Below, in pieces: positions 1 to 64,000 of a DNA stretch of 64,000 bases; position 1 is the first letter of the stretch, and every line of letters begins with the position of its first letter. Made by a program: the position numbers and the translations under genes. Source of the stretch: Pseudodesulfovibrio profundus (GTDB lineage: Bacteria; Desulfobacterota; Desulfovibrionia; Desulfovibrionales; Desulfovibrionaceae); NCBI RefSeq assembly GCF_900217235.1, contig NZ_LT907975.1, forward strand, positions 620,001 to 684,000, given 5' to 3'. The notes beneath the pieces were generated by a model, which saw only the letters and a list, made by a program, of their open reading frames with translations, had not been told where the DNA came from and made no database searches.

Positions 1-3
1 CAT

Positions 4-2127
4 GTGATCCACAACAGCATCGTGAATTTTATCTGGGGTATCGCTGACGATGTGCTGCGCGATGTTTATGTGCGCGGCAAGTACCGTGACGTGATCCTGC
101 CGATGACGGTCATCCGCCGTCTCGACGCGCTCTTGGAGCCGAGCAAGGAAAAGGTGCTCGGCATGAAGAAACAGCTTGACGGGGCCGGAATCGCCAACCA
201 GCACGCCGCGCTCTGCCAGACCGCAGGCGAGGCCTTTTACAACGTCTCGCCCTTTACCCTGCGTGACCTGAAGAACCGCGCCAAGCAACAACAGCTCAAG
301 GCCGATTTCGAAGCTTATCTGGACGGCTTTTCACCCAACGTCCAGGAGATCCTCGACAAGTTCAAGTTCCACAACCAGATACCTACGTTGATCGAGGCCG
401 ACATCCTCGGCCACCTGATCGAGAAGTTTCTCGACGGCCGCGTCAATCTCAGCCCCAAGCCGGTGCAGGACGTGGACGGAAACGAACTTCTCCCGGCGCT
501 CGACAACCACTCCATGGGCACCATCTTCGAGGAGCTGATCCGCCGCTTCAACGAGGAGAACAACGAAGAGGCCGGAGAGCACTTCACGCCCCGCGACGTG
601 GTCAAGCTCATGGCCGATCTGATCTTCCTGCCGGTGGCCGACGATATCGAGTCGGGCACCTACCTTGTCTATGACGGAGCCTGCGGCACCGGCGGAATGC
701 TGACAGTTGCTGAAGAGCGCTTGGCTGAATTGGCCGAAAGCCACGGCAAGGACGTCTCCATTCACCTGTTCGGCCAGGAGGTGCAGCCGGAAACCTACGC
801 CATCTCCAAGGCCGACCTGCTCCTCAAAGGCGAAGGGGCCGAAGCGGAGAACATGAAGTACGGTTCCACGCTCTCCAGCGATGCCTTCCCGTCGCAGGAA
901 TTCGATTTCATGCTCTCTAATCCGCCTTACGGCAAAAGCTGGAAAACCGACCTGGAGCGATTGGGTGGCAAGGGTGATATCAAGGACCCGCGCTTTGTCA
1001 CCCAGCACGGTGGCGACCCGGAATACAAGATGATCACCCGCTCCTCGGACGGGCAGCTCATGTTCCTGGTCAACAAGCTCTCCAAGATGAAGCACACCAC
1101 CCGCCTCGGCAGCCGCATCGCCGAGGTCCACAACGGCTCGTCGCTCTTTACCGGCGACGCTGGTCAGGGCGAGAGCAACATCCGCCGCTGGATCATCGAG
1201 AACGACTGGCTGGAGGCCATCATCGCCCTGCCGGAGAACATGTTCTACAACACCGGCATCGCCACCTACATCTGGGTCCTGACCAACCGCAAGTCTGATA
1301 CGCGCCGAGGCAAGGTCCAGCTCATCGACGCCACCGAATGGTACGTGCCGCTGCGCCGCAACCTCGGCAAGAAGAATTGCGAGTTCTCCGAGGAACACAT
1401 CCGCGCCATTTGCGACCTGGTGGTGAATCCGGTCGAAACCGAGAAATCCAAGATCTTCCCCAACGAGGCATTTGGCTATTGGAAGGTGACGGTGGATCGT
1501 CCGCTGCGTCTTGCCGTTGATCTGAGCCCGGCACGGCTGGGTCGGTTCGAGCGGGCCTGCGCCAAGGCCAAGGAAGAGCCGCTGGCCAACCTGGCCCGCC
1601 GCGTGGCCAAGACGCTTGGAGCCGGTCCGCACCTGGACTTCAACGCCTTCATGGACGCCTGTGAGATCGATGCCGACAAACACGGCGTCAAGCTCACCGC
1701 CAAGCGCAAGAAGCTGCTGCAGAGCGACCTCTGCGACACCAGCGAGGACGCCGCGCCGGTGCTGAAGAAGGTCCACAAGCCGGGCAAGACCACGCCCGAT
1801 TCCATTCACGGCCTGTTCGAGGCCGAGGTAAACGGCAAGACCTGTGTGGTCGAATACGAGCCGGATACCGCCCTGCGCGACAGCGAGCAGGTGCCGCTGC
1901 TGGAGGAAGGCGGCATCGAGGCATTCTTCCGGCGCGAGGTGCTGCCCTACACCCCGGATGCCTGGATCGACCCGGGCAAGACACTGGTGGGCTACGAAAT
2001 CTCCTTCACCCGCCATTTCTACCGGCCAGCGCCCATGCGCGCCCTGGATGAGATCAAAGCCGACATCTACGCCCTGGAGCAGGAGACCGAAGGCCTTCTG
2101 GAACAGATTGTCGGGGAGGCTGAGTGA
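4..2127 (+). CDS. hsdM: Type I restriction-modification DNA methyltransferase subunit HsdM
   Basis: N6-adenine methyltransferase subunit of a type I restriction-modification complex. It methylates the host site with HsdS and forms the restriction complex with HsdR. The 707-residue protein has the HsdM helical N-terminal domain (about residues 1-140), the SAM-binding motif DGACGTGG at 224-231 and the catalytic NPPY at 306-309. A C-terminal region past about residue 480 extends it beyond the shortest HsdM proteins. The start is GTG at position 4; the first residues (MIHNSIVNFIWGIADDVLRD) match a complete HsdM N-terminus, so the gene is probably whole, although its ribosome binding site lies outside the window. 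The stop overlaps the hsdS start (TGATG). Base composition is G+C-rich compared with the genes after 18 kb. Confidence 0.95.
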   Translation: MIHNSIVNFIWGIADDVLRDVYVRGKYRDVILPMTVIRRLDALLEPSKEKVLGMKKQLDGAGIANQHAALCQTAGEAFYNVSPFTLRDLKNRAKQQQLKADFEAYLDGFSPNVQEILDKFKFHNQIPTLIEADILGHLIEKFLDGRVNLSPKPVQDVDGNELLPALDNHSMGTIFEELIRRFNEENNEEAGEHFTPRDVVKLMADLIFLPVADDIESGTYLVYDGACGTGGMLTVAEERLAELAESHGKDVSIHLFGQEVQPETYAISKADLLLKGEGAEAENMKYGSTLSSDAFPSQEFDFMLSNPPYGKSWKTDLERLGGKGDIKDPRFVTQHGGDPEYKMITRSSDGQLMFLVNKLSKMKHTTRLGSRIAEVHNGSSLFTGDAGQGESNIRRWIIENDWLEAIIALPENMFYNTGIATYIWVLTNRKSDTRRGKVQLIDATEWYVPLRRNLGKKNCEFSEEHIRAICDLVVNPVETEKSKIFPNEAFGYWKVTVDRPLRLAVDLSPARLGRFERACAKAKEEPLANLARRVAKTLGAGPHLDFNAFMDACEIDADKHGVKLTAKRKKLLQSDLCDTSEDAAPVLKKVHKPGKTTPDSIHGLFEAEVNGKTCVVEYEPDTALRDSEQVPLLEEGGIEAFFRREVLPYTPDAWIDPGKTLVGYEISFTRHFYRPAPMRALDEIKADIYALEQETEGLLEQIVGEAE

Positions 2128-2978
2128 TGAAGCTGGCCCCTTATCCAGAATACAAAGACGCGGGAGTGAGCTGGGTCGGGAACATTCCAGCACATTGGCC
2201 TGAGAAGCGGGCAAAGTATTACTTCAAAGAGATTGATGATCGCTCCCAAACAGGCGATGAAGAAATGCTCTCGGTGTCTCACATCACGGGAGTGACTCCC
2301 CGCAGCCAGAAGAACGTGACCATGTTCAAGGCCGAGTCGAATGTCGGTCAGAAACGTTGCCAACCCGGCGATCTGATCATCAATACGATGTGGGCCTGGA
2401 TGTCTGCATTGGGCGTCTCGAACCATGCTGGAATTGTGAGTCCTGCCTATGGTGTTTACCGACCAAGAAGCAACCAGGATTACGACTACTACTATCTCGA
2501 CAGCCTGTTGCGGATTGGAGGATATCGGTCGGAATACATTTGCCGGTCAACGGGCATTCGCTCTTCCCGGCTCAGGCTCTATCCCGATAAATTTCTGAGC
2601 ATGCCGGTGGTCTGCCCTCCTCAGGAAGAGCAGCAAACCATCGCACGATTCCTGAAGGCACAAGACCGCTTGTTCCGAAAATTTATCCGCAACAAGCGGC
2701 GGTTCATTGAACTTCTCAAGGAGCAGAAGCAGAACGTCATCAATCAGGCCGTGACCCGGGGGCTCAATCCCAACGTCAAACTCAAGCCCAGCGGCGTGGA
2801 ATGGATCGGAGATATTCCGGAGCATTGGGATGCCAGACGGCTCCGCACGCTGGCGGCGGTCAGGGCCAGTGGCGTCGACAAGAACGCGAACGTGGACGAA
2901 GTCCCGGTCTTGCTCTGCAACTACGTGGACGTTTACAAGAACGACCGCATCACCGCCGCTATCGATTTCAAGGGCTGA
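2127..2978 (+). CDS. hsdS: Truncated HsdS specificity subunit: one target-recognition domain kept, second mostly lost
   Basis: DNA-recognition subunit of the type I system. About 283 residues are read before a TGA, whereas full HsdS proteins usually have 400-450. Residues about 1-165 form the first target-recognition domain, starting with the family phrase GVSWVGNIPAHW. Residues about 165-225 are the conserved helical spacer (EEQQTIARFLKAQDRLFRKF). A second TRD begins with GVEWIGDIPEHWDARRLRTL but stops after about 60 residues at IDFKG. The missing C-terminal helix is encoded immediately downstream in another frame, so an internal deletion has removed most of TRD2 and shifted the frame. The product could still act as a half-subunit that dimerises, as some natural and engineered half-HsdS proteins do, or the system may be inactive. 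The start is ATG 2127, or GTG 2124, overlapping hsdM. Confidence 0.85.
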   Translation: MKLAPYPEYKDAGVSWVGNIPAHWPEKRAKYYFKEIDDRSQTGDEEMLSVSHITGVTPRSQKNVTMFKAESNVGQKRCQPGDLIINTMWAWMSALGVSNHAGIVSPAYGVYRPRSNQDYDYYYLDSLLRIGGYRSEYICRSTGIRSSRLRLYPDKFLSMPVVCPPQEEQQTIARFLKAQDRLFRKFIRNKRRFIELLKEQKQNVINQAVTRGLNPNVKLKPSGVEWIGDIPEHWDARRLRTLAAVRASGVDKNANVDEVPVLLCNYVDVYKNDRITAAIDFKG

Positions 2979-3165
2979 ACGTGAGATCGAGCTGATGCGC
3001 GAATACCGCACCCGGCTGATTTCCGATGTAGTCACAGGCCAGGTGGATGTTCGTGGTATCGAAGTGCCGGAGGTTGCCGAGGACGAGCTGCTGGCCCTGG
3101 AAGAGGACACCGCCGAATCCGATGACGTGATCGATGACGAGGGGGACATGGATGAAACCGACTGA
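2973..3165 (+). pseudogene. 3' remnant of hsdS (C-terminal conserved helix)
   Basis: In a frame different from the upstream hsdS part, this stretch encodes REIELMREYRTRLISDVVTG and then QVDVRGIEV with an acidic tail. That is the typical C-terminal conserved region of HsdS. It joins the upstream part at about 2972 without the roughly 100-130 residues of TRD2 expected between them. It has no convincing start of its own, and its stop lies 14 nt inside hsdR. A single internal deletion in hsdS is the simplest explanation. Confidence 0.8.
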
Positions 3166-6142
3166 CACCAGCGAAAAGGGCCTGGAATCGATCATCGTCG
3201 CCTCCCTTGTGGAGGATGCCGGATACGTTCAGGGTGATCCGCAGGACTACGACCGGGAACACGCTGTCGACCTGGCCAAACTGCTGCAGTTCCTCGCCGC
3301 CACCCAACCCGATACCTATGAGGCTCTCGGCATCGACGAGGAAGGCCCCAAGCGCACACAATTCCTGCACCGCCTGCAGGGCGAGATCGCCAAGCGCGGC
3401 GTGGTAGACGTGCTGCGCGGCGGCATCAAGCACGGCCCGTCCCATGTGGACCTTTTTTACGGCACGCCGACGCCGGGCAATGTGAAGGCGGCGGAACGGT
3501 TCGCGGCCAACATCTTTAGCGTCACCCGCCAGCTCCGCTACAGCCGCAACGAGACCGCGCTCTCCCTCGATATGGCCGTGTTCATCAACGGCCTGCCCAT
3601 CGCCACCTTCGAACTCAAAAATAAGCTCACCAAGCAGACGGTGCTCGATGCCGTGCAGCAGTACCAGCGCGACCGCGACCCGAAGGAGCTGCTGTTCCAG
3701 TTCGGCCGCTGCGTCGTCCATTTTGCCGTGGATGATCACGAGGTGCGTTTCTGCACCCACCTCAAGGGCAAGGGCTCGTGGTTTCTGCCCTTCGACAAAG
3801 GCTACAACGACGGTGCTGGCAATCCGCCCAACCCGGCCGGGCTCGCCACCGACTACCTGTGGAAGGAGGCCCTCTCCAAGGCGGGGTTGACCGACATTCT
3901 GGAAAACTACGCCCAGGTGGTGGAGGAAAAGGACGAGAAGACCGGCAAAAAAAGGCACAAGCAGATCTTCCCCCGCTACCACCAGCTAAAGGTGGTGCGC
4001 ATGCTGCTGGCCAATGCCGCTGAGAGCGGCGTCGGCAGGCGCTACCTGATCCAGCACTCGGCGGGCAGCGGCAAGAGCAACTCCATCGCCTGGCTGGCGC
4101 ACCAGCTTGTGGGGCTGGAGCACGAGAGCAAGGCGTTGTTCGATTCGGTGATCGTGGTCACCGACCGGCGGGTGCTCGACAAGCAGATCCGCGACACCAT
4201 CAAGCAGTTTGCCCAGGTCTCCGCCACGGTCGGCCATGCCGAGCACTCCGGTGACCTGCGCAAATTCCTTAAGGCCGGGAAGAAGATCATCATCACCACG
4301 GTGCAGAAGTTCCCGTTCATCCTCGATGAGATCGGCGACGAACACCGCAAGAGCAAGTTTGCCATCATCATCGACGAGGCCCATTCCAGCCAGGGCGGCA
4401 AGACCACTGCCGCGATGAATCGTGTGCTGGAAGAGACCGCGCCCTACGGCGGCTCTGATGACGAGGGGGAAGAGACGGTCGAGGACAAGATCAACAAGAT
4501 CATGGAAGGCCGGAAGATGGTGACCAACGCCAGCTACTTCGCCTTCACCGCCACCCCCAAGAACAAGACCCTGGAGATCTTCGGCGAGCCGGACCCTCAA
4601 CCCGACGGCACCGTGAAGCACCACCCGTTCCACAGCTACACCATGAAACAGGCCATCCAGGAGGGCTTCATCCTCGATGTGCTGAAGAACTACACCCCGG
4701 TGGAGAGTTATTACCGTCTGGCCAAGACGGTGGAGGACGATCCGCTCTTCGACGCCAATAAGGCCCAGAAAAAGTTGCGCCGCTATGTGGAATCCCACGA
4801 GCACGCCATCCGCGAGAAGGCCGAGATCATGGTGGACCACTTCCACGCACAGGTGATCGGCCACCGCAAAATCGGCGGCCACGCCCGGGCCATGGTCGTC
4901 ACCAACGGTATCGTGCGGGCCATTCAGTATTTCCACGCCTTCAACGACTACCTCAAGGAGCGCAAAAGCCCTTACGAGCCCATTGTGGCCTTTTCCGGCG
5001 AGCACGAGTACGGCGGCAAGAAGGTCACGGAGGCAACGCTGAATGGATTCCCGAGCAGCCAAATTACTGACAAAATCCAGCAGGACCCGTACCGCTTTCT
5101 GATCGTTGCCGACAAATTCCAGACCGGCTATGACGAGCCATTACTTCACACGATGTACGTGGACAAGGCGCTTTCAAGCATAAAGGCGGTACAGACGCTT
5201 TCACGCCTTAATCGCGCCCACCCGAAAAAGCACGATACCTTTGTCTTGGATTTTTATAACGACTCGGAAATCATCCAGAAGTCGTTCGAGCCCTATTACC
5301 GCACCACCATCCTCAGTGACGAGACCGACCCCAACAAGCTGCACGACCTGAAATCGGATCTGGACGGCTACCAGGTCTATTCGCAGGCGCAAATCGACGA
5401 TCTGGTGGGGCTCTACCTGAACGGCGCGGACCGCGACAAGCTCGACCCGATTCTGGACGCCTGCGTGGCCACCTACAACGCCGATCTCGACGAAGACGGA
5501 CAGGTGGATTTCAAGGGTAAATCCAAGGCTTTCACTCGAACTTACGGCTTTCTATCGTCCATCCTGCCGTTCTCGAATGCAGCTTGGGAGAAACTGTCGA
5601 TCTTCCTAAATTTCCTGATTCCCAAACTCCCTGCGCCCAAAGAAGAGGATCTGTCCCGGGGTATCCTGGAAGCCATCGACATGGACAGCTACCGTGTCGA
5701 GGTTAAAACCAGCCTGAAGGTTTGCCTAGCGGACCAGGATGCTGAAATAGGCCCCGTGCCCACCAGTGGCGGCGGGCGCAAACCGGAACCAGAGCTGGAT
5801 CAACTGAGCAACATCATCAAGGCGTTCAACGACCAGTTCGGCAATATTGCATGGAAGGATGGCGACAAAATCCGCAAGGTCATCGCCGAGGAGATCCCTG
5901 CCAAGGTAGGTGCCGATGTGGCCTACCAGAACGCCATGAAAAACAACGACAAGAAAACCGCCCGAATCGAACATGACGCCGCGCTCCAGCGGGTCATGAT
6001 CGAGCTGTTGGCCGACCACACCGAGTTATTCAAACAGTTCAGCGATAACCCGTCGTTCAAGAAGTGGCTGGGTGACACCATCTTCGGCGTGACCTATCAA
6101 CAGTCAGATCAAACCGCGACGGGGGTAAGCCATGGACGTTAA
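3152..6142 (+). CDS. hsdR: Type I restriction endonuclease subunit HsdR
   Basis: ATP-dependent DNA translocase and nuclease subunit of the type I system. The ATG at 3152 (996 residues) is chosen because GAGGGGG lies 6-12 nt upstream; an in-frame ATG at 3134 has no such site. The N-terminal PD-(D/E)XK nuclease shows D140 and E154-L-K156 (LDMAVF...ATFELK). The helicase part has Walker A GSGKS (about 306-310), DEAH (about 409-412) and the motif III-like FTATPKNKT. The helicase C-lobe includes ADKFQTGYDEPLL and QTLSRLNRAHP. All catalytic motifs are present, so HsdR looks intact although hsdS is damaged. The coding region ends inside the start of the next small reading frame. Confidence 0.95.
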   Translation: MKPTDTSEKGLESIIVASLVEDAGYVQGDPQDYDREHAVDLAKLLQFLAATQPDTYEALGIDEEGPKRTQFLHRLQGEIAKRGVVDVLRGGIKHGPSHVDLFYGTPTPGNVKAAERFAANIFSVTRQLRYSRNETALSLDMAVFINGLPIATFELKNKLTKQTVLDAVQQYQRDRDPKELLFQFGRCVVHFAVDDHEVRFCTHLKGKGSWFLPFDKGYNDGAGNPPNPAGLATDYLWKEALSKAGLTDILENYAQVVEEKDEKTGKKRHKQIFPRYHQLKVVRMLLANAAESGVGRRYLIQHSAGSGKSNSIAWLAHQLVGLEHESKALFDSVIVVTDRRVLDKQIRDTIKQFAQVSATVGHAEHSGDLRKFLKAGKKIIITTVQKFPFILDEIGDEHRKSKFAIIIDEAHSSQGGKTTAAMNRVLEETAPYGGSDDEGEETVEDKINKIMEGRKMVTNASYFAFTATPKNKTLEIFGEPDPQPDGTVKHHPFHSYTMKQAIQEGFILDVLKNYTPVESYYRLAKTVEDDPLFDANKAQKKLRRYVESHEHAIREKAEIMVDHFHAQVIGHRKIGGHARAMVVTNGIVRAIQYFHAFNDYLKERKSPYEPIVAFSGEHEYGGKKVTEATLNGFPSSQITDKIQQDPYRFLIVADKFQTGYDEPLLHTMYVDKALSSIKAVQTLSRLNRAHPKKHDTFVLDFYNDSEIIQKSFEPYYRTTILSDETDPNKLHDLKSDLDGYQVYSQAQIDDLVGLYLNGADRDKLDPILDACVATYNADLDEDGQVDFKGKSKAFTRTYGFLSSILPFSNAAWEKLSIFLNFLIPKLPAPKEEDLSRGILEAIDMDSYRVEVKTSLKVCLADQDAEIGPVPTSGGGRKPEPELDQLSNIIKAFNDQFGNIAWKDGDKIRKVIAEEIPAKVGADVAYQNAMKNNDKKTARIEHDAALQRVMIELLADHTELFKQFSDNPSFKKWLGDTIFGVTYQQSDQTATGVSHGR

Positions 6143-6224
6143 AACGGCAGCCATTCAGGTTTTGCAGCAGGCCGGAACGGCACTGCACGCTACCACCTGT
6201 GAGATATGGGAGGTACAACCATGA
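6132..6224 (+). pseudogene. Truncated start of an HTH (HARE-HTH-like) gene after hsdR
   Basis: A 30-codon frame begins at ATG 6132, inside the end of hsdR, and stops at 6222-6224. Its first residues (MDVKTAAIQVLQQAGTALHA) resemble the first helices of HARE-HTH / winged-helix domains found in nucleases and regulators near restriction systems (typical pattern: AAIQVLxxAGxPLHAxEI). After about 22 residues the resemblance ends and the sequence runs into the ribosome binding site of kwaA. I read it as the stub of a downstream partner of hsdR, cut when the Kiwa genes were joined here. The match is from memory of the family pattern, not a search. Confidence 0.45.
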
Positions 6225-6775
6225 AGCTAAGGTTCGCGTCGTCCCTACTGATTTTTCTGAGTGCATACTCGCCGCTCTCCATAATCTTTTTGATTCAGGA
6301 CTTCGATTTTGCCAAAAAAGAGGTTATGCACCCAGAGATTGTTTGGCCCATCCTGGGACTATCCCTTCTGTCCTGTGTTCTCCTTTGGGTGGCAGTTCGT
6401 TATCTCAAGAGTTCTTCGCCCCCGATAAGCGTAAAGTCGGTTTCCAATCGCTCCGGGGAACTCATCAATTACAGCATTCCATACATGATTTCCTTTTTTG
6501 TTATGGATCTCGGCAATCTGAAGCTGCTGCTCAGCTTTGGATTTTTCATGTTCATCATGTACTGGCTCACCATGAAAACCCACAATATTTTCATCAATCC
6601 GGTGCTGGCCGTGATGGGGTACAACATCTATGACGTTCATTACGAACGGAATGGCAATGAGTGCGAGGATTTCTTTCTGGTAAAGGGACCCCGCCTTCGA
6701 AAAAACGAACGCTGTCGAATCGTTGAGATATCTGAGCAGCTATATGTCGTAACTGAGCGCAACCCAGAGGTGTGA
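6221..6775 (+). CDS. kwaA: Kiwa anti-phage system membrane protein KwaA
   Basis: Membrane sensor component of the two-gene Kiwa defence system, expected in the inner membrane. The start is ATG 6221, preceded by GGGAGG at 6208-6213, giving 184 residues. Four hydrophobic segments are visible (about residues 6-25, 41-62, 83-100, 102-118), followed by a cytoplasmic-looking tail with NPVLAVMGYNIYDVHYE, a stretch typical of KwaA-like proteins. The next gene encodes a KwaB-type protein and is 2 nt away, which is the main support for the call. Published work on Kiwa proposes that KwaA senses phage action at the membrane and that KwaB acts on DNA. Codon and base use are less G+C-rich than in hsdR just upstream. 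Confidence 0.85.
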   Translation: MKLRFASSLLIFLSAYSPLSIIFLIQDFDFAKKEVMHPEIVWPILGLSLLSCVLLWVAVRYLKSSSPPISVKSVSNRSGELINYSIPYMISFFVMDLGNLKLLLSFGFFMFIMYWLTMKTHNIFINPVLAVMGYNIYDVHYERNGNECEDFFLVKGPRLRKNERCRIVEISEQLYVVTERNPEV

Positions 6776-6777
6776 AC

Positions 6778-7719
6778 ATGGACGAGCTAAAAAAAACACT
6801 CGGTACGATCAAAACAATTGACTGGGACAGCGCCTCGGTTTCTTTCTTTGTCGTCAAGCGCAAGCTTATCCAGCGCAGCGCGAAATATGACATTTTTCAC
6901 GTCAATGTTGACGAGCCACTTAGAAAAAAGTTGAGAGGCATAACCTCAGGAAAAATCAAGAAGTCCAACGTGGCGATTGAGTACGATTTCAACACGGCCG
7001 ACTTGGATGACAACCTGCTTGGCTTGCCGACCGCCGATACGGATTTACAAGCCATTCTTCAAACTCTCCAAGATGATGAAGACCCTCCGACAGTAGACCA
7101 GTACGAAGCACTGCTGGGTTCCTGGCTTTATATCGCTCGCCTGGACATCAAGGATCAGCCTCCTCTCTTTTCTGCTCGCCGCGTTTCGGAGGGGTGGACC
7201 ACCAAAAAGGTGATGCAGCTAATCAATATGGTGTTTCAGAATAATATGCTGGTAGACCTTGGAGAGCAGGAGATTTTCCGCATCGATGGCAAGGTCGACT
7301 TCTTCACTTATGACGGCATTATTTTTATCGCCGACAAGAAGAACTTCGAAACCGCATTGAATTTTCGAGAAGGCATGGAGCGGAACCGGGACGAAATCGT
7401 CAAAGAATTTTCTTCACTTGGCTTGTTCGAGAATGCGGCTGCGGTTTCTGATCTGGTCGGGAATAATCTTCGCCGTTTAAGAAGGCTCTCTCAGGTTAAA
7501 AAAGCTGGCTATTACAAAGACCCCTCATTTCTGAAAAACCTCAAAAAAGTCAACGAAAAAGAGGCTTGGGGGATTCAATACTCAACAGACGGCAAACTTC
7601 TGGTTACGGAGGAGGATATCGAAACGGTCCTCCGAGTTCTAAATAATGACCGGCTCACGTCCAAGATCAATGCCGAAAATTTCGATGTGGACGTCAAGCA
7701 TAAGATTGGGGCCGGATAA
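6778..7719 (+). CDS. kwaB: Kiwa anti-phage system DNA-binding effector KwaB (DUF4868)
   Basis: Cytoplasmic component of Kiwa. The ATG at 6778 has AGAGG 8-12 nt upstream; an in-frame GTG at 6772 is the alternative. The 313-residue protein carries the DUF4868 signature around residues 165-200 (EIFRIDGKVDFFTYDGIIFI, then ADKKNFE and FREGM). The N-terminal half has a mixed alpha/beta look and the C-terminal third is Lys/Arg-rich (NNLRRLRRLSQVKKAGYYKD). No transmembrane segment is seen. The gene is translationally coupled to kwaA and its TAA overlaps a possible start of the next frame (TAATG). Length and order kwaA-kwaB agree with described Kiwa operons. No frameshift or missing part is visible. 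Confidence 0.88.
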   Translation: MDELKKTLGTIKTIDWDSASVSFFVVKRKLIQRSAKYDIFHVNVDEPLRKKLRGITSGKIKKSNVAIEYDFNTADLDDNLLGLPTADTDLQAILQTLQDDEDPPTVDQYEALLGSWLYIARLDIKDQPPLFSARRVSEGWTTKKVMQLINMVFQNNMLVDLGEQEIFRIDGKVDFFTYDGIIFIADKKNFETALNFREGMERNRDEIVKEFSSLGLFENAAAVSDLVGNNLRRLRRLSQVKKAGYYKDPSFLKNLKKVNEKEAWGIQYSTDGKLLVTEEDIETVLRVLNNDRLTSKINAENFDVDVKHKIGAG

Positions 7720-7742
7720 TGGCCGCGTTTGAAGGAATAAAT

Positions 7743-8066
7743 ATGAATGAAGACAAAAAACAGAATAGTTGGCCTCGAAAGCTCTTTATCCTGTGGATTG
7801 TTGTGGCTGCCTTCTTTGCTTTGATGGGGTGTGAACAGGAAAGGCCACCCAGGGCAAAAACGGCCATGGAAATTGAGGCAGAAAACGGAATCAAGCGTGT
7901 TCAGCAAGGAGACGTGAGCATTGTCGTTATAGATGGCTGCGAATACATTATTTACAAGGAAACGAATGGAAACAACCAGGGTTATGGCTATATGGCACAT
8001 AAGGGAAACTGTAAAAACCCGATTCATGGCTATAGCAAACCGGTGTCTTCCGAGAAGGCGGAATAA
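7743..8066 (+). CDS. Small predicted lipoprotein following Kiwa
   Basis: Not recognised as a named family. The start at ATG 7743 has AAGGA 6 nt upstream (a further ATG at 7719 overlaps the kwaB stop), giving 107 residues. The N-terminus is basic (KKQNSWPRK), followed by a hydrophobic segment and LMGC, a plausible lipobox with Cys about residue 29. The mature part has a compact Cys-containing motif IDGCEYIIYK ... MAHKGNCKNP, with two cysteines that could pair outside the cytoplasm. This motif style occurs in small lipoproteins of accessory regions. The 23-nt gap to kwaB suggests co-transcription. A role in Kiwa is possible but not shown. Confidence 0.6.
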   Translation: MNEDKKQNSWPRKLFILWIVVAAFFALMGCEQERPPRAKTAMEIEAENGIKRVQQGDVSIVVIDGCEYIIYKETNGNNQGYGYMAHKGNCKNPIHGYSKPVSSEKAE

Positions 8067-8080
8067 GGACTGCCACTGAA

Positions 8081-10084
8081 ATGAAATCACGAGCATATAT
8101 TTCGCGAATAGGACTGGAGGGAGTTCTCATGGCTCTTTCACCATGTCCGCTTGCGCTCCCTTTTCTCGGACTCGAGTCAGTGTATCCACAGAGTTGGCAG
8201 CTGATCATTTCGGCCATTGCGGCAATCTCCTGTTTGGTGTGCGCTCTGACTATTTTCCGTCGTCCATTATTCGGCAAAGTGCTTGGTGCCGGTGCTTCTG
8301 TTGCGAGCTATATAACCGCATTCCCGTATCTCTCAACAAGTCCCTTTGCTGCGCTTACCGGTTCAGTAGGTCTTGTTTTTGTCGCCGCCATGTTGTTTGA
8401 TTTTGACATTAGAATCACTGGAGAGCGGAGCAATCATGTCGAACGCTGCCTCCAGCGGGCTCGTTGGGCTGCTCTGACAGTACCCGCTGTCGTCGTCGTT
8501 TCTTTGCCATTAGAGCTCTCTGCGAGTTCACCAGCATTGTACATTTTTGCAGCTTCTTCTCTTATTGCCCAGTCTCTTTTTCTCCACTGGGCAGTGAAGA
8601 TGCGATCAAAGCCACGCATTGCCCTGTCAGCAATCGGTATTTTGGCCATAGTCCTTTTGTTGCTATGGCCTTCGGCAATGAGTGTCGCTGGAATGGTTGG
8701 TATAGTAAGTCTTATCAATCTCATGATGATTCCTAGTTATCGAAACATCCTTGAGCGCGAAGATCATTGGTGGGACGTTTTAGTTAACCATCCTGGCAGA
8801 ATCCTGTTCACGACATTTTTTATCCTTTGTACGGTGGGTTCGCTCTTACTCACTGTTCCGGCATCGACCGAAAACGGTGCCATTGACCTTGTCGACGCAA
8901 TCTTTACTTCTGTAAGTGCGGTGTGTGTGACCGGCCTCGTTGTTCTCGACACACCCAATGATTTCACTCTCGTCGGACAGATATTCATCTTGCTGCTAAT
9001 TCAGCTTGGCGGGCTCGGCATTATGAGTATCACGACGGTCGCGCTACAAGCGATGGGTCGCCGTCTCAGTCTCAAGCATGAACGACTTTTGGCGTCGATG
9101 ACAGATACCAATCATCAGGATCTGATTCGAGCCCTGGCTACTATTCTCAAGTTCACCCTTCTTGCCGAAGGATTGGGTGCGTTGTCCCTGACAATGCTGT
9201 TCTATGCTTCGGGAGATCAATTCAGCCAAGCCCTCTGGAGGGGTTTGTTCACAGCGGTATCGGCCTTTTGCAACGCAGGGTTTGCCTTGCAAACTGATAG
9301 CTTGATTCCTTACCAGGCAAATCCTTTTGTCCTGCATATTGTCGCCGGACTTATCGTTTTCGGGGGGATGGCACCGGCCACCAGTTTGATTGTACCGAAA
9401 TGGGTGAGAGGAAAACCCGTTCCGATTTCAGCAAGAATCGCTTTGATTACCACAGTTGCTCTGCTGATAGCGGGAACTTTTTTTGTGCTCGCCTTTGAAT
9501 GGAATGGTGTTTTGGGTGGATTATCAATAGTCGACAAAATACAGAATGCGTGGTTCCAGTCGGTGACCCTGCGAACGGCCGGATTCAATTCCGTTGATAT
9601 TGCCAATATATCGAGTCCAACGCTTCTGATTATGATCGCCTTTATGTTTATCGGCGGCAGTCCGGGCGGAACAGCCGGTGGCGTGAAAACCACGACGATC
9701 GGAATACTTGCGATGACCTTTTGGTCAAATGTCACGAATCAAAACCAAATCATCACTCAAAACAGACGTATTCATTCCGGAACGATTTATCGTGCTGTCA
9801 CCGTTCTTGTTTCCGGTATGGCTATATGGTTTGTTGTCGTACTGATGTTACAGGTCACCCAGGAAATATCCTCCCGGGATTTGATTTTCGAGGCCACATC
9901 GGCAATAGGCACGGTCGGCCTGTCTACCGGAGCCACTCCCTTGCTGGACGAAATAGGCAAGGTAATCATCATCATTGCCATGTTCGCCGGACGTATCGGG
10001 CCGATTACCTTATTCATGCTTTTAAACGATGATCAGGCGGTTTCCGATACCAGACATCCGGTGGAAAGCGTGTCAATAACATAA
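8081..10084 (+). CDS. ktrB: KtrB/TrkH-family potassium uptake channel with extra N-terminal membrane domain
   Basis: Pore subunit of a K+ uptake system in the inner membrane. Four filter loops of the SKT superfamily are visible in order: VCVTGL (about 281-286), FCNAGF, LRTAGF and IGTVGLS, each with the conserved Gly. With 667 residues it is about 200 longer than a usual KtrB. The extra N-terminal 235 residues form about six hydrophobic segments ahead of the canonical region, which starts near the NHPGRILF stretch. The gene is followed after 16 nt by the matching RCK regulator, which supports a Ktr-type system. It opens a long operon that continues to 17956. No strong Shine-Dalgarno is seen at ATG 8081. 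Confidence 0.9.
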   Translation: MKSRAYISRIGLEGVLMALSPCPLALPFLGLESVYPQSWQLIISAIAAISCLVCALTIFRRPLFGKVLGAGASVASYITAFPYLSTSPFAALTGSVGLVFVAAMLFDFDIRITGERSNHVERCLQRARWAALTVPAVVVVSLPLELSASSPALYIFAASSLIAQSLFLHWAVKMRSKPRIALSAIGILAIVLLLLWPSAMSVAGMVGIVSLINLMMIPSYRNILEREDHWWDVLVNHPGRILFTTFFILCTVGSLLLTVPASTENGAIDLVDAIFTSVSAVCVTGLVVLDTPNDFTLVGQIFILLLIQLGGLGIMSITTVALQAMGRRLSLKHERLLASMTDTNHQDLIRALATILKFTLLAEGLGALSLTMLFYASGDQFSQALWRGLFTAVSAFCNAGFALQTDSLIPYQANPFVLHIVAGLIVFGGMAPATSLIVPKWVRGKPVPISARIALITTVALLIAGTFFVLAFEWNGVLGGLSIVDKIQNAWFQSVTLRTAGFNSVDIANISSPTLLIMIAFMFIGGSPGGTAGGVKTTTIGILAMTFWSNVTNQNQIITQNRRIHSGTIYRAVTVLVSGMAIWFVVVLMLQVTQEISSRDLIFEATSAIGTVGLSTGATPLLDEIGKVIIIIAMFAGRIGPITLFMLLNDDQAVSDTRHPVESVSIT

Positions 10085-10100
10085 GAAGCGAGGTCAGTGA

Positions 10101-10766
10101 ATGTCACAACAAATATTGATAATCGGACTTGGTCAGTTCGGGATGTCTCTTGCCCGGACACTCTCCGACAAGGGAGCAGAGGTGCTTGCCGTGGATATAA
10201 GCAGGAATCTGGTCGATGAAGCTGCCGCGTTTGTGGCAGAGGCAGTGGTTATCGATGGCACCGACGAGGTTGAGCTGGCGCGTCTGGAGCCCAGCAAGAG
10301 GGATTCCGCTGTTTGCGCGATAGGTGACGATTCGAAGGAATCTTCCATCATCTGCACTGCTCTGTTGCGCCAAATGGGAGCACCTGTAGTAATTGCACGG
10401 GCAAACGACAAGATGCATCAACGCATATTGCAACTCGTCGGTGCTCACCAGGTCATTAACCCTGAGCAGGAGTTTGGTAAACGATTTGCGAACCGACTGC
10501 TTTATAGAGATATAGTTGTCGATACGAGTCTTGGTGAAGACTTGCATCTCACGGAGATTCGGATTCAACCGGCAATGATTGGCAAAAACCTCATTGAGCT
10601 CTCTTTGCCGAAGCGTTTTGGCGTTATGGTAGTCGGCATTCGCAGAGGAAGCCCTGCCAGAATTCTCCAGCCATCACCGAGTGATCCTCTACGTGCAAAT
10701 GACCATCTGATTATTGTCTCGAGTGAAGCGGCTATACCACAATTAACCAAGGGGTTTCAGTTATGA
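10101..10766 (+). CDS. ktrA: Potassium uptake regulator KtrA (RCK domains)
   Basis: Cytoplasmic nucleotide-binding gating ring for the KtrB channel. The 221 residues contain an N-terminal RCK_N Rossmann domain with GLGQFG (residues 9-14), an acidic end of beta-2 (AVDI) and IARANDK. A C-terminal RCK_C domain follows, from about residue 140 (TEIRIQPAMIGKNLIELSLP). Length fits single-RCK KtrA, about half of TrkA. GAGG lies 8-11 nt before ATG 10101. The stop overlaps the next start by 4 nt. ktrB directly upstream is the expected partner. Confidence 0.92.
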   Translation: MSQQILIIGLGQFGMSLARTLSDKGAEVLAVDISRNLVDEAAAFVAEAVVIDGTDEVELARLEPSKRDSAVCAIGDDSKESSIICTALLRQMGAPVVIARANDKMHQRILQLVGAHQVINPEQEFGKRFANRLLYRDIVVDTSLGEDLHLTEIRIQPAMIGKNLIELSLPKRFGVMVVGIRRGSPARILQPSPSDPLRANDHLIIVSSEAAIPQLTKGFQL

Positions 10767-11455
10767 AACTCGCACAATCAGTGAAAGTTGGCGCGTGGTT
10801 TCTTATCGCACTCAACCTGCTTATAGCTTTTGGGTCGATATGGATATTTATGCGGATGGCTCCGGCAATCGAGGTAATCATCTCCCAAAACGAGGTGTCA
10901 CTTGAAGCATCTGAAGAAATGCTGGCAGCCCTGTTGAATATAAAGACATCTGAGATTCCTTCTGCCGAGTTAATCGAATCATTTGTCAATGCATTGACAA
11001 AGGCGAAAAACAATATCACTGAGAAAGAAGAATCTGCCGTCATTGATACAATTATCCATCACTACGAAGATGCGTACAAAGGCAATAACATTGCTCAGAA
11101 GAAAACGGTTAATGCAATCGTTACATTGGGAGATATTAACCGAGCCGCAATGCGGAGGGCTGACGCCAATGCTAAGCAATTGGGATACGCCGGAGCCTGG
11201 GGGGTTGTGTTCATGGCAACCATCACCTTCATGGTTGGCATGATCTTTTTACGTTCCATGAAAAAGAATCTTTTGGAGCCGGTGCAAGAGATCGACGCAG
11301 TGATAATAGCTTTTCGCGAAGGAGATATGATGCGGAGGTGCTCAATGAAAAATCCGCCGAAGAGTATCAAAAAGATTTTCGGCAATATAAATGATCTCCT
11401 TGATATGCAATGTTCTGCCAGGATTGATGGCGGATCACAAGAAAAGAAATCATGA
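10763..11455 (+). CDS. Membrane protein with periplasmic helical domain and HAMP-like tail
   Basis: No named family recognised. The 230-residue protein has one transmembrane segment at about residues 10-32, a mostly helical periplasmic stretch to about 145 (with an EEMLAALLNIKTSEIPSAE segment), a second transmembrane segment at about 148-170 (GVVFMATITFMVGMIFL), and a short cytoplasmic part with LLEPVQEIDAVIIAFREGD that resembles a HAMP domain. This is the architecture of the sensory half of a chemoreceptor or kinase, but no signalling domain follows. It overlaps ktrA by 4 nt and its end overlaps the antiporter fragment by 4 nt, so it is in the operon. It may respond to membrane or osmotic state; that is inference only. 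Confidence 0.6.
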   Translation: MKLAQSVKVGAWFLIALNLLIAFGSIWIFMRMAPAIEVIISQNEVSLEASEEMLAALLNIKTSEIPSAELIESFVNALTKAKNNITEKEESAVIDTIIHHYEDAYKGNNIAQKKTVNAIVTLGDINRAAMRRADANAKQLGYAGAWGVVFMATITFMVGMIFLRSMKKNLLEPVQEIDAVIIAFREGDMMRRCSMKNPPKSIKKIFGNINDLLDMQCSARIDGGSQEKKS

Positions 11456-11613
11456 TAACGGCATATGCAGCAATCGCTTTTGGCCTGGCACTTCTTGTCT
11501 GGAGTGCCGATCGCTTCGTAAAAGGCTCAGCCTCCACTGCCCGCCAATTGCAGCAATGTCGAAGGCATCACTTGGGGCATTCGCACATGTTGCTGGGAAT
11601 ATCACATAAATAG
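11452..11613 (+). pseudogene. 5' fragment of a second CaCA-type antiporter gene
   Basis: The frame from ATG 11452 encodes FGLALLVWSADRFVKGSAST plus ARQ, nearly the same as residues 10-30 of the intact antiporter starting at 13402 (FGLALLVWSADRFVEGSAST). The DNA is similar but clearly diverged at third positions, so it is an old paralogue or a separately acquired relative, not a recent copy. After about 32 codons the match ends and the frame runs to TAG at 11611-11613. It overlaps the upstream gene by 4 nt, exactly as the intact copy overlaps its own upstream gene. A deletion seems to have removed the rest. The TAG lies inside the AGGAGGAG that serves mscS. Confidence 0.75.
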
Positions 11614-11624
11614 GAGGAGTATAA

Positions 11625-12470
11625 ATGATTATTGAGTTTTGGAATTCCCATTCGGAGAGCATTATTGGCATTGGGTATAAGGCTCTGTTGTGCGTCGCAA
11701 TTCTTTTTGCCTGCACACTTGTCGCCAAAGGGGTAAGACGTTCGATTAAAAAGGCAAATGATCGCTTTGAGAGGCTTGATGCCACTCTGGTGCCCATCCT
11801 CTGTGCTACGGCTAGCTATGTGATCTATATCATTGGCGGTGTGTTCATTCTTGATATTTTCGGGGTGAACACGACGAGTATCATCGCCTTGCTGGGTGCT
11901 GCGGGCATTGCTGTCGGCTTGGCCCTAAAGGACACCTTAAGCAACATTGCGGCTGGAATTATGTTGTTGTTTATTCGTCCTTTTCGGTCCGGTGATTTTG
12001 TCGAGGTTGGATCAGTCAAGGGGACCGTCAAAGAGGTCAATCTGTTCACTTCCATCTTGGAGACATTCGACGGAATCTATATAGCCTCGCCTAACAGCGT
12101 GATTTGGGGAAACAACATCAAGAACTACACGCGTAACGGCAGACGTCGTATGGATATCGTCATCGGAATCGCGTATTCCGATTCTATTGATGTCGGTCTT
12201 GATGTGTTGAAAAGAATAGCGGTGGAAGAGCCACGTTTTTTGCGGGACCCGGCTCCAGAGACGATGGTTGTCTCCATGGCTGAAAGTTCCGTAAACCTCC
12301 AGCTTAGGGGATGGACAACAATTGAAGACTATTGGCAAACCTACTGGGATTTGAACAAACGAGTCAAAGAGGAAATCGAGAAGGCCGGGCTGACCATTCC
12401 ATTTCCGCAACGAAGCGTACATGTGGTGACAAATCCGGGGACAGTCGATGCGGCCGAGGCTGGCGCATGA
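11625..12470 (+). CDS. mscS: Small-conductance mechanosensitive channel, MscS family
   Basis: Inner-membrane tension-gated channel that releases solutes on hypo-osmotic shock. At 281 residues it is close to E. coli MscS (286). Two N-terminal hydrophobic helices precede the pore helix TM3 (about 86-116, rich in Gly/Ala: ALLGAAGIAVGLALKDTLSN). The beta domain follows (RPFRSGDFVEVGSVKGTVKEV), then FTSILETFDGIYIASPNS and a C-terminal alpha/beta part. A strong AGGAGGAG stands before ATG 11625. The stop overlaps the next start by 4 nt. The link with K+ uptake upstream makes osmotic adaptation the natural theme. Confidence 0.93.
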   Translation: MIIEFWNSHSESIIGIGYKALLCVAILFACTLVAKGVRRSIKKANDRFERLDATLVPILCATASYVIYIIGGVFILDIFGVNTTSIIALLGAAGIAVGLALKDTLSNIAAGIMLLFIRPFRSGDFVEVGSVKGTVKEVNLFTSILETFDGIYIASPNSVIWGNNIKNYTRNGRRRMDIVIGIAYSDSIDVGLDVLKRIAVEEPRFLRDPAPETMVVSMAESSVNLQLRGWTTIEDYWQTYWDLNKRVKEEIEKAGLTIPFPQRSVHVVTNPGTVDAAEAGA

Positions 12471-13405
12471 TGCTCGCCTTTGCCAATGTTGCATCCGGTC
12501 GCGCCCTACTGGGTTGGCGCAAACATCTTTTTTTTCTCCTGCTGGTGGCCGGGTTGGCCACAATTCTTACCGGCTGCGAAAATACCGATATGCAGCTGGC
12601 TACCGAGGCTGGAGTTGATGCCTTTAAAGCCGTTACCCTTTCCGACCAGGATGTGATGGAGTTGGCTGGGAAATCATCAGCCTTAATGGACAAACAGCAT
12701 TCGGTTGCTCCGCCCGAAAACCAGTATACCAAGCGGTTGCGGTCGCTGGTCGGCGATCTGTATGAGCAGGATGGCTACACATTCAATTACAGGGTGTATC
12801 TGCGCGACGAGGTGAATGCTTTTGCCATGGCGGACGGATCTATTCGGATTTTCAGCGGCCTGATGGATATGCTCAATGATGGCGAACTTCGATTTGTGAT
12901 CGGCCATGAAATGGGCCATATCGTGAAACAGCACACCGCCAAGCAGTTGCGCCTTGCCTATGCCGCCAGCGCTGTGCGCAAGGGGCTGGCGGCACAGGAG
13001 GGGGTGGTGGCGGATATTGCCCGCTCGCAACTGGGAGGGTTGGTGCAACGCTTGACCGCAGCGCAATTCTCGCAGCTTGAGGAGAAGGTGGCGGATGACT
13101 ATGGCCTGTCGTTCCTCAAGGCACAAGGTTATGCGCCGGAGGATGCGGTTTCGGCCTTGAACAAACTCGCTGCTCTGGGCAGCGGCCATTCCTTTCTTTC
13201 CAGCCATCCCGATCCGGCTCTGCGGGCCGAACGAATAAGCCTGCAGATTCAAGGCAAGGCCCTTTCCATTGAAGAGACCCAAGAAAACATACTGACGACG
13301 ATGAAACAGAAGATGATCGAGTGGTACAACCATTTGCGGGATATGGTCATGGGGCTGATCAAGAGCCTTGCGGGACTGTCTGATATAAAAAGGGGGGTGG
13401 CATGA
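12467..13405 (+). CDS. M48-family zinc metalloprotease lipoprotein
   Basis: Periplasmic M48 peptidase of the BepA/LoiP/YcaL kind, likely in protein quality control of the envelope. From ATG 12467 the protein has 312 residues. It starts with a signal peptide ending in the lipobox LTGC (Cys about 37). The zinc motif HEMGH lies at 147-151 and the third ligand region is EEKVADDYG. The C-terminal part contains HSFLSSHPDPALRAERI, common in this group. It overlaps mscS and the following antiporter gene by 4 nt each, so expression is probably coupled. ATG 12470 is an alternative start. Confidence 0.9.
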   Translation: MMLAFANVASGRALLGWRKHLFFLLLVAGLATILTGCENTDMQLATEAGVDAFKAVTLSDQDVMELAGKSSALMDKQHSVAPPENQYTKRLRSLVGDLYEQDGYTFNYRVYLRDEVNAFAMADGSIRIFSGLMDMLNDGELRFVIGHEMGHIVKQHTAKQLRLAYAASAVRKGLAAQEGVVADIARSQLGGLVQRLTAAQFSQLEEKVADDYGLSFLKAQGYAPEDAVSALNKLAALGSGHSFLSSHPDPALRAERISLQIQGKALSIEETQENILTTMKQKMIEWYNHLRDMVMGLIKSLAGLSDIKRGVA

Positions 13406-14370
13406 CACTCCCCTTTATCGCTGTTTTTTTCGGTTTGGCACTCCTCGTCTGGAGCGCCGACCGTTTTGTGGAGGGCTCGGCCTCCACCGCCCGCCATTTC
13501 GGTATGCCGCCACTGCTGATCGGCATGTTGATCGTCGGATTCGGCACTTCCGCGCCGGAGATGGTGGTCTCGGCTATTTCCGCCTCGCAGGGTAACCCGG
13601 GCATCGCCCTAGGGAACGCCTACGGCTCGAACATCACCAACATCGCCCTGATCCTGGGGGTGACGGCCTTGATCAGTCCCATCGCCGTACATTCGCAGGT
13701 GCTGCGCAAGGAACTGCCAATCCTCACCGGCGTGACTGCCCTGGCGGCATGGCAACTCTGGGATGGCGAGATCACCCGGTTCGATGCTGTGGTGTTGCTC
13801 TGTGTATTCGCCGGGTTGATGGCCTGGACCATCTGGCAGGGTATGCAGAAAAAAGCCGATGCGCTTGGGAGCGAGGTGGAGCAGGAACTCGACGTCCGCG
13901 CCATGCCGATCCGCCGTGCGGTCTTCTGGCTGGTGGTGGGTCTGGTGTCGCTTATCGTGAGCTCCCGCATCCTGGTCTGGGGCGCGGTGGAGATCGCCCA
14001 TGGATTCGGGGTCAGCGACCTGATTATCGGCCTGACCATCGTCGCGGTCGGCACCTCGCTGCCGGAACTCGCTTCGTCGATCATCGCCACCCGCAAGGGG
14101 GAACATGACATCGCACTTGGCAATATCCTCGGCTCCAACCTGTTCAACACCTTGGCGGTGGTGGGTATCGCCGGAGCGATTCACCCTATGGCGGTCGGGC
14201 CGGAAGTCTTCAACCGCGACATCCTTGTCATGGCCGTGCTGACTCTGTCGCTGTTCATCTTCGGTTATGGGTTCCGGGGGCCGGGCCGCATCAACCGTAT
14301 CGAGGGCGCGGTGCTATTGGCCTGTTATGTCTGTTACACAGCCTACCTGGTGACAACGGTACTGACATGA
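13402..14370 (+). CDS. Calcium/sodium antiporter, CaCA family (YrbG-like)
   Basis: Inner-membrane cation exchanger, probably Ca2+ or Na+ against H+ or Na+. The 322 residues contain two inverted alpha repeats: GFGTSAPEM ... GNAYGSNITNI in the first half and AVGTSLPEL ... GNILGSNLFN in the second, with the acidic residues that bind cations. About ten hydrophobic segments are visible, with a hydrophilic loop around residues 145-165 between the halves. Length fits YrbG/CaxA-type proteins. A diverged 5' copy lies 2 kb upstream at 11452. Overlaps of 4 nt on both sides place it firmly in the operon. Confidence 0.92.
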   Translation: MTLPFIAVFFGLALLVWSADRFVEGSASTARHFGMPPLLIGMLIVGFGTSAPEMVVSAISASQGNPGIALGNAYGSNITNIALILGVTALISPIAVHSQVLRKELPILTGVTALAAWQLWDGEITRFDAVVLLCVFAGLMAWTIWQGMQKKADALGSEVEQELDVRAMPIRRAVFWLVVGLVSLIVSSRILVWGAVEIAHGFGVSDLIIGLTIVAVGTSLPELASSIIATRKGEHDIALGNILGSNLFNTLAVVGIAGAIHPMAVGPEVFNRDILVMAVLTLSLFIFGYGFRGPGRINRIEGAVLLACYVCYTAYLVTTVLT

Positions 14371-15449
14371 AGGGTAGGTCGGTGAGCGTAAAAGGCCTGG
14401 AACCCTCGCGGCAGGATACAAAAAAGGCAGTTTCGGTTCGCTGGACTGCTTACGCCTTACTGTTTCTTGGGTTGAGCTGTGGCGTGCCTTTTTTTATTTA
14501 TCGGCAGGTCGGCGCACAGTCATTTTCTATCAATCAGCACCTGTGGTCCTGGCCGGTTATTTCCGCACTCGTCCTGCTTCTGACGATTTATTTTGTCAGT
14601 GATGCACTGCGCCTGCACTTCATTCTCAAGGCGTCGGGGCACAACCTCGCCGCAGGGAACCTCGGCAAACTGACATTCATCAATATTCTTTTTTCCAATA
14701 TTACCCCCATGGCGACTGGCGGAGGTTTTGCCCAGGTTTGGTTTCTTTATCGACGCGGCGTTTCGATTGGCACGGCCACGGCGGCGACAACCATTCGGAC
14801 GTTTATTGCGATGTTTCTGATTTTTCTCCCCATACCGTTCCTTGTCGCGGGAATGCCGTATTTCCGGGATGGCGGCATGATGACCAGTGTCGGCTGGATT
14901 TTGGCCAGTGTCGCCATCGGCTACCTCGCCTGTTTTCTCGTGTTGTTGTTTCGTCTACGCTGGCTGCTGCGACTCTTCGACCTGGCCGCCAAAGGGCTGG
15001 TCTGGTTGCGCCTCACCAGCCATGAAAGAACGCGGCGTATCAAAGCTAAATTTCTCAGGGAAGCGGTACGATTCTCGCGCTGTTTGAAAATTTACGTTCG
15101 GGGGGACAGGATAGACGTATTCCTCTCCGTCTTCTTTACCTTTATCTTCCTCCTTTCTTTGTTTTCGTTCCCCTCTGTACTGTTCTGGGGCGCGGGCTAT
15201 CAGACGAATTACTTTACAACCACCGGCCTACTGGTGGTGTCGACCTGTATCATGTATTTCGCGCCGTCGCCTGGAGGGGCTGGATTTGCCGAGGGTGTTT
15301 TCGGATTGTTTTTCGCCTCGCTCATTCATGCGTCCGAACTGGTCGGCATCATACTGGTTTGGCGGTTTTTGACCATCTACCTCGGCATGCTTATTGGAAT
15401 CCCCGTAACCTTGCATGAGCTGACCCGTTGGAGGATTGGCAATGGCTAG
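14367..15449 (+). CDS. Flippase-like membrane protein, LPG synthase transmembrane (UPF0104) family
   Basis: Polytopic membrane protein of the lysylphosphatidylglycerol-synthase TM / AglD / YbhN group. It has 360 residues and about eight hydrophobic segments. The family stretch FINILFSNITPMATGGGFAQ lies around residues 109-128 and a matching PSPGGAGFAEG lies near 290, the two Gly-rich motifs that define the family. It lacks the soluble aminoacyltransferase domain of MprF, so it is not a full LPG synthase. Members next to glycosyltransferases are thought to work in lipid-linked sugar transfer or flipping. The next gene carries a GT4 domain and overlaps it by 8 nt, which suggests a shared glycolipid task. 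Confidence 0.82.
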   Translation: MKGRSVSVKGLEPSRQDTKKAVSVRWTAYALLFLGLSCGVPFFIYRQVGAQSFSINQHLWSWPVISALVLLLTIYFVSDALRLHFILKASGHNLAAGNLGKLTFINILFSNITPMATGGGFAQVWFLYRRGVSIGTATAATTIRTFIAMFLIFLPIPFLVAGMPYFRDGGMMTSVGWILASVAIGYLACFLVLLFRLRWLLRLFDLAAKGLVWLRLTSHERTRRIKAKFLREAVRFSRCLKIYVRGDRIDVFLSVFFTFIFLLSLFSFPSVLFWGAGYQTNYFTTTGLLVVSTCIMYFAPSPGGAGFAEGVFGLFFASLIHASELVGIILVWRFLTIYLGMLIGIPVTLHELTRWRIGNG

Positions 15450-17727
15450 ATTGTCATGGTGGCGGGCGCTCTTCTATCTAAACATGCTTATTCTGTTCCT
15501 GGTTATTTTCTATAAGATCTACCTCAATTTCTTTGAACAGGACTACGGTGCCGTCCATGCTGAACAGATTGAGAGCGTCGAATCGATTCTGCATGGAGAA
15601 GAGACGTTCAGTTTCGCCGTTGTTGGAAACATCAATAACTCTGTGGGCATTTTTGAGCGAAAGATCATTCCCGAACTCAACCAGAGCGATGTAGCGTTTG
15701 TCGTTTCCGCCGGAAACGCGGTCAGCGGTGCAGGCGAAGATAAATACCGCGCACTGCACCGGACCATGGGTCATCTTGAAAAACCCTATCTCCTGACTTT
15801 TGGCGATAACGAGCACGGCACTTTTGGTGGTTTCCGATACTATGACCACTACGGGCCATATGTTTTCGCATTTTCAGCGGGGAACAGCAGATTTATCTTT
15901 CTCGACAGCTCCGGAAAAACCTCCTTTAAGTGGCAGGCCCGCTGGCTGGAGGAAGAGCTTGAAGTCGCGCCGAATCAGAATGTTTTCCTTTTCGTCGGGC
16001 ATCCTCTTCTGCCGGTTGACAAAAAAGGCACATTCGATTTCGATGACGATTATCTGCCAGATGAGGAATTCCGTAGTCTTCTCATGCCCATGTTCCGGGA
16101 TTCCAGAATAAAAGCGGTCTTCTCGTCGAATTTGCCGCTCTTTTCAGTCCAGGAATACAACGGTACTCCTTTTGTTGTGACGGGTGGCGCAGGTGGGTTT
16201 ATTCTCAACAATGATCGCAGTTTTTATCATTACGTGAAGGTCCAGGTCAGCCGGAGCCAGGTGGATATTGAACCTGTCAGGCTGAATATCGGACAGCACA
16301 CGGTCTTTCGTACAGTTGAAAGCATCTGGTTTTTTATTCATTCTTTGTTCTATGTCGGTTATCTCAATTACCTGCTTATTGTTTGCTTTCTCATTGTCAG
16401 CGCTTACTGGCTATATTCACTCCTGTTGAAAGAACGGGATTACTATCCTGATTTCAATCAGCCATCCGAACCGAATCTTGATCGAGAGATCAAGATCGCC
16501 ATGTTCACCAATAACTATCTGCCCTTTATTGGCGGCGTTCCGATTTCGATCTATCGACTCTCTTCAGTTCTCAAAGAGCTGGGGCATAACGTCCTGATTC
16601 TGGCACCACAATACGAACAAATCGTAGAGCCGCCGGAGGAACGGGGTGATGTCTTCAGGCTTCCTTGTCTTTTTAGGCAAGCGGCCGACAAAGGGATCGT
16701 GGTGCCAAATATTTTCTCCTTGGCGGCAATCAGAAAAGTGCGCGAATTCGCGCCTGACGTGATTCATATCCATCATCCCTACTGGATGGGAACAGTAGGA
16801 CTCTGGATGGCAAGGCGATTAAAGATACCGGCGGTCTACACCTACCATACACGGCTGGAACATTTTTCTTACGCAGTCCCTTTGCCCAAAGCCCTGTTTC
16901 GCAATTTTCTATCTCACGCGCTGGTGCGGAGGCTCGGCAACCAATGCAACGCCATCGTCGTTCCCACGGAAGCTTCTGAACATTATCTGCGCATGATTGG
17001 CGTGAAGACTCCCGTGTTCGTCGTGCCTACAGGTATCGAAACCGACAAGTTTGCCAAACTGTCTGAACTGGAAGGAGCCCGATTGCGCGCTGAGCTTGGC
17101 ATAGCAAACGATGAACTGGTGCTGTTGAGTGTTTCCAGATTGAGCGCCGAGAAAAATATAAGCTTCATGCTCGAAGCGGTTTCCCTTCTGACAAAGTATT
17201 GTTCGCGGAAATTCAAGCTTGTTCTTATTGGTGACGGCCCTGAGCGGGAACGTCTTTATAAGATGGCCGAGACTTTAGGTTTACAGGATACCGTGCTCTT
17301 TCCAGGCGCGGTTCCTCCCGCAACCATGCCAGCCTACTACAGCCTGGGTGATATCTTTGTTTTCGCGTCCACCTCGGAAACACAAGGGATGGTTATCCTT
17401 GAAGCGATGGCAAGCGCAATGCCCGTTGTGTCGATCAGGGCCAGCGGCATCGATGATTTTGTTGTTGACGGCATGACCGGATTTAAAACGATGCAGAATA
17501 TCTCCGCCTGGACAGAAAAAGTACAGCTCCTGCTGGAAAATGACACGTTGCGACACGAGTTGTCCGGCCATGCGGCATCAATGGCAAGCAGGTTTGGAAT
17601 AGACGAGTTTGGCAAAAAAATGATACGAGTTTATGCTCATGTTTTATTTAACAGAAAGGAGACGTGCAATGAAATGCCCGGTGTGCAAAGAAACCAATCT
17701 GGTAATGACGGAAAGACAGTCCATTGA
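15442..17727 (+). CDS. Fusion: decayed metallophosphoesterase-like domain + membrane segment + GT4 glycosyltransferase
   Basis: Starts at ATG 15442 (GGAGG at 15430-15434); 761 residues. A signal anchor at about 8-27 is followed by a calcineurin-like phosphoesterase fold (about 55-290), a second membrane segment (about 295-328) and a GT4 glycosyltransferase (about 350-735). The GT4 part shows FTNNYLPFIGGVPISIYRL, a donor-site region VSRLSAEKN, and the E-x7-E motif in ETQGMVILEAMASAMP. It probably transfers a sugar to a lipid at the cytoplasmic face. In the phosphoesterase domain the usual metal ligands are replaced: GDxH reads GNIN (62-65), GDxxD reads GNAVS, GNHE reads GDNE (121-124) and the final GHxH reads SNLP (229-232); only GHP (186-188) is kept. 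That domain is therefore likely a binding or structural module. Confidence 0.85.
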   Translation: MARLSWWRALFYLNMLILFLVIFYKIYLNFFEQDYGAVHAEQIESVESILHGEETFSFAVVGNINNSVGIFERKIIPELNQSDVAFVVSAGNAVSGAGEDKYRALHRTMGHLEKPYLLTFGDNEHGTFGGFRYYDHYGPYVFAFSAGNSRFIFLDSSGKTSFKWQARWLEEELEVAPNQNVFLFVGHPLLPVDKKGTFDFDDDYLPDEEFRSLLMPMFRDSRIKAVFSSNLPLFSVQEYNGTPFVVTGGAGGFILNNDRSFYHYVKVQVSRSQVDIEPVRLNIGQHTVFRTVESIWFFIHSLFYVGYLNYLLIVCFLIVSAYWLYSLLLKERDYYPDFNQPSEPNLDREIKIAMFTNNYLPFIGGVPISIYRLSSVLKELGHNVLILAPQYEQIVEPPEERGDVFRLPCLFRQAADKGIVVPNIFSLAAIRKVREFAPDVIHIHHPYWMGTVGLWMARRLKIPAVYTYHTRLEHFSYAVPLPKALFRNFLSHALVRRLGNQCNAIVVPTEASEHYLRMIGVKTPVFVVPTGIETDKFAKLSELEGARLRAELGIANDELVLLSVSRLSAEKNISFMLEAVSLLTKYCSRKFKLVLIGDGPERERLYKMAETLGLQDTVLFPGAVPPATMPAYYSLGDIFVFASTSETQGMVILEAMASAMPVVSIRASGIDDFVVDGMTGFKTMQNISAWTEKVQLLLENDTLRHELSGHAASMASRFGIDEFGKKMIRVYAHVLFNRKETCNEMPGVQRNQSGNDGKTVH

Positions 17728-17956
17728 AATCGATTATTGCCCCGAATGTCGTGGTGTATGGCTAGATCGTGGCGAGCTGGACAAGATCATCGAACGGTCA
17801 ATGCAGGAAGCGGTCCCATCAGGTAAAGAACCATATCGAGATACCGGACGCGACCATGGCGTAGAGCAACGTTATCCCCAAGGTGACCGTCATCACGATT
17901 ACAAACACAAGCAACACAAGCGAAAGTCCTTGCTCGGCGAGTTGTTCGATTTCTGA
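17669..17956 (+). CDS. TFIIB-type zinc-ribbon small protein
   Basis: A 95-residue protein starting at ATG 17669, with AAAGGAGA 7-14 nt upstream inside the end of the glycosyltransferase gene. It begins CPVC (Cys 3 and 6) and has CPEC (about 26-29), a zinc ribbon of the zf-TFIIB / COG3809 type, with the typical EIDYCPECRGVWLDRGELDK. The rest is His/Lys/Asp-rich (HHDYKHKQHKRKS), and the C-terminus LLGELFDF is a common end in this family. Function is unknown; such proteins often lie at the ends of envelope operons. It is the last gene of the operon that begins with ktrB. Confidence 0.8.
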   Translation: MKCPVCKETNLVMTERQSIEIDYCPECRGVWLDRGELDKIIERSMQEAVPSGKEPYRDTGRDHGVEQRYPQGDRHHDYKHKQHKRKSLLGELFDF

Positions 17957-18570
17957 GCGAAACGGGCCGCTTTCAGGCTCTCCGCTCAGCTATTAAGCCG
18001 TTGAAAAGGTGAAAACAGGAGATCCCGATACTCGCCGCCCAAGGCCAGAGTACTTCTAACAATGGATGTTTTGGAGATTAAGAACGACTGCGGGTCCAGT
18101 TCGATTCCGCTTTTGGGAACCGAACCGGCGTCCGAAAACCGGATTCGAAGTTGTTGCGGTTAAGCGCCAGGTATCCGGTCTTACTACAAACCCGTCACCC
18201 CCGTCCGGTGCCGGGAAATCGGGGGAGAAAATCGTTTCTCTGGTCAGGTTGTCGGGAAGTGGTTGTGCAAGATGACTTCGGCGTTTATTATCAAGGAGTT
18301 ACGAGGAGCGCGGGCTTTGAGACTGTTTTGCGGTAGGTCGGCGTTCCCTCCACCAACTACCTACTATCTGTCTAGATAGTCTTGTTTTGGTTCCTCCTTT
18401 TTCCAATTTCTTCATTGAACAATAAAGAAAGACAAAGAACAATTTCTCGCTACACATTTCCACCAATTTTCAGTGCTGCATTCCTCATGATGTTTGGGGC
18501 TTGCTCCATTGCTCTGACCAAAGAACGCAGAAAAGCCCTATATGATACATCTAGGGCTTATATCCACATG
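17957..18570 (+). other. Intergenic stretch without a supported gene
   Basis: I see no convincing coding region here. Short frames exist but have no family resemblance or ribosome binding site. From about 18.3 kb onward the base composition becomes clearly more A+T-rich, so this stretch probably contains the right-hand edge of the acquired G+C-richer block. No integrase gene or tRNA-derived attachment site could be made out. Confidence 0.4.
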
Positions 18571-18819
18571 CTATTTCGCAGGTTCAGCTATTAACCCCAT
18601 CGACTCTTTCAACTCTTTGACAATCTCAATTGCAGCGTCCCTGAAAATCGACTTCCAAGCCCCAATCGAATATGCGCCTCCTGCATCGATCGTGTTCTTA
18701 GTCTCAATATTACCTATCAGAATTTCTGATTCTCGGACCTGGCTCGAAACCTTCAAAACAGTTGAGCCTGCCCCTGGCATCAACCACCTGCCAAATGCAT
18801 TGCCTGGCTCATATTTTTT

Positions 18820-19528
18820 GGGGCTGTACCAGATAACTAGCCCATATGTCTTCTAACCCACTGTTTCAGTTGTTTAAACTGGCTTCGCGGATTGCTGTTA
18901 TTAAAACGCCACTCGCATTCCTTTAAAAACAGAGAAAAATGCTTGGTTGGAATGCCGTTGAATTTCCTCATATGGCGTTTGGCCTGGTTCCAAAAATTCT
19001 CGATTCCATTGATGTGGTTGTGGCTATCTGCAAACAGCTTCGAGTGGTTGATTCGGAAGTGTTTGAACGCTGACACATCAAGGACATTGTAGCCATACCA
19101 GCAGTCCGAGTAAACCACACTGTCTGGCTGGATTCTTTCCTGAATAATGGGAAGCAAGGTTTTACCTTTCGCATCAGGAATCACCTGTGTATAGACCTTC
19201 CCGCCCCTTTTAAGGATTCCAAAAACAGGAACCTTACCAGCCGCCCCACGTCCTCTTTTGCCCTTTCGCTTGCCACCGAAGTAGCTCTCATCGACCTCAA
19301 ATTCGCCAAAATCCATCCCTTCACAGGACTCTTCTACCGCTATGATTTCCCGGAGCCGGTGAAAGTAATAGGCGGCTGTTTTGACGTTCACACCAACCAG
19401 ATCGGCAGCGCAACGAGCTGTCGTGCCAGCCACAAAATGTTCGATTAAACGAAGCTGCTTGTCCTTGCTCAAACGACTTTTTCGCATTGCCATACCGATA
19501 ACCCAAAGGAGTTATCTGGTACAGCCCC
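18820..19528 (-). mobile_element. IS1595-family (IS1016-like) insertion sequence
   Basis: The element is 709 bp and is bounded by perfect 19-bp inverted repeats: GGGGCTGTACCAGATAACT at 18820-18838 and its complement at 19510-19528. Flanks carry an 8-bp direct repeat TATTTTTT at 18812-18819 and 19529-19536, the duplication size known for IS1595. It contains a single transposase gene and no passenger. It sits inside a lipoprotein gene. Perfect ends and an intact transposase suggest a recent insertion. Confidence 0.95.
18837..19493 (-). CDS. IS1595-family transposase
   Basis: A 218-residue DDE-type transposase. It has an N-terminal HTH region (LRLIEHFVAGTTARCAADLV), then the IS1595 catalytic domain with VDESYFGGKRKGKRGRGAAG (about 68-87), a second acidic residue in VVYSDCWYGYN, and the family ending NHINGIENFWNQAKRHMRKF (about 159-178). 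The start is at 19493, or the Met at 19487. The stop codon reaches into the left inverted repeat. The frame is uninterrupted, so the element may be mobile. Confidence 0.93.
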   Translation of the reverse strand: MAMRKSRLSKDKQLRLIEHFVAGTTARCAADLVGVNVKTAAYYFHRLREIIAVEESCEGMDFGEFEVDESYFGGKRKGKRGRGAAGKVPVFGILKRGGKVYTQVIPDAKGKTLLPIIQERIQPDSVVYSDCWYGYNVLDVSAFKHFRINHSKLFADSHNHINGIENFWNQAKRHMRKFNGIPTKHFSLFLKECEWRFNNSNPRSQFKQLKQWVRRHMG

Positions 19529-20032
19529 TATTTTTTTACTGTTAGATCTATCGTGTAGTTGGAATTTTCTTCACTATACAAGCCTTCCTCGCTTAACTCA
19601 TCGACAAGCGCAATCCGCATGCTCTCTGCAATATCAAGACTCTCCTCATCATCCGCAAACACATAACCGGATTCATCTTCAACAGAGCCTATGGTGTACT
19701 TGGATTCAGAAGGCAATGAAGTATGACCATTTTCGAAAACCATATCATGATGCCGAGTTCCACAAGCAGCCAACAAAAAGACCAAGGATAAGCAAAGAAG
19801 TACTTTTTTCATTTTCAACCCAAATTATGAAAGTAAAAGGTTCCTAAAAAGTGTCTGTCTGCGCCTCCCCCCATCCTTTGGACCACTGATCGGTCTTTTT
19901 AAGGTGGAGCCCGGCGTCCGAGTTTGTGCCTCCGAGGAGGCGGGTCGCCATAGCCGTTGTGGAGCGTAGCCCGTCCCCGTAGGGGCGGCCCGAAGGGCCG
20001 AGGGCGGAGCGGAGCAACGGCTACGAGCCAAG

Positions 20033-20860
20033 TCAATGAACATTCAAGTTGCCCCTGTATACGTCAGCGGGAGTTCTTTTGTCCAACGACGAATGACCGC
20101 GCTCCTCGTTGTAGTACCGAAAATAGCGCGTAAGCCCATGGTATAGCTCGATCCCATCACAGTACGCCCTGGGGTAAATATCCTCATATTTCACCGTCCA
20201 CCACAGCCGCTCAATGAAGACGTTGTCGATTGCGCGACCTTTGCCGTCCATGCTGATTGCAATTCCCTTGCTCTGCAGAACTCCGGTAAATTCACGACTC
20301 GTGAACTGCGCTCCCTGGTCCGTGTTGAACACCTCCGGCGTAGAGATGCGCAAAGCCTTGTTGAGCGCATCCACGCAGAAAGAACTATCCATCGAGTTCG
20401 ATAGCTCCCAAGCCAGCACGAAGCGGCTCCACCAGTCTATCACTGCCACCAGGTACAGAAAGCCGCGCTGCATGGGGATGTAGGTGATATCAGCGCTCCA
20501 GACTTGATTTTTTCGTTCAATGGCAACTCCTTTCAGCAGATAAGGAAACACGGGATGCTCCGGGTTGGGGACACTCGTATGCGGCCCTGGAGTAATGGCC
20601 TGCAAGCCCATCATCTGCATCAGTCGCTCAACCCGCTTGTGGTTGACCTGATGCCCTTGTGTCCTCAGCCAATCTGTCATGCGCGGCGAGCCGTAATCAG
20701 GCTGACGCAGGTACTGCTCGTCGATCAGACGCATCAGGGCCAAATTTTCATCGGATTCGGCTACAGGCTTGTAGTAAAATCCCGAACGGGAAATGCCTGC
20801 CAACTTGCATTGCCGCCGGATGGAATACTCCCGATCTGGTTTGATCCACTGGCGGCGCAC
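20033..20860 (-). CDS. IS3-family transposase OrfB (copy A)
   Basis: A 275-residue integrase-core protein. It begins with the HTH_21-like region SIRRQCKLAGISRSGFYYKP. The DDE triad is visible: D in [12 protein letters not shown] in FNTDQGAQFTS, and E in DNVFIERLWWTVKYEDIY. The end EERGHSSLDKRTPADVYRG is typical. It probably is made as an OrfAB fusion by -1 frameshifting at the A-rich run at the end of orfA rather than from its own start. Confidence 0.92.
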   Translation of the reverse strand: MRRQWIKPDREYSIRRQCKLAGISRSGFYYKPVAESDENLALMRLIDEQYLRQPDYGSPRMTDWLRTQGHQVNHKRVERLMQMMGLQAITPGPHTSVPNPEHPVFPYLLKGVAIERKNQVWSADITYIPMQRGFLYLVAVIDWWSRFVLAWELSNSMDSSFCVDALNKALRISTPEVFNTDQGAQFTSREFTGVLQSKGIAISMDGKGRAIDNVFIERLWWTVKYEDIYPRAYCDGIELYHGLTRYFRYYNEERGHSSLDKRTPADVYRGNLNVH

Positions 20861-20874
20861 CTCAAGCGGCAGGC

Positions 20875-21153
20875 TTACAACTTTTTTTCAAGCCACTTGA
20901 TGTCCATCTTGAGCCGACCGATCTCCTCAAATAACGGTGCGGTTATCTCCTCCTGGCTTTTGGCTTTCTTGCCACTGGAAAAGATGTCATCGACATTCTC
21001 AAGGAGCTGCCGCTTCCACGTGGAAATCTGATTGGGGTGCACTTTGTACTCCGCAGCCAGTTGCGCAAGCGTCTTCACGCCACGAATCGCCTCAAGTGCG
21101 ACCTTGGCCTTAAACTTGTCCGAATGTTTCCGTCTTTTGCTGCTCTTTGTCAT
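20875..21153 (-). CDS. IS3-family transposase OrfA (copy A)
   Basis: A 92-residue HTH protein of IS3 elements (RRKHSDKFKAKVALEAIRGV, then QISTWKRQLLENV) with a leucine-zipper-like end IGRLKMDIKWLEKKL. The gene ends in a run of seven A before the stop, a usual site for programmed frameshifting into orfB, which lies 14 nt further on. It supplies DNA binding for the transposase. Confidence 0.9.
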   Translation of the reverse strand: MTKSSKRRKHSDKFKAKVALEAIRGVKTLAQLAAEYKVHPNQISTWKRQLLENVDDIFSSGKKAKSQEEITAPLFEEIGRLKMDIKWLEKKL

Positions 21154-21225
21154 GCGTCCTTCCTTATCGGTTTAAGGACGCTGACTCCACCTTAACCGGT
21201 GGTCCGAATTTCGGGGGAAAGCGCA

Positions 21226-21619
21226 GTCTTAAACAGTCAAAGCAAACGACACGCAAATACAAGCCAACCTATACTTACAATAACACCCTTCATCAACCAA
21301 TTTACCTCATTATTTCAGCTATACTCTGACGATAGATAAGACTTTGGTTTGAAATCATAGTAATTAAAATCTCTAATTTGACTTCTTTTCCAGCAATACA
21401 AAATCTCTAACCCTTTTTTGCGGCGCGGCAGCAAGCCGACTATTCAGCGCTTAAGTGAACACTGATCAAATACTGACAAGATAGCGACTCTTTACGATAA
21501 GAATCATCATGTACCCTCTTTAAAAATAGATTCATTGCGGAAAAAGCACAGATAAGATATTTAATAGAAATATATCCGCATTCTCAAAAGAATCTATACT
21601 TGCAAAGGATGGATTGAAC
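21226..21619 (+). other. Intergenic A+T-rich stretch between two insertion sequences
   Basis: No coding region is supported. The stretch is A+T-rich and, at its right end, contains AAGGAT at 21604-21609 ahead of ATG 21620. That ATG is followed by only two more codons before an IS begins, so the region probably carries the promoter of the binding-protein gene whose tail is at 22918-23153. Confidence 0.4.
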
Positions 21620-21693
21620 ATGAAGCAAGAAGTGGCCTCGGAAAACTGGACCACTCGATAAGGTGGACATAAACTGCCCGAAGGAGGCAATTC

Positions 21694-21978
21694 ATGTCCA
21701 AGACGAGAAAACGTTTCAGCGCGGAATTCAAAGCCCGAGTCGCCCTGGATGCCCTGTCCGGGGAACACACCCTGTCGGAACTCGCCAGCAAGTACGGCGT
21801 ACACCCCAATCAGGTTTCCCAGTGGAAGAAGCAGGCCAAGGAAGGGATCGTGGCGTCCTTTTCAGGCAAGGCCGTCGGCCGTCAGGATAACGGGGCCCAG
21901 ATCAAGGAGCTTCACGCCAAGATTGGCCAGCTCACGGTGGAGAAGGATTTTTTGCAACAAGCCTTCGCCAAAATTTGA
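21694..21978 (+). CDS. IS3-family transposase OrfA (copy B)
   Basis: A 94-residue HTH protein: KRFSAEFKARVALDALSGEH, then HPNQVSQWKKQAKEGI, then a coiled end IKELHAKIGQLTVEKDFLQQ. It ends TTTGA, where TGA overlaps the orfB start TTG by 4 nt. A similar protein is encoded by copy C at 25327-25617, with clear amino-acid differences in the linker (SFSGKAVGRQDNGAQ here). Confidence 0.92.
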   Translation: MSKTRKRFSAEFKARVALDALSGEHTLSELASKYGVHPNQVSQWKKQAKEGIVASFSGKAVGRQDNGAQIKELHAKIGQLTVEKDFLQQAFAKI

Positions 21979-22856
21979 GCTGTGAGCGAAGGCGAGAGGT
22001 GGTCGACAAGACTCACCCCGAGCTCAGTATCCGGCGGCAATGCCGAATTCTCAAGCTGTACCGATCGACGTACTACTACGAACCGATCGGCGAATCTCCG
22101 GCCAACCTGGCCCTTATGCGCCGAATCGATGAGTTGTTTATGGAGCTGCCGTTTTTCGGTTCCAGACAGATGCGTAATACCCTACGAGACGAAGGGCAAA
22201 GGGTCGGTCGTGAACGGGTACGACGTCTGATGCGTAAAATGGGCCTGATGGCGATTTACCAAAAGCCAAAGACAAGCCATCCGCATCCGCAACATAAGAC
22301 GTATCCGTATTTGCTGCGGCACAAGGCGATTACGAAGCCCAATCAGGTTTGGTGTGCCGACATCACGTATATCCCCATGACACGCGGCTTCTTATACCTT
22401 GTGGCGGTCATGGACTGGCACAGTCGGGCCGTCCTGTCGTGGAGGCTCTCAAACACGATGGATGCTGATTTCTGCGTGTCTGCCTTGGAAGAAGCCCTGA
22501 ATCGTTATGGGGTGCCGGAAATCTTCAACACCGACCAGGGATCACAGTTCACCAGCTACGAGTTCACACGGACGCTCAGAGAGGCTGGAATTCGTATCTC
22601 CATGGACGGTCGAGGCCGATGGATGGATAATGTGATGATCGAGCGTCTGTGGCGTTCGTTGAAATATGAATGTGCTTACCTGCGTGAGATGGGAACCGGA
22701 AGCGAACTGCGGCAAGCCTTGGCTTGGTGGTTCGATTTCTACAACAATCGACGTCCGCATTTTGCTTTTGACGGCAAGAAGCCGATGGAGATATATCAGA
22801 ACCGTTCCAGGCCAGAGGGGGTACCCCCTCTGGCCTGGAACGAAAGAGCGGCGTAG
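21975..22856 (+). CDS. IS3-family transposase OrfB (copy B)
   Basis: A 293-residue DDE integrase-core transposase. The N-terminus SIRRQCRILKLYRSTYYYEP is followed by the catalytic D in [12 protein letters not shown] in [11 protein letters not shown], and E in [19 protein letters not shown]. The start is a TTG overlapping orfA (or a frameshift product is made). The frame is intact. Protein identity with copy C is high over the whole length, while synonymous positions differ widely. Confidence 0.93.
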   Translation: MSCERRREVVDKTHPELSIRRQCRILKLYRSTYYYEPIGESPANLALMRRIDELFMELPFFGSRQMRNTLRDEGQRVGRERVRRLMRKMGLMAIYQKPKTSHPHPQHKTYPYLLRHKAITKPNQVWCADITYIPMTRGFLYLVAVMDWHSRAVLSWRLSNTMDADFCVSALEEALNRYGVPEIFNTDQGSQFTSYEFTRTLREAGIRISMDGRGRWMDNVMIERLWRSLKYECAYLREMGTGSELRQALAWWFDFYNNRRPHFAFDGKKPMEIYQNRSRPEGVPPLAWNERAA

Positions 22857-22917
22857 CTCGTAAACGTGTCCACCTTAAAATCGTCGCTCAGTGGTCCGAA
22901 GAACCGAGGCCACTTCT

Positions 22918-23153
22918 TTGGGACCACTCCAAACTTTGCTTCTGCATTTAGTTATGAATCAGTATTGGCGTTGGCCGAAGGCCTGAGAAAAACCAACGGC
23001 AACTCCAAAGGCCTTGTCGAAAGTTTAGCGCCAAGCCCTGTCATCAAAGGGGTCATCAATTCTTTTAGGCTGAATGAGTATGGGGACGTTGAAAGAAAGA
23101 TCTTCATTACGACTATTCAAAATGGTCAGTACAGGACAATAGAAATGCGCTAA
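22918..23153 (+). pseudogene. C-terminal fragment of a periplasmic ligand-binding protein
   Basis: Only the last roughly 78 codons remain. They read FGTTPNFASAFSYESVLALA ... GLRKTNG ... SPVIKGVINSFRLNEYGDVE and RKIFITTIQNGQYRTIEMR, the typical end of type I periplasmic binding proteins of the Leu/Ile/Val-binding kind (Peripla_BP_6). The 5' end was probably at ATG 21620, which keeps three codons before IS copy B. Roughly 300 codons are missing. The sensor kinase gene starts 7-16 nt downstream, so the protein was likely the ligand-sensing partner of that kinase. No functional product is expected. Confidence 0.78.
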
Positions 23154-24448
23154 CCACGGCTTGAATATTATGGCGACAGAATCATTAAGGCAGTTAGTTC
23201 AACGGAACCTGAACAGTTGGATGCTTATACCAAGCATATGCATCATACTGCTGCTCGGCATTTATGCAGCCTACGAAAAAAGCAGAGATTTTCAATCACA
23301 AAACACCGTACTCATTGAAGCTCTAAGCAAACATGTCGTATCTCAAACCAATGATGCAAAATCTGCCCTGGCTTCTCTTTCGTCCAGTATAACTCGTTAC
23401 GATCCCTTCTGGTTTCACTGGGTCCTTAGCAATTTTCTTCTTGCCTACCCACACTATGAACGCCTCGTTTACCTAAGCCCAAATGGCAAGCTTTTGGCCA
23501 CCTCGCCCCAGGTAGACTCCCTGATATCCATGGAATCGTTCATAGACAAAGTCTCTGACGAACCAACATTACTCTCCCAACCAATAAACTCTCCACTTAC
23601 ACACAAAGTCGTCGTGTATATTGGTATGCGCATGACAAACGGCAATATTCTCATTGGAGAACTCAGCATAAAGTCTCTCAATGAACATTTCACCGACATG
23701 CTTCCTTCTGGAGAGGGAAAACTGGTTCTGTGCGACTACTATGGCAACCTCATATCCCATCCAGACTATAGCAAAGTAGTGACTCAAGAGAATATTGGTC
23801 ACTTAAGTATCATCCGCGATTTCAGAGAAAAAGGAAACCACACAGCACTGTATGAATCTGAAGGCACCTACTATTATGGGACATTGGCTTCTATCCAGCC
23901 AAATAATTGGCTTTTATTGAGGTCTCAGCCTGTTAAAGATGTTTTCTTGCCAGTTCTCGCCCCTCTTTTCGCCCTACTGACAATCATCTTGAGCCTGTTT
24001 TTTATTTTCGCTCATCTACTACAATATAAATTGCGAGAATCCATTGTTAAGCCCCTTGCGGCATTCACGGATTCAATTGAGCTAACAGCTCAAGGTCAGT
24101 ATGAAAACGTCAGTAGCCAGTTGGAGCAATTCAAAGAACTGTCTGTCATTGAAGACAGATTCAATGACATGCTTCAACGCATCAACGCCAGAGAGCAGAC
24201 TAATAAAGAAAGCGAAGAACGGTTTCGCCAGTTGGTCGAAAATATCCATGAAGTTTTTTGGATTTCCGATTTCGATAACGAAAAAATCATCTATGTCAGC
24301 CCTTCGTATGAAATAATTTGGGGGCGTACCAGAGAATCCCTGTATGAAAATGCGGATACGTTTTTCATGGCGATTGATGCTGAAGACAGAAGTGGGTTCA
24401 CTTCCTTGGACCAGTCAGCGGCGAATTTAAGGTGGACAGTTTCATAGG

Positions 24449-25330
24449 CTACGCCGCCTTGTGGGGCCAAGCCAGAGGGGGTACCCCCTCTGGCTTGGGG
24501 CCTTCCTGATATATCTCCATCGGCTTTCTGCCGTCAAACGCCTTGTGTGGGCGGCGGTTGTTGTAGAAATCGATCCACCAGGCCAGGGCCTGCCGCAACT
24601 CGCTTCCCGTTTCCAATTCCCGCAGATACACGCATTCGTATTTCAGTGATCGCCACAGGCGTTCGATCATGACGTTGTCCATCCAGCGGCCGCGGCCGTC
24701 CATGGAGATGCGGGCTCCGGCTTCCCGGAGCGTCCGTGTGAACTCGTAGCTCGTAAACTGCGAGCCTTGGTCCGTGTTGAAGATTTCGGGCACGCCGTAG
24801 CGGTTCAGGGCCTCCTCCAGGGCGGACACGCAGAAGTCCGCTTCCATGGTGTTCGACAGCCGCCAGGAGAGCACCGCGCGGCTGTGCCAGTCCATGATCG
24901 CCACGAGGTACAGGAAGCCCCGCTTCATCGGGATGTACGTGATGTCGGCGCACCACACCTGGTTCGGCCTCGTGATCGCCTTGCCGCGCAGCAGATACGG
25001 ATACGTCTTGTGCTGCGGATGAGGCTGGCTGGTTCGCGGCTTCTGATAGACCGCCATCAACCCCATCTTGCGCATGAGCCGCCGGACGCGATTGCGCCCG
25101 AGTTGATGGCCCTCATCGCGCAGGATGTTGCGCATCTGCCGGGAGCCGAAGAACGGCAACTCCAGGAACAACTCGTCGATGCGCTTCATGAGCGCCAAGT
25201 TGGACGCGGACTCGCCGATCGGCTGGTAATAGTACGTTGAGCGGTGCAGCTTGAGGATTTCGCACTGCCGTCGAACACTGAGCATCGGATGCCCCTTGTC
25301 GACGATGTCTCGCCTTCGCTCGCAGCTCAT
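24449..25330 (-). CDS. IS3-family transposase OrfB (copy C)
   Basis: A 293-residue DDE transposase closely related to the copy B protein: [34 protein letters not shown] and [19 protein letters not shown]. The start ATG overlaps the orfA stop as ATGA. The frame is intact. Codons are richer in G and C at third positions than in copy B. Confidence 0.93.
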
Positions 25331-25617
25331 ATCTTTGCGAAGGCTTGTTGCAAAAAATCCTTCTCCACCGTGAGCTGGCCGATCTTGGCGTGAAGCTCTT
25401 TTATCCGGGCCTCATCGCTTTGTTGGGTCTTTTGGGCCTTGCCCGCAAAGCCAGCTACGATCTGCTCCTTGGCCTGCTTCTTCCACTGGGAAACCTGGTT
25501 GGGATGCACGCCGTACCTGCTGGCGAGCTCGGACAGGGTGTGTTCGCCGGACAAGGCATCCAACGCGACACGGGTCTTGAATTCGGCGGTAAAGTTCCTT
25601 CTTTTCCTGGACATCAA
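25327..25617 (-). CDS. IS3-family transposase OrfA (copy C)
   Basis: A 96-residue HTH protein (RRNFTAEFKTRVALDALSGE, HPNQVSQWKKQAKEQI) with the same coiled end as copy B (IKELHAKIGQLTVEKDFLQQ). It starts at 25617 or at the adjacent Met at 25614. It overlaps orfB by 4 nt. Confidence 0.92.
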   Translation of the reverse strand: MMSRKRRNFTAEFKTRVALDALSGEHTLSELASRYGVHPNQVSQWKKQAKEQIVAGFAGKAQKTQQSDEARIKELHAKIGQLTVEKDFLQQAFAKI

Positions 25618-27104
25618 AAGCCTCCTTTGGGCTTCTTACGTCCACCTTAGCTCGTGGTCCAGTTTCCTGAACCCACTTCTGACCGCTTTCGTGTGACAGA
25701 CGCTTTCAACGCATTACGCACCGATGGGAAGATAGTAGATGAAAAATTCAAGATACTTCTTCCTACCAGCAACCAGAGATGGGTAAGAGCTCAGGCTTTT
25801 CCTGTATATGATGACAAGGGAATACGTGTTCGAATGGTTGGTATCGCTGAAGATATTACGGAAAGCAGAGCCATTCAAACAGCGCTGGTCAAGGCCAAGC
25901 AGGATGCTGAATCTGCAAACCAGGCTAAAACCGAGTTCCTTACGAACATGAGCCATGAACTGCGTACCCCACTCAATGGAATTCTGGGTATGCTCCAGCT
26001 CACACGAGACACAAAGCTCACCACAGAGCAATTTGAGTATCTCGATACAGCCATCAGCTCGAGTAAAGTTTTGCTTAATGTTATTAATGACATCCTTAAC
26101 ATCGCACAAATCGAAGCTGGCAAGCTCATCCTGCATGGTCAACTGTTCTCATTACACGAGATACTTGAGACCATTTATAAATTCTTCAAGCATTCGGCTC
26201 TTTCCAAGAATGTTGATCTTACTATGGAAGTTGAACCCGGCCTTCCAGCTCATTTGATCGGCGATGAAGTACGGATACGTCAAATCCTCTTCAATCTCGT
26301 TGGCAATTCAGTCAAATTTACTGAAGACGGCTCAATACATGTTCACATTCAAAAGCTTCCAATCAGACCCAAAGACGATGTTATCGTAGTGTTGTTCACA
26401 ATTGCCGACACTGGAATAGGCATCCCTGCCGACAAGATAAACTATGTATTCGAGTCATTTACACAAGTCGACGGAACATACACGCGACGTTACCAAGGCA
26501 CAGGTTTAGGGCTAGGCATTGTTAAAAACCTTGTAACCCACATGAATGGAACAATTACTGTTGATAGTGATCTTGGCGAAGGAACAACTATGTTCGTGAC
26601 ACTTCAATTGAAAGTGCCAAGCAAAGAACAAATGGCCCAACTTTCGGTCAATAAAAACCTTAATAAGGATGATCACGGAAGGTATACGATCCTGATAGTA
26701 GAGGACGACAGGGTCAACCAAATAGCTATCAGCAGAATGCTTCAAAAAATGGGACACTCCCCCACCTGTGTGGATAATGGGAAAAAAGCCTTAGAAGCAT
26801 TGAAGAAAGCTGAATACGACTGTGTCTTCATGGATATTCAGATGCCAATCATGGACGGGATTGAAGCAACCAATATCATTCGTCAATCGAAAGATATGGC
26901 CCACCTATCAGACATACCAATTGTCGCACTCACTGCTCACGCAATGCCTGGAGACAGAGATAAATTTTTAAAAATGGGAATGAATGACTACATTTCCAAG
27001 CCGGTAACGAGTGACCAACTGTATGCTGCATTGGAGAAGTTAAATCTTAATGAAGGGCAATAAGAGTAACAGGTGTGTTCACTAGCAGTAAGTAGTTTTT
27101 TCAA

Positions 27105-27854
27105 CTACCACTTGCTTCGTCCAACGGGCAGATAAAAGAAATCAACCCGCCTGTTGATACGCTTATTCGCTTCAGTAGTACTGGGCAAAATAGGCTTTGC
27201 ACTGGCATAGCCAACAGCCTTCATCCGTGTGGATTCTATTTCAGAGTTATCAAGAATATACCGCAAACAGCGGGCTGCTCGAGCGGCAGACAACTCCCAG
27301 TTCGAAGAGAACAAGTCAGATTCTGGACGTTCACCATCAGTATGCCCACGGATAACAAGGTTGAAGTTCTTATTTTCAAGTCCATGTATGACAACTGCAA
27401 TAGCTTCTCGGGCTTGAGGATTCAATTCGGCTGTTCCCTTACGAAACATTACACTGTTATCAAAACGCAACATCACACCGGATTTATCACTACTGATTCG
27501 AGCCATATTGGTTAGGTCCTTGGCTCGTATAAACTTTCTCAGCCTAGCGCCCAACTCAACAATTTCCCGGTTTTCCCGAACACTTCTACGCTCTTTGAAG
27601 TTCGACTCAGCGTAAGGGGTCGCCAGGGCTGATTCATCTTCCAACTGAACTCCGAGGGCCTCTTGAATCGAGCCCATCATGAGTCGGAAGTTGGTGATGT
27701 CCTGATTGGTAAAAGACAACAACAAAACGAAAAAACAGAGAAGCAATGTCACCATGTCGGCAAATGTAGCCATCCATGCTGGAATGCCTTCCTCTTTTTT
27801 CGGTGGCGCAGACTTAACCCCACCCGCTTGTTCTTCTACTTGCTCTTCAGCCAT
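27105..27854 (-). CDS. MotB/PomB-like flagellar stator protein, second paralogue
   Basis: Peptidoglycan-binding stator subunit. The N-terminal helix reads IPAWMATFADMVTLLLCFFV (about residues 24-43) with the ion-binding Asp of the plug/helix in FADM. The C-terminal OmpA-like domain contains NLVIRGHTDGERPES and SNWELSAARAARCLRYI. The helix looks more like PomB (PAWxATFxDLxxLLxCFFVLLLSF) than like E. coli MotB, suggesting Na+ drive. It is the second of two MotB-like genes in tandem; the upstream one ends at 27861 and the true start ATG 27854 is only a few bases on. The operon is fapA-like, motA, motB1, motB2. Confidence 0.88.
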   Translation of the reverse strand: MAEEQVEEQAGGVKSAPPKKEEGIPAWMATFADMVTLLLCFFVLLLSFTNQDITNFRLMMGSIQEALGVQLEDESALATPYAESNFKERRSVRENREIVELGARLRKFIRAKDLTNMARISSDKSGVMLRFDNSVMFRKGTAELNPQAREAIAVVIHGLENKNFNLVIRGHTDGERPESDLFSSNWELSAARAARCLRYILDNSEIESTRMKAVGYASAKPILPSTTEANKRINRRVDFFYLPVGRSKW

Positions 27855-27860
27855 GACCAA

Positions 27861-28625
27861 TTACCACGCATCCCGCTGCGGCATATGAAGGTAGAACTCT
27901 ACCCGTTGATTCTTTTTTCTGTTCTCTGGTGTGTCGTTCGGTGCAGAAGGCCTTGTATCGGCATATCCAACAGCTTTGGCCCTACTGATTTCTATACCGC
28001 CCTTATTTACTATATAATCGAGAGCCACTGCCGCTCGAGCAGCAGACAACTCCCAATTAGAAGGAAACTTTCGTGTGGATATCGGGCGATCATCAGTATG
28101 CCCTCGTACAACAAGATTTAATTTATAATCTTTCAAGACTTTGATGACATTATCTAGAATTGTGTCGGCATTCCCTGTCAACTCTGCCGTCCCAGGCTTA
28201 AACATAGATGAGGAATTGGCACTGAAGATAACGCCATCACGATCAGCAGTAACGCCGGTCCCCTCCTTGATCTCCACATCCTGGTCTTCAAGCAGGGATT
28301 TGATTCGCATGATCACACCCAACAAAAGGCGCTCGTCATGTGATATCTTTGCAGCCATTTCCTTGGCTGTCTTGCTGGTATTAAATTCAGCCATATCATC
28401 TGATACGGCTCTTAGTTCCTTAACGCCAAAGGCGCCCTTGATAGAGCCTAAAGCATCACGATACTTTTGCTCGCTTTGTTCGGCAAAAGATAACAGCAGA
28501 ACAAAGAAGCAAAGCAACAAGGTCACCATGTCGGCAAAGGTGGCCATCCATGCCGGCAGCCCTTCATCCCCTTTGGGTTCCTCAGGAGGCTTTCTTTGAA
28601 CTTGTTCTTCTGCCTTTTCAGCCAT
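27861..28625 (-). CDS. motB: MotB/PomB-like flagellar stator protein, first paralogue
   Basis: A 254-residue stator subunit that pairs with MotA to make the ion channel driving flagellar rotation. The N-terminal helix LPAWMATFADMVTLLLCFFV (about 23-42) carries the essential Asp. The OmpA_C domain has LNLVVRGHTDDRPISTRKF and SNWELSAARAAVALDYIV. A longer linker (about 60-130) separates them than in the second paralogue. It lies 17 nt after motA. PomB-like features suggest Na+ coupling. Confidence 0.9.
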   Translation of the reverse strand: MAEKAEEQVQRKPPEEPKGDEGLPAWMATFADMVTLLLCFFVLLLSFAEQSEQKYRDALGSIKGAFGVKELRAVSDDMAEFNTSKTAKEMAAKISHDERLLLGVIMRIKSLLEDQDVEIKEGTGVTADRDGVIFSANSSSMFKPGTAELTGNADTILDNVIKVLKDYKLNLVVRGHTDDRPISTRKFPSNWELSAARAAVALDYIVNKGGIEISRAKAVGYADTRPSAPNDTPENRKKNQRVEFYLHMPQRDAW

Positions 28626-28642
28626 AATGATGCTTCTTTGCT

Positions 28643-29398
28643 TTACGCTGCGTTTTCACGCATGGCGGGGGCCAGGAAGGCTTCAAGCTTTTCTTTGACG
28701 ACTGACGGGTGGTCTCCACGCTGCAAAGACGAAACCCCTTCAATCATGATCTGCATATATAACGCATCTTCGATTGAGCGCTCTTCAAGTTTTGTGGCAA
28801 GGGGCAGGAAAACACAGTTTGCCATGACTGCACCATAAAACGTCGTCAAAAGGGCAACGGCCATAGCCGGACCAATTGAGGAGGGGTCTGAAAGGTTGGA
28901 CAGCATGTTCACAAGACCAATAAGGGTTCCGATCATTCCAAACGCAGGAGCCATGGTCCCCATGCCTTTAAAGACTGCCTGCCCTTGTCTATGGCGTTGT
29001 TTCATGAATTCGAGTTCAATTTCCATGACGTTTCGCACAAGCGCTTCGCTGGAGCCATCAACAACCAGCATGACCCCTTTTTTGAGAAATTCATTATCGA
29101 TGTTGACCTTTTCCAGTGCAACCAGACTTTCTTTACGGGCAGTATCGGCCAATGTCGTTATCTGGCGAATAATATCCTGCGGATCGTTCGATTTGAATAG
29201 AAGCGTCTTCAAACCGACTTTGATTGTGCCGATGACCGTCCCCATTGGAAACATGACGAATGTAACGGCAAAAGTGCCTCCAACAACAACGACTATCGAA
29301 GGTATATCGAGGAAACCAGCAGCATTACCACCCATGAAAATGGTGGTAAAGACAAGCCCAAATGCACCGACGAGACCTATTAACGTTGCAATATCCAT
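28643..29398 (-). CDS. motA: MotA/PomA flagellar stator channel protein
   Basis: Four-helix inner-membrane stator protein, 251 residues, close to PomA (about 253) and shorter than E. coli MotA. It starts MDIATLIGLVGAFGLVFTTI and has IPSIVVVVGGTFAVTFVMFP. Two more helices lie about residues 145-200 (GMGTMAPAFGMIGTLIGLVN and AVALLTTFYGAVMANCVFLP). The cytoplasmic loop contains the charged residues that touch FliG. It is 8 nt downstream of the FapA-family gene and 17 nt ahead of motB. Confidence 0.93.
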   Translation of the reverse strand: MDIATLIGLVGAFGLVFTTIFMGGNAAGFLDIPSIVVVVGGTFAVTFVMFPMGTVIGTIKVGLKTLLFKSNDPQDIIRQITTLADTARKESLVALEKVNIDNEFLKKGVMLVVDGSSEALVRNVMEIELEFMKQRHRQGQAVFKGMGTMAPAFGMIGTLIGLVNMLSNLSDPSSIGPAMAVALLTTFYGAVMANCVFLPLATKLEERSIEDALYMQIMIEGVSSLQRGDHPSVVKEKLEAFLAPAMRENAA

Positions 29399-29406
29399 AA
29401 GCTATC

Positions 29407-30522
29407 TTATAGTTTTTTGGCAGTTGTGCCGATTTTTACTTCATTATTATCATAATAGAAATATACGTCTTCAAGAAAATCATCCACTTTGAGGAATGCG
29501 GATCCGATACTGATCTCAACCCCAGGCTTGACCACTCCCGTCACTAGAATCTTACAGCGATCTAAGTTCTCGGATTCCCGAATGCCTTCCCACAGTTTCT
29601 TCTTCAATTTCTTCAATAAGCTGAGCTCTTTCTGGGCTGAATCCTTCTTGATTGTCAGCTCCTCTTTATGCTCATCATTCTTATTCAACAATTTTTCATA
29701 AAGTGCGATGTCTTTATGAAGTTGTTTAATACGCTGATTATACTCTTCATCTGCGTGCAACAAGACAGGATCATAACCGACCACTAAAGATGTGTCGGTT
29801 CCAAGCCCACCTCCCAATTGCTCACCAACGTAGATATAGTCATGTGAAAAATAATCTCCGCCAGTCAGCCGTCCCCCAACTGCCAGACGTTTACCCGCGT
29901 ATACGCGACTATGCATGAGAGAACCTTTTACCATGACATCCTCTCCGGCTTTCATTGTGCCAAACTCGCAAAATGATACCTTTATTGAATGCCCTGCTTC
30001 CAGCATTGCCGACTTGCCACCTTTTACGCCCCCTCGACAATTGAGGTCGTTTAATGCTTCTATGTGGGCACCTTCTACCTGCCCCTGGACGGAAATATTA
30101 TTGGCATGAACAGAAAATCCGGTGCGAACAGCGCCGCCAATGATAAGATCGCCTACATAGTGAATGTTCCCGATTCTAAAATCGATATCCTCCAAAAGAG
30201 TCAGATTGCGCTTAACAATAATTTTATCATTATCATACAGCACGCACCCATTCACTGCGGCAAATAACTTGTCGGGCTCGCGTCGCTTAACGCCAGTCCC
30301 TCGACCGGCAGGAAAACGCTTCTCCGAGAACAGAAACCGTTCATCATATTCGCTCGAGTCAACAGTCTCAGGATCAACCCACTCTGCAAGTAAAGCACCG
30401 GCTTCAACGTTTTGAATATAATTCAACTCGTAGTGGTCGACGCTACCGTCATCCTGCTCTTGCGGCTTAAGACGAATCTCATCCACAAGTGGATCAAAGT
30501 GATGCTTCAAATAAAAAGGCAT
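29407..30522 (-). CDS. FapA-family (DUF342) protein with polymer-like beta repeats
   Basis: The 371-residue protein resembles the FapA/DUF342 family: a first domain to about residue 105, then a right-handed beta-solenoid region rich in short Gly-containing turns (GNIHYVGDLIIGGAVRTGFS, GGVKGGKSAMLEAGHSIKVS, FGTMKAGEDVMVKGSLMHS). A coiled coil of about 60 residues (about 265-325) precedes a short beta end. Family members often sit with flagellar and chemotaxis genes; their molecular job is poorly known. It is the first gene of the stator operon here. Confidence 0.82.
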   Translation of the reverse strand: MPFYLKHHFDPLVDEIRLKPQEQDDGSVDHYELNYIQNVEAGALLAEWVDPETVDSSEYDERFLFSEKRFPAGRGTGVKRREPDKLFAAVNGCVLYDNDKIIVKRNLTLLEDIDFRIGNIHYVGDLIIGGAVRTGFSVHANNISVQGQVEGAHIEALNDLNCRGGVKGGKSAMLEAGHSIKVSFCEFGTMKAGEDVMVKGSLMHSRVYAGKRLAVGGRLTGGDYFSHDYIYVGEQLGGGLGTDTSLVVGYDPVLLHADEEYNQRIKQLHKDIALYEKLLNKNDEHKEELTIKKDSAQKELSLLKKLKKKLWEGIRESENLDRCKILVTGVVKPGVEISIGSAFLKVDDFLEDVYFYYDNNEVKIGTTAKKL

Positions 30523-30688
30523 TAGCCTAAGGCTTCTCCATCAAGAATTATCGACAACAGTCTCTGAACACCCCTATATGACAGACTATTTTTAGAGTTT
30601 GTAACCATAGTTCAATTACGTATTACAGTCAATCCATTTAGTTTTTCTAATAGATTAGCCTATTCTTAATAATAAAAGGAATTACCCC

Positions 30689-30715
30689 TAAAGAAAGGCG
30701 CAAAGTTGCCGATAA
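30689..30715 (+). promoter_or_regulatory. Sigma-28 (FliA) promoter of flaG
   Basis: TAAAGAAA at 30689-30696, an 11-nt spacer, and GCCGATAA at 30708-30715. The known consensus is TAAAGTTT-N11-GCCGATAA, so the -10 box is perfect and the -35 box keeps TAAAG. It lies about 60 nt ahead of the flaG start. The same -35 octamer occurs at the flagellin-like gene (52494-52520). Confidence 0.9.
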
Positions 30716-30774
30716 CAAGACCATAGAAGGCGAATTAGGTTGGGATGATTCGTGTAACACCAGGGAGGGAGCCC

Positions 30775-31170
30775 ATGAATATCCCCGAAATATCCAATGA
30801 CATAAAGCAGAACGTACGTTCGGAGAACGTAACCCGTGTCCAAACCGAGGACAGGGTTGCCCCGGACCAAGGTTCAGTCAGAACTGTCCCCGCTGCCGCG
30901 TCAAAGCAGGATGGAGCAAACTCAAACAGTTCTGGTGAGCAACACTTTGACAAGGCACACCTTGATTCCATCATCAAGGAAGCCCAGGAGCACTTGGAAC
31001 AACAGGATATCAACCTCAAGTTCAATGTTCTTGAAGAAGGTGAAACCGTCCAAGTCGAAATTGTCGACAGTGACGGAAAGACCATACGAAAGATCCCGGA
31101 AGACGACCTCCTGAAGCTCTCCAAGTCGTTAAAGAATCTCGAACGGGGTTTTCTGGACAAGATTTCATAA
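30775..31170 (+). CDS. flaG: FlaG family flagellar protein
   Basis: The start is ATG 30775 because GGGAGGGAG lies just upstream; the protein has 131 residues. The N-terminal half is hydrophilic and variable. The C-terminal half is the FlaG domain: INLKFNVLEEGETVQVEIVD, then KTIRKIPEDDLLKLSK. FlaG proteins affect filament length in polar flagella. A sigma-28 promoter stands in front, in keeping with late-class flagellar expression. A terminator hairpin follows at 31197. Confidence 0.88.
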   Translation: MNIPEISNDIKQNVRSENVTRVQTEDRVAPDQGSVRTVPAAASKQDGANSNSSGEQHFDKAHLDSIIKEAQEHLEQQDINLKFNVLEEGETVQVEIVDSDGKTIRKIPEDDLLKLSKSLKNLERGFLDKIS

Positions 31171-31196
31171 TAGCCGGCAGCCAATTTCGGACACTC

Positions 31197-31229
31197 AAGC
31201 CCTTTGCCTGATAGGTAAAGGGCTTTCCG
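31197..31229 (+). terminator. Hairpin terminator after flaG
   Basis: Stem AAGCCCTTT (31197-31205) pairs with AAAGGGCTT (31217-31225), 11-nt loop, followed by a short T-containing tail. The position 27 nt after the flaG stop fits a terminator. Confidence 0.65.
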
Positions 31230-31246
31230 TGTTTCTCTAATGCACT

Positions 31247-31270
31247 TGCCTTACCCATATGGGTAAGGCA
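31247..31270. promoter_or_regulatory. Perfect 24-bp palindrome upstream of a small gene
   Basis: The left half is TGCCTTACCCAT and the right half is its exact complement, with no unpaired centre. It ends 32 nt before the ATG at 31303. It could be an operator for a dimeric regulator or an RNA hairpin in the leader. No T-run follows, so a terminator is unlikely. Confidence 0.55.
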
Positions 31271-31302
31271 TATTATGAGTTAAGGAATCACAGGAGGAAA
31301 GT

Positions 31303-31596
31303 ATGTCCGATTTCAGCATTTCCGCCATCACGCCTGCATCAATGGCCATGGAGAACCTGGCTTCAGGGACAGAGTCGATGCAAGATAGCTCAAGCACAGC
31401 TATTTCCGGCTTTAATGAAGGCGGTCCAGATACAATGGAGCACGCTGTTGCAGGAGCAGAGATAGCATCTCGCACGACAGACTTCCTTGGCACTGGAACC
31501 GACTTCAGTTCAACTGGCACAGATATCGATATTTCCCATGCAATCAATACGTCCATAATGGACGGCATGGGCAGCATCACTGACAAAGTCGTTTAA
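31303..31596 (+). CDS. Small Ser/Thr/Gly-rich protein of unknown function
   Basis: Not recognised. The frame has 97 codons and a strong AGGAGG 5-10 nt before ATG 31303, so translation is likely. The sequence is low in charge and rich in Ser, Thr, Gly and Ala (TTDFLGTGTDFSSTGTDIDI), with no signal peptide, membrane segment or Cys. It starts MSDFSISAITPASMAMENLA, a little like small motility-associated proteins, but I cannot assign it. It lies between flaG and azoR and behind a perfect palindrome at 31247-31270. Confidence 0.6.
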   Translation: MSDFSISAITPASMAMENLASGTESMQDSSSTAISGFNEGGPDTMEHAVAGAEIASRTTDFLGTGTDFSSTGTDIDISHAINTSIMDGMGSITDKVV

Positions 31597-31612
31597 TATC
31601 TAGCGAGGCAGC

Positions 31613-32230
31613 ATGAGCAATATCATTTACATTCAGGCATCTCCGCGAGGAGCTCGATCTCACTCGCTTGCAGTAGCAGACGCTTTCGTAAACACACTGA
31701 AAACAGTAGACGAGAAAGCGAATATTCAAATTTATAAGCTACATGAAATGAGCCTTCCCGAGCTGGACAACGACACTTTGGTTGGCAAATACAATATCAT
31801 GCATGGCCGAGAGTTCACTGATAGCGAAAAGGAAAAATGGAGTGCTGTGGAAACAGTAATCCATGATTTTAAAAAGGCTGACAAACTCGTCTTCGCAATA
31901 CCTATGTGGAACTTTTCCATACCCTATAAGCTCAAACACTTTATGGATATCATAGCTCAGCCAACCTACACGTTCCAGGTTGGTCCCAATGGCTATGAGG
32001 GCTTAGTGAGCGCTAAAACATTTATCGCCTATTCTCGTGGTGGAGCATATGAAGATGGGTCAGCTTTTGACTTCCAAGCATCCTATGTAAAACACTATCT
32101 TGGTTTCATTGGTATCACCGACATACAGTCAGTCACTGTCCAGCCAACGTTGGCAGGAGGACCTGACGCCGCCCTAAAAGCACAAGAACAAGCCATCAAT
32201 CAGGCTATCGAGATTGCAAAATCCTTTTAG
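31613..32230 (+). CDS. azoR: FMN-dependent NADH-azoreductase
   Basis: Flavodoxin-like quinone/azo reductase, 205 residues, the normal AzoR length. The N-terminal phosphate-binding loop is ASPRGARSHSLAVADAF. FAIPMWNFSIPYKLKHFMDI (about 96-115) is the diagnostic AzoR stretch that contacts the flavin, followed by AYSRGGAYEDGSAFDFQ. It reduces quinones and azo compounds with NADH and probably protects against electrophiles. GAGG lies 6-9 nt upstream of ATG 31613. The gene ends just before a strong bidirectional terminator. Confidence 0.92.
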   Translation: MSNIIYIQASPRGARSHSLAVADAFVNTLKTVDEKANIQIYKLHEMSLPELDNDTLVGKYNIMHGREFTDSEKEKWSAVETVIHDFKKADKLVFAIPMWNFSIPYKLKHFMDIIAQPTYTFQVGPNGYEGLVSAKTFIAYSRGGAYEDGSAFDFQASYVKHYLGFIGITDIQSVTVQPTLAGGPDAALKAQEQAINQAIEIAKSF

Positions 32231-32239
32231 TTGATCAAA

Positions 32240-32275
32240 AAAAGAGGCTTCGTCTTAGACGAAGCCTCTTTTTTC
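32240..32275. terminator. Bidirectional terminator between azoR and ppsA
   Basis: Stem AGAGGCTTCGTC with its complement GACGAAGCCTCT around a short TTA-centred loop, flanked by an A-run on the left and a T-run on the right. It serves the two convergent genes. Confidence 0.92.
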
Positions 32276-32291
32276 ATATTTAGTCCCTACT

Positions 32292-35200
32292 CTACCACTC
32301 TTTTTCTCGCTGGGCTGCGAGTGCGGCTTCCTGCTCATCAAAGGATTCAAATCCAGCGTGATGCATGGCATCGACGACAGTGTTGTTCCAATCCCAGCAG
32401 GCATAAATTACCGGCTTGTGGAAAGTTCCACGGAACTGTTCCATTTCCTGGCGATAGAACTCTTCTTTGGGTGTCTCCATATGTTCACGAAGCTGTTCGC
32501 TAAAGCGATCAAGTTCGCCTTCATACCATTCCATGAAGTCTTCAGGAGATTTGTATTTTTTAAGAATATGGCCGTAACTGTTTGCTTCCAGCAACTTATT
32601 CAGATTGACCATATGTTGTTTTTTGAGCCAATCGCCCAAGTCTCTGGTTTTGATATTTTCAGCTTCAATAGCCGCCATATCAATTTTGGTCTGGTGGTAT
32701 GTATCAGGAACAACCGATGCCGACACAATTCCAGCAATGGCTACCAAGCCTCTCAGAATGACACTATTGCTTACACCCTGGCCGCAGAAACCAACCTTCT
32801 TGCCGACCTTCTGACCGGCAAAGATAGCAGAAAGGATCGCCCACACAACCGCAGGGTCCTCTTCATCGTAGATGTGCTGCAGGCTGGCATTATCACGATC
32901 CGTGGCGAGTACCATCTGCGTCATATCGTTGGATCCAATGGAGAATCCGTCGACTTCTTTGAGGAACTCCTTGCACAAGATGGCATTACTCGGAATCTCA
33001 GCCATCAGGATAATTTTCAGCTCATCCTTTCCGGACTCAAGGTTGTGAACCTGCTTGAGGTATCGCTTCATGGACCGGGCTTCTTCCAGCGTACGCACAA
33101 ATGGGAACATGATGCTCAGGTTCTTGCCGCCGTAGATACCACGAGCAAGCTTGAAGGCTTCCAGTTCCCAGTCATGGATATTTCTGGAAACACCACGATA
33201 TCCAATCATCGGGTTATCTTCATATGCTTCGAACAAGGAGCCACCAAGCAGATTTCGATACTCGTTGGACTTGAAGTCAGTGGTTCGGTAAACAATCGTG
33301 CTTCCATAGAAAGCCATGGCAAACAGAGCCAGTCCCTGCGAGAGGGTCTGGATGTAGTTTTCTTTACCAGTCGTATAACCACGAGACTCGAGCAGCTTAC
33401 GAATACGATCAGGTAACGTGGCGACTTCATCCATCTCGGACTTGAGCCCCATCTTCAGCGCGACTTCTTCACGCATGGCGGTTACCTGATCCAGATAAGC
33501 AACAACTTCCGGCTCATCTTTGATCTTTTCAACGTAATCCCAAACAATGCGCTCGTGCTCCTGACGAGTCTGCCAAGCTTCCGTACGCGGTTCGGGCATG
33601 GGCTCCAACATATCGTGGTAGCCAAGAATGACGGATACGTGTGCTTCCAAGTCAATGGATGTTTTCAGCACATCCAGTCGGTCAGTTGCCATGGAAATGT
33701 GATCATCAAGCTTATGATCCATTTCACGGAGCTGACGATGCATGGCAAGAACCTCATCCGTAGAACGGGAACCTTCCTGCTCTGCCAGGGAATCCATTTT
33801 CTTGGAAAGGCCGGTAATGAGACCGACATACTCACGCAGCTTGAGCGGAACACGGATAAGACCATCCGCCAACTGCTCCTTCATCACCTTGGTGAGTCGC
33901 TTGTCCATCTCGGCGAGCTTCTCTTCCACGAGGTCGTTCAGGGTGTCCTTATCGTAGGCTTCAAGCGCCATAGGATGCACACCAATGTTGCCGAGCATGA
34001 ACTCTGCACGCAACAAACCGATCTCAAAATCAGGAACATTTCTTAAACGGGAAAGGAAAAGGGCCTGGCCAACATCGGCCAGAATCAGGCCGACTTTAGT
34101 CTTCGTCGGAGGCAGTTCGGCGACGTTGATCTCTCCACCAACTTCAACCAGGGGCAGTTCTCCGCGGTATACTTTGCCGCGCGAACCATCAACAGTCACC
34201 TGTTGGCCCTCAAGAGATCGTAACGCTTCCAAGCGCTGAATACCGATAATAGCCGGGATTCCCAGCTCTCGGGATGTGATGGCCGCGTGGCTGGTATCGC
34301 CGCCAACATCCGCAAGGATGGCAGATGCGATACGCATACCGGGAACCATATCCGGATCAGTACGTTCGGCAGCAAGAATATCGCCCTTGTTGATCTTGTT
34401 AAGTTCCAACGCAGATCGGAGATATTTCACTGTACCCTGACCAGCGCCACGAGATGCGCCATTACCTTCTACAATGACCTCTGCGCTATCGAGAGCCTTC
34501 TTGTCGACTTCAAGACGACGCATGAAAATGGTATCAGGATGTTGCTCAAAGTCTTCGTTCCAGCGGGTCTCGGGACGAGCCTGGACAAACCAAAGACGAT
34601 CTGTTTTGTCGATACAAAACTCAGTGTCCATTATCATACCATCATAAGCTTTCGAGATAGCCCGTACACCCTGCGCAACCATTTCAGCCTGCGCAATGGA
34701 CAATGCCCAACGGTTTACTTCATTCTCAGGAACCTTGACGACATGAGTCCCGCTACCGTCTTCTTTGTAGACGATCTTCTTTTCCTTGCATCCCATGTAG
34801 CGGATAACGACTTCGCGTTCACTATCACGCTGGAATACATAAAATTTATCAGGTGTCACCATTCCACCGACAACAGCCTCACCCAAGCCGTAACTTGCGT
34901 CGATGGAAACCAGATCATTACGATCCGTTCCACGGCAACCTGTTGCTGTATCTGCGCTAAATGCAGTACCGGAAATAACCGGATTAATCATGCGCATGAT
35001 GCAAACAGACAAGGAGGTGTGCTCAATGGCCCACTCCTGCTTTGCAATTTCAGCGATAGAATCGTCACCGGTTTCTTCTGCTTTGGTGATTGCATCCAGA
35101 ATTGCTTCACGACGATACGTCATTGAACGCAGGTTGTATGCGGATGCACAATCCCAATGGTAGGCTTCGAGACAGGTCTCTGCCCCTACGATGTTCAGAT

Positions 35201-35876
35201 AGGTATCCTGAAGTCCTGCAAAAGCTTTCTTTCGGCTGTCCTCACCGGCTGCGGAAGAACGTACGGCCACGGGAACGTCATCCATGCCCGCTTCCTTACA
35301 AATGGAAAGATAGGCACCTTTGACTTCGTCAACAATCTCTTTAGGCAGATCAACAGAAAGGATAGCGGACTGAACCAAAACAGAGCGCATTCGAAGCTGA
35401 TCAATTCCTTCTGGAGAAGTGGCGAATCCATCTACTACATTATTAATGAAGGTTCGCAGTTTGATCGGTGTGCCGGACTGCTTCGCAGTTTCTTCGCGAA
35501 CTTTTTTTCCGACAAAACGCACAAAGTGCTGAAGATATTCAGAATCCTGATTGACCTCATCTGAAGCCCAATCAATCTTGTTGTATTCTTTGTCTACTGT
35601 AGACCGAACTACAGCTGCATTCACCTTGGTTTCATCAAGGATGGTATGGAAAACATGGGATGAAATAGCACGAAACTCAGGGGCACGAATCCCCGGCACC
35701 TGGCTGATGATGGCAGTATTATAGTTTTTACCGCCGACAAGGAGTTCAGCTTCTTCTCCTATAGACTTAATCTCGGCACCATTGAGCACCAATTGTTGTT
35801 TAAGCCGTTCGAGCTTTGCTTCAGCCTTACTGGCTGTCGCAGTCTTTTTAGCAGGCTTCTTCTGGGTTTTGGCCAT
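32292..35876 (-). CDS. ppsA: Phosphoenolpyruvate synthase (large form)
   Basis: Makes PEP from pyruvate and ATP, the first step of gluconeogenesis from lactate or pyruvate. The 1194 residues are longer than E. coli PpsA (about 790). A Lys/Ala-rich N-terminal lead is followed by the ATP-grasp nucleotide domain (VPVAVRSSAAGEDSRKKAFA, 201-220; FVQARPETRW near 430). The swivelling phosphohistidine domain has GGDTSHAAITSRELG with the catalytic His at 530, and a C-terminal PEP/pyruvate barrel has GFSIGSNDMTQ and GFCGQGVSN. A helical insertion of about 200 residues (about 630-830) lies between the His domain and the barrel. AAGGAGGG precedes the start. Next to pyc, it completes pyruvate-to-PEP and pyruvate-to-oxaloacetate routes. 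Confidence 0.9.
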   Translation of the reverse strand: MAKTQKKPAKKTATASKAEAKLERLKQQLVLNGAEIKSIGEEAELLVGGKNYNTAIISQVPGIRAPEFRAISSHVFHTILDETKVNAAVVRSTVDKEYNKIDWASDEVNQDSEYLQHFVRFVGKKVREETAKQSGTPIKLRTFINNVVDGFATSPEGIDQLRMRSVLVQSAILSVDLPKEIVDEVKGAYLSICKEAGMDDVPVAVRSSAAGEDSRKKAFAGLQDTYLNIVGAETCLEAYHWDCASAYNLRSMTYRREAILDAITKAEETGDDSIAEIAKQEWAIEHTSLSVCIMRMINPVISGTAFSADTATGCRGTDRNDLVSIDASYGLGEAVVGGMVTPDKFYVFQRDSEREVVIRYMGCKEKKIVYKEDGSGTHVVKVPENEVNRWALSIAQAEMVAQGVRAISKAYDGMIMDTEFCIDKTDRLWFVQARPETRWNEDFEQHPDTIFMRRLEVDKKALDSAEVIVEGNGASRGAGQGTVKYLRSALELNKINKGDILAAERTDPDMVPGMRIASAILADVGGDTSHAAITSRELGIPAIIGIQRLEALRSLEGQQVTVDGSRGKVYRGELPLVEVGGEINVAELPPTKTKVGLILADVGQALFLSRLRNVPDFEIGLLRAEFMLGNIGVHPMALEAYDKDTLNDLVEEKLAEMDKRLTKVMKEQLADGLIRVPLKLREYVGLITGLSKKMDSLAEQEGSRSTDEVLAMHRQLREMDHKLDDHISMATDRLDVLKTSIDLEAHVSVILGYHDMLEPMPEPRTEAWQTRQEHERIVWDYVEKIKDEPEVVAYLDQVTAMREEVALKMGLKSEMDEVATLPDRIRKLLESRGYTTGKENYIQTLSQGLALFAMAFYGSTIVYRTTDFKSNEYRNLLGGSLFEAYEDNPMIGYRGVSRNIHDWELEAFKLARGIYGGKNLSIMFPFVRTLEEARSMKRYLKQVHNLESGKDELKIILMAEIPSNAILCKEFLKEVDGFSIGSNDMTQMVLATDRDNASLQHIYDEEDPAVVWAILSAIFAGQKVGKKVGFCGQGVSNSVILRGLVAIAGIVSASVVPDTYHQTKIDMAAIEAENIKTRDLGDWLKKQHMVNLNKLLEANSYGHILKKYKSPEDFMEWYEGELDRFSEQLREHMETPKEEFYRQEMEQFRGTFHKPVIYACWDWNNTVVDAMHHAGFESFDEQEAALAAQREKEW

Positions 35877-36130
35877 TTCGCCCTCCTTGGAATTCCGTCA
35901 TGTTTGCTGAGCAAGTAGTGCTCATTTTTCATGATCGTCTAGAATCCCAATAGTGTTTTTTTGAGTACAATACAGTTAAATCCCAATGAGTAAGTAGACC
36001 CCGCTTACAGGTAATTCCAACAGTTAGTCAATTAAACTATTGGTTCTACCAATGGTCCAATTATATCATCAAAACACCAATTTCTGAGCAATGAAACTGT
36101 ATTATTTCAAATCATATTTCCACAAAAAAC
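35877..36130 (-). other. Upstream region of ppsA
   Basis: A+T-rich, no coding potential seen. It must hold the ppsA promoter, since the pyc terminator lies just beyond at 36131. No clear -35/-10 pair stands out. Confidence 0.4.
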
Positions 36131-36170
36131 AAAGACTACCAAGGTCTTATGCCTTGGTAGTCTTTAATGT
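36131..36170 (-). terminator. Terminator after pyc
   Basis: Stem AAAGACTACCAAGG (36131-36144) pairs with CCTTGGTAGTCTTT (36152-36165) around a 7-nt loop, with A/T-rich flanks. It lies about 70 nt past the pyc stop on the minus strand. Confidence 0.88.
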
Positions 36171-36237
36171 GTTTTTTATCTAATCCAGATTACTCTAGCT
36201 GGCTAGAACTGGACCAATTTTATATTAATATTATTTT

Positions 36238-39200
36238 TTACATCTTCTGACCACAAGTCGGACAGAAATTGAAGTCGCTATTCGGGACTTCAGATTTACA
36301 CGTGGGACATACGCCAGCGGTGGCCCCAAGTTCAACAAGCAGTTCACCTTCGACTACCGGAATCATCTTTTTATCTTCCGTGTAGTTTGCCGACTTGATG
36401 ACACGACGAACAACTCCATCAACAGGAGAAAGTACAGATTTTTCCTGCTTCATGATGGATATATTAAACAGCTCTTCGCCCACCTTGACGGTATCGCCGG
36501 GACGAACATGGGTAACCCAAAGATCGCCATTGCTCGGAGAGCCGACATGGAATGGATTGCCAGGGTCAGCCAACTCCAAAACATCCTTGGAACCTGTGTC
36601 AGGTTCAGCCACCTTGACCTGATGACTCATGATCTCAGAGTCGAGCACATAGCGAACAACTGCCATACCGTTCTCATCCGGTTCGGAAATGTCGAGAATA
36701 CGCATTCTATGCGGTTTCTTGCAGTTCCCCTGGAAGTTGAGCACTTCACCCTTCTCCAGGCCTTCAAACCAAATATCAACGGGCAGATTGTTGATGTTTC
36801 CATACTTCTCGCAGAATTCAATTGTCGTAATCGCATCACCGGGGTGATTGAGATACATAACGAACTCTTCTTCACTCGGTTGACGGTGCAAACGTTTCTG
36901 AAGAGCTTCTTTTTCCGCAGCGAGATCAACGTCAGCCAGAGTCATCAAAGGTGAATCTTCTGTCCGTTTTGCGATAGCCGTTTCCCACCCTTTTCCAAAT
37001 GCGGACTGGTACACCCAGTCTGCAGGGAATCCAAGGGGCAACTTGCCGAACTTGCCAAGCAGCAGATTACGGAAAGCATCATTGGAGTCACGATACAAGT
37101 CCAGTCGCGCACTACGTTCGTGGCTCGTCAGTTCATCCTCTTTGCAGAGGTTGACGACATCCAGAATGTTGAGCAGACGGCGTACTTCACGCTCTCCGCC
37201 ACGTTTATATGCTCCAGTCACGGCAAGGAAAGCCGTATTCCAGGTGATTTGTGAACCAGGAGTTACATCATGATAGCGGACAATCTTGCGGGTTCCCTCA
37301 AGGAATTTGAGCATGTACGGAAGCAGTTTGATATATCCCTGCTTCAATGCTCCTTCCTGTGAGGATGACGTTGCACCACCCGGCATGCCATGTCTGACCA
37401 CATCGTGGTCAATCCCCTGGAAATAAGGGGCCGTGTATTTATCGTAGTAAGGCATGATCTGCTTGAGCTTAAAGTTCGTAGCTCGAATCATATCCTTATC
37501 AAGATGCGTCTTCAGACCAATTTCATCTTCAATGTATGCAGCGGTGGACAAGACTTCACCCTGCCCGTACCAGCGAACAGAAGCACCAACCGCAACATCA
37601 ACAATGTGCGCACCGGCCTTTGCTGCCGCCCCCATGGTCGGGACAAAAAGACCATCCGTGTAGTGACGATGACTGTGCACAACCAGTTCAGGATACCTCT
37701 GGGTAATGGTGCCAATCAACTCCTTCATGAAGCGCGGCGGACATACGCCAGCCATATCCTTCAAGCCGAGAATGATCATCTTCTCAGCTTTTTTCTCGCT
37801 CACACCGGCGACATCAGCACACATCCGAATGATTTCAGAAGTCACTGTCAGGTAACGCTCAACATCAAACCCTTTTGCCCAGGACAATGAAATGGCCGGC
37901 TCAAAGATATTCTTCGTTGAATTAAGGGCTACCTCGGCAAAAGGCCGCATGTTTTCGATGTGGTTGAGGAAATCGAAACAACGAATAACATCGTAATGTT
38001 CGTTGATCATTTCGCCGGTCAACCGCATCACATTTTTGGGCTGTGGCTTATAGCCAAGCACATTCGTTGAACGAATAAGGATCTGCTTGAGAGTATTGGG
38101 AGCAAACTTGTTCCACTCGGCAGCTTCGGAGAATGGATAGGTCATGTTGGCGAGCATGGCCACGTGAAAGTGTGCCCCGCCTCCGTTCTCCAGCGAGAAA
38201 AAGCCGCACTTATCAAGCGAAGGCCCAACAATGGCATCTTCAGCCTGGCGGAACCTGTTACCCGAGTTGGACTGTGTGATATCCCGCGTCGTGGTGTCGG
38301 TCATATGGACAATGCCCGCTTCACGATCGCTACGGAGCGTATCAAGTATACTATCGCGATCCATTCCACGAGTAATGTGTGGCTCAAACCAGCTTGATAC
38401 CTCGGGAGACTCAGCCAACTGGAAACGACCAATCCGCTTGTCTTCCCGGCCTCTGTATTCTCCAAGCTGAATATACTTGTTGTACCCAAGGGCAGAGATT
38501 TCCGCGACCAGACGAGTCAAACGGAAGAAATCTGGTTCGCGATCAGAGTAGTCCATCAACTCTGCATAATTATGGCGAACAAAATTAGTATCGTAATCTG
38601 CCTCAATGAACTTGGCGTGATCAATGATCTTCCGGTGGAAGGGAATGGTCGTTTTCAATCCACCGATCATGTATTCGCGCAAAGCGCGCTTCATCAAAGC
38701 TACAACTTTATTCCAACTATTACCGTATGCTATGAGTAATGAAGCAGCGGAATCATAGTTGGAGGGGAAGCGGTAACCGTCCCCCACACAGGAATCGATA
38801 CGGATACCCTGTCCACCCGGAGAAACATACCGAGTAATACGCCCTGAGTTGGGTTCAAAATTCTTTTGAGGATCCTCGCAGTTAATACGACATTGGAACG
38901 CCCATTGATAAGGCTTGTTTTTTTCTTCTGAAAGACGCAACTCTGCCCCAAAAGCAATGGCAATCTGCTCTTCCACCAAGTCAATGCCGTAGCGACACTC
39001 AGTAATGCCGTGCTCAACCTGAAGGCGAGTGTTAACTTCAATAAGGTACGGTTCACCATCTGCGTCCACGAGAAACTCAACAGTTGCCAGGGAGTAGTAT
39101 CCAACAGCACTGATGAGGCGTCGGGAATACTCTTTCAACTGTGCACGAAGTTCTTCGGAATACTTCGGCCATGGAGAAGGTGTGATCTCAATAAGTTTCT

Positions 39201-39939
39201 GGTGGTTTCGCTGCACCGAGCAATCACGCTCATCAAAACAGAAAACATTGCCATATTTATCGGCAACAACCTGAATTTCGATGTGGCGTACAGAAGTGAG
39301 CAATTTTTCAACGTACAAACGAGGATTGCCAAAAGAGGCCTGCGCAAGGGCGGATGCCTTGGAAAATGCTTTTTCCAGGTCTTCATCCTTGTAGACTTCA
39401 TAAATACCTCGTCCACCACCGCCACCTTCGGCTTTCAGCATTACCGGGAAGCCAATCTCCTTGGCTATCTCCCGAGCTTCAGGAATGGAAACGGCACCTT
39501 CCGAGCCTGGCACGACCGGAACATCCTGTTCCAAAGCAAGCTTTCGTACGGCGACTTTGTTGCCAAGGATGCGCATGGGCTCCTGCGGGGGGCCAATGAA
39601 AATGATGCCGGCTTTTTCGCAACGAGCCGGGAACGAATCATCCTCGGAACCAAATCCCCAACCCGGGTGAATAGCGACTACATCATTTGCCTTGGCTTTT
39701 CTGATTACCCTGTCCAAGTCAAGGTAAGCGCGCGGGTCCGATCCCAACAACAACAGTTCGTTGGCACCCGAGGAAGCGGGAGAAGTTTTATCAACGTCTG
39801 TGGCTGTCATGATAGCCTTGGCGTTGAACATCTCTGTAATGGAACGACAGATGCGTCTAGCCGGAATTCCCCGGTTAGCCACTAAAATCCGCTTTCCCTT
39901 GACCTCTTCAAGTACCTTTTCAAAGGACTTCGGCTGCAT
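36238..39939 (-). CDS. pyc: Pyruvate carboxylase with C-terminal zinc ribbon
   Basis: Biotin enzyme making oxaloacetate from pyruvate, bicarbonate and ATP. From ATG 39939 (AGGGAG upstream) it has 1233 residues; a longer frame to 40101 lacks support and would overlap birA. Order of domains: biotin carboxylase with ATP-grasp (LKAEGGGGGRGIYEVYKDED; FDERDCSVQRNHQKLIE), carboxyltransferase barrel (MTDTTTRDITQSN; ENGGGAHFHVAMLAN), PYC/OADA domain, and biotin carrier with the acceptor Lys about 1164 in SIMKQEK. Most relatives have AMKM around the Lys; here Gln replaces the following Met. The last 25 residues add CPTC ... CPTC (Cys about 1211, 1214, 1226, 1229), a zinc ribbon not part of the usual enzyme. 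The next gene upstream is its biotin ligase. Confidence 0.93.
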   Translation of the reverse strand: MQPKSFEKVLEEVKGKRILVANRGIPARRICRSITEMFNAKAIMTATDVDKTSPASSGANELLLLGSDPRAYLDLDRVIRKAKANDVVAIHPGWGFGSEDDSFPARCEKAGIIFIGPPQEPMRILGNKVAVRKLALEQDVPVVPGSEGAVSIPEAREIAKEIGFPVMLKAEGGGGGRGIYEVYKDEDLEKAFSKASALAQASFGNPRLYVEKLLTSVRHIEIQVVADKYGNVFCFDERDCSVQRNHQKLIEITPSPWPKYSEELRAQLKEYSRRLISAVGYYSLATVEFLVDADGEPYLIEVNTRLQVEHGITECRYGIDLVEEQIAIAFGAELRLSEEKNKPYQWAFQCRINCEDPQKNFEPNSGRITRYVSPGGQGIRIDSCVGDGYRFPSNYDSAASLLIAYGNSWNKVVALMKRALREYMIGGLKTTIPFHRKIIDHAKFIEADYDTNFVRHNYAELMDYSDREPDFFRLTRLVAEISALGYNKYIQLGEYRGREDKRIGRFQLAESPEVSSWFEPHITRGMDRDSILDTLRSDREAGIVHMTDTTTRDITQSNSGNRFRQAEDAIVGPSLDKCGFFSLENGGGAHFHVAMLANMTYPFSEAAEWNKFAPNTLKQILIRSTNVLGYKPQPKNVMRLTGEMINEHYDVIRCFDFLNHIENMRPFAEVALNSTKNIFEPAISLSWAKGFDVERYLTVTSEIIRMCADVAGVSEKKAEKMIILGLKDMAGVCPPRFMKELIGTITQRYPELVVHSHRHYTDGLFVPTMGAAAKAGAHIVDVAVGASVRWYGQGEVLSTAAYIEDEIGLKTHLDKDMIRATNFKLKQIMPYYDKYTAPYFQGIDHDVVRHGMPGGATSSSQEGALKQGYIKLLPYMLKFLEGTRKIVRYHDVTPGSQITWNTAFLAVTGAYKRGGEREVRRLLNILDVVNLCKEDELTSHERSARLDLYRDSNDAFRNLLLGKFGKLPLGFPADWVYQSAFGKGWETAIAKRTEDSPLMTLADVDLAAEKEALQKRLHRQPSEEEFVMYLNHPGDAITTIEFCEKYGNINNLPVDIWFEGLEKGEVLNFQGNCKKPHRMRILDISEPDENGMAVVRYVLDSEIMSHQVKVAEPDTGSKDVLELADPGNPFHVGSPSNGDLWVTHVRPGDTVKVGEELFNISIMKQEKSVLSPVDGVVRRVIKSANYTEDKKMIPVVEGELLVELGATAGVCPTCKSEVPNSDFNFCPTCGQKM

Positions 39940-40003
39940 GGAAATCACTGTTCTCCCTGAAAAAAATGACAATAACATCTCCTCACCTCGTTTTGGACAG
40001 AGG

Positions 40004-40924
40004 CTACAGAGGAGCAATAGAACCGGAATAGAGAACGGCTTCTCCTTCCGCTTTGCGTATAATGAGTCCGCCGTCAGTTGAAACACCAACGACGACAGCA
40101 TAAAAAGATATGTCTCCGCTCTCTCTTATCTCAACGCGATGTCCAACCCAGGCCATTTTATCCAATAAAGCGGACAAAAACTCAGGAGGGTCCAACTCGT
40201 CGAGCACATCTTCGTACACGTTTTTAAACCGATTTACAAGATGCCACCAAAGGCTCAAAGGGCCTGTCACCGTTGAATCAATCTCTATTTTTGCAGCTGG
40301 AACCGCACGATCTTCACGCATTTGCTGGTCTGGCGGAGAATAGTCCAGGTTAAGTCCGAACCCCAGAATATTTAAAGTCCCGGCGGACTCTATAAGCATT
40401 CCACCCACTTTCCTGTCCTTCTGAAGCAAATCATTGGGCCACTTGATTTGTAGAGCTCCGCCCACGACCTCCATGGCACTCGCAATGACGTATCCACAAT
40501 ACAAGGAGAGCAACTGCGGAAGAGCTGACTCCCATGGGCCACTTTGAGGCATTTCTGGCAAAAGAACAGAGACATATAGATTTCCTGGAGGGGAAACCCA
40601 CGGCCTGCGCATCTGCCCCCTGCCCGACCGCTGAGCAACACTGACAACAGCCCCCCATTCGTCAATCAGGGAAGCATCAGCCAGATATCTAGCAACCTCC
40701 ATCGTCGTAGAACATTCTCCAACGACAACGACTACGGTGTCCAAGTGTTGACCACTTTTACGAAAAACACCGTGACCATTGATATCAACAGGGTCTCCCC
40801 ATGGCCCCATATCGTTTATATCCTTTGCCCAACCGCTACACGATTCAGCAACCTGCTCAATCGTCACAGGAGAAACAATGGGTTCAACACCCGTTTCCCA
40901 CAAATAAATTCCTGGTGGCAACAT
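40004..40924 (-). CDS. birA: Biotin--protein ligase (no HTH domain)
   Basis: Attaches biotin to the carrier Lys of pyruvate carboxylase, encoded 64 nt downstream. The 306-residue protein lacks the N-terminal winged helix of bifunctional BirA. It has an N-terminal lead of about 90 residues before the catalytic core: SVAQRSGRGQMRRPWVSPPG (the biotin and ATP loop, about 110-129), NLYVSVLLPEM, and LQIKWPNDLLQKDRKVGGML with the catalytic Lys. The C-terminal SH3-like part contains MAWVGHRVEIRESG. AAGG lies 6-9 nt ahead of ATG 40924. It is divergent from cca with only 27 nt between the starts. Confidence 0.92.
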   Translation of the reverse strand: MLPPGIYLWETGVEPIVSPVTIEQVAESCSGWAKDINDMGPWGDPVDINGHGVFRKSGQHLDTVVVVVGECSTTMEVARYLADASLIDEWGAVVSVAQRSGRGQMRRPWVSPPGNLYVSVLLPEMPQSGPWESALPQLLSLYCGYVIASAMEVVGGALQIKWPNDLLQKDRKVGGMLIESAGTLNILGFGLNLDYSPPDQQMREDRAVPAAKIEIDSTVTGPLSLWWHLVNRFKNVYEDVLDELDPPEFLSALLDKMAWVGHRVEIRESGDISFYAVVVGVSTDGGLIIRKAEGEAVLYSGSIAPL

Positions 40925-40951
40925 GGTTTACCTTATGCTAAGTATTTCTGA

Positions 40952-42061
40952 ATGCAGATATATCTGGCTGGCGGAGCCGTCCGCGATTTATTATTGGGAA
41001 ACACGATTATAGACAGAGACTATCTGGTAACCGGTGTCACCCAAAAGGAGTTTGAGCAAAAACACCCGTCCGCCCAGTTGGTTGGTAGGGCCTTCCCTAT
41101 TTACCTCATCGACAAGCAAGAATTTTCCTTTCCGCGTGGCGAAAGCATCAACGAAGAATTACTGTCCAGAGACCTCACTGTCAATTCACTGCTGCTGGAT
41201 GAAAACGGAGATCTCTACTGCCACCCGAAGGCGCTCGAAGATCTCAAAAGCAAAACACTACGCCCCGCTTCTCAACAATCATTCATAGATGATCCCCTTC
41301 GAGTATTCAGAGCCGCACGGTTCGCAGCTCGTTTTCCAGACTTTTCGATTCACCCTTCGTTAATAGACACCATGCGACAGGTAGCCAAAGCGGAACTGCT
41401 TGATTCCGTGTTCGCTGATCGAATTGGTCAAGAAACAGTCAAAGCTCTTTCAGCTCCTCGTCCAGGAAACTATTTGCGCCTGTTGACCCAAAGCAATTGC
41501 CTTGCTCCCTGGTTCGAGGAATTTCTTGCGGCTGAAACAATCCCGGCAGGCCCACCGGCATATCATGATACAAATGTCATTGAGCACACCTGTCGCATAA
41601 TGGACAAACTGGCAGGTAACCCTTTAGCCGCTTGGATGGGGTTGTGCCACGATCTCGGTAAAACTCTGACACCCACCCCAGACCTCCCCAAACATCACGG
41701 CCATGACTACGCAGGGGTTACAATGGCGAAAAACCTGGCAAAACGTCTTCGACTCTCCAATGTATATGTTGCTGGAGGTGCAATTGCGAGCAAGTGGCAT
41801 ATGATTGGTGGGCAGTATACTCAATTGCGACCAGGTACTCGAGTCGACCTGCTCATGGCTCTGCATCTATCAGATACATTCAACGCATTTTTTTCTCTTG
41901 TAAAAGCAAATCAAGGCACCGACTATTCTGAAATAGCCAAGAGAGATCTACAAACCATCCTTGCCACTACGCTTCCTCCAGAGTGGCAGAACCGTGGTAG
42001 GGAATCTGGGATTAGGCTCCGAGAACTCCGCGCAGGGAAAATCAATAGAAAGCCCAAATAA
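40952..42061 (+). CDS. cca: CCA tRNA nucleotidyltransferase (with HD domain)
   Basis: Adds or repairs the 3'-CCA end of tRNAs. The class II nucleotidyltransferase head has YLAGGAVRDLLLG (residues 4-16) and DRDYLVTG with the two metal-binding Asp. RDLTVNSLLLDENG and DDPLRVFRAARFAARFP follow. The C-terminal half contains an HD phosphohydrolase domain with LCHDLGKTLTP (about 230-240), as in the E. coli type. Length is 369, a little short of E. coli Cca (412). No good ribosome binding site is seen before ATG 40952, but the N-terminus is complete. Confidence 0.93.
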   Translation: MQIYLAGGAVRDLLLGNTIIDRDYLVTGVTQKEFEQKHPSAQLVGRAFPIYLIDKQEFSFPRGESINEELLSRDLTVNSLLLDENGDLYCHPKALEDLKSKTLRPASQQSFIDDPLRVFRAARFAARFPDFSIHPSLIDTMRQVAKAELLDSVFADRIGQETVKALSAPRPGNYLRLLTQSNCLAPWFEEFLAAETIPAGPPAYHDTNVIEHTCRIMDKLAGNPLAAWMGLCHDLGKTLTPTPDLPKHHGHDYAGVTMAKNLAKRLRLSNVYVAGGAIASKWHMIGGQYTQLRPGTRVDLLMALHLSDTFNAFFSLVKANQGTDYSEIAKRDLQTILATTLPPEWQNRGRESGIRLRELRAGKINRKPK

Positions 42062-42118
42062 TAATGCTCGGGTTTTGACTTTTTTTCGCCTGGAAGATAA
42101 CAATATCAATTAACTGTG

Positions 42119-42133
42119 CCTTACTGCGTAAGG
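42119..42133. promoter_or_regulatory. Inverted repeat ahead of the DHH gene
   Basis: CCTTAC-TGC-GTAAGG, with weaker pairing outside it (ACTG ... CAGT). It lies 43 nt before the DHH gene start. The half-site GCCTTAC also forms the 24-bp palindrome at 31247-31270 but with different spacing. May be an operator or a leader hairpin. Confidence 0.35.
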
Positions 42134-42175
42134 TGTCGCAGTCCCAACACAATGATCTAATAACGGAGTTGTTTC

Positions 42176-43087
42176 ATGAGACTTGTCACCCGGTCTGACT
42201 TTGATGGTCTTGTCTGCGCTACCCTGCTCAAACACCTTGGAATTATCGATGATTACCTCTTTGCCCATCCCAAAGACTTGCAGGATGGAAAAGTTGAAGT
42301 CGGGCGGAAGGATGTTTTGGCAAATGTCCCCTATGTTGAAGGATGTGGCTTATGGTTCGATCACCACACCAGTGAAATGGAACGGCTGGGAAACATTGAG
42401 TTTGAAGGGGCATCCAAACCTCTGCCAAGCTGTGCGCGGGTAATATATGAATACTATGGAGCGGACAAATTCCCCGACGCCTTTACCCCCATGCTCGACG
42501 CTGTAGACAAGGTCGACTCAGCACAACTCTCCGTTGAAGACATCACGGCACCGGAAGGCTGGATTCTGCTTGGGTACATCATGGATCCGCGAACCGGCCT
42601 TGGCAGATACCGAAACTACCGGATCAGCAACTACCAGCTCATGTTGGATATGATCGAGTACTGTCGGACTCTAAGTGCTGAAAAAATCATGCAGATTCCT
42701 GACGTCAAAGAGCGTATCGACAAATACTACGAGGACCAGGACAACTTCGTCCAAATGCTCAAAGATAATACGACGGTCTATGACAATGCCCTTGTCATAG
42801 ATCTACGCAGTCAGGACCCTATCTACTGCGGCAACCGCTTCATGATCTACACCCTGTACCCTGACTGCAACGTCAGCATACGAGTCATATGGGGGTTCAA
42901 AAAGCAGAACGTGGTTCTCACAGTCGGACACTCCATAACCAACAGAACCAGCAAGACGGACGTGGGTAAACTTATGTTGTCTTTCGGTGGTGGCGGACAT
43001 AAGGCCGTTGGAACATGTCAGGTCGCAGAAAGTGAAGTGTCCGAAGTATTAAACAAGATTATTTCCCAGATTAATAAAGACGGTTAA
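42176..43087 (+). CDS. DHH-family phosphoesterase (exopolyphosphatase-like)
   Basis: A 303-residue protein with the DHH fold: RLVTRSDFDGLVCATLL (residues 2-18; SDFDG binds metal), WFDHHTSEM (about 60-68, the DHH motif), the third Asp region LDAVDKVDSAQL, and the C-terminal DHHA1 signature SFGGGGHKAVGTCQV near 275-290. Such proteins hydrolyse small phosphodiesters, nano-RNA or polyphosphate; the substrate cannot be told from sequence alone. It is common and conserved in Desulfovibrio-type genomes as a predicted exopolyphosphatase-related protein. A strong terminator follows. Confidence 0.85.
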   Translation: MRLVTRSDFDGLVCATLLKHLGIIDDYLFAHPKDLQDGKVEVGRKDVLANVPYVEGCGLWFDHHTSEMERLGNIEFEGASKPLPSCARVIYEYYGADKFPDAFTPMLDAVDKVDSAQLSVEDITAPEGWILLGYIMDPRTGLGRYRNYRISNYQLMLDMIEYCRTLSAEKIMQIPDVKERIDKYYEDQDNFVQMLKDNTTVYDNALVIDLRSQDPIYCGNRFMIYTLYPDCNVSIRVIWGFKKQNVVLTVGHSITNRTSKTDVGKLMLSFGGGGHKAVGTCQVAESEVSEVLNKIISQINKDG

Positions 43088-43107
43088 GCCCTGATCAGAC
43101 AGATTGA

Positions 43108-43149
43108 GCGACTTCAACACGCATCCCGCTGTTGAAGTCGCTTTTTTTT
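43108..43149. terminator. Terminator between the DHH gene and a convergent gene
   Basis: Stem GCGACTTCAACA (43108-43119) and TGTTGAAGTCGC (43130-43141) followed by eight T. It ends the DHH transcript and overlaps the stop region of the convergent minus-strand gene. Confidence 0.93.
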
Positions 43150-43918
43150 ATTCTTTTATCGATTCAAGCAATGCAAGAATATCTGCTTTTCGATCCGAAT
43201 AAATATCTCGACTAAATGAAATGATGGCTGGCTGAACAGTTTTTAAGGCAGGCAGGTCCTGAACAACAGGAAGCTCATAAGCCTCAAAATCAATAGGCTG
43301 GAAACGAAGATCTTTATCCAAGGCACACCCTTGCACCTCGCACGCTTCGCCCATTATCTTCTCCCGCTCCATTTGGACCGTATCCATTTGCTTAACGTAT
43401 TCCAGCGCACTACTTGGCGGCAGAGCATTATTCACTCGCTCTACCTCTTCATTAATATACTCTGCCAACGCTTTAAGCCGCAGATAGTGAACTGTCAGCC
43501 GTTTTCTGCCGGGGTTCTCTGGATCATCAAAGTAGTGACCATTCAAGTACTCATCCGCTACTTCCCGAAACAGGTGATAGGCTCGACAAAGGCACCGCTC
43601 GTATCGCCCCTTCATAGTAAAAGCAAAGGGAATCCGTATCTTTGTTGAAGAGTTATACTCATCAGCAAAAGGGATACAGGATGGCAAGATGTCCAGAGCA
43701 ATATAAAAATCTCTGATCGTTCCCTTATCCAGCAACAACATATGGAGGCGAGATGCCGCCCTGAATAGTTTTGGAATATTTGAGCGAAACTCTTCTACCA
43801 TCTGCTCGAAAGCAGTAATCTTGTCTTCGAGATCTTTTCGAGATCCAAAATACGATTCAGCCATTTCCGAAACAACTTCCTGCTGTAGCTGATCTGCGTA
43901 ATCTCTGAAATCATCCAT
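43148..43918 (-). CDS. Conserved hypothetical helical protein
   Basis: No family recognised. The start ATG 43918 has AGGAG 6-10 nt upstream, giving 256 residues. The sequence is mostly helical and charged, with heptad-like stretches (about 1-55 and 150-185: LRLKALAEYINEEVERVNNA). It contains scattered Cys in RYERCLCRAYHLF and GEACEVQGCALDKDLRF but no tidy metal motif. There is no signal peptide or membrane segment. It is divergent from sucCD with about 140 nt between the two starts. A housekeeping cytoplasmic protein restricted to relatives of this organism is my guess. Confidence 0.6.
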   Translation of the reverse strand: MDDFRDYADQLQQEVVSEMAESYFGSRKDLEDKITAFEQMVEEFRSNIPKLFRAASRLHMLLLDKGTIRDFYIALDILPSCIPFADEYNSSTKIRIPFAFTMKGRYERCLCRAYHLFREVADEYLNGHYFDDPENPGRKRLTVHYLRLKALAEYINEEVERVNNALPPSSALEYVKQMDTVQMEREKIMGEACEVQGCALDKDLRFQPIDFEAYELPVVQDLPALKTVQPAIISFSRDIYSDRKADILALLESIKE

Positions 43919-44057
43919 GGGAACTCCTAGCACTTCTGTCGATATTCCTTTATATACCCACTATCCTCAAGGGCAGCAATATGATGCTCTGTATATCGAT
44001 AGGCCAAACGTAATACAACAACGCCAATATCACAAAAACAGATTCCAAGAGGGACCC

Positions 44058-46139
44058 ATGCTTCTTAATGAACACAAGAGCAAAAAACTGTTTGCCAGCG
44101 CCGGCATCCCTGTACCGGAAGGCCATTCTGTCTACCCCGGCCAGGAAGACTCTTTCAAACCAGAATTCTCGACACCCTGGTTTCTTAAATCACAGGTTCT
44201 GACCGGTGGCAGAGGTAAAGCTGGCGGCATACTCCGTGTCGACAATGAAGCAGATTTTTCTTCAACGGCCAAAAAGCTGTTCGATCTTGAAATAAAAGGC
44301 CACTCCGTCCCCTTCATACGAGTTGAACCCGCTTCCGATATTCAGCGAGAGTTCTACATATCTTTTACCGTTTCTCGGGAGCTAAAGTGCATATTGCTGA
44401 CAGTCGGCCGTGAAGGAGGTGTGGAGATCGAGAATCTGGGAGCCGACAATCTTCTGGTGCAGCAAATCAAACTTCCCGGTGGACTTGCTCCTCATCAGAT
44501 TCGCGCCGCATTCTTCCATCTTGATCTGGAAAAAGAATATCTGAAAAGCTTCGCAGAATTATTGAGCAACCTTTTCTCCTGTGTACTGGACAACGGGCTA
44601 CTCATGGCGGAGATCAATCCGCTGGTCCTGACTGGAGAAGGCGAATTCTTAGCTCTGGATGGCAAAGTCGAAATCGATGACAACTATGCTGATATCAATA
44701 GGGATATGGAAGCATACTACCAGCGAGAACACGCCAGCCCAGAAGAGAACGAGGCTCGTGATGCAGGCCTTTCCTTTGTCAAACTGCCAGGCTGGGTCGG
44801 CCTCATGGTCAATGGAGCCGGATTGGCAATGGCCACCATGGATTTACTCAACTTTTCCAAACTGCCAGCGAGCAACTTCCTTGACCTTGGAGGTGCTGCA
44901 GATCAAGAGCGTATGCAAACCGCACTTGAACTGCTATTCGGTGACGATCAGGTTCAGGCTATTTTCATCAACCTTTTCGGTGGAATACTCTCCTGTGAAA
45001 AAGTCGCGCTGGCCATGCAAGGTGCATTGAATGGTAAAGCCCCCAAAAAGCCGATCGTTGCACGCATGTCTGGCAAAGACGCCGAGTCAGGGTTGGAAAT
45101 TCTCAAAAGCCTGAATGTTGACAATCTGCACCTTGCCGCCGACATGCAATCAGCAATCAACATCCTCGCTGACCTGAAGCCCGACAGTGCACCTACAGTC
45201 TCTTTCCCTGCACCCGATATCCAATCTCCCGAGCAAAGACCCAAGAATAACGGGTATGTTTCCAGTGCTTCTTTTGGCATACAGAAAGATACTCCTATTC
45301 TTGTACAGGGCATTACAGGTCGCGAAGGACAACTGCACACTCGCCTCATGCAGGAATACGGTGCTAACATTGTCGCTGGTGTCACCCCTTTCAAAGGTGG
45401 TCAGGAGGTATTGGGAGTTCCCGTCTACAACTCCATCGCTGACGCCAAACGAGCTCACGAAATCGGTGCAAGTATCATCTTCGTTCCTCCTCGTATGGCT
45501 GCAGATGCAATACAAGAAGCTGCATGCAATGAAATTCCATGGGCTGTCTGCATAACCGAAGGCATCACACAACACGACATGTTATCGACTTTCGAACAAA
45601 TCAAAGAAAGCCCAACGCGAGTTGTAGGCCCCAACACACCAGGAATTATCGTTCCGGGACAGACAAAAATTGGAATTCTTCCCACCATCCCATTCTCCCC
45701 CGGTCCTGTTGCTGTTCTGTCGCGTAGCGGAACGTTAACCTATGAGGTTGCTGCACGACTGACAGAGAGCGGCATCGGCCAATCGCTTTGTGTTGGTATA
45801 GGTGGAGACCCATTCATTGGCACAAACTTCGTTGATATGTTTGATATGCTCCGCAATCACGATGAAACCAAGGCTGTCGTCGTGCTTGGCGAAATCGGCG
45901 GGACAGCAGAAGAGAATCTGGCGCAATATGTAAAGGAAACCGGATTCGACAAACCAGTCATTTCATTCATTGCCGGACGCACCGCTCCTCCTGGCAAGCG
46001 CCTTGGACATGCCGGAGCCATCCTGGAAAAAAGTGGAGGTATCGAAAGTAAGCTGGAAGCCATGCGACAGGCTGGTTTCCACGTCTGCCCGAGCCTTGAG
46101 GCTGTTGCGGAAATTACCGCGTCGGTACTGCGCGATTAG
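44058..46139 (+). CDS. Single-chain succinyl-CoA synthetase-type enzyme (SucC-SucD fusion)
   Basis: ADP-forming acyl-CoA synthetase with both subunits in one chain, 693 residues from ATG 44058 (GAGGG upstream); an upstream in-frame ATG at 43917 is not supported. Residues 1-380 are SucC-like: ATP-grasp start MLLNEHKSKKLFASAGIPVP, SQVLTGGRGKAGG and MAEINPLVLT. After a linker (about 370-415), the SucD-like part has ILVQGITGREGQLHTRLMQE, VAVLSRSGTLTYEVAARLTE and the phosphohistidine region KRLGHAGAILEKSGG. It makes ATP from succinyl-CoA or a similar acyl-CoA. The order beta-then-alpha in one chain is unlike the two-gene form of E. coli. The exact acyl group is not certain. Confidence 0.87.
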   Translation: MLLNEHKSKKLFASAGIPVPEGHSVYPGQEDSFKPEFSTPWFLKSQVLTGGRGKAGGILRVDNEADFSSTAKKLFDLEIKGHSVPFIRVEPASDIQREFYISFTVSRELKCILLTVGREGGVEIENLGADNLLVQQIKLPGGLAPHQIRAAFFHLDLEKEYLKSFAELLSNLFSCVLDNGLLMAEINPLVLTGEGEFLALDGKVEIDDNYADINRDMEAYYQREHASPEENEARDAGLSFVKLPGWVGLMVNGAGLAMATMDLLNFSKLPASNFLDLGGAADQERMQTALELLFGDDQVQAIFINLFGGILSCEKVALAMQGALNGKAPKKPIVARMSGKDAESGLEILKSLNVDNLHLAADMQSAINILADLKPDSAPTVSFPAPDIQSPEQRPKNNGYVSSASFGIQKDTPILVQGITGREGQLHTRLMQEYGANIVAGVTPFKGGQEVLGVPVYNSIADAKRAHEIGASIIFVPPRMAADAIQEAACNEIPWAVCITEGITQHDMLSTFEQIKESPTRVVGPNTPGIIVPGQTKIGILPTIPFSPGPVAVLSRSGTLTYEVAARLTESGIGQSLCVGIGGDPFIGTNFVDMFDMLRNHDETKAVVVLGEIGGTAEENLAQYVKETGFDKPVISFIAGRTAPPGKRLGHAGAILEKSGGIESKLEAMRQAGFHVCPSLEAVAEITASVLRD

Positions 46140-46162
46140 TAATAAAAAGAGCTTACCACACC

Positions 46163-46196
46163 AAAAGAGCCACTCTCTGAGAGAGTGGCTCTTTTA
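46163..46196. terminator. Bidirectional terminator after the SucCD-type gene
   Basis: Stem AAAAGAGCCACTCTCT with complementary AGAGAGTGGCTCTTTT around a very short loop. It sits between two convergent genes and has A and T runs on its two sides. Confidence 0.93.
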
Positions 46197-46200
46197 TTGG

Positions 46201-46656
46201 TTAGCAAAACTCTCCATCCAATAAGAGGTGAGAGAAATATCCTGTTGCAAACGCTAAATAAAATGGAATGAAGTCTGCGAATCGATCTATCCCGTGAATC
46301 AGGACCGGAAGCGCTACAATTGGCACCGGCACCAAAAGCATTGCCCACCATGTATGTGTCCATCCTCGGTGAGAGCCAATTGCCGGCAGCATGGCAAAAA
46401 AGCCCAGCCATGCAGACCACATGTAATATTTCTTCAGAATCAACCCCAAGTCCAATAGCGCGAAAACAACATAGTACAGATTTTGTCCTTTAGAATCCGT
46501 ATCAACATCGGGAAATAACGCGCCAAGCAGGCAAAAACATATCAGGGCACTGGCTGATATCGGATTGAAAACCCACCAGCCGAGCAATACCGCACCAACA
46601 AGCCCCATGCAGGCAAAGAAAAGCCCGCCGGCCAAATGTCCTTTGTATCCAGGCAT
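46201..46656 (-). CDS. YdjM-family inner-membrane protein (predicted metal-dependent hydrolase)
   Basis: Polytopic membrane protein of the YdjM / DUF457 group. From ATG 46656 it has 151 residues; a TTG at 46689, which overlaps the end of the TetR gene, would add 11. Conserved signature: MPGYKGHLAGG at the start (His 6), GALFPDVDTDSKGQ (Asp-rich, about 47-60), GSHRGWTHTWWAML (His pair, about 94-107), and GYFSHLLLDGEF at the end. These His and Asp residues are the presumed metal ligands. Four or five membrane segments are visible. The gene follows tetR closely and may be controlled by it. Confidence 0.82.
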   Translation of the reverse strand: MPGYKGHLAGGLFFACMGLVGAVLLGWWVFNPISASALICFCLLGALFPDVDTDSKGQNLYYVVFALLDLGLILKKYYMWSAWLGFFAMLPAIGSHRGWTHTWWAMLLVPVPIVALPVLIHGIDRFADFIPFYLAFATGYFSHLLLDGEFC

Positions 46657-46678
46657 AAGGAAGGATTTTAAATCACAA

Positions 46679-47266
46679 TCAAGATGCAATCAAGCGTGGC
46701 GTCTGAACGCTGCGCAAAATGAAATCCCGAGCCTCATCATACAGTCCAGGTATCTCATACGGAGCAAGAAAACGGGTTCGCACAGCACCAACAATATTCG
46801 CGTAGACCATGAACGCCGTTTGCGTCACAGGTAGATCGACGATTGAACCATCTTCGATACCTCGAAGAAGTATTTCTTCAACCATATCGATCAATTCTCG
46901 AAATTTCGCGCCAATTTTTTTCCTATCCAAATCAGGATTATCGTCGCTAAATGGTGAGCATCGAATCAAAGTGGGGAAAGTCTTTTCATTAACAATTGTA
47001 AACTCAAGATACGCTTCGACAAATGCCCCAAGCGCTTCACAACCATTTGCTGAGTCTGCAATTCTATCGCGCAGGTACAAGATCATCGTATCAATCAGTT
47101 CACTTCCTGCGGCCATGAAGAGGTTTTCCTTGTTGTCGAAATAGTGAAAGACCAGACCGGATGCCACCTCTGCCTCTTCTGCCACCATTTTCATGGTAGT
47201 TCCGGCATATCCGCTTTTTGCAAACAGCTCCTGGGCGGCAACAAGTATCTTGTCTTTCTTAGACAT
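46679..47266 (-). CDS. TetR-family transcriptional regulator
   Basis: The start ATG 47266 follows GAGAGGGG; 195 residues. The N-terminal HTH reads KDKILVAAQELFAKSGYAGT, then TMKMVAEEAEVASGLVFHYF with DNKENLF (residues about 4-55), a classic TetR domain. The C-terminal ligand domain is variable, so the inducer cannot be named. The downstream YdjM-like gene overlaps or nearly overlaps it and is the likely target together with tetR itself. Confidence 0.92.
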   Translation of the reverse strand: MSKKDKILVAAQELFAKSGYAGTTMKMVAEEAEVASGLVFHYFDNKENLFMAAGSELIDTMILYLRDRIADSANGCEALGAFVEAYLEFTIVNEKTFPTLIRCSPFSDDNPDLDRKKIGAKFRELIDMVEEILLRGIEDGSIVDLPVTQTAFMVYANIVGAVRTRFLAPYEIPGLYDEARDFILRSVQTPRLIAS

Positions 47267-47472
47267 CAGCCCCTCTCTTCTCATCATAAATTATATTCGA
47301 CACCATATTCCAACTTCAAAGTAATTAGTATGCCTACGCTATTTCTTCAAGTATTCATTTAACCTTTTCATAACCCTACCCATTAAGAGTGTCATGTTAA
47401 CTCCATGTCTTCATTAGCATCCCCCAGAAACGCTCATCCTTAACTAGCAGATAAAACGTCATTAATTGAATA

Positions 47473-47505
47473 AAAAAAGGCGAGACACATTGTCCCGCCT
47501 TTTTA
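47473..47505 (-). terminator. Terminator after sufB
   Basis: Stem AAAAAGGCG ... CGCCTTTTT with an inner GACA/TGTC pairing and one bulge. On the minus strand it follows the sufB stop by about 20 nt and ends in T residues. Confidence 0.85.
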
Positions 47506-47526
47506 CGAAGCATATATTGTCGCTAG

Positions 47527-48687
47527 TTACATAGCGTCTGAAGCTTGCAGCTCTTCAATCTGCTTGTCGATTTCCTTCTGAAGCTTCTCTGGAAGTCCCA
47601 TGATGTCCGTATTCAGAAAGCCACGAACAATGGTAGACGTCGCTTCGTCTTCATCCATTCCTCGAGCCATAAGGTATTCGATCTCGTCTTGCGCAATTTT
47701 ACCAACCGAAGCCTCATGCGACAGCTCTACTCCCTCGGTCGAACCGTCGAGTTCGGGGATTGCCCAAATCCGACCATCGCCGAGTATGAGGCCCTGACAC
47801 TCGAGGTGCCCCTTGCTCGGAGTGTAGTGAGCGCCAATATGACCACGGTTAATAATAGTACCACCGGTTGCGATGGTCCTTGCAATGATCTCACACCGTG
47901 TATTCGGCGCGTTCATGACGACTCGGTTACCCATGTCCAAATGAGATCCTTTTGGCGCCACAACGACAGAATTGAAACGAGCCACAGAGTTAGGACCATT
48001 CATTTCAATACTGGGGTACATCTGAAGATCCTTAACCGGCTTAAGCAGGACATAGTTCGACAGAAACTTGCCGCCCTCTTCCACCACACCGGCAGAGCGA
48101 GGACGTACTGCTACATTTTCGCTCCAGTTGTGAACCATAGTGAATGTGAGAGAGGCATCTTTTTTGACAAAGAACTCGGAAATACCGAGGTGAGCTCCGG
48201 CCTTGGTGCCGTGTGCAACCGAACAACCGGTAATAATGTGAGCTTCGGCACCTTCTTCAATGATCACAATGTTATGAACATTCTGACCAACGTTTTCAGA
48301 CTTGAGCATCAGGCAGGACTGGATTGGTTCCTTGACCTTGGCCCCTGCCTTGACGCGGATAAAGTAGCCGCCGTGCAGGTTTTCGTAAGCGGAACGGGTA
48401 AATTCATCCTTATCCTTGTCCACCAACGTCCAGAAATACTCTTCCAGACCGTCATATTTTTTCAGTGCATCCTTGATGTCCATGATTTCGACATCGTCGT
48501 TTTTGGAACTGCAATGCACAGCGGACTGGTCCATTTGCAAATAGGACGCGGATCGAGTGGAGAGGTCGGAAACAACACCTGCCATGAGCAGTTGTTCCTT
48601 ATCTTCCTCGGAAAGGTCGTTGAGGTCCTGCAAGGCCTCCTGTTCGAGCCCCTGAAACTTGAATTCTGACAGATCGATTTCTTTCAT
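47527..48687 (-). CDS. sufB: SufB-type Fe-S cluster scaffold protein (minimal SUF)
   Basis: Partner of the SufC ATPase in Fe-S cluster assembly. The 386 residues have a helical N-terminal part, then the SufBD beta-helix (about 110-330) with repeated beta rungs such as VHNIVIIEEGAEAHIITGCS and NRVVMNAPNTRCEIIARTIA. It ends with the conserved helical part VGKIAQDEIEYLMARGMDED and IVRGFLNTDI. His and Glu of ELSHEASVGKI are kept. It is shorter than E. coli SufB (495). AGAAGGA lies before the start. With sufC just upstream and no sufD, sufS, sufE or sufU nearby, it fits the minimal SmsCB arrangement described for anaerobes. Confidence 0.9.
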   Translation of the reverse strand: MKEIDLSEFKFQGLEQEALQDLNDLSEEDKEQLLMAGVVSDLSTRSASYLQMDQSAVHCSSKNDDVEIMDIKDALKKYDGLEEYFWTLVDKDKDEFTRSAYENLHGGYFIRVKAGAKVKEPIQSCLMLKSENVGQNVHNIVIIEEGAEAHIITGCSVAHGTKAGAHLGISEFFVKKDASLTFTMVHNWSENVAVRPRSAGVVEEGGKFLSNYVLLKPVKDLQMYPSIEMNGPNSVARFNSVVVAPKGSHLDMGNRVVMNAPNTRCEIIARTIATGGTIINRGHIGAHYTPSKGHLECQGLILGDGRIWAIPELDGSTEGVELSHEASVGKIAQDEIEYLMARGMDEDEATSTIVRGFLNTDIMGLPEKLQKEIDKQIEELQASDAM

Positions 48688-48711
48688 TATGATAATCCTT
48701 CTAGAGCGCGG

Positions 48712-49470
48712 CTAGTTCATGCAACGCACACATTCCTGATAGCCATGCTCACGGATGTGATCGAGAATATCACGTGGGCGCCCTTCACAGCAAAGATGTC
48801 CTTTATACAAGACCTGGCCACGATCAGCATTAACGTAATCAAGAATGTATCCGGTATGTGTAATGATCAAACCGGCAGTCCTGGTCCGCTCTTTCCGCTC
48901 TTTGAGACTCAGATCAGGAGCAACGTTGAAGTTGCCATCCAGAACATCTCGAGCAACCTTACCAACCAGCTGCATGTTCTCCATGTCTACACCGGATTCA
49001 GGCTCGTCAAAAAGCACAAGGTCAGGCTGCTGCGCCATGAGCTGGAGCAGCTCCGAACGCTTGATTTCACCACCGGAAAAACCGGAGTTGATATCACGAT
49101 CAAGGAAATCCGTCATATTGACAATATCAGCCAGCATGTCAGGATTGACCTCGCCTTTGCGTGCACACATCTTGACTAAATGTCTGGTGCGCAAACCATG
49201 AATTGTAGGCGGTCGCTGGAAAGACATCCCTACTCCAAGACGAGCTCTCTCATACATGGGAGCCTCGGTGATGTCCTGTCCTTTGAAGTAGATTCGCCCT
49301 TTGGTTACTTCATAACCGGCGAATCCCATCAGAGTCATGAGGAGAGACGTTTTGCCGGAACCGTTAGGTCCAAACAAGATAAAGGTCTCGCCTTCCTTTA
49401 TTTCAAGATTGATCCCGTCAAGGACCTGTTTGTCGCCAATATTGACATGCAAGTCTTCTATGGTCAGCAT
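48712..49470 (-). CDS. sufC: SufC Fe-S assembly ATPase
   Basis: ABC-type ATPase that drives cluster assembly on SufB. The start ATG 49470 has GAGGA close upstream; 252 residues. Walker A GPNGSGKTSLL (about 35-45), Q-loop GMSFQRPPTIHGLR, signature FSGGEIKRSELLQLMAQQPD, and Walker B LVLFDEPESGVD (about 160-171) are all intact. FSGGE in place of LSGGE and the loop before D-loop are as in SufC. It lies 24 nt ahead of sufB. Confidence 0.94.
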   Translation of the reverse strand: MLTIEDLHVNIGDKQVLDGINLEIKEGETFILFGPNGSGKTSLLMTLMGFAGYEVTKGRIYFKGQDITEAPMYERARLGVGMSFQRPPTIHGLRTRHLVKMCARKGEVNPDMLADIVNMTDFLDRDINSGFSGGEIKRSELLQLMAQQPDLVLFDEPESGVDMENMQLVGKVARDVLDGNFNVAPDLSLKERKERTRTAGLIITHTGYILDYVNADRGQVLYKGHLCCEGRPRDILDHIREHGYQECVRCMN

Positions 49471-49635
49471 GTAGTTCCTCACTTTAAGAGTCTGTTTGCA
49501 AAAAAGGCTCTTACTTAAGGCTGCTTTGGAAGTCCAGTGAATCGTCAAATGATACGGAACCAAACAGTCTGTTTTTAAAACCTGTATGGTACAATAAGCA
49601 TTCAAATCACATCAGCAATACGAGCGGAGCGATAG

Positions 49636-50367
49636 ATGGGCAAAAAAAAACCAATTAAGAACTTAAACGACCTCAAATCTTTGGCATTTAAAAAAGAAAA
49701 GAAGGACGTCTACTCTCTCCCGTACGAGAAGAAAAAAAAGAAAGAGCCTGAACCTGAAGAGCATGACGAAGCAAAGGAAGAAGAAATTTTTCTTTCAGCC
49801 ATGCAGGGAGTCAAGCAGATGGAAGGGAAAGGCGGACGGCAAGTTGCTCCAACAACATCTCCTTCAGCCAATCAAAACATACCTGACCCTGAAGAAAGAG
49901 CCAAAAACGACCTGAAACGCTTTCTCCGTGGAGAGGTTGAGTTTGAATTGGAGTACACGGAAGAATATATGTATGGCTATGTCCGAGGACTGGACATCAA
50001 AACATTTCAACAACTGAAATCAGGTTCCCTCAGCGTCGCTGCTCATCTCGACCTGCATGGGATGACACTGGATCAAGCCAAGGAGAACCTCCTTTTCTTC
50101 TTGCGCGAAAGCTACCTTCAGGGACACCGATGTGTATTGATTGTCACTGGCCGCGGAAAGAACTCCCCAGGAGGACAATCCATATTACGAAGAGAAACTG
50201 AAACCTGGCTGACCCACGACCCGCTCAAACGCGTGGTGCTCGCTTTTTGTACTGCCCAACCCAAAGACGGAGGAGCCGGGGCAGTGTACGTTCTGCTCCG
50301 CAAGTACAAAAAAAGTCAGGGAAAAATCGTGTGGGATAAAATGTATAACTGGGAGAACATGGACTAG
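49636..50367 (+). CDS. Smr-domain protein
   Basis: A 243-residue protein with a Lys/Glu-rich, disordered N-terminal part (about 1-110) and a C-terminal Smr domain (about 133-225): AAHLDLHGMTLDQAKENLLF, then VLIVTGRGKNSPGGQSILRR and GGAGAVYVLLRKYK. These motifs (LDLHG and TGRGxxS) are typical of YdaL/SmrA-like DNA or RNA endonucleases. It may act in ribosome rescue or RNA cleavage, as shown for some relatives; here that is inference. A terminator hairpin follows. Confidence 0.9.
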   Translation: MGKKKPIKNLNDLKSLAFKKEKKDVYSLPYEKKKKKEPEPEEHDEAKEEEIFLSAMQGVKQMEGKGGRQVAPTTSPSANQNIPDPEERAKNDLKRFLRGEVEFELEYTEEYMYGYVRGLDIKTFQQLKSGSLSVAAHLDLHGMTLDQAKENLLFFLRESYLQGHRCVLIVTGRGKNSPGGQSILRRETETWLTHDPLKRVVLAFCTAQPKDGGAGAVYVLLRKYKKSQGKIVWDKMYNWENMD

Positions 50368-50430
50368 CCAAGCCATGTGTTGCCTAATTCATCCCCCATC
50401 AACCCGCAAAGCTCATCATCAAAACAACAA

Positions 50431-50465
50431 AAGCCTCTGCTCCATCTGGAGCAGAGGCTTCATTC
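50431..50465. terminator. Bidirectional terminator between the Smr gene and cheW
   Basis: Perfect stem AAGCCTCTGCTCCA with complement TGGAGCAGAGGCTT (50431-50460) around a 2-nt loop, flanked by A and T runs. Confidence 0.92.
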
Positions 50466-50481
50466 TTTGAGTCTACTTGAA

Positions 50482-51024
50482 CTACAGAGTTATAGTTGCG
50501 GCAGAGGCATCCTCAACGGGCATATCTGCGCCGCCACCGAGACTTGCTATGTCTTTGGCCATTGCGAGCTCTTCGGCCGAGAATATCTTGTTGATATCGA
50601 TGATAATGATGAACTGTTCATTCTGGCGGCCCATACCCTTGATGTACTCAGCATTAATAGCTGCGCCCATCTTCGGAGCAGGCTCAATGGTGTCAGGCAT
50701 CATTTCGAATACTTCGCGTACGGAATCAACAAGAGCTCCCATGATGGTGAACTCACCGTCGAATTCAATTTCGACTATGATGATACAGGTATCTACTGTA
50801 TCCTCTCCCTTGGACATTCCCAATTTCAAGCGCATGTCCACAACCGGCACGGCGTGTCCGCGCAAGTTGATTACACCACGCATGTAATCAGGGGTGCGGG
50901 GAATTTTAGTGATAGAAGTCAACTCAAGGACTTCTCTCACCGTCCCGATGTCCAAAGCAAAAATTTCTTTTCCAAGAGTAAAGGTCAAAAACTGATTGAT
51001 GTCTTTCAATACGTCGTCGGCCAT
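50482..51024 (-). CDS. cheW: Chemotaxis adaptor protein CheW
   Basis: Couples chemoreceptors to CheA. The 180 residues form a single CheW domain: FLTFTLGKEIFALDIGTVRE (about 12-31), ITKIPRTPDYMRGVINLRGH (about 38-57) and VPVVDMRLKLG, with GALVDSVREVFEM. NLRGHAVPVVD is the signature. GGGGGAAG lies upstream. No other chemotaxis gene is adjacent, so it serves a cluster elsewhere. A long frame on the opposite strand covers the same DNA but has no family resemblance. Confidence 0.93.
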   Translation of the reverse strand: MADDVLKDINQFLTFTLGKEIFALDIGTVREVLELTSITKIPRTPDYMRGVINLRGHAVPVVDMRLKLGMSKGEDTVDTCIIIVEIEFDGEFTIMGALVDSVREVFEMMPDTIEPAPKMGAAINAEYIKGMGRQNEQFIIIIDINKIFSAEELAMAKDIASLGGGADMPVEDASAATITL

Positions 51025-51268
51025 TATACTTCCCCCGAGTTATTGAGGATTATTGTACGTAATTACAAACTTGGCTGGCAGGAGCAGCGAAAACGAGTCC
51101 CTGCACAGCGTCGATAAACTAAGTAATATACATTCATGGTGCAAAAAACCATTATAAAATGGGGTTGTTTTTTAATTATCCGGTCGATTTTGGTCAAAAG
51201 GCCCCTTCTGGATTATGCTTACGAATCATAAAAAAATCATCATGTTGCATTTTTTTATAAAAAAAGCA

Positions 51269-51297
51269 TTGACAATCGAGCCGCCCACAGATAGACA
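51269..51297 (+). promoter_or_regulatory. Sigma-70 promoter of the tRNA pair
   Basis: TTGACA at 51269-51274, a 17-nt spacer, and TAGACA at 51292-51297. Transcription would start a few bases before the tRNA-Pro gene at 51310. Confidence 0.65.
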
Positions 51298-51309
51298 CTC
51301 ACTTCGCGT

Positions 51310-51386
51310 CGGGATGTAGCGCAGCCTGGGAGCGCACTTGAATGGGGTTCAAGGGGTCGGAGGTTCAAATCCTCTCATCCCGACCA
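51310..51386 (+). tRNA. tRNA-Pro (anticodon GGG)
   Basis: The 77-nt cloverleaf folds cleanly: acceptor CGGGATG/CATCCCG, anticodon stem CTTGA/TCAAG with loop ATGGGGT (anticodon GGG), T-arm GGAGG-TTCAAAT-CCTCT with near-perfect pairing, and an encoded CCA end. Confidence 0.95.
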
Positions 51387-51388
51387 AA

Positions 51389-51438
51389 CGAAGAATGACC
51401 CTGGTGAGTCGACGAAATATTCGACTCACCGTTCTTCG
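51389..51438 (+). other. Long hairpin between the two tRNA genes
   Basis: GGTGAGTCGA (51403-51412) pairs with TCGACTCACC (51421-51430), and an outer arm CGAAGAA pairs with TTCTTCG. It starts just past the CCA of tRNA-Pro and ends 13 nt before tRNA-Thr. There is no T-run, so it is more likely a processing structure of the joint transcript than a terminator. Confidence 0.55.
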
Positions 51439-51451
51439 AAAAAGACGGAAA

Positions 51452-51527
51452 GCTGACGTAGCTCAATCGGTAGAGCGCATCCTTGGTAAGGATGAGGTAG
51501 GCAGTTCAATCCTGCTCGTCAGCTCCA
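51452..51527 (+). tRNA. tRNA-Thr (anticodon GGT)
   Basis: The 76-nt cloverleaf has acceptor GCTGACG/CGTCAGC, D-arm GCTC/GAGC, anticodon stem CATCC/GGATG with loop TTGGTAA (anticodon GGT), a T-arm around GTTCAAT, and an encoded CCA end. Confidence 0.95.
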
Positions 51528-51536
51528 TATATTAAA

Positions 51537-51572
51537 GAAAATCGCCTTTCTCACGAAGGGCGATTTTCTTTT
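51537..51572. terminator. Terminator after tRNA-Thr
   Basis: GAAAATCGCC pairs with GGCGATTTTC (with a short loop TTTCTCACGAAG) followed by four T. It can also stop the convergent flagellin-like gene. Confidence 0.88.
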
Positions 51573-51616
51573 ACTATTACTTAGTTCAACAGCGTCAGAA
51601 TGATCAGTTAGCTCGG

Positions 51617-52456
51617 CTATCCATTTGTGTCATAAATAGTTCCTGTTTCACGAACAATGAGATCAGCGAGCAGCTTTTCCAATGAGTAATCCGGGTCAGA
51701 TGGCTTCCGCATTTGGGCGGCACTATCGAGAAGTTGTGCCTGACTTTCCAGATTGATCTGTTGACTGGCAAGTGCATCCTCTTTGGTTCCGTACATATCC
51801 TCGATAGAACTCGCCCACTGCTTCAAGCTGTCAACATAGCTCTTTTGTGTCGCTATCGATCCATTGAGGGCGGCACCACTCAAATCAGACCAATCCACAG
51901 ACGAAGTGCCAGCATCCACTGCATGAAAATTGACATTGAACCCACTGTCGTCATTGGATTGTATATGAACCTGACCAGAAGCATTAATCTGCTCAGTCCC
52001 CCACTGGGTGCTATCCAGAAAGTATATCCCGTTATAATCCGTTGAAGAAATCAAACCGGTAATCTTGTCGCGGAGGTCATTATAGTCTCCTTGAACAACT
52101 GAACTTGTAGGACTCAGATTTCCCGCTTCAATATCTTCAATTATGGATTCCATTGATTCAAGGGTATCAACGATGGTGGACATACTGCTTCGAGCAATAC
52201 CCATCATTGAGGCGGCTTCACCTACATTTCGACCAGCCTGCCGAGTTGTCTCAGAATCTGATCGCAACCGCCCACTGATGGCTTCTTCGAAGGGATTGGT
52301 AAAAGTAGTTGCCTTGTTGGAATCGCCAAGGACAAGTGATCGAAGGTCTTGGCCGACCTTGGAGCCAGCAAACAGTTGATTCGTCAACATATCCTGTTGC
52401 AGGAGCTGTTGAGAATAATTAAACAGAAGACTTCTTTCTACATCCGACAATGCCAT
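51617..52456 (-). CDS. Flagellin-like / hook-associated flagellar protein
   Basis: The 279 residues follow the flagellin pattern: a helical N-terminal region with RLRSDSETTRQAGRNVGEAA and MGIARSSMSTIVDTLESMES (about 82-122), then LRDKITGLISSTDYNGIYFL (about 147-166), close to the flagellin motif in which a region of this kind ends in N-G. A short central domain follows, then a C-terminal helical part (about 205-265). It is shorter than typical flagellin or FlgL, and its end (PSDPDYSLEKLLADLIVRET) is unusual. A sigma-28 promoter stands in front of it, so it belongs to the late flagellar class. Secretion through the flagellar type III system is expected. Confidence 0.8.
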   Translation of the reverse strand: MALSDVERSLLFNYSQQLLQQDMLTNQLFAGSKVGQDLRSLVLGDSNKATTFTNPFEEAISGRLRSDSETTRQAGRNVGEAASMMGIARSSMSTIVDTLESMESIIEDIEAGNLSPTSSVVQGDYNDLRDKITGLISSTDYNGIYFLDSTQWGTEQINASGQVHIQSNDDSGFNVNFHAVDAGTSSVDWSDLSGAALNGSIATQKSYVDSLKQWASSIEDMYGTKEDALASQQINLESQAQLLDSAAQMRKPSDPDYSLEKLLADLIVRETGTIYDTNG

Positions 52457-52493
52457 AGGTTCTCCACAGGGAATTTATGCTATCCCAACTTAC

Positions 52494-52520
52494 CTATCGG
52501 CACTTACGTCCATTTCTTTA
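52494..52520 (-). promoter_or_regulatory. Sigma-28 (FliA) promoter of the flagellin-like gene
   Basis: On the minus strand: TAAAGAAA (52520-52513), an 11-nt spacer, and GCCGATAG (52501-52494). It lies about 40 nt ahead of the start at 52456. The -35 octamer is the same as at flaG. Confidence 0.9.
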
Positions 52521-52565
52521 GAGTCAAAACTTTTTTCAACACAAAAGAAGGACAAGAAAATAAAA

Positions 52566-52600
52566 AACGTTTCGGCAAACATTGCTACCGAAACGTTTTT
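52566..52600. terminator. Hairpin terminator upstream of the flagellin-like gene
   Basis: AACGTTTCGG pairs with CCGAAACGTT, loop about 13 nt, with A and T runs. It lies downstream of ilvN on the minus strand and probably ends the ilvB-ilvN transcript. Confidence 0.85.
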
Positions 52601-52631
52601 GGATATTGCACTTCAAATGAAAAAGTACTGA

Positions 52632-52907
52632 TCAAACGAGTTGGGCAATCCCCTTGAACACCTCATGCCCACTGTCGTGCCGCTCAACAACTATTACGTC
52701 TTCCAACTTATCAACTTGCTTGACCATCTGATCCAAGGGCTGGGCCACATCAACAAGCAGCCAAATTTTACTAATCTTTCCACCATTGACGGGCATACAG
52801 GCAATACCCTCGACGTTGTATGCTCTACGGGCAAAAAGCCCGCAAATGTGTGACATGACGCCGGGATGGTTATTCACAGTCAGTTCAAGAACAGTTTGCT
52901 TAGGCAT
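52632..52907 (-). CDS. ilvN: Acetolactate synthase small (regulatory) subunit
   Basis: A 91-residue single ACT-domain regulator of acetolactate synthase (TVLELTVNNHPGVMSHICGL at residues 5-24, FARRAYNVEGIACMPV). It is the short IlvN type, as in E. coli IlvN, and gives valine feedback control. The start ATG 52907 lies inside the end of ilvB (8-nt overlap), so the two are translated together. Confidence 0.93.
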   Translation of the reverse strand: MPKQTVLELTVNNHPGVMSHICGLFARRAYNVEGIACMPVNGGKISKIWLLVDVAQPLDQMVKQVDKLEDVIVVERHDSGHEVFKGIAQLV

Positions 52908-54576
52908 GGTTTTCACCTCCAATCATTTCCGAATTGGCAGCCCCAGGAGGAACCATGGGGTACACAGGTTCATCCGCACTTATTGGTACATGAATAAGTG
53001 CCGGCCCTCTCGTACTCAAAGCTTCTGCAAGCATATCCTCCGGATTGCCTTCATCAGCAAAGTCATAGGTTGCTATGCCAAACCCTTTGGCAATGGTCAC
53101 AAAGTCAACCCGCTTCTGGTAATCAGAAGCGTAATAGCGCTTGCCATAAAACAAATCCTGCTGCTGACGCACAAGACCAAGTGCATTATTATTAGTCAAA
53201 ATTATCTTAATGTTAACATCATTTTCCATGGCGGTTGCCAGATCCTGAATATTCATCATTATCGAACCATCGCCAGTGAAACAAAGAACAGTGCTATCAG
53301 GTGAGGCCAAAGCCGCTCCAATAGCCGCAGGTACGCCAAACCCCATCGTCCCCAATCCACCAGAGGTCAACCAGCGACGAGGCTTAGAGAACGGATATGC
53401 CTGTGCCGTACGCATCTGATGCTGTCCCACATCCGTACAGACTATAACATCATCTCCTGCAAGTTCAGCCGCCTTGCAAATGACACCGTACGGAGATGTC
53501 GCAGTATCGGCACCAGGGATAATCATGGGGTGCACTTCTTTCAGGTTTTCAATTTGGTCCAACCAATTTGCCCTATCCTTCGATTGGATCATCGGAATCA
53601 ACGATTTCAGGACCTCGGCGATATCGCCAGTGACAGAAGCGTGCGCAGTCTTTATTTTATCCAACTCACTGGGATCGATATCGATATGTATGATTTTGGC
53701 TTGTGGACAGAACTTAGCAACTTTACCGGTCGCCCTGTCATCGAAACGAACACCGACAGCTATAAGCAGATCGCACTGCTCCAACGCCATATTCGTATAT
53801 CGGGCTGCGTGCATACCTAACATTCCAAGGTTCAGAGGGTGGGAAGAAGGAATAACACCCAGTCCCATAAGTGATGTGGCTGTTGGTATAGCCCCTGTTT
53901 CCGCCAACTCAACGGCTTGCTCCGACGCCCCGGATTGAATGACTCCCCCACCCAGATACAAAATTGGACTCTGAGCTTCGTTTATCATCTTTGCCGCCTT
54001 GCAAACTTCTGCACCAAGAACATCGGTACAGTCATTTCTACATCCTGGCTCTGGCCAGGATTCAAACTCGTATATCGCTGTCTGCACGTCTTTGGGGATA
54101 TCCACAACTACAGGGCCAGGCCTACCGGAACAGGCAACTCTGAAAGCATTGGGAATAACGTCAAACAACTCTTCTATGGAGCGGACAAGATAATTATGTT
54201 TTGTGATAGGAACGCTCAGTCCATATGTGTCAACTTCCTGGAAAGCGTCTGTTCCTATCATGTTCAGTGGGACCTGGCCGGTGATGCAAATAATGGGTAT
54301 TGAATCGAGCTTGGCGTCTGCAATCGCAGTCAGCGTGTTTGTTGCACCTGGCCCAGAAGTAGCGAAAAATACGGCGGGTTTTCCAGTTACTCGAGCCATC
54401 CCTTGAGCTATGAACCCTGCCCCTTGCTCGTGTCGTGTTAAAATGTGCTGAATTTTCTCACTTTTGCCCAGTGCATCGTACATGGGCAGATTCGCGCCAC
54501 CAGGAATTCCGGCTATTGTCGAAATCCCTTGCCTCTCCAACAATTTGATAATGATTTCCGCGCCATTGAGTTTCAT
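52900..54576 (-). CDS. ilvB: Acetolactate synthase large (catalytic) subunit
   Basis: First common enzyme of valine, leucine and isoleucine synthesis: condenses pyruvate to acetolactate, using thiamine diphosphate and FAD. At 558 residues it has the usual length. N-terminal PYR domain: GIPGGANLPMYDAL, HEQGAGFIAQGMARVTGKPA with the catalytic Glu about 46. Central domain: GVRFDDRATGKVAKF. C-terminal domain: the diphosphate-metal motif GDGSIMMNIQDLATAMENDVN (about 437-457) and NNNALGLVRQQQDLFY. AGGAGG precedes ATG 54576. Expression is likely controlled by the leader peptide and attenuator at 54612-54778. Confidence 0.95.
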   Translation of the reverse strand: MKLNGAEIIIKLLERQGISTIAGIPGGANLPMYDALGKSEKIQHILTRHEQGAGFIAQGMARVTGKPAVFFATSGPGATNTLTAIADAKLDSIPIICITGQVPLNMIGTDAFQEVDTYGLSVPITKHNYLVRSIEELFDVIPNAFRVACSGRPGPVVVDIPKDVQTAIYEFESWPEPGCRNDCTDVLGAEVCKAAKMINEAQSPILYLGGGVIQSGASEQAVELAETGAIPTATSLMGLGVIPSSHPLNLGMLGMHAARYTNMALEQCDLLIAVGVRFDDRATGKVAKFCPQAKIIHIDIDPSELDKIKTAHASVTGDIAEVLKSLIPMIQSKDRANWLDQIENLKEVHPMIIPGADTATSPYGVICKAAELAGDDVIVCTDVGQHQMRTAQAYPFSKPRRWLTSGGLGTMGFGVPAAIGAALASPDSTVLCFTGDGSIMMNIQDLATAMENDVNIKIILTNNNALGLVRQQQDLFYGKRYYASDYQKRVDFVTIAKGFGIATYDFADEGNPEDMLAEALSTRGPALIHVPISADEPVYPMVPPGAANSEMIGGENHA

Positions 54577-54611
54577 CTTCGCCTCCTAGCTCGCCGGCCC
54601 GGCAGGTAAAG

Positions 54612-54645
54612 AAAAACCCCGCCGGTCTGCACCGGCGGGGTTTTG
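54612..54645 (-). terminator. Attenuator terminator of the ilvB operon
   Basis: On the minus strand AACCCCGCCGGT, a 4-nt loop GCAG, and ACCGGCGGGGTT form a perfect 12-bp stem followed by a T-run. It lies 26 nt past the leader-peptide stop and 35 nt before the ilvB start, the place of a classic attenuator. Confidence 0.92.
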
Positions 54646-54670
54646 ATACTCTATTTATGCAACAATCCCA

Positions 54671-54778
54671 CTATGGTGCGTCCATTTCGACATCACCTAC
54701 TACTACCTGCACTACTACAGATACGCCGACCACTAGGACGGAGTTGGGAAGAAGGATATTGTTGTCGAAAGTACGCAT
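54671..54778 (-). CDS. Branched-chain amino-acid leader peptide (ilv attenuation)
   Basis: A 35-codon frame too short for usual gene finding. It starts at ATG 54778 (AAAGG upstream) and stops with TAG at 54671-54673. The peptide contains ILL at 8-10 and then 11 valines, in runs such as SVLVVGVSVVVQVVV. In all, 15 of 35 residues are Val, Leu or Ile. A terminator hairpin and the ilvB gene follow directly. This is the arrangement of ilv/ivb leader peptides: ribosome stalling on Val codons when the charged tRNA is scarce would prevent the terminator from forming. The valine bias suggests that valyl-tRNA is the main signal. Confidence 0.9.
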   Translation of the reverse strand: MRTFDNNILLPNSVLVVGVSVVVQVVVGDVEMDAP

Positions 54779-54808
54779 AAAAAAACCTTTTTGATTTAAT
54801 TAATAATT

Positions 54809-54837
54809 TTCATATTCGGAATACTACCCTTCGTCAA
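54809..54837 (-). promoter_or_regulatory. Promoter of the ilv leader
   Basis: On the minus strand TTGACG (54837-54832), 17-nt spacer, TATGAA (54814-54809). Transcription would start about 25 nt before the leader ATG. Confidence 0.6.
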
Positions 54838-54861
54838 GACCAGATCCCAATTTACTTTGAT

Positions 54862-55029
54862 TTACAACCTGTCGACGGCAAGCCAAAAAGCTGCAGCTCC
54901 GATTGTGATACGAACAACATGACCGATGTGAAAGTTGTACCCCCAGTCAATGGCAAACAGCCCGATTATGCTTAATACATAACCACCGAGAATCAATTTT
55001 CTCCAGATATTCATTCTTAACAAATTCAT
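54862..55029 (-). CDS. Small membrane protein, unknown function
   Basis: A 55-residue frame starting at ATG 55029 with GAGAG a few bases upstream. It has two hydrophobic segments (LILGGYVLSIIGLFAIDWG and VVRITIGAAAFWLAVDRL) separated by YNFHIGH. No family recognised. It lies between the terminator of the Lon-like gene and the ilv promoter. A short coding region is plausible but not certain. Confidence 0.45.
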   Translation of the reverse strand: MNLLRMNIWRKLILGGYVLSIIGLFAIDWGYNFHIGHVVRITIGAAAFWLAVDRL

Positions 55030-55045
55030 TTTACTCTCACTATAA

Positions 55046-55076
55046 AAAGGGGTTGCGTATAAAATCACAACCCCTT
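55046..55076 (-). terminator. Terminator after the Lon-like protease gene
   Basis: On the minus strand AAGGGGTTG and CAACCCCTT form the stem with a 12-nt loop, followed by T residues. It lies about 25 nt past the protease stop. Confidence 0.85.
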
Positions 55077-55101
55077 CCATACGTGACTAATTACTACTTA
55101 G

Positions 55102-57603
55102 TCACTTCTTTTTTGAAGAAGACTTCTTTTTAGAAGTCGCTTTATTGGACTTTTTGTCGTCTTCATCCTTCCCATACGCCATCAATTCATCAACAAGGCT
55201 CTTCAGTTTTTCATCAACCAAGCCATTAATGGAATTCTTGGGATACTTGCCGTTTTTACCACGTCTTCCAGCGTTTACGCCTGTCAGAATTTTGATTCCT
55301 TCATCAATGGTCTTGACCGCCCAAATGTGGAACTTTCCATCTTTGACAGCGTCGATCACCTCATCGCGAAGCATCAAATCCTTCACGTTCGGATGTGGAA
55401 TCATCACGCCCTGCTTGCCTGTCAGACCAGCATTCTTACAACAAAGGAAGAACCCTTCGATTTTCTCATTTACGCCACCGATGGGCTGAACCTCTCCATT
55501 CTGATTCACAGACCCTGTCACGGCGACATCCTGACGCAACGGCTTCCCTGAAAGGCTGGACAGGAGCGCATACAGCTCGGTCGAAGATGCGGAATCACCA
55601 TCGATACCACCATACGACTGTTCGAAGGCGATACTTGCGGCCAATGAAAGCGGCTTATCCTGGGCAAAACGACTCCTGAGATACCCGGAAAGGATCAGCA
55701 TCCCCTTATTATGCGTTGGCCCGGACATATCCGCTTCACGCTCAATATTAATAATACCTTCCTTGCCGAGAGCTGTAACAGCCGTAATCCGAGCGGGTTT
55801 TCCAAAGGCGTAGTCACCCATTGAATAGACAGCCAGACCGTTGACCTGTCCTACAGCCTCGCCGTCCGTATCCACAAACAGACTGCCACGGTCAATCATC
55901 TCCTGAATACGCTCTTCGATCTGATTGGAGCGGTACACCTTGGCATACACCGCTTCCTTCACATGTTCGGCAGTGATGATTTCACTGTCAGACCGAGAAG
56001 CAAAATAATCTGCTTCACTGATCAAGTCACTGAGTCCAGGGAAGGCCGTAGATATTTTCTCCTGTCGTCCAGCCCATCGAACGCCCTCTTCCATGACAGC
56101 TGAGATTCCACTGATATCAAAGGGCTTCAGTTCGTACTTGTCCACTTCGCTTTTAATGAATCGAGCAAACTGGTGAACGGAGTCATCATTAATATCCATA
56201 CTGGATTCATAGTCAGCACGAACCTTGAATATTTTGGGAACATCCTCGTCGTAATGCTTAAGCATCATGTAAAGATATGGACTACCCAGAACAACGACTT
56301 TGACGTCCATATCAATAGGCTCAGGCTTTAACCCTGTCGCGCTGATGAAGTAGTAGGGATCATATGTCTCGATTTCGATCTGCTCGGTTTTCAGAGAGCG
56401 CTTGAGTGTTTGCCATACGCCCGGCTCAAAAATGGCATCCATCAGATTGATAACCAGATACCCGCCATTGGCTTTTACAAAAGAGCCGGCTTTAATTTTC
56501 GAGAAGTCGGTCTGCCACCCACCAGTTCGGTCCTGAACCCGTTCAATACTTCCAAACAAATTACGATACGTCGGGTAGGACTCGACTATGACAGGCGGTC
56601 CCTCGGATTCAACATTATCAACCAATAAATTGACTTGATAGGGTCTGAAAACCATTTCAGGAGAAGGACCTCCCATCATCATGCCAGGGAAAGGTCCCTG
56701 CTTGGGTGGGCCACCGAGAGCCTTAATGGCATCAAGCTCATCAGCCATATTCTCAAGCACACTATCCAAATACCTTAGAACTTTTTTATCTGGATACTTT
56801 TCCCTCAAAGGTTTCAGGAAATCTTCAGCAAGCGATGTGAACATGAGCCTGTCGATCTCATCATGTTTTTTAACCACCTCTTTCTGTAGATTTTTGAGTT
56901 CATTGACTATGTTGTCGATCTCTTCTTTAAGCTCAAGCCGCTTCGCCTTAAGTCGCTCATATTCATCTTTGGGGAATCTACCTTTCTCAACCATCTCCTC
57001 CAATTCAATCAACCGCTTTGGCTCACCATCAACCAAAGGAACCACATCCGGGCGCTGAATGGGCCCCATTTGCATTCGGACTACTACCAGCCCGGTATCC
57101 TTCACCTGATCTTCAATGGCTTGATAAAATGCCATGATCTTTTTCTCATGAGCTTCGGCAATCTGATTTTTGCGAGCGATATAGTCTTCACTTTCAAACA
57201 GCTGTGGAACTTCCCGTTTCACATTGTCTAAAAAGTCCTGCATGTCCTTTTTGAACTTGCTGCCTTCCCCAGACTTGAAACGCAATAAAATGGGTGCTTC
57301 CGGGTGTTTGAAATTATTAACATAACACAGGTCACAAGGCGTTTTAGCCTTGTCAGCCATCTCACCCAGCATTTTTTTGACTGTATCCAGACGCGCCGTG
57401 CCAGGTTGCCCTGTCACAAAAATATTATACCCTTTCTTTACCATTCCCATACCAAATCGGAAGGCTTCCACTCCACGCTTCTGCCCTATGATATCGGTAA
57501 GGGGTTCAAGGTCATCCGTTGTTTTAATTTTGAGTTGCTTTGAGTTAAGGGTCCATTTCATTTTTTCAACGGGAACTTCATTGGGTGTCTTCTTTGTCGG
57601 CAT
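55102..57603 (-). CDS. Lon-like ATP-binding protease (LonB/AAA_32 type)
   Basis: A 833-residue protein from ATG 57603 (GGGAG upstream). The N-terminal half is an AAA_32-type domain (DIIGQKRGVEAFRFGMGMVK, then VTGQPGTARLDTVKK) with a coiled insertion (about 190-260). The C-terminal half is a Lon protease domain with the catalytic Ser in GIDGDSASSTELYALLSSLS and the catalytic Lys in GGVNEKIEGFF. The P-loop reads GQPGTAR, lacking the usual GK, although Arg may stand in. The tail is Lys/Ser-rich (KKSNKATSKKKSSSKKK). It probably degrades damaged proteins and is followed upstream by hsp20, 11 nt away, so they look co-transcribed as a stress pair. Confidence 0.88.
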   Translation of the reverse strand: MPTKKTPNEVPVEKMKWTLNSKQLKIKTTDDLEPLTDIIGQKRGVEAFRFGMGMVKKGYNIFVTGQPGTARLDTVKKMLGEMADKAKTPCDLCYVNNFKHPEAPILLRFKSGEGSKFKKDMQDFLDNVKREVPQLFESEDYIARKNQIAEAHEKKIMAFYQAIEDQVKDTGLVVVRMQMGPIQRPDVVPLVDGEPKRLIELEEMVEKGRFPKDEYERLKAKRLELKEEIDNIVNELKNLQKEVVKKHDEIDRLMFTSLAEDFLKPLREKYPDKKVLRYLDSVLENMADELDAIKALGGPPKQGPFPGMMMGGPSPEMVFRPYQVNLLVDNVESEGPPVIVESYPTYRNLFGSIERVQDRTGGWQTDFSKIKAGSFVKANGGYLVINLMDAIFEPGVWQTLKRSLKTEQIEIETYDPYYFISATGLKPEPIDMDVKVVVLGSPYLYMMLKHYDEDVPKIFKVRADYESSMDINDDSVHQFARFIKSEVDKYELKPFDISGISAVMEEGVRWAGRQEKISTAFPGLSDLISEADYFASRSDSEIITAEHVKEAVYAKVYRSNQIEERIQEMIDRGSLFVDTDGEAVGQVNGLAVYSMGDYAFGKPARITAVTALGKEGIINIEREADMSGPTHNKGMLILSGYLRSRFAQDKPLSLAASIAFEQSYGGIDGDSASSTELYALLSSLSGKPLRQDVAVTGSVNQNGEVQPIGGVNEKIEGFFLCCKNAGLTGKQGVMIPHPNVKDLMLRDEVIDAVKDGKFHIWAVKTIDEGIKILTGVNAGRRGKNGKYPKNSINGLVDEKLKSLVDELMAYGKDEDDKKSNKATSKKKSSSKKK

Positions 57604-57614
57604 TCGCAGGCTCC

Positions 57615-58031
57615 CTACTTTTTCTTGATTTGAATCTTTTGACCACTCTGGGTCGGACACTTGGGTAGTCGCACCTCAAGGATTCCGTCGTCGAACTCTG
57701 CCACCACTTTATCGGGGCGAATAATGCAAGGTAACTTAACTTCCTTTCTGAATGTCCTTGTTTCTCTTCTGCCCTCACTGACTTCAACGGAATGAGTAGA
57801 AATGATTAAATCTCGCTCGTGGACAGTCACGTTCACATCCTCCGGGTTCATATTCCCCATTTCCATATGAACGATGAGCGTTCCACCTTCTTCTCGAAGT
57901 TCCAAATCCCCTGTCATGCGACAAACCATGGACGGCAAATCGAAGTCGGTACACAAATCATCAAACAAACGATCCATCTCACGCCGCATCCGGACTATTT
58001 CGTCCTGACTCCAGCTTTTCAAATCAGCCAT
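57615..58031 (-). CDS. Hsp20-family small heat-shock protein
   Basis: A 138-residue alpha-crystallin-domain chaperone. The core (about 38-130) has GTLIVHMEMGNMNPEDVNVT and REVKLPCIIRPDKV-like strands (RTFRKEVKLPCIIRPDKVVA), with the C-terminal GILEVRLPK motif. The N-terminal part is short (MADLKSWSQDEIVRMRREMD). It holds unfolded proteins until other chaperones or the neighbouring Lon-like protease act. The start follows GGAAAGGAG. No heat-shock promoter was identified in the 130 nt before the IS. Confidence 0.92.
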   Translation of the reverse strand: MADLKSWSQDEIVRMRREMDRLFDDLCTDFDLPSMVCRMTGDLELREEGGTLIVHMEMGNMNPEDVNVTVHERDLIISTHSVEVSEGRRETRTFRKEVKLPCIIRPDKVVAEFDDGILEVRLPKCPTQSGQKIQIKKK

Positions 58032-58168
58032 GAACTCCTTTCCTCCTAATGTGAACCGCCCATGTAGAACATGAAGAGCGGTGGCTATTCTATTCCAATT
58101 ACAAGATTCGTTATCATAAATACGGAATTAACGACAAGAGGCTTGCCGTATAAAACGACAAGCCTCTC

Positions 58169-59436
58169 GAGACCTCTGCGCATCCCCTTTTCGCGTCCGT
58201 GCCTTGCGCTCCGCACCCAATTTGATGTTCTGACCGCACCCCAGCTTGGGCTCATTCCCGGCCTTTTCCTGCCATTTCTGGCCGAAATGCCGGATTTTGG
58301 ACGCACCTCTCCCTTCAGGCTCGCGCCAGTCGAACAGCTTTTTTCAAATTGAACGCCATGGCGAGGATGTGGAACTCTCCCTCCACCTTCTCACGACCCA
58401 CGTATCGGGACCGAAAGAATGCGTAGCCACGTTTGAGTGTGCCGAAGGCCCGCTCGACTATTTGCCGAATGCTGCTGATGTCACGGTTGCGGGTCTTTTC
58501 GAAGTCTGTCAGCCTGCCGCCACGAGGCGTCTTGTCCATGGTTCCGTCCTCCAAATCGCGATCAAACAGAATGTCCCGGTTCTTCCCGCTGCAATAGCCC
58601 TTGTCCGCATAAACCCGTGCGCCGGGATCAAGGCCGACGCCATTCACGAGCCGCTCGAATTCGCCCGTGTCCGAATGGTTCGCGGGAGTGATGTGACCAC
58701 AGAGCAGAAACCCGTCTCGACTGTCCGTCGCGGCATGGAGCTTGTAGCCGTAATAGGCCCGATTTCTCTTGCGGAGCCAGGCCGCCTCCTCGTCATCCGA
58801 ATAGCTGACCCGGCAGTCCACCGGCCCATCCTGTTCTTCGGCGTCCTCGGAACGGTCCTCAGGCATCACGTCGATAACCTTGCGCGGCCGCCGCTGCGAC
58901 TCGACTACCGAGGCGTCCACCACGGCTCCCTCACGGACAAGAAGCCCTTGTCCTTCAAGCTGGCGGTTAAGCATGTCGAGCAAGGAGTCCAGCACCTTCA
59001 GGCGGATCAAACCGTTACGGAAACGGCATATGGTGGTCTCGTCCGGCACGTCGTCCTCGATGGAAAAACCGGTAAATCTGACAAAGGAGAGCCGGTCGAG
59101 CAGCGCCTGCTCCACGCCCGGATCACTCAGGTTGTACCAACGCTGCAAGAGCAGAATCTTGAACATCGCCAGAGGCGGATAGGCGGGATTGCCCACGGCG
59201 TTGGCCTTGCGCCTGATCTTCTTGCACAGAAAGGCGTTGATGGGCTGCCAGTCGATGAGTTCGTTGATCTCATCCAGAAATGTGGTCTTGGTTCTGCGGT
59301 GCCCCAGGAAGTAATCACCCAACCGAGGTCCTTTCTGCCGAATAGCCATGCCTTCCTCCTTTGGATGGAGAAATAATAGCATAATAAATCAAATAGTTAA
59401 AGAGTAAAAGTGTGGGATTTGCCGTGCAGAGGTCTC
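58169..59436 (-). mobile_element. IS5-family insertion sequence
   Basis: A 1268-bp element whose ends both start GAGACCTCTGC (58169 and, as complement, 59436). It carries one transposase gene. No clean target duplication is visible (TCTC left, TCTA right). Its right end lies within the codons of a response-regulator gene, which it truncates; nothing of that gene is seen beyond the left end, so a deletion may have accompanied or followed insertion. Confidence 0.88.
58315..59349 (-). CDS. IS5-family transposase
   Basis: A 344-residue DDE transposase (start ATG 59349 after GGAGGAAGGC). It has the DUF772-type N-terminal domain (NPAYPPLAMFKILLLQRWYN, VPDETTICRFRNGL) and the DDE core: VVDASVVES (first Asp), YADKGYCSGKNRDIL (second Asp), and ISSIRQIVERAFGTLKRGYA (Glu in the Y/R-x-E motif). 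The frame is intact. Confidence 0.93.
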   Translation of the reverse strand: MAIRQKGPRLGDYFLGHRRTKTTFLDEINELIDWQPINAFLCKKIRRKANAVGNPAYPPLAMFKILLLQRWYNLSDPGVEQALLDRLSFVRFTGFSIEDDVPDETTICRFRNGLIRLKVLDSLLDMLNRQLEGQGLLVREGAVVDASVVESQRRPRKVIDVMPEDRSEDAEEQDGPVDCRVSYSDDEEAAWLRKRNRAYYGYKLHAATDSRDGFLLCGHITPANHSDTGEFERLVNGVGLDPGARVYADKGYCSGKNRDILFDRDLEDGTMDKTPRGGRLTDFEKTRNRDISSIRQIVERAFGTLKRGYAFFRSRYVGREKVEGEFHILAMAFNLKKAVRLARA

Positions 59437-60206
59437 TCTATATATTCCTTACCATCTTCGGCCCCAACCAGGCGGGAACTTTCCGAACACCAGATGGTTT
59501 CATCATCCTTGCGTTTGGCAAGAAATTCAAAATTGGCGACAAAGCCGTCACGACGAAGAGTTTCCAGGTACGTCTGCTGGTCATGGATATTGGGCATGAT
59601 CCGTTGCCGCATCCCTTCCACGTTGATCACTTCCTCAACGGAATCATAGCCAAGAATCTGAACCATGGCGGGGTTCACTTCCAGGAACGTCCCTTCCACG
59701 GAAGCGCGGAAGAGTCCTTCCACAGATCGCTCGAACATGGCCCGATATTTCAACTCGCTGAGACTGACCGTCGCATCCTGTTTCTTGCGCTCTTCTATCT
59801 CCTGCTCCAGACGCTGCTTTTGCGCATTCATCTGAAGAAAGACCTTCACCTTGCTCTTGAGCATCTCCACATCGACAGGCCGAAAAAGATAATCCACGGC
59901 TCCGGTTTGATACCCCTGCCGCACATTCTCTTCATCCTGAAAAATGGCCGTAATGAATATTATCGGAACATGCTTCCCGCGCTCAAGAAGCTTGATGCGG
60001 TTGGCGGTCTCATAGCCGTTCATTTCCGGCATCTGTATATCGAGCAGGATCAATGCAAAATCATGTTCCGCGACAAGCTCAATGGCCTGCTGACCGGACT
60101 CTGCCGAAACAATCTCACACCCCTCCCGCAGCAACATGTGCTCCAGGAGGGCAAGATTTGTCTGTGAATCATCAACTATGAGGACTTTCTGCATAGCTTG
60201 GCTCAT
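59397..60206 (-). pseudogene. Response regulator with PAS domain, 3' end lost to an IS5 element
   Basis: The receiver domain is complete: KVLIVDDSQTNLALLEHMLL (acidic pair), phospho-acceptor Asp in LILLDIQMPEMNG, Thr/Ala and Lys positions later (FITAIF, YLFRPVD). A coiled linker (about 125-145) leads to a PAS domain (about 150-258) with RAMFERSVEGLFRASVEGTF. The last host residues are KEYI; then 12 codons of IS sequence follow to the stop. Proteins of this layout usually continue into a histidine kinase or GGDEF domain, so the output domain is gone. The start is at 60206 or the Met at 60194. It lies 19 nt after comB. Confidence 0.85.
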
Positions 60207-60225
60207 GAAAGGTACTCTAAAGGAT

Positions 60226-60924
60226 TTATACGTCCGCTACCGTTATTTTTCGTAACCGCACGGAACCATCGTCATTTGGTGTGGCTCCGAGCACGAAATC
60301 GAACCGATCAAGATCCATGCAGAGCTCAAAATCTTTTTCCGGGGCGTAGGTTTTCTCAGGATCAAAAAACTTTTCCGCACTATCAACCCCGGCAAGAAAT
60401 GTCTTCAGTGTTTCAAATGAGTTTGGATACTCATCGAGTTCATTCTTGATATACATGCCGCACATCATGTCTTCCTGAGCGCGCATGACACCGCCGGTCC
60501 CCATGGCAACCACTGTCACCAGTTCCGGATTCTTAGCGCGAATGTAGCGGACGATCGCATCGGCATTGACGAATGAACCGGTAATGATTTCATCAGCATG
60601 CACGGCATTGACCAGCCCCTGTGTACCGGCGCTGGTCGTGTGAACCAACGTTTTACCGGTAAAATCAACGGATTCAATTTCTGTGGGAGAATTGCCATAG
60701 TCAAATCCCTCGATCTTGATGCAATCACGTTCGCCGACCAGCACCCCGTTGTGTTCTTTGGCAAGGGAGCGAGCCAGCTCCACATCACCCACGGCGTAAT
60801 AATCCTCCGCCCCGTTTTCCACAGCGTAGCACGCCACGGAAAAGGCCCGGAACACGTCGATCACCACAACCAGCCCACGGGCTTTTTGTGCACCACTCAA
60901 ACACTCGACTATATTGACAACCAT
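60226..60924 (-). CDS. comB: 2-phosphosulfolactate phosphatase family protein (ComB)
   Basis: A 232-residue ComB-family protein from ATG 60924. It has the family pattern VVVIDVFRAFSVACYAVENG (about 19-38), VGERDCIKIEGFDYGNSPTE (about 63-82), and LVHTTSAGTQGLVNAV (about 92-107). ComB releases phosphate from 2-phosphosulfolactate in coenzyme M synthesis. In bacteria without coenzyme M the substrate is often unclear. A link to C3 sulfonate (sulfolactate) metabolism would suit a sulfur-metabolising organism, but this is inference. Confidence 0.88.
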   Translation of the reverse strand: MVVNIVECLSGAQKARGLVVVIDVFRAFSVACYAVENGAEDYYAVGDVELARSLAKEHNGVLVGERDCIKIEGFDYGNSPTEIESVDFTGKTLVHTTSAGTQGLVNAVHADEIITGSFVNADAIVRYIRAKNPELVTVVAMGTGGVMRAQEDMMCGMYIKNELDEYPNSFETLKTFLAGVDSAEKFFDPEKTYAPEKDFELCMDLDRFDFVLGATPNDDGSVRLRKITVADV

Positions 60925-61114
60925 ACTACTCACTCGCTGATAATCATTATTCTTACATACCTGTCATGGTACTGCCAAGAGATCAAGGTTTTGCATCATT
61001 TTTTAACAACATCAATACAAAGAATACATTCAGCAGGTAAAAGCAAGGGGCAAAAGAGACTCCCATCCCTCCAGCCCATTGACAAAGCGACACTTTTTTT
61101 ACAACGTGATATCC

Positions 61115-62074
61115 ATGAATAGAAAACGCGTTCTCGTCACCGGCGGCTCCGGCTTTCTCGGCTCGCACCTTTGCGAACAGCTTCTCTCCAAAGGGCGGGA
61201 AGTCATCTGTGTGGATAATTTTTTCACCGGGCGCAAGGAGAGCATCCTGCACCTCATGGATAATCCATATTTCGAGATTCTACGCCACGACGTAACGTTT
61301 CCTCTCTATGTCGAAGTGGATGAAATCTACAACCTTGCCTGCCCGGCATCCCCGATCCACTATCAGCATGACCCGGTGCAGACCACCAAGACCAGCGTAC
61401 ACGGCGCCATCAACATGCTGGGACTGGCGAAACGCATCAAGGCAAAGATATTTCAGGCTTCCACAAGCGAAGTATACGGAGACCCCGAGGTACATCCGCA
61501 AACAGAAAGCTATTGGGGTAATGTGAACCCCATCGGCCTGCGCTCCTGCTACGACGAAGGCAAGCGCTGTGCTGAAACGCTCTTTTTCGATTACAATCGA
61601 CAGCACAACCTGCGAATCAAGGTCGGGCGCATTTTCAACACCTACGGCCCACGCATGGCCATGGACGACGGGCGCGTGGTGTCCAACTTCGTGGTTCAGG
61701 CCCTTCGCGGCGAGGATATCACGGTCTATGGCAAGGGAGAGCAGACGCGCAGCTTTTGTTATGTAGATGATCTGGTAACAGGAATTATCCGCTTCATGGA
61801 AGACACGCCGGACGAATTCACCGGTCCCATGAATCTGGGTAACCCCGGAGAATTCACCATTCTTGAACTGGCAGAAAACGTCATTGATCTGGTGGGTTCC
61901 AAATCGAAGATCGTCTTCAAAGACCTTCCATCCGATGACCCGATGCAACGCAAGCCGGACATTTCCCTGGCGAAGAAAGCCATGGGATGGGAGCCGACAG
62001 TTCCGTTACGACAGGGGCTTGAGAAAACCATCGAGTACTTTGACGGGTATCTCAAGTCGATTGAAGACGAATAG
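61115..62074 (+). CDS. UDP-glucuronate decarboxylase (UXS-type SDR)
   Basis: Converts UDP-glucuronate to UDP-xylose (or a related nucleotide-sugar step) in the cytoplasm for polysaccharide synthesis. From ATG 61115 it has 319 residues. NAD-binding motif [12 protein letters not shown] (GxxGxxG, about 8-19), catalytic TSEVYGDP and SCYDEGKR (Tyr and Lys of YxxxK about 145-149), and IFNTYGPRM. The UXS-specific opening [20 protein letters not shown] is present. Glycosyltransferases follow on the opposite strand. Confidence 0.9.
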
Positions 62075-62168
62075 CCGAATAACGTCAGTCGACTCTGTCC
62101 GTATAATCCGCCTCAGACATGGCAAGTGGAAGATTTGACGCCCGATTACGGGTTGAGCAATGGTCTCT

Positions 62169-63152
62169 CTACACCCCGAGCACACGCCGCAGTTGCGGGG
62201 CAATAATATCGAGAGCGTGGTGTTCAACCATTTTCTTTCGGGCCTGTTCGCCCATACGACGGCGCAGATCGGGCTGGTCAGCGAGAACCTTGACATACTT
62301 TGCCCAATCCCCTTCATCCCGCACAAGATATCCATCGACACCATGATCGATCATTTCGGCATGAACGCCTACATCGGATGCAATCACAGGCAGCCCGAGG
62401 GACATGAGCTTCAGAGCCTCGATACCATTTCCGACCTGTCCGTTGTTATCTGATGGAACCGGCACGAGGCCGATATCCATGGCCTGGAGATGGCTGACTT
62501 CACGCCCCGGAGTCCACGACGTCCACATGGCGTATTCACGGGCTGGACCGGCATACGGCTCTTTTGACAGAATCGAGAACTGCACACTTCCAGTCAGCGG
62601 CGTCAGCGTTCCCATTACCTGCTCGGCATAGGATTGATTGTCACAATTACCGCACCAGCCCACCAGTGTCGGTCCGCCGTTCTTGCCACCATTCCCCGGA
62701 ACAAAATGCTCCACATCGATTGGGGTTGTGACGACGTGCACCTGATCCTGGTATTTGGCAGCTTCTTCGGCCAATGCCTTGTTGTCTACAACACAAACAT
62801 CCGCCCCCTGGCACATCCGCTGAAAACCGCGCTCCAATCGATTCCGCGACGCCATGATCCCCTGACCGGCAGCCGGAAGCGCCCAGACAGCATCAGCACA
62901 GTCGAATACCAGCTTCCTGCTCAATCGACGTACTATGCCAAGTTCGTAGGAAGACAATAGCTCACGATGCACGACCACCACATCTGCATGCGGCAGTCGG
63001 CTGAAGAAAGAATACCGCGCATACAGGCCTTGCGGCATTTCTTTCCAGAATGCATCAATCCCCTTCTCGGACCAATAGCGGACGAGGGGCGAAACGCGAT
63101 ACCGCGCCTGAGAGCGACGTGTCCCGTGCGGGACCAGAAACATGACCTTCAT
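62169..63152 (-). CDS. Glycosyltransferase (GT-B, GT4-like)
   Basis: A 327-residue glycosyltransferase. The N-terminal lobe starts MKVMFLVPHGTRRSQARYRV; the C-terminal lobe has LVGWCGNCDNQSYAEQVMGT (donor side), and the Glu motif NGIEALKLMSLGLPVIASDVGVH. The N-terminal sugar-acceptor side has VVVHRELLSSYELGIVRRLS. Substrate unknown. The start overlaps the end of the next upstream glycosyltransferase by 1 nt (TAATG), so both belong to one operon. Confidence 0.87.
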   Translation of the reverse strand: MKVMFLVPHGTRRSQARYRVSPLVRYWSEKGIDAFWKEMPQGLYARYSFFSRLPHADVVVVHRELLSSYELGIVRRLSRKLVFDCADAVWALPAAGQGIMASRNRLERGFQRMCQGADVCVVDNKALAEEAAKYQDQVHVVTTPIDVEHFVPGNGGKNGGPTLVGWCGNCDNQSYAEQVMGTLTPLTGSVQFSILSKEPYAGPAREYAMWTSWTPGREVSHLQAMDIGLVPVPSDNNGQVGNGIEALKLMSLGLPVIASDVGVHAEMIDHGVDGYLVRDEGDWAKYVKVLADQPDLRRRMGEQARKKMVEHHALDIIAPQLRRVLGV

Positions 63153-64000
63153 TATTTCGAAACCATTGATTCAATAATTGAAATGAATGGGTCTATACCC
63201 GAAGGAACGTCGGAAGGCCACTGAAATTCGACGGGGCGCTCCTCCTTCTCCATTTTGCGAAGCAGTGCTGTCATTGCAGGAACATCTGCGGGGTCTGGAA
63301 AGACATGAGAATCGGGCAGGAAATATGCACTTCCATTGCGGGCACTCGAAGCCACCCGACAGCCACATGCCAACGCTTCAAGCACGGCATTGGAACAGGC
63401 ATCATAGAACGTGGCAAGGATGAAAATATCTATCCGACGATAAAACGACGCCATGTCATCGACCTTGCCCAGGAAACGGACGCGATCTTCGACACCCAGC
63501 TTCTGCGCGAGCCGGATATACTTATCCGGGCGTCGACCTCCGGCAATGTGAAGCTCGAAGTGTTCGGGCAAGTCCGCCAATGCAGTAATCAACTGCCGCA
63601 CTCCCTTGAGAGCGAAATTGGTGGCGGCTGTACCTATGACGACACGCCCCTGCTCAATTCCGGCCTGCTGACGCAAGGCGGCTCGCTCCTCATCCGTGGG
63701 CTGAGAGAATTTGGACAGGTCCGGGCGATTATAAATGACTTCGATGGACTCCGGCGTCCGATAGGGATGCGCCTGTAAAATGAGATCGCGCACAAAATGC
63801 GACACGGCCACCACTTTTTTGGTACGCCGCATACGCAGATTGTCCAGCTTATGCATCACCCAGTTGGTAGGATTGAGCCGCCGCCGCAGCATCTTGAATG
63901 AACGTGCTGCTCCTGCGGGCCATGCCTGCTTGGACAACTGCCAGAAGACGGAAATCGGCCCGCCCCCGATGCGTAAAATATCCTGATCGGGCGAGTTGGC
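63152..64000 (-). CDS. Glycosyltransferase family 4 (5' end beyond the window)
   Basis: The frame is open to the right edge of the window, so the start is outside. The visible part has 282 codons: LRIGGGPISVFWQLSKQAWP near the edge, VVAVSHFVRDLILQAHPYRT, VIGTAATNFALKGVRQLITA (donor site with Lys), and the E-x7-E motif in DACSNAVLEALACGCRVASS. It probably adds a sugar to a lipopolysaccharide core or similar polymer. An internal TTG at 63937 is not a likely start because the homologous-looking sequence continues upstream. Confidence 0.88.
   Translation of the reverse strand, partial: ANSPDQDILRIGGGPISVFWQLSKQAWPAGAARSFKMLRRRLNPTNWVMHKLDNLRMRRTKKVVAVSHFVRDLILQAHPYRTPESIEVIYNRPDLSKFSQPTDEERAALRQQAGIEQGRVVIGTAATNFALKGVRQLITALADLPEHFELHIAGGRRPDKYIRLAQKLGVEDRVRFLGKVDDMASFYRRIDIFILATFYDACSNAVLEALACGCRVASSARNGSAYFLPDSHVFPDPADVPAMTALLRKMEKEERPVEFQWPSDVPSGIDPFISIIESMVSK

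Follow-up and report, generated by a model that had tools for sequence, protein, structure and literature searches.

The acetolactate synthase I operon ilvB-ilvN of Pseudodesulfovibrio profundus is preceded by a valine-rich leader frame and an intrinsic terminator, and the end of the leader covaries with the terminator strand with which it can pair. This element is very probably a ribosome-mediated transcription attenuator sensing charged valyl-tRNA, which would be of the ivbL kind and probably a homologue of ivbL; ilvBN would probably be switched on only when valine is short. The element lies in the window, which is the whole stretch of 64,000 nucleotides analysed here. Judged from its sequence, it appears to be a known kind of attenuator far from the known hosts, and looks like the E. 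coli ilvB switch in distant bacteria. Ribosome-mediated attenuation before ilvB-ilvN had been proposed in the first-pass annotation of this DNA, and the proposal is supported by the conserved frame and hairpin, the covarying antiterminator and the valine bias.

Leader, terminator and genes in the window

The order on the minus strand is TTGACG, TATGAA, AAAAAGG, a 35-codon frame, a hairpin with a T run, ilvB and ilvN, and the window contains a single attenuator module. The features are as follows.

54832..54837, minus strand: -35-like hexamer TTGACG of a probable promoter (all 10 aligned genus members have CTTGAC)
54809..54814, minus strand: -10-like hexamer TATGAA, 17 bases from the -35 hexamer (alignment of genus members, by eye)
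54786..54792, minus strand: probable ribosome-binding site AAAAAGG of the leader (sequence; the genus members in the alignment have AAGG or AGG)
54671..54778, minus strand: leader peptide frame of 35 codons from ATG to TAG, MRTFDNNILLPNSVLVVGVSVVVQVVVGDVEMDAP, read from 54778 to 54671 (sequence and conservation)
54689..54739, minus strand: control region of Val codons, V14 to V30 of the leader
54612..54641, minus strand: intrinsic terminator (attenuator), with an 11-pair stem at 54641-54616, a 4-base loop and a T run at 54616-54612
52900..54576, minus strand: ilvB, acetolactate synthase I large subunit, 558 aa (NF006016, 948.9 bits, cut-off 870)
52632..52922, minus strand: ilvN, acetolactate synthase I small subunit, 96 aa (NF006036, 142.5 bits, cut-off 128)

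The leader has 11 Val, 3 Leu and 1 Ile among its 35 residues, exactly as first annotated. It was the sole case with at least 8 Val in 16 residues among 651 frames of 20-60 aa, and none of 5000 dinucleotide shuffles of 54577-54861 produced such a frame; Val makes up 7.1% of the residues in the 38 long frames of the window. Six of the 11 leader Val codons are GTA, a codon that accounts for 13% of the Val codons in the long frames. CTTGAC is found upstream of the leader in all 10 aligned genus members, and by eye TA follows 17 bases on in nine of them. These conserved motifs speak for a transcript that would start upstream of the leader. A consensus promoter scan, which demands T at the last place of the -10 hexamer, found no site.

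The window hairpin reads CCCCGCCGGT-gcag-ACCGGCGGGG, and is followed by TTTTT. The first-pass annotation described a perfect 12-bp terminator and then ilvB. A strong terminator before ilvB is indeed present; the length was only roughly right, because the stem counts 11 pairs including the closing A-T, or 14 with the flanking A and T runs. The next gene is ilvB as stated there, and then ilvN, which overlaps the end of ilvB; both are above the curated model cut-offs. The window IlvB and IlvN are 60% and 57% identical to their E. coli counterparts, respectively. The second ilvB of the same genome (L002) is without such a leader.

Several neighbouring genes are also encoded on the minus strand. 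A LonB/LonC-like ATP-dependent protease (55102-57660; domains AAA_32, LonC_helical and Lon_C) lies shortly upstream of the ilvBN promoter region, and an IS5 family transposase (NF033581, over cut-off) is located at 58315-59382. A flagellin N-terminal domain protein (PF00669; 51617-52456) comes just after ilvN.

Conservation and valine bias in the family

IlvB was found at E <= 1e-180 in 130 of the 288 family genomes, and upstream DNA was taken from all 130. The leaders were chosen by Val density, so control regions were needed; L132, where upstream sequence is lacking, was dropped from this comparison (n=129). A Val-rich frame was present in 121 of the 129 loci, compared with 0-8 in nine control sets of 75 to 130. 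Both together, the frame and then a terminator, precede ilvB in 115 of the 129, the window's locus included, against 0-2 in the controls (0/129 reverse complements; 0/130 at each of four places inside ilvB; 0/75 further upstream; 0/129, 0/129 and 2/129 in three shuffles). The search in relatives, which the first-pass annotation had suggested, therefore found the frame conserved together with the hairpin. In genus g34 (G196-G212), 15 of the 17 ilvB matches show one stop codon, with all three kinds represented, and this probably reflects an earlier C-terminal end than in the query.

By rule, 124 of the 130 family loci have a terminator between the leader and ilvB. Ten of 145 loci lack one by rule, namely six family loci, two Klebsiella loci, the Pantoea locus and the paralog L002; in the six family and two Klebsiella loci, the hairpin is visible by eye. 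In alignment A1, which consists of 60 rows chosen by us and excludes the tandem loci and the lineages with a different loop or peptide end (e.g. L049, L061, L084, L093, L129 and L133; most of the excluded loci are in the duplex test below), 95.4% of the terminator cells are paired (89.8% in shuffles), and 46 cells have changed on both sides (13.1 in shuffles).

Mean identity among 27 genus members is 70% in the leader codons -26 to -4, 92% in the antiterminator strand and 42% in the following spacer. The reading frame was analysed in 150 related pairs of these members, which are not independent of each other; L007, L032 and the genus members with a divergent ilvB were excluded. In the true frame, the synonymous share of single-base codon changes was 0.39 vs 0.29 expected, and in the two shifted frames it was 0.24 vs 0.23 and 0.17 vs 0.23. 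The third codon position was no more variable than the first (624 vs 667 differences).

At least 4 Val in 10 residues occur in 122 of the 130 leaders, and the remaining 8 have 3. Over the last 35 residues, Val accounts for 24.2%, Leu for 9.0% and Ile for 4.3%, and the valine bias noticed in the first-pass annotation is thus real. Counted back from the stop, codons -9, -10 and -11 are Val in 73, 81 and 81% of the 130 leaders, and a ribosome stalled this far back should not cover the antiterminator strand. The Leu and Ile codons of the window leader, together with the answer of E. coli ivbL to Val and Leu, would suit an attenuator sensing Val, Leu and Ile alike, or chiefly Leu; the valine excess over the family and the Val triple at -9 to -11 make this unlikely, and valine is preferred here as the sensed amino acid.

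The codon choice is also biased. GTA is the rarest Val codon in ilvB (6%, 335/5245) and the commonest in the leaders (39%, 409/1057; 130 loci), and in the 27 genus members it makes up 146/267 leader Val codons vs 45/1027 in ilvB. A leader preference for a codon that is rare in genes bears on the choice of control codons.

Antiterminator pairing and the proposed switch

The pairing features of the window are as follows.

54667..54679, minus strand: antiterminator 5' strand GCACC-AUA-GUGGG (codon 34, codon 35, the stop codon and the four bases after)
54629..54639, minus strand: antiterminator 3' strand CCCGC-C-GGUGC (terminator 5' arm and loop)
54675..54697, minus strand: possible 1:2 (protector) hairpin, GGUGAUGUC...GACGCACC (minimum-energy fold)

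Folding for an antiterminator had been suggested with the first annotation, and an antiterminator was found, with covariation in a duplex test over 56 loci and in the 60-row alignment. In the window, the terminator's 5' arm and loop offer a pairing partner for the last leader codons, the stop codon and UGGG, in a duplex with two helices of 5 pairs. The A before UAG is unpairable, and 21 of the 60 rows are likewise unpaired there.

The duplex test covered 56 non-redundant loci of the 135 with a terminator by rule. The cognate duplexes had a mean of -23.41 kcal/mol vs -19.74 (sd 0.34) for permuted pairs and -16.73 for shuffled strands, and none of 20,000 permutations was as low. The own strand ranked first in 5 of the 56 loci and within the top ten in 29, and in one locus it came last; for L138 the strand was taken at the stop of the frame, so a likely pairing segment further upstream was missed. 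Cognate pairing was not favoured in two leader segments just upstream (+0.9 and +0.4 sd). One control, the stretch following the terminator, did give a small cognate advantage (-2.4 sd, 43/5000), and a small part of the signal may therefore be shared descent.

On the 60 aligned rows, 92.8% of the antiterminator cells pair, compared with at most 61.8% in slid versions and 91.3% in shuffled rows, the latter being so high because the letters vary little; 14 cells have changed on both sides vs 4.7 in shuffles. Changes in the loop are accompanied by changes in the leader end. For example, the loop GGCUU of L084 is matched by AAGCC in a leader whose peptide ends with KPEGRL, and the loop GGCAUUCCC of L081 is matched by the leader sequence GGGAAUGCC. 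The peptide ends with AP in 55 of the 130 leaders and with AS in 23; since the leader end pairs with the terminator, the conserved AP end is best read as an RNA constraint. The protector hairpin is present in the window fold; over 48 loci, a conserved hairpin of this kind was not consistently present (mean z -0.53, 16 loci under -1).

The usual stop codon is lost or moved in L032, L100, L138, L144 and L163, yet by eye these loci retain the antiterminator strand. L032 and L100 lack the stop codon altogether: their frames continue past this point, and the RNA strand is preserved. The RNA is thus conserved beyond the exact stop, as might be expected if it bound a metabolite or protein and the frame were translated only incidentally. 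This explanation is very improbable: the Val-containing frame still runs through in all five loci, the GTA enrichment in the leaders points to translation, and Rfam offered no family at its gathering score for the window element.

In that Rfam 15 search, the best family was His_leader (RF00514), which was ruled out (26.3 bits vs 49, with a leader without His). For the window's own locus (L001), the E. coli locus, L097 and L139, the element likewise remained below every gathering score; the only hits over the gathering score in these four loci were istR and a tRNA, both outside the element.

The preferred reading is that of a translating ribosome controlling the terminator. RNA polymerase would start upstream of the leader. 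With ample valine, the ribosome would traverse the Val codons to UAG and cover GCACC-AUA-GUGGG; the terminator CCCCGCCGGU/ACCGGCGGGG would then form, and transcription would end before ilvB. When valyl-tRNA is short, the ribosome would stall in the Val run, where the last three consecutive Val codons are 9 to 11 codons from the stop. This would leave GCACC-AUA-GUGGG free to pair with CCCGC-C-GGUGC, so that no terminator would form and ilvBN would be transcribed. The window antiterminator is modest (-18.5 kcal/mol) and the terminator is stronger (-24.5 kcal/mol); such a switch would therefore have to be kinetic.

Distribution and comparison with known leaders

Model R1 was built on the 60 rows of A1, and hence its own rows match by construction. 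At E <= 1e-8 it gave 85 matches in the 288 family genomes, many of which are model rows or near them; 81 lie directly before ilvB (by eye), and the other four (G007, G020, G021 and G155) lie before pieces of ilvB. At about 1e-7 and above, ordinary strong terminators appear: five of the six places read (L202-L206, reaching 40-45 bits) are not before ilvB, and the sixth (L201) is. These matches, and the strength of the window's terminator on its own, would suit an ordinary terminator that ends an upstream transcript without regulation and has a frame before it by chance. Such an explanation is hardly credible, however, since both the reading frame and the positions of Val are conserved, the terminator covaries with the strand opposite it, and the controls gave 0-2 of up to 130.

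The element was also looked for beyond the family. R1 at E <= 1e-7 gave 10 matches in 395 phylum genomes, two of them new (G589 and G362). The match in G589 is before an ilvB that is 68% identical. In G362 (L216:1417-1600), which belongs to another family of the phylum, an attenuator with the leader MNRDVHSPNTMLPIRLALLGVGVGVRVLDAAVP lies before ilvD (dihydroxy-acid dehydratase); this ilvD scored 600 and 580 bits on two ilvD models, both below the cut-off because the locus ends inside the gene. IlvB was found at E <= 1e-180 in 13 of 297 genomes, six in the window's family and seven in other families of the phylum, and those seven have a Val-run frame and terminator by rule.

Two Val-rich frames, each followed by a terminator, were observed at most about 370 bases upstream of ilvB in L078, L082, L098, L099 and L146. 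The first four belong to the window's genus and have a divergent ilvB, and R1 recovers both of their modules; L146 is from another family. In nine of these ten tandem modules, the antiterminator strand prefers its own terminator to the other one; the exception is module 2 of L099 (-24.4 with its own vs -24.6 with the other terminator). Modules in series represent a natural test of the effect of a doubled attenuator on the response curve. Doubled leaders for one amino acid were not found in the available portions of the openly licensed literature on tandem attenuators.

Model R2 has 56 rows, A1 minus four Enterobacterales rows. It placed the element correctly, at 36.7-42.9 bits, in five of six Enterobacterales loci (E. 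coli, Enterobacter, both Klebsiella and Proteus); the Pantoea plasmid locus reached only 11.5 bits. The best match in a control of 40 kb of E. coli DNA containing leuL and ilvIH was 12.9 bits. Bits alone are insufficient for homology with E. coli, since the terminators not before ilvB reach 40-45 bits with R1.

In the IlvB tree (57 rows), the Enterobacterales are placed beside G305, from another family (support 91/96), among the phylum rows. Many inner forks are weak, and the sampling comprises one phylum, the Enterobacterales and one Treponema; a transfer of ilvBN between phyla is therefore suggested at most. The scan of named genomes gave this single Treponema locus (L004, Treponema sp. MAG), in which the frame MKLNFSNTLLVVLVVLKV and a terminator occur 122-179 bases upstream of a more distant ilvB. 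It is perhaps a further attenuator outside the phylum.

The chances seem evenly balanced for a broader reading, in which a single RNA family would have accompanied the acetolactate synthase I operon from one phylum to another. The element would be old and widespread within the phylum of the window, and ivbL one of its late branches; the valine attenuator would have travelled with the operon between phyla, and would be modular, doubled or placed before ilvD. Leader-peptide attenuators are easily thought to arise repeatedly; here the end of the peptide, its stop codon, the antiterminator and the terminator seem to have been passed on jointly, along with the operon, across a very large distance. 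The 60-row alignment, with its compensatory changes, could seed a covariance model for this family, to which Rfam 15 was blind here, and annotators could then call such leaders.

The main comparative study, by Vitreschak et al. in 2004, reportedly names gamma- and alpha-proteobacteria in its abstract. No ilvB leader in Desulfovibrio or its phylum was described in the openly licensed literature, as far as its accessible text extends: ilv, valine and leader peptide are absent from the available part of PMC545781, ilvB and Desulfo are absent from that of PMC2965389, and that of PMC4833913 yielded no such leader.

Candidate ilvB leader peptides of Actinobacteria, in which short frames containing codons for Ile, Val and Leu are combined with a terminator, appear in the accessible text of PMC1262725, and an ilvBNC attenuator of Corynebacterium glutamicum in that of PMC11857589. 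As far as these texts show, such frames and a terminator before ilvB are shared with the window, whereas the operons differ (ilvBNC and others). The tandem attenuators of the Salmonella mgtCBR leader respond to two different signals. In the available text of PMC3641672, that leader has tandem attenuators with two short frames. Frames and attenuator structures are thus doubled in one leader, as in five relatives of the window; however, the Salmonella genes are different, and the window relatives carry Val leaders in both frames.

The closest comparison is E. coli ivbL (NC_000913.3). Its ilvBN promoter is under CRP control. Both peptides have a Val run and end with AP before UAG (VVVGDVEMDAP in the window and VVVVVGNAP in E. 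coli), the leader stop is about 100 bases before ilvB, and the same two genes follow. In each, the AP codons can form an antiterminator by pairing with the terminator in its 5' arm and loop, and the terminators of E. coli and the window, CCAAAACCCCGCCGGCGCAAACCGGGCGGGGTTTTTC and TCAAAACCCCGCCGGTGCAGACCGGCGGGGTTTTTC, have nearly identical letters. The elements of Klebsiella (two records), Enterobacter and Proteus are alike to ivbL. The first-pass annotation had pointed to enterobacterial attenuation of this operon; beyond that, the window's element has a sequence similar to that of its enterobacterial counterpart. E. coli cells that have lost RF3 show lower expression downstream of ivbL when grown in rich medium, and the authors ascribed this to a longer ribosome stay at the stop codon (PMC5373646, available text). 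The two elements also differ: by the grouping used, the window belongs to another phylum than E. coli; the Val codons are mostly GTA in the window, whereas GTG and GTC are used in ivbL; and the terminator wins in the window fold, whereas the antiterminator wins in that of E. coli. The Val-run frame, the terminator, the antiterminator at the leader stop and both ilvB-ilvN genes were all found in the window and, formation in vivo apart, its element appears to fit the ivbL type on pairing and covariation.
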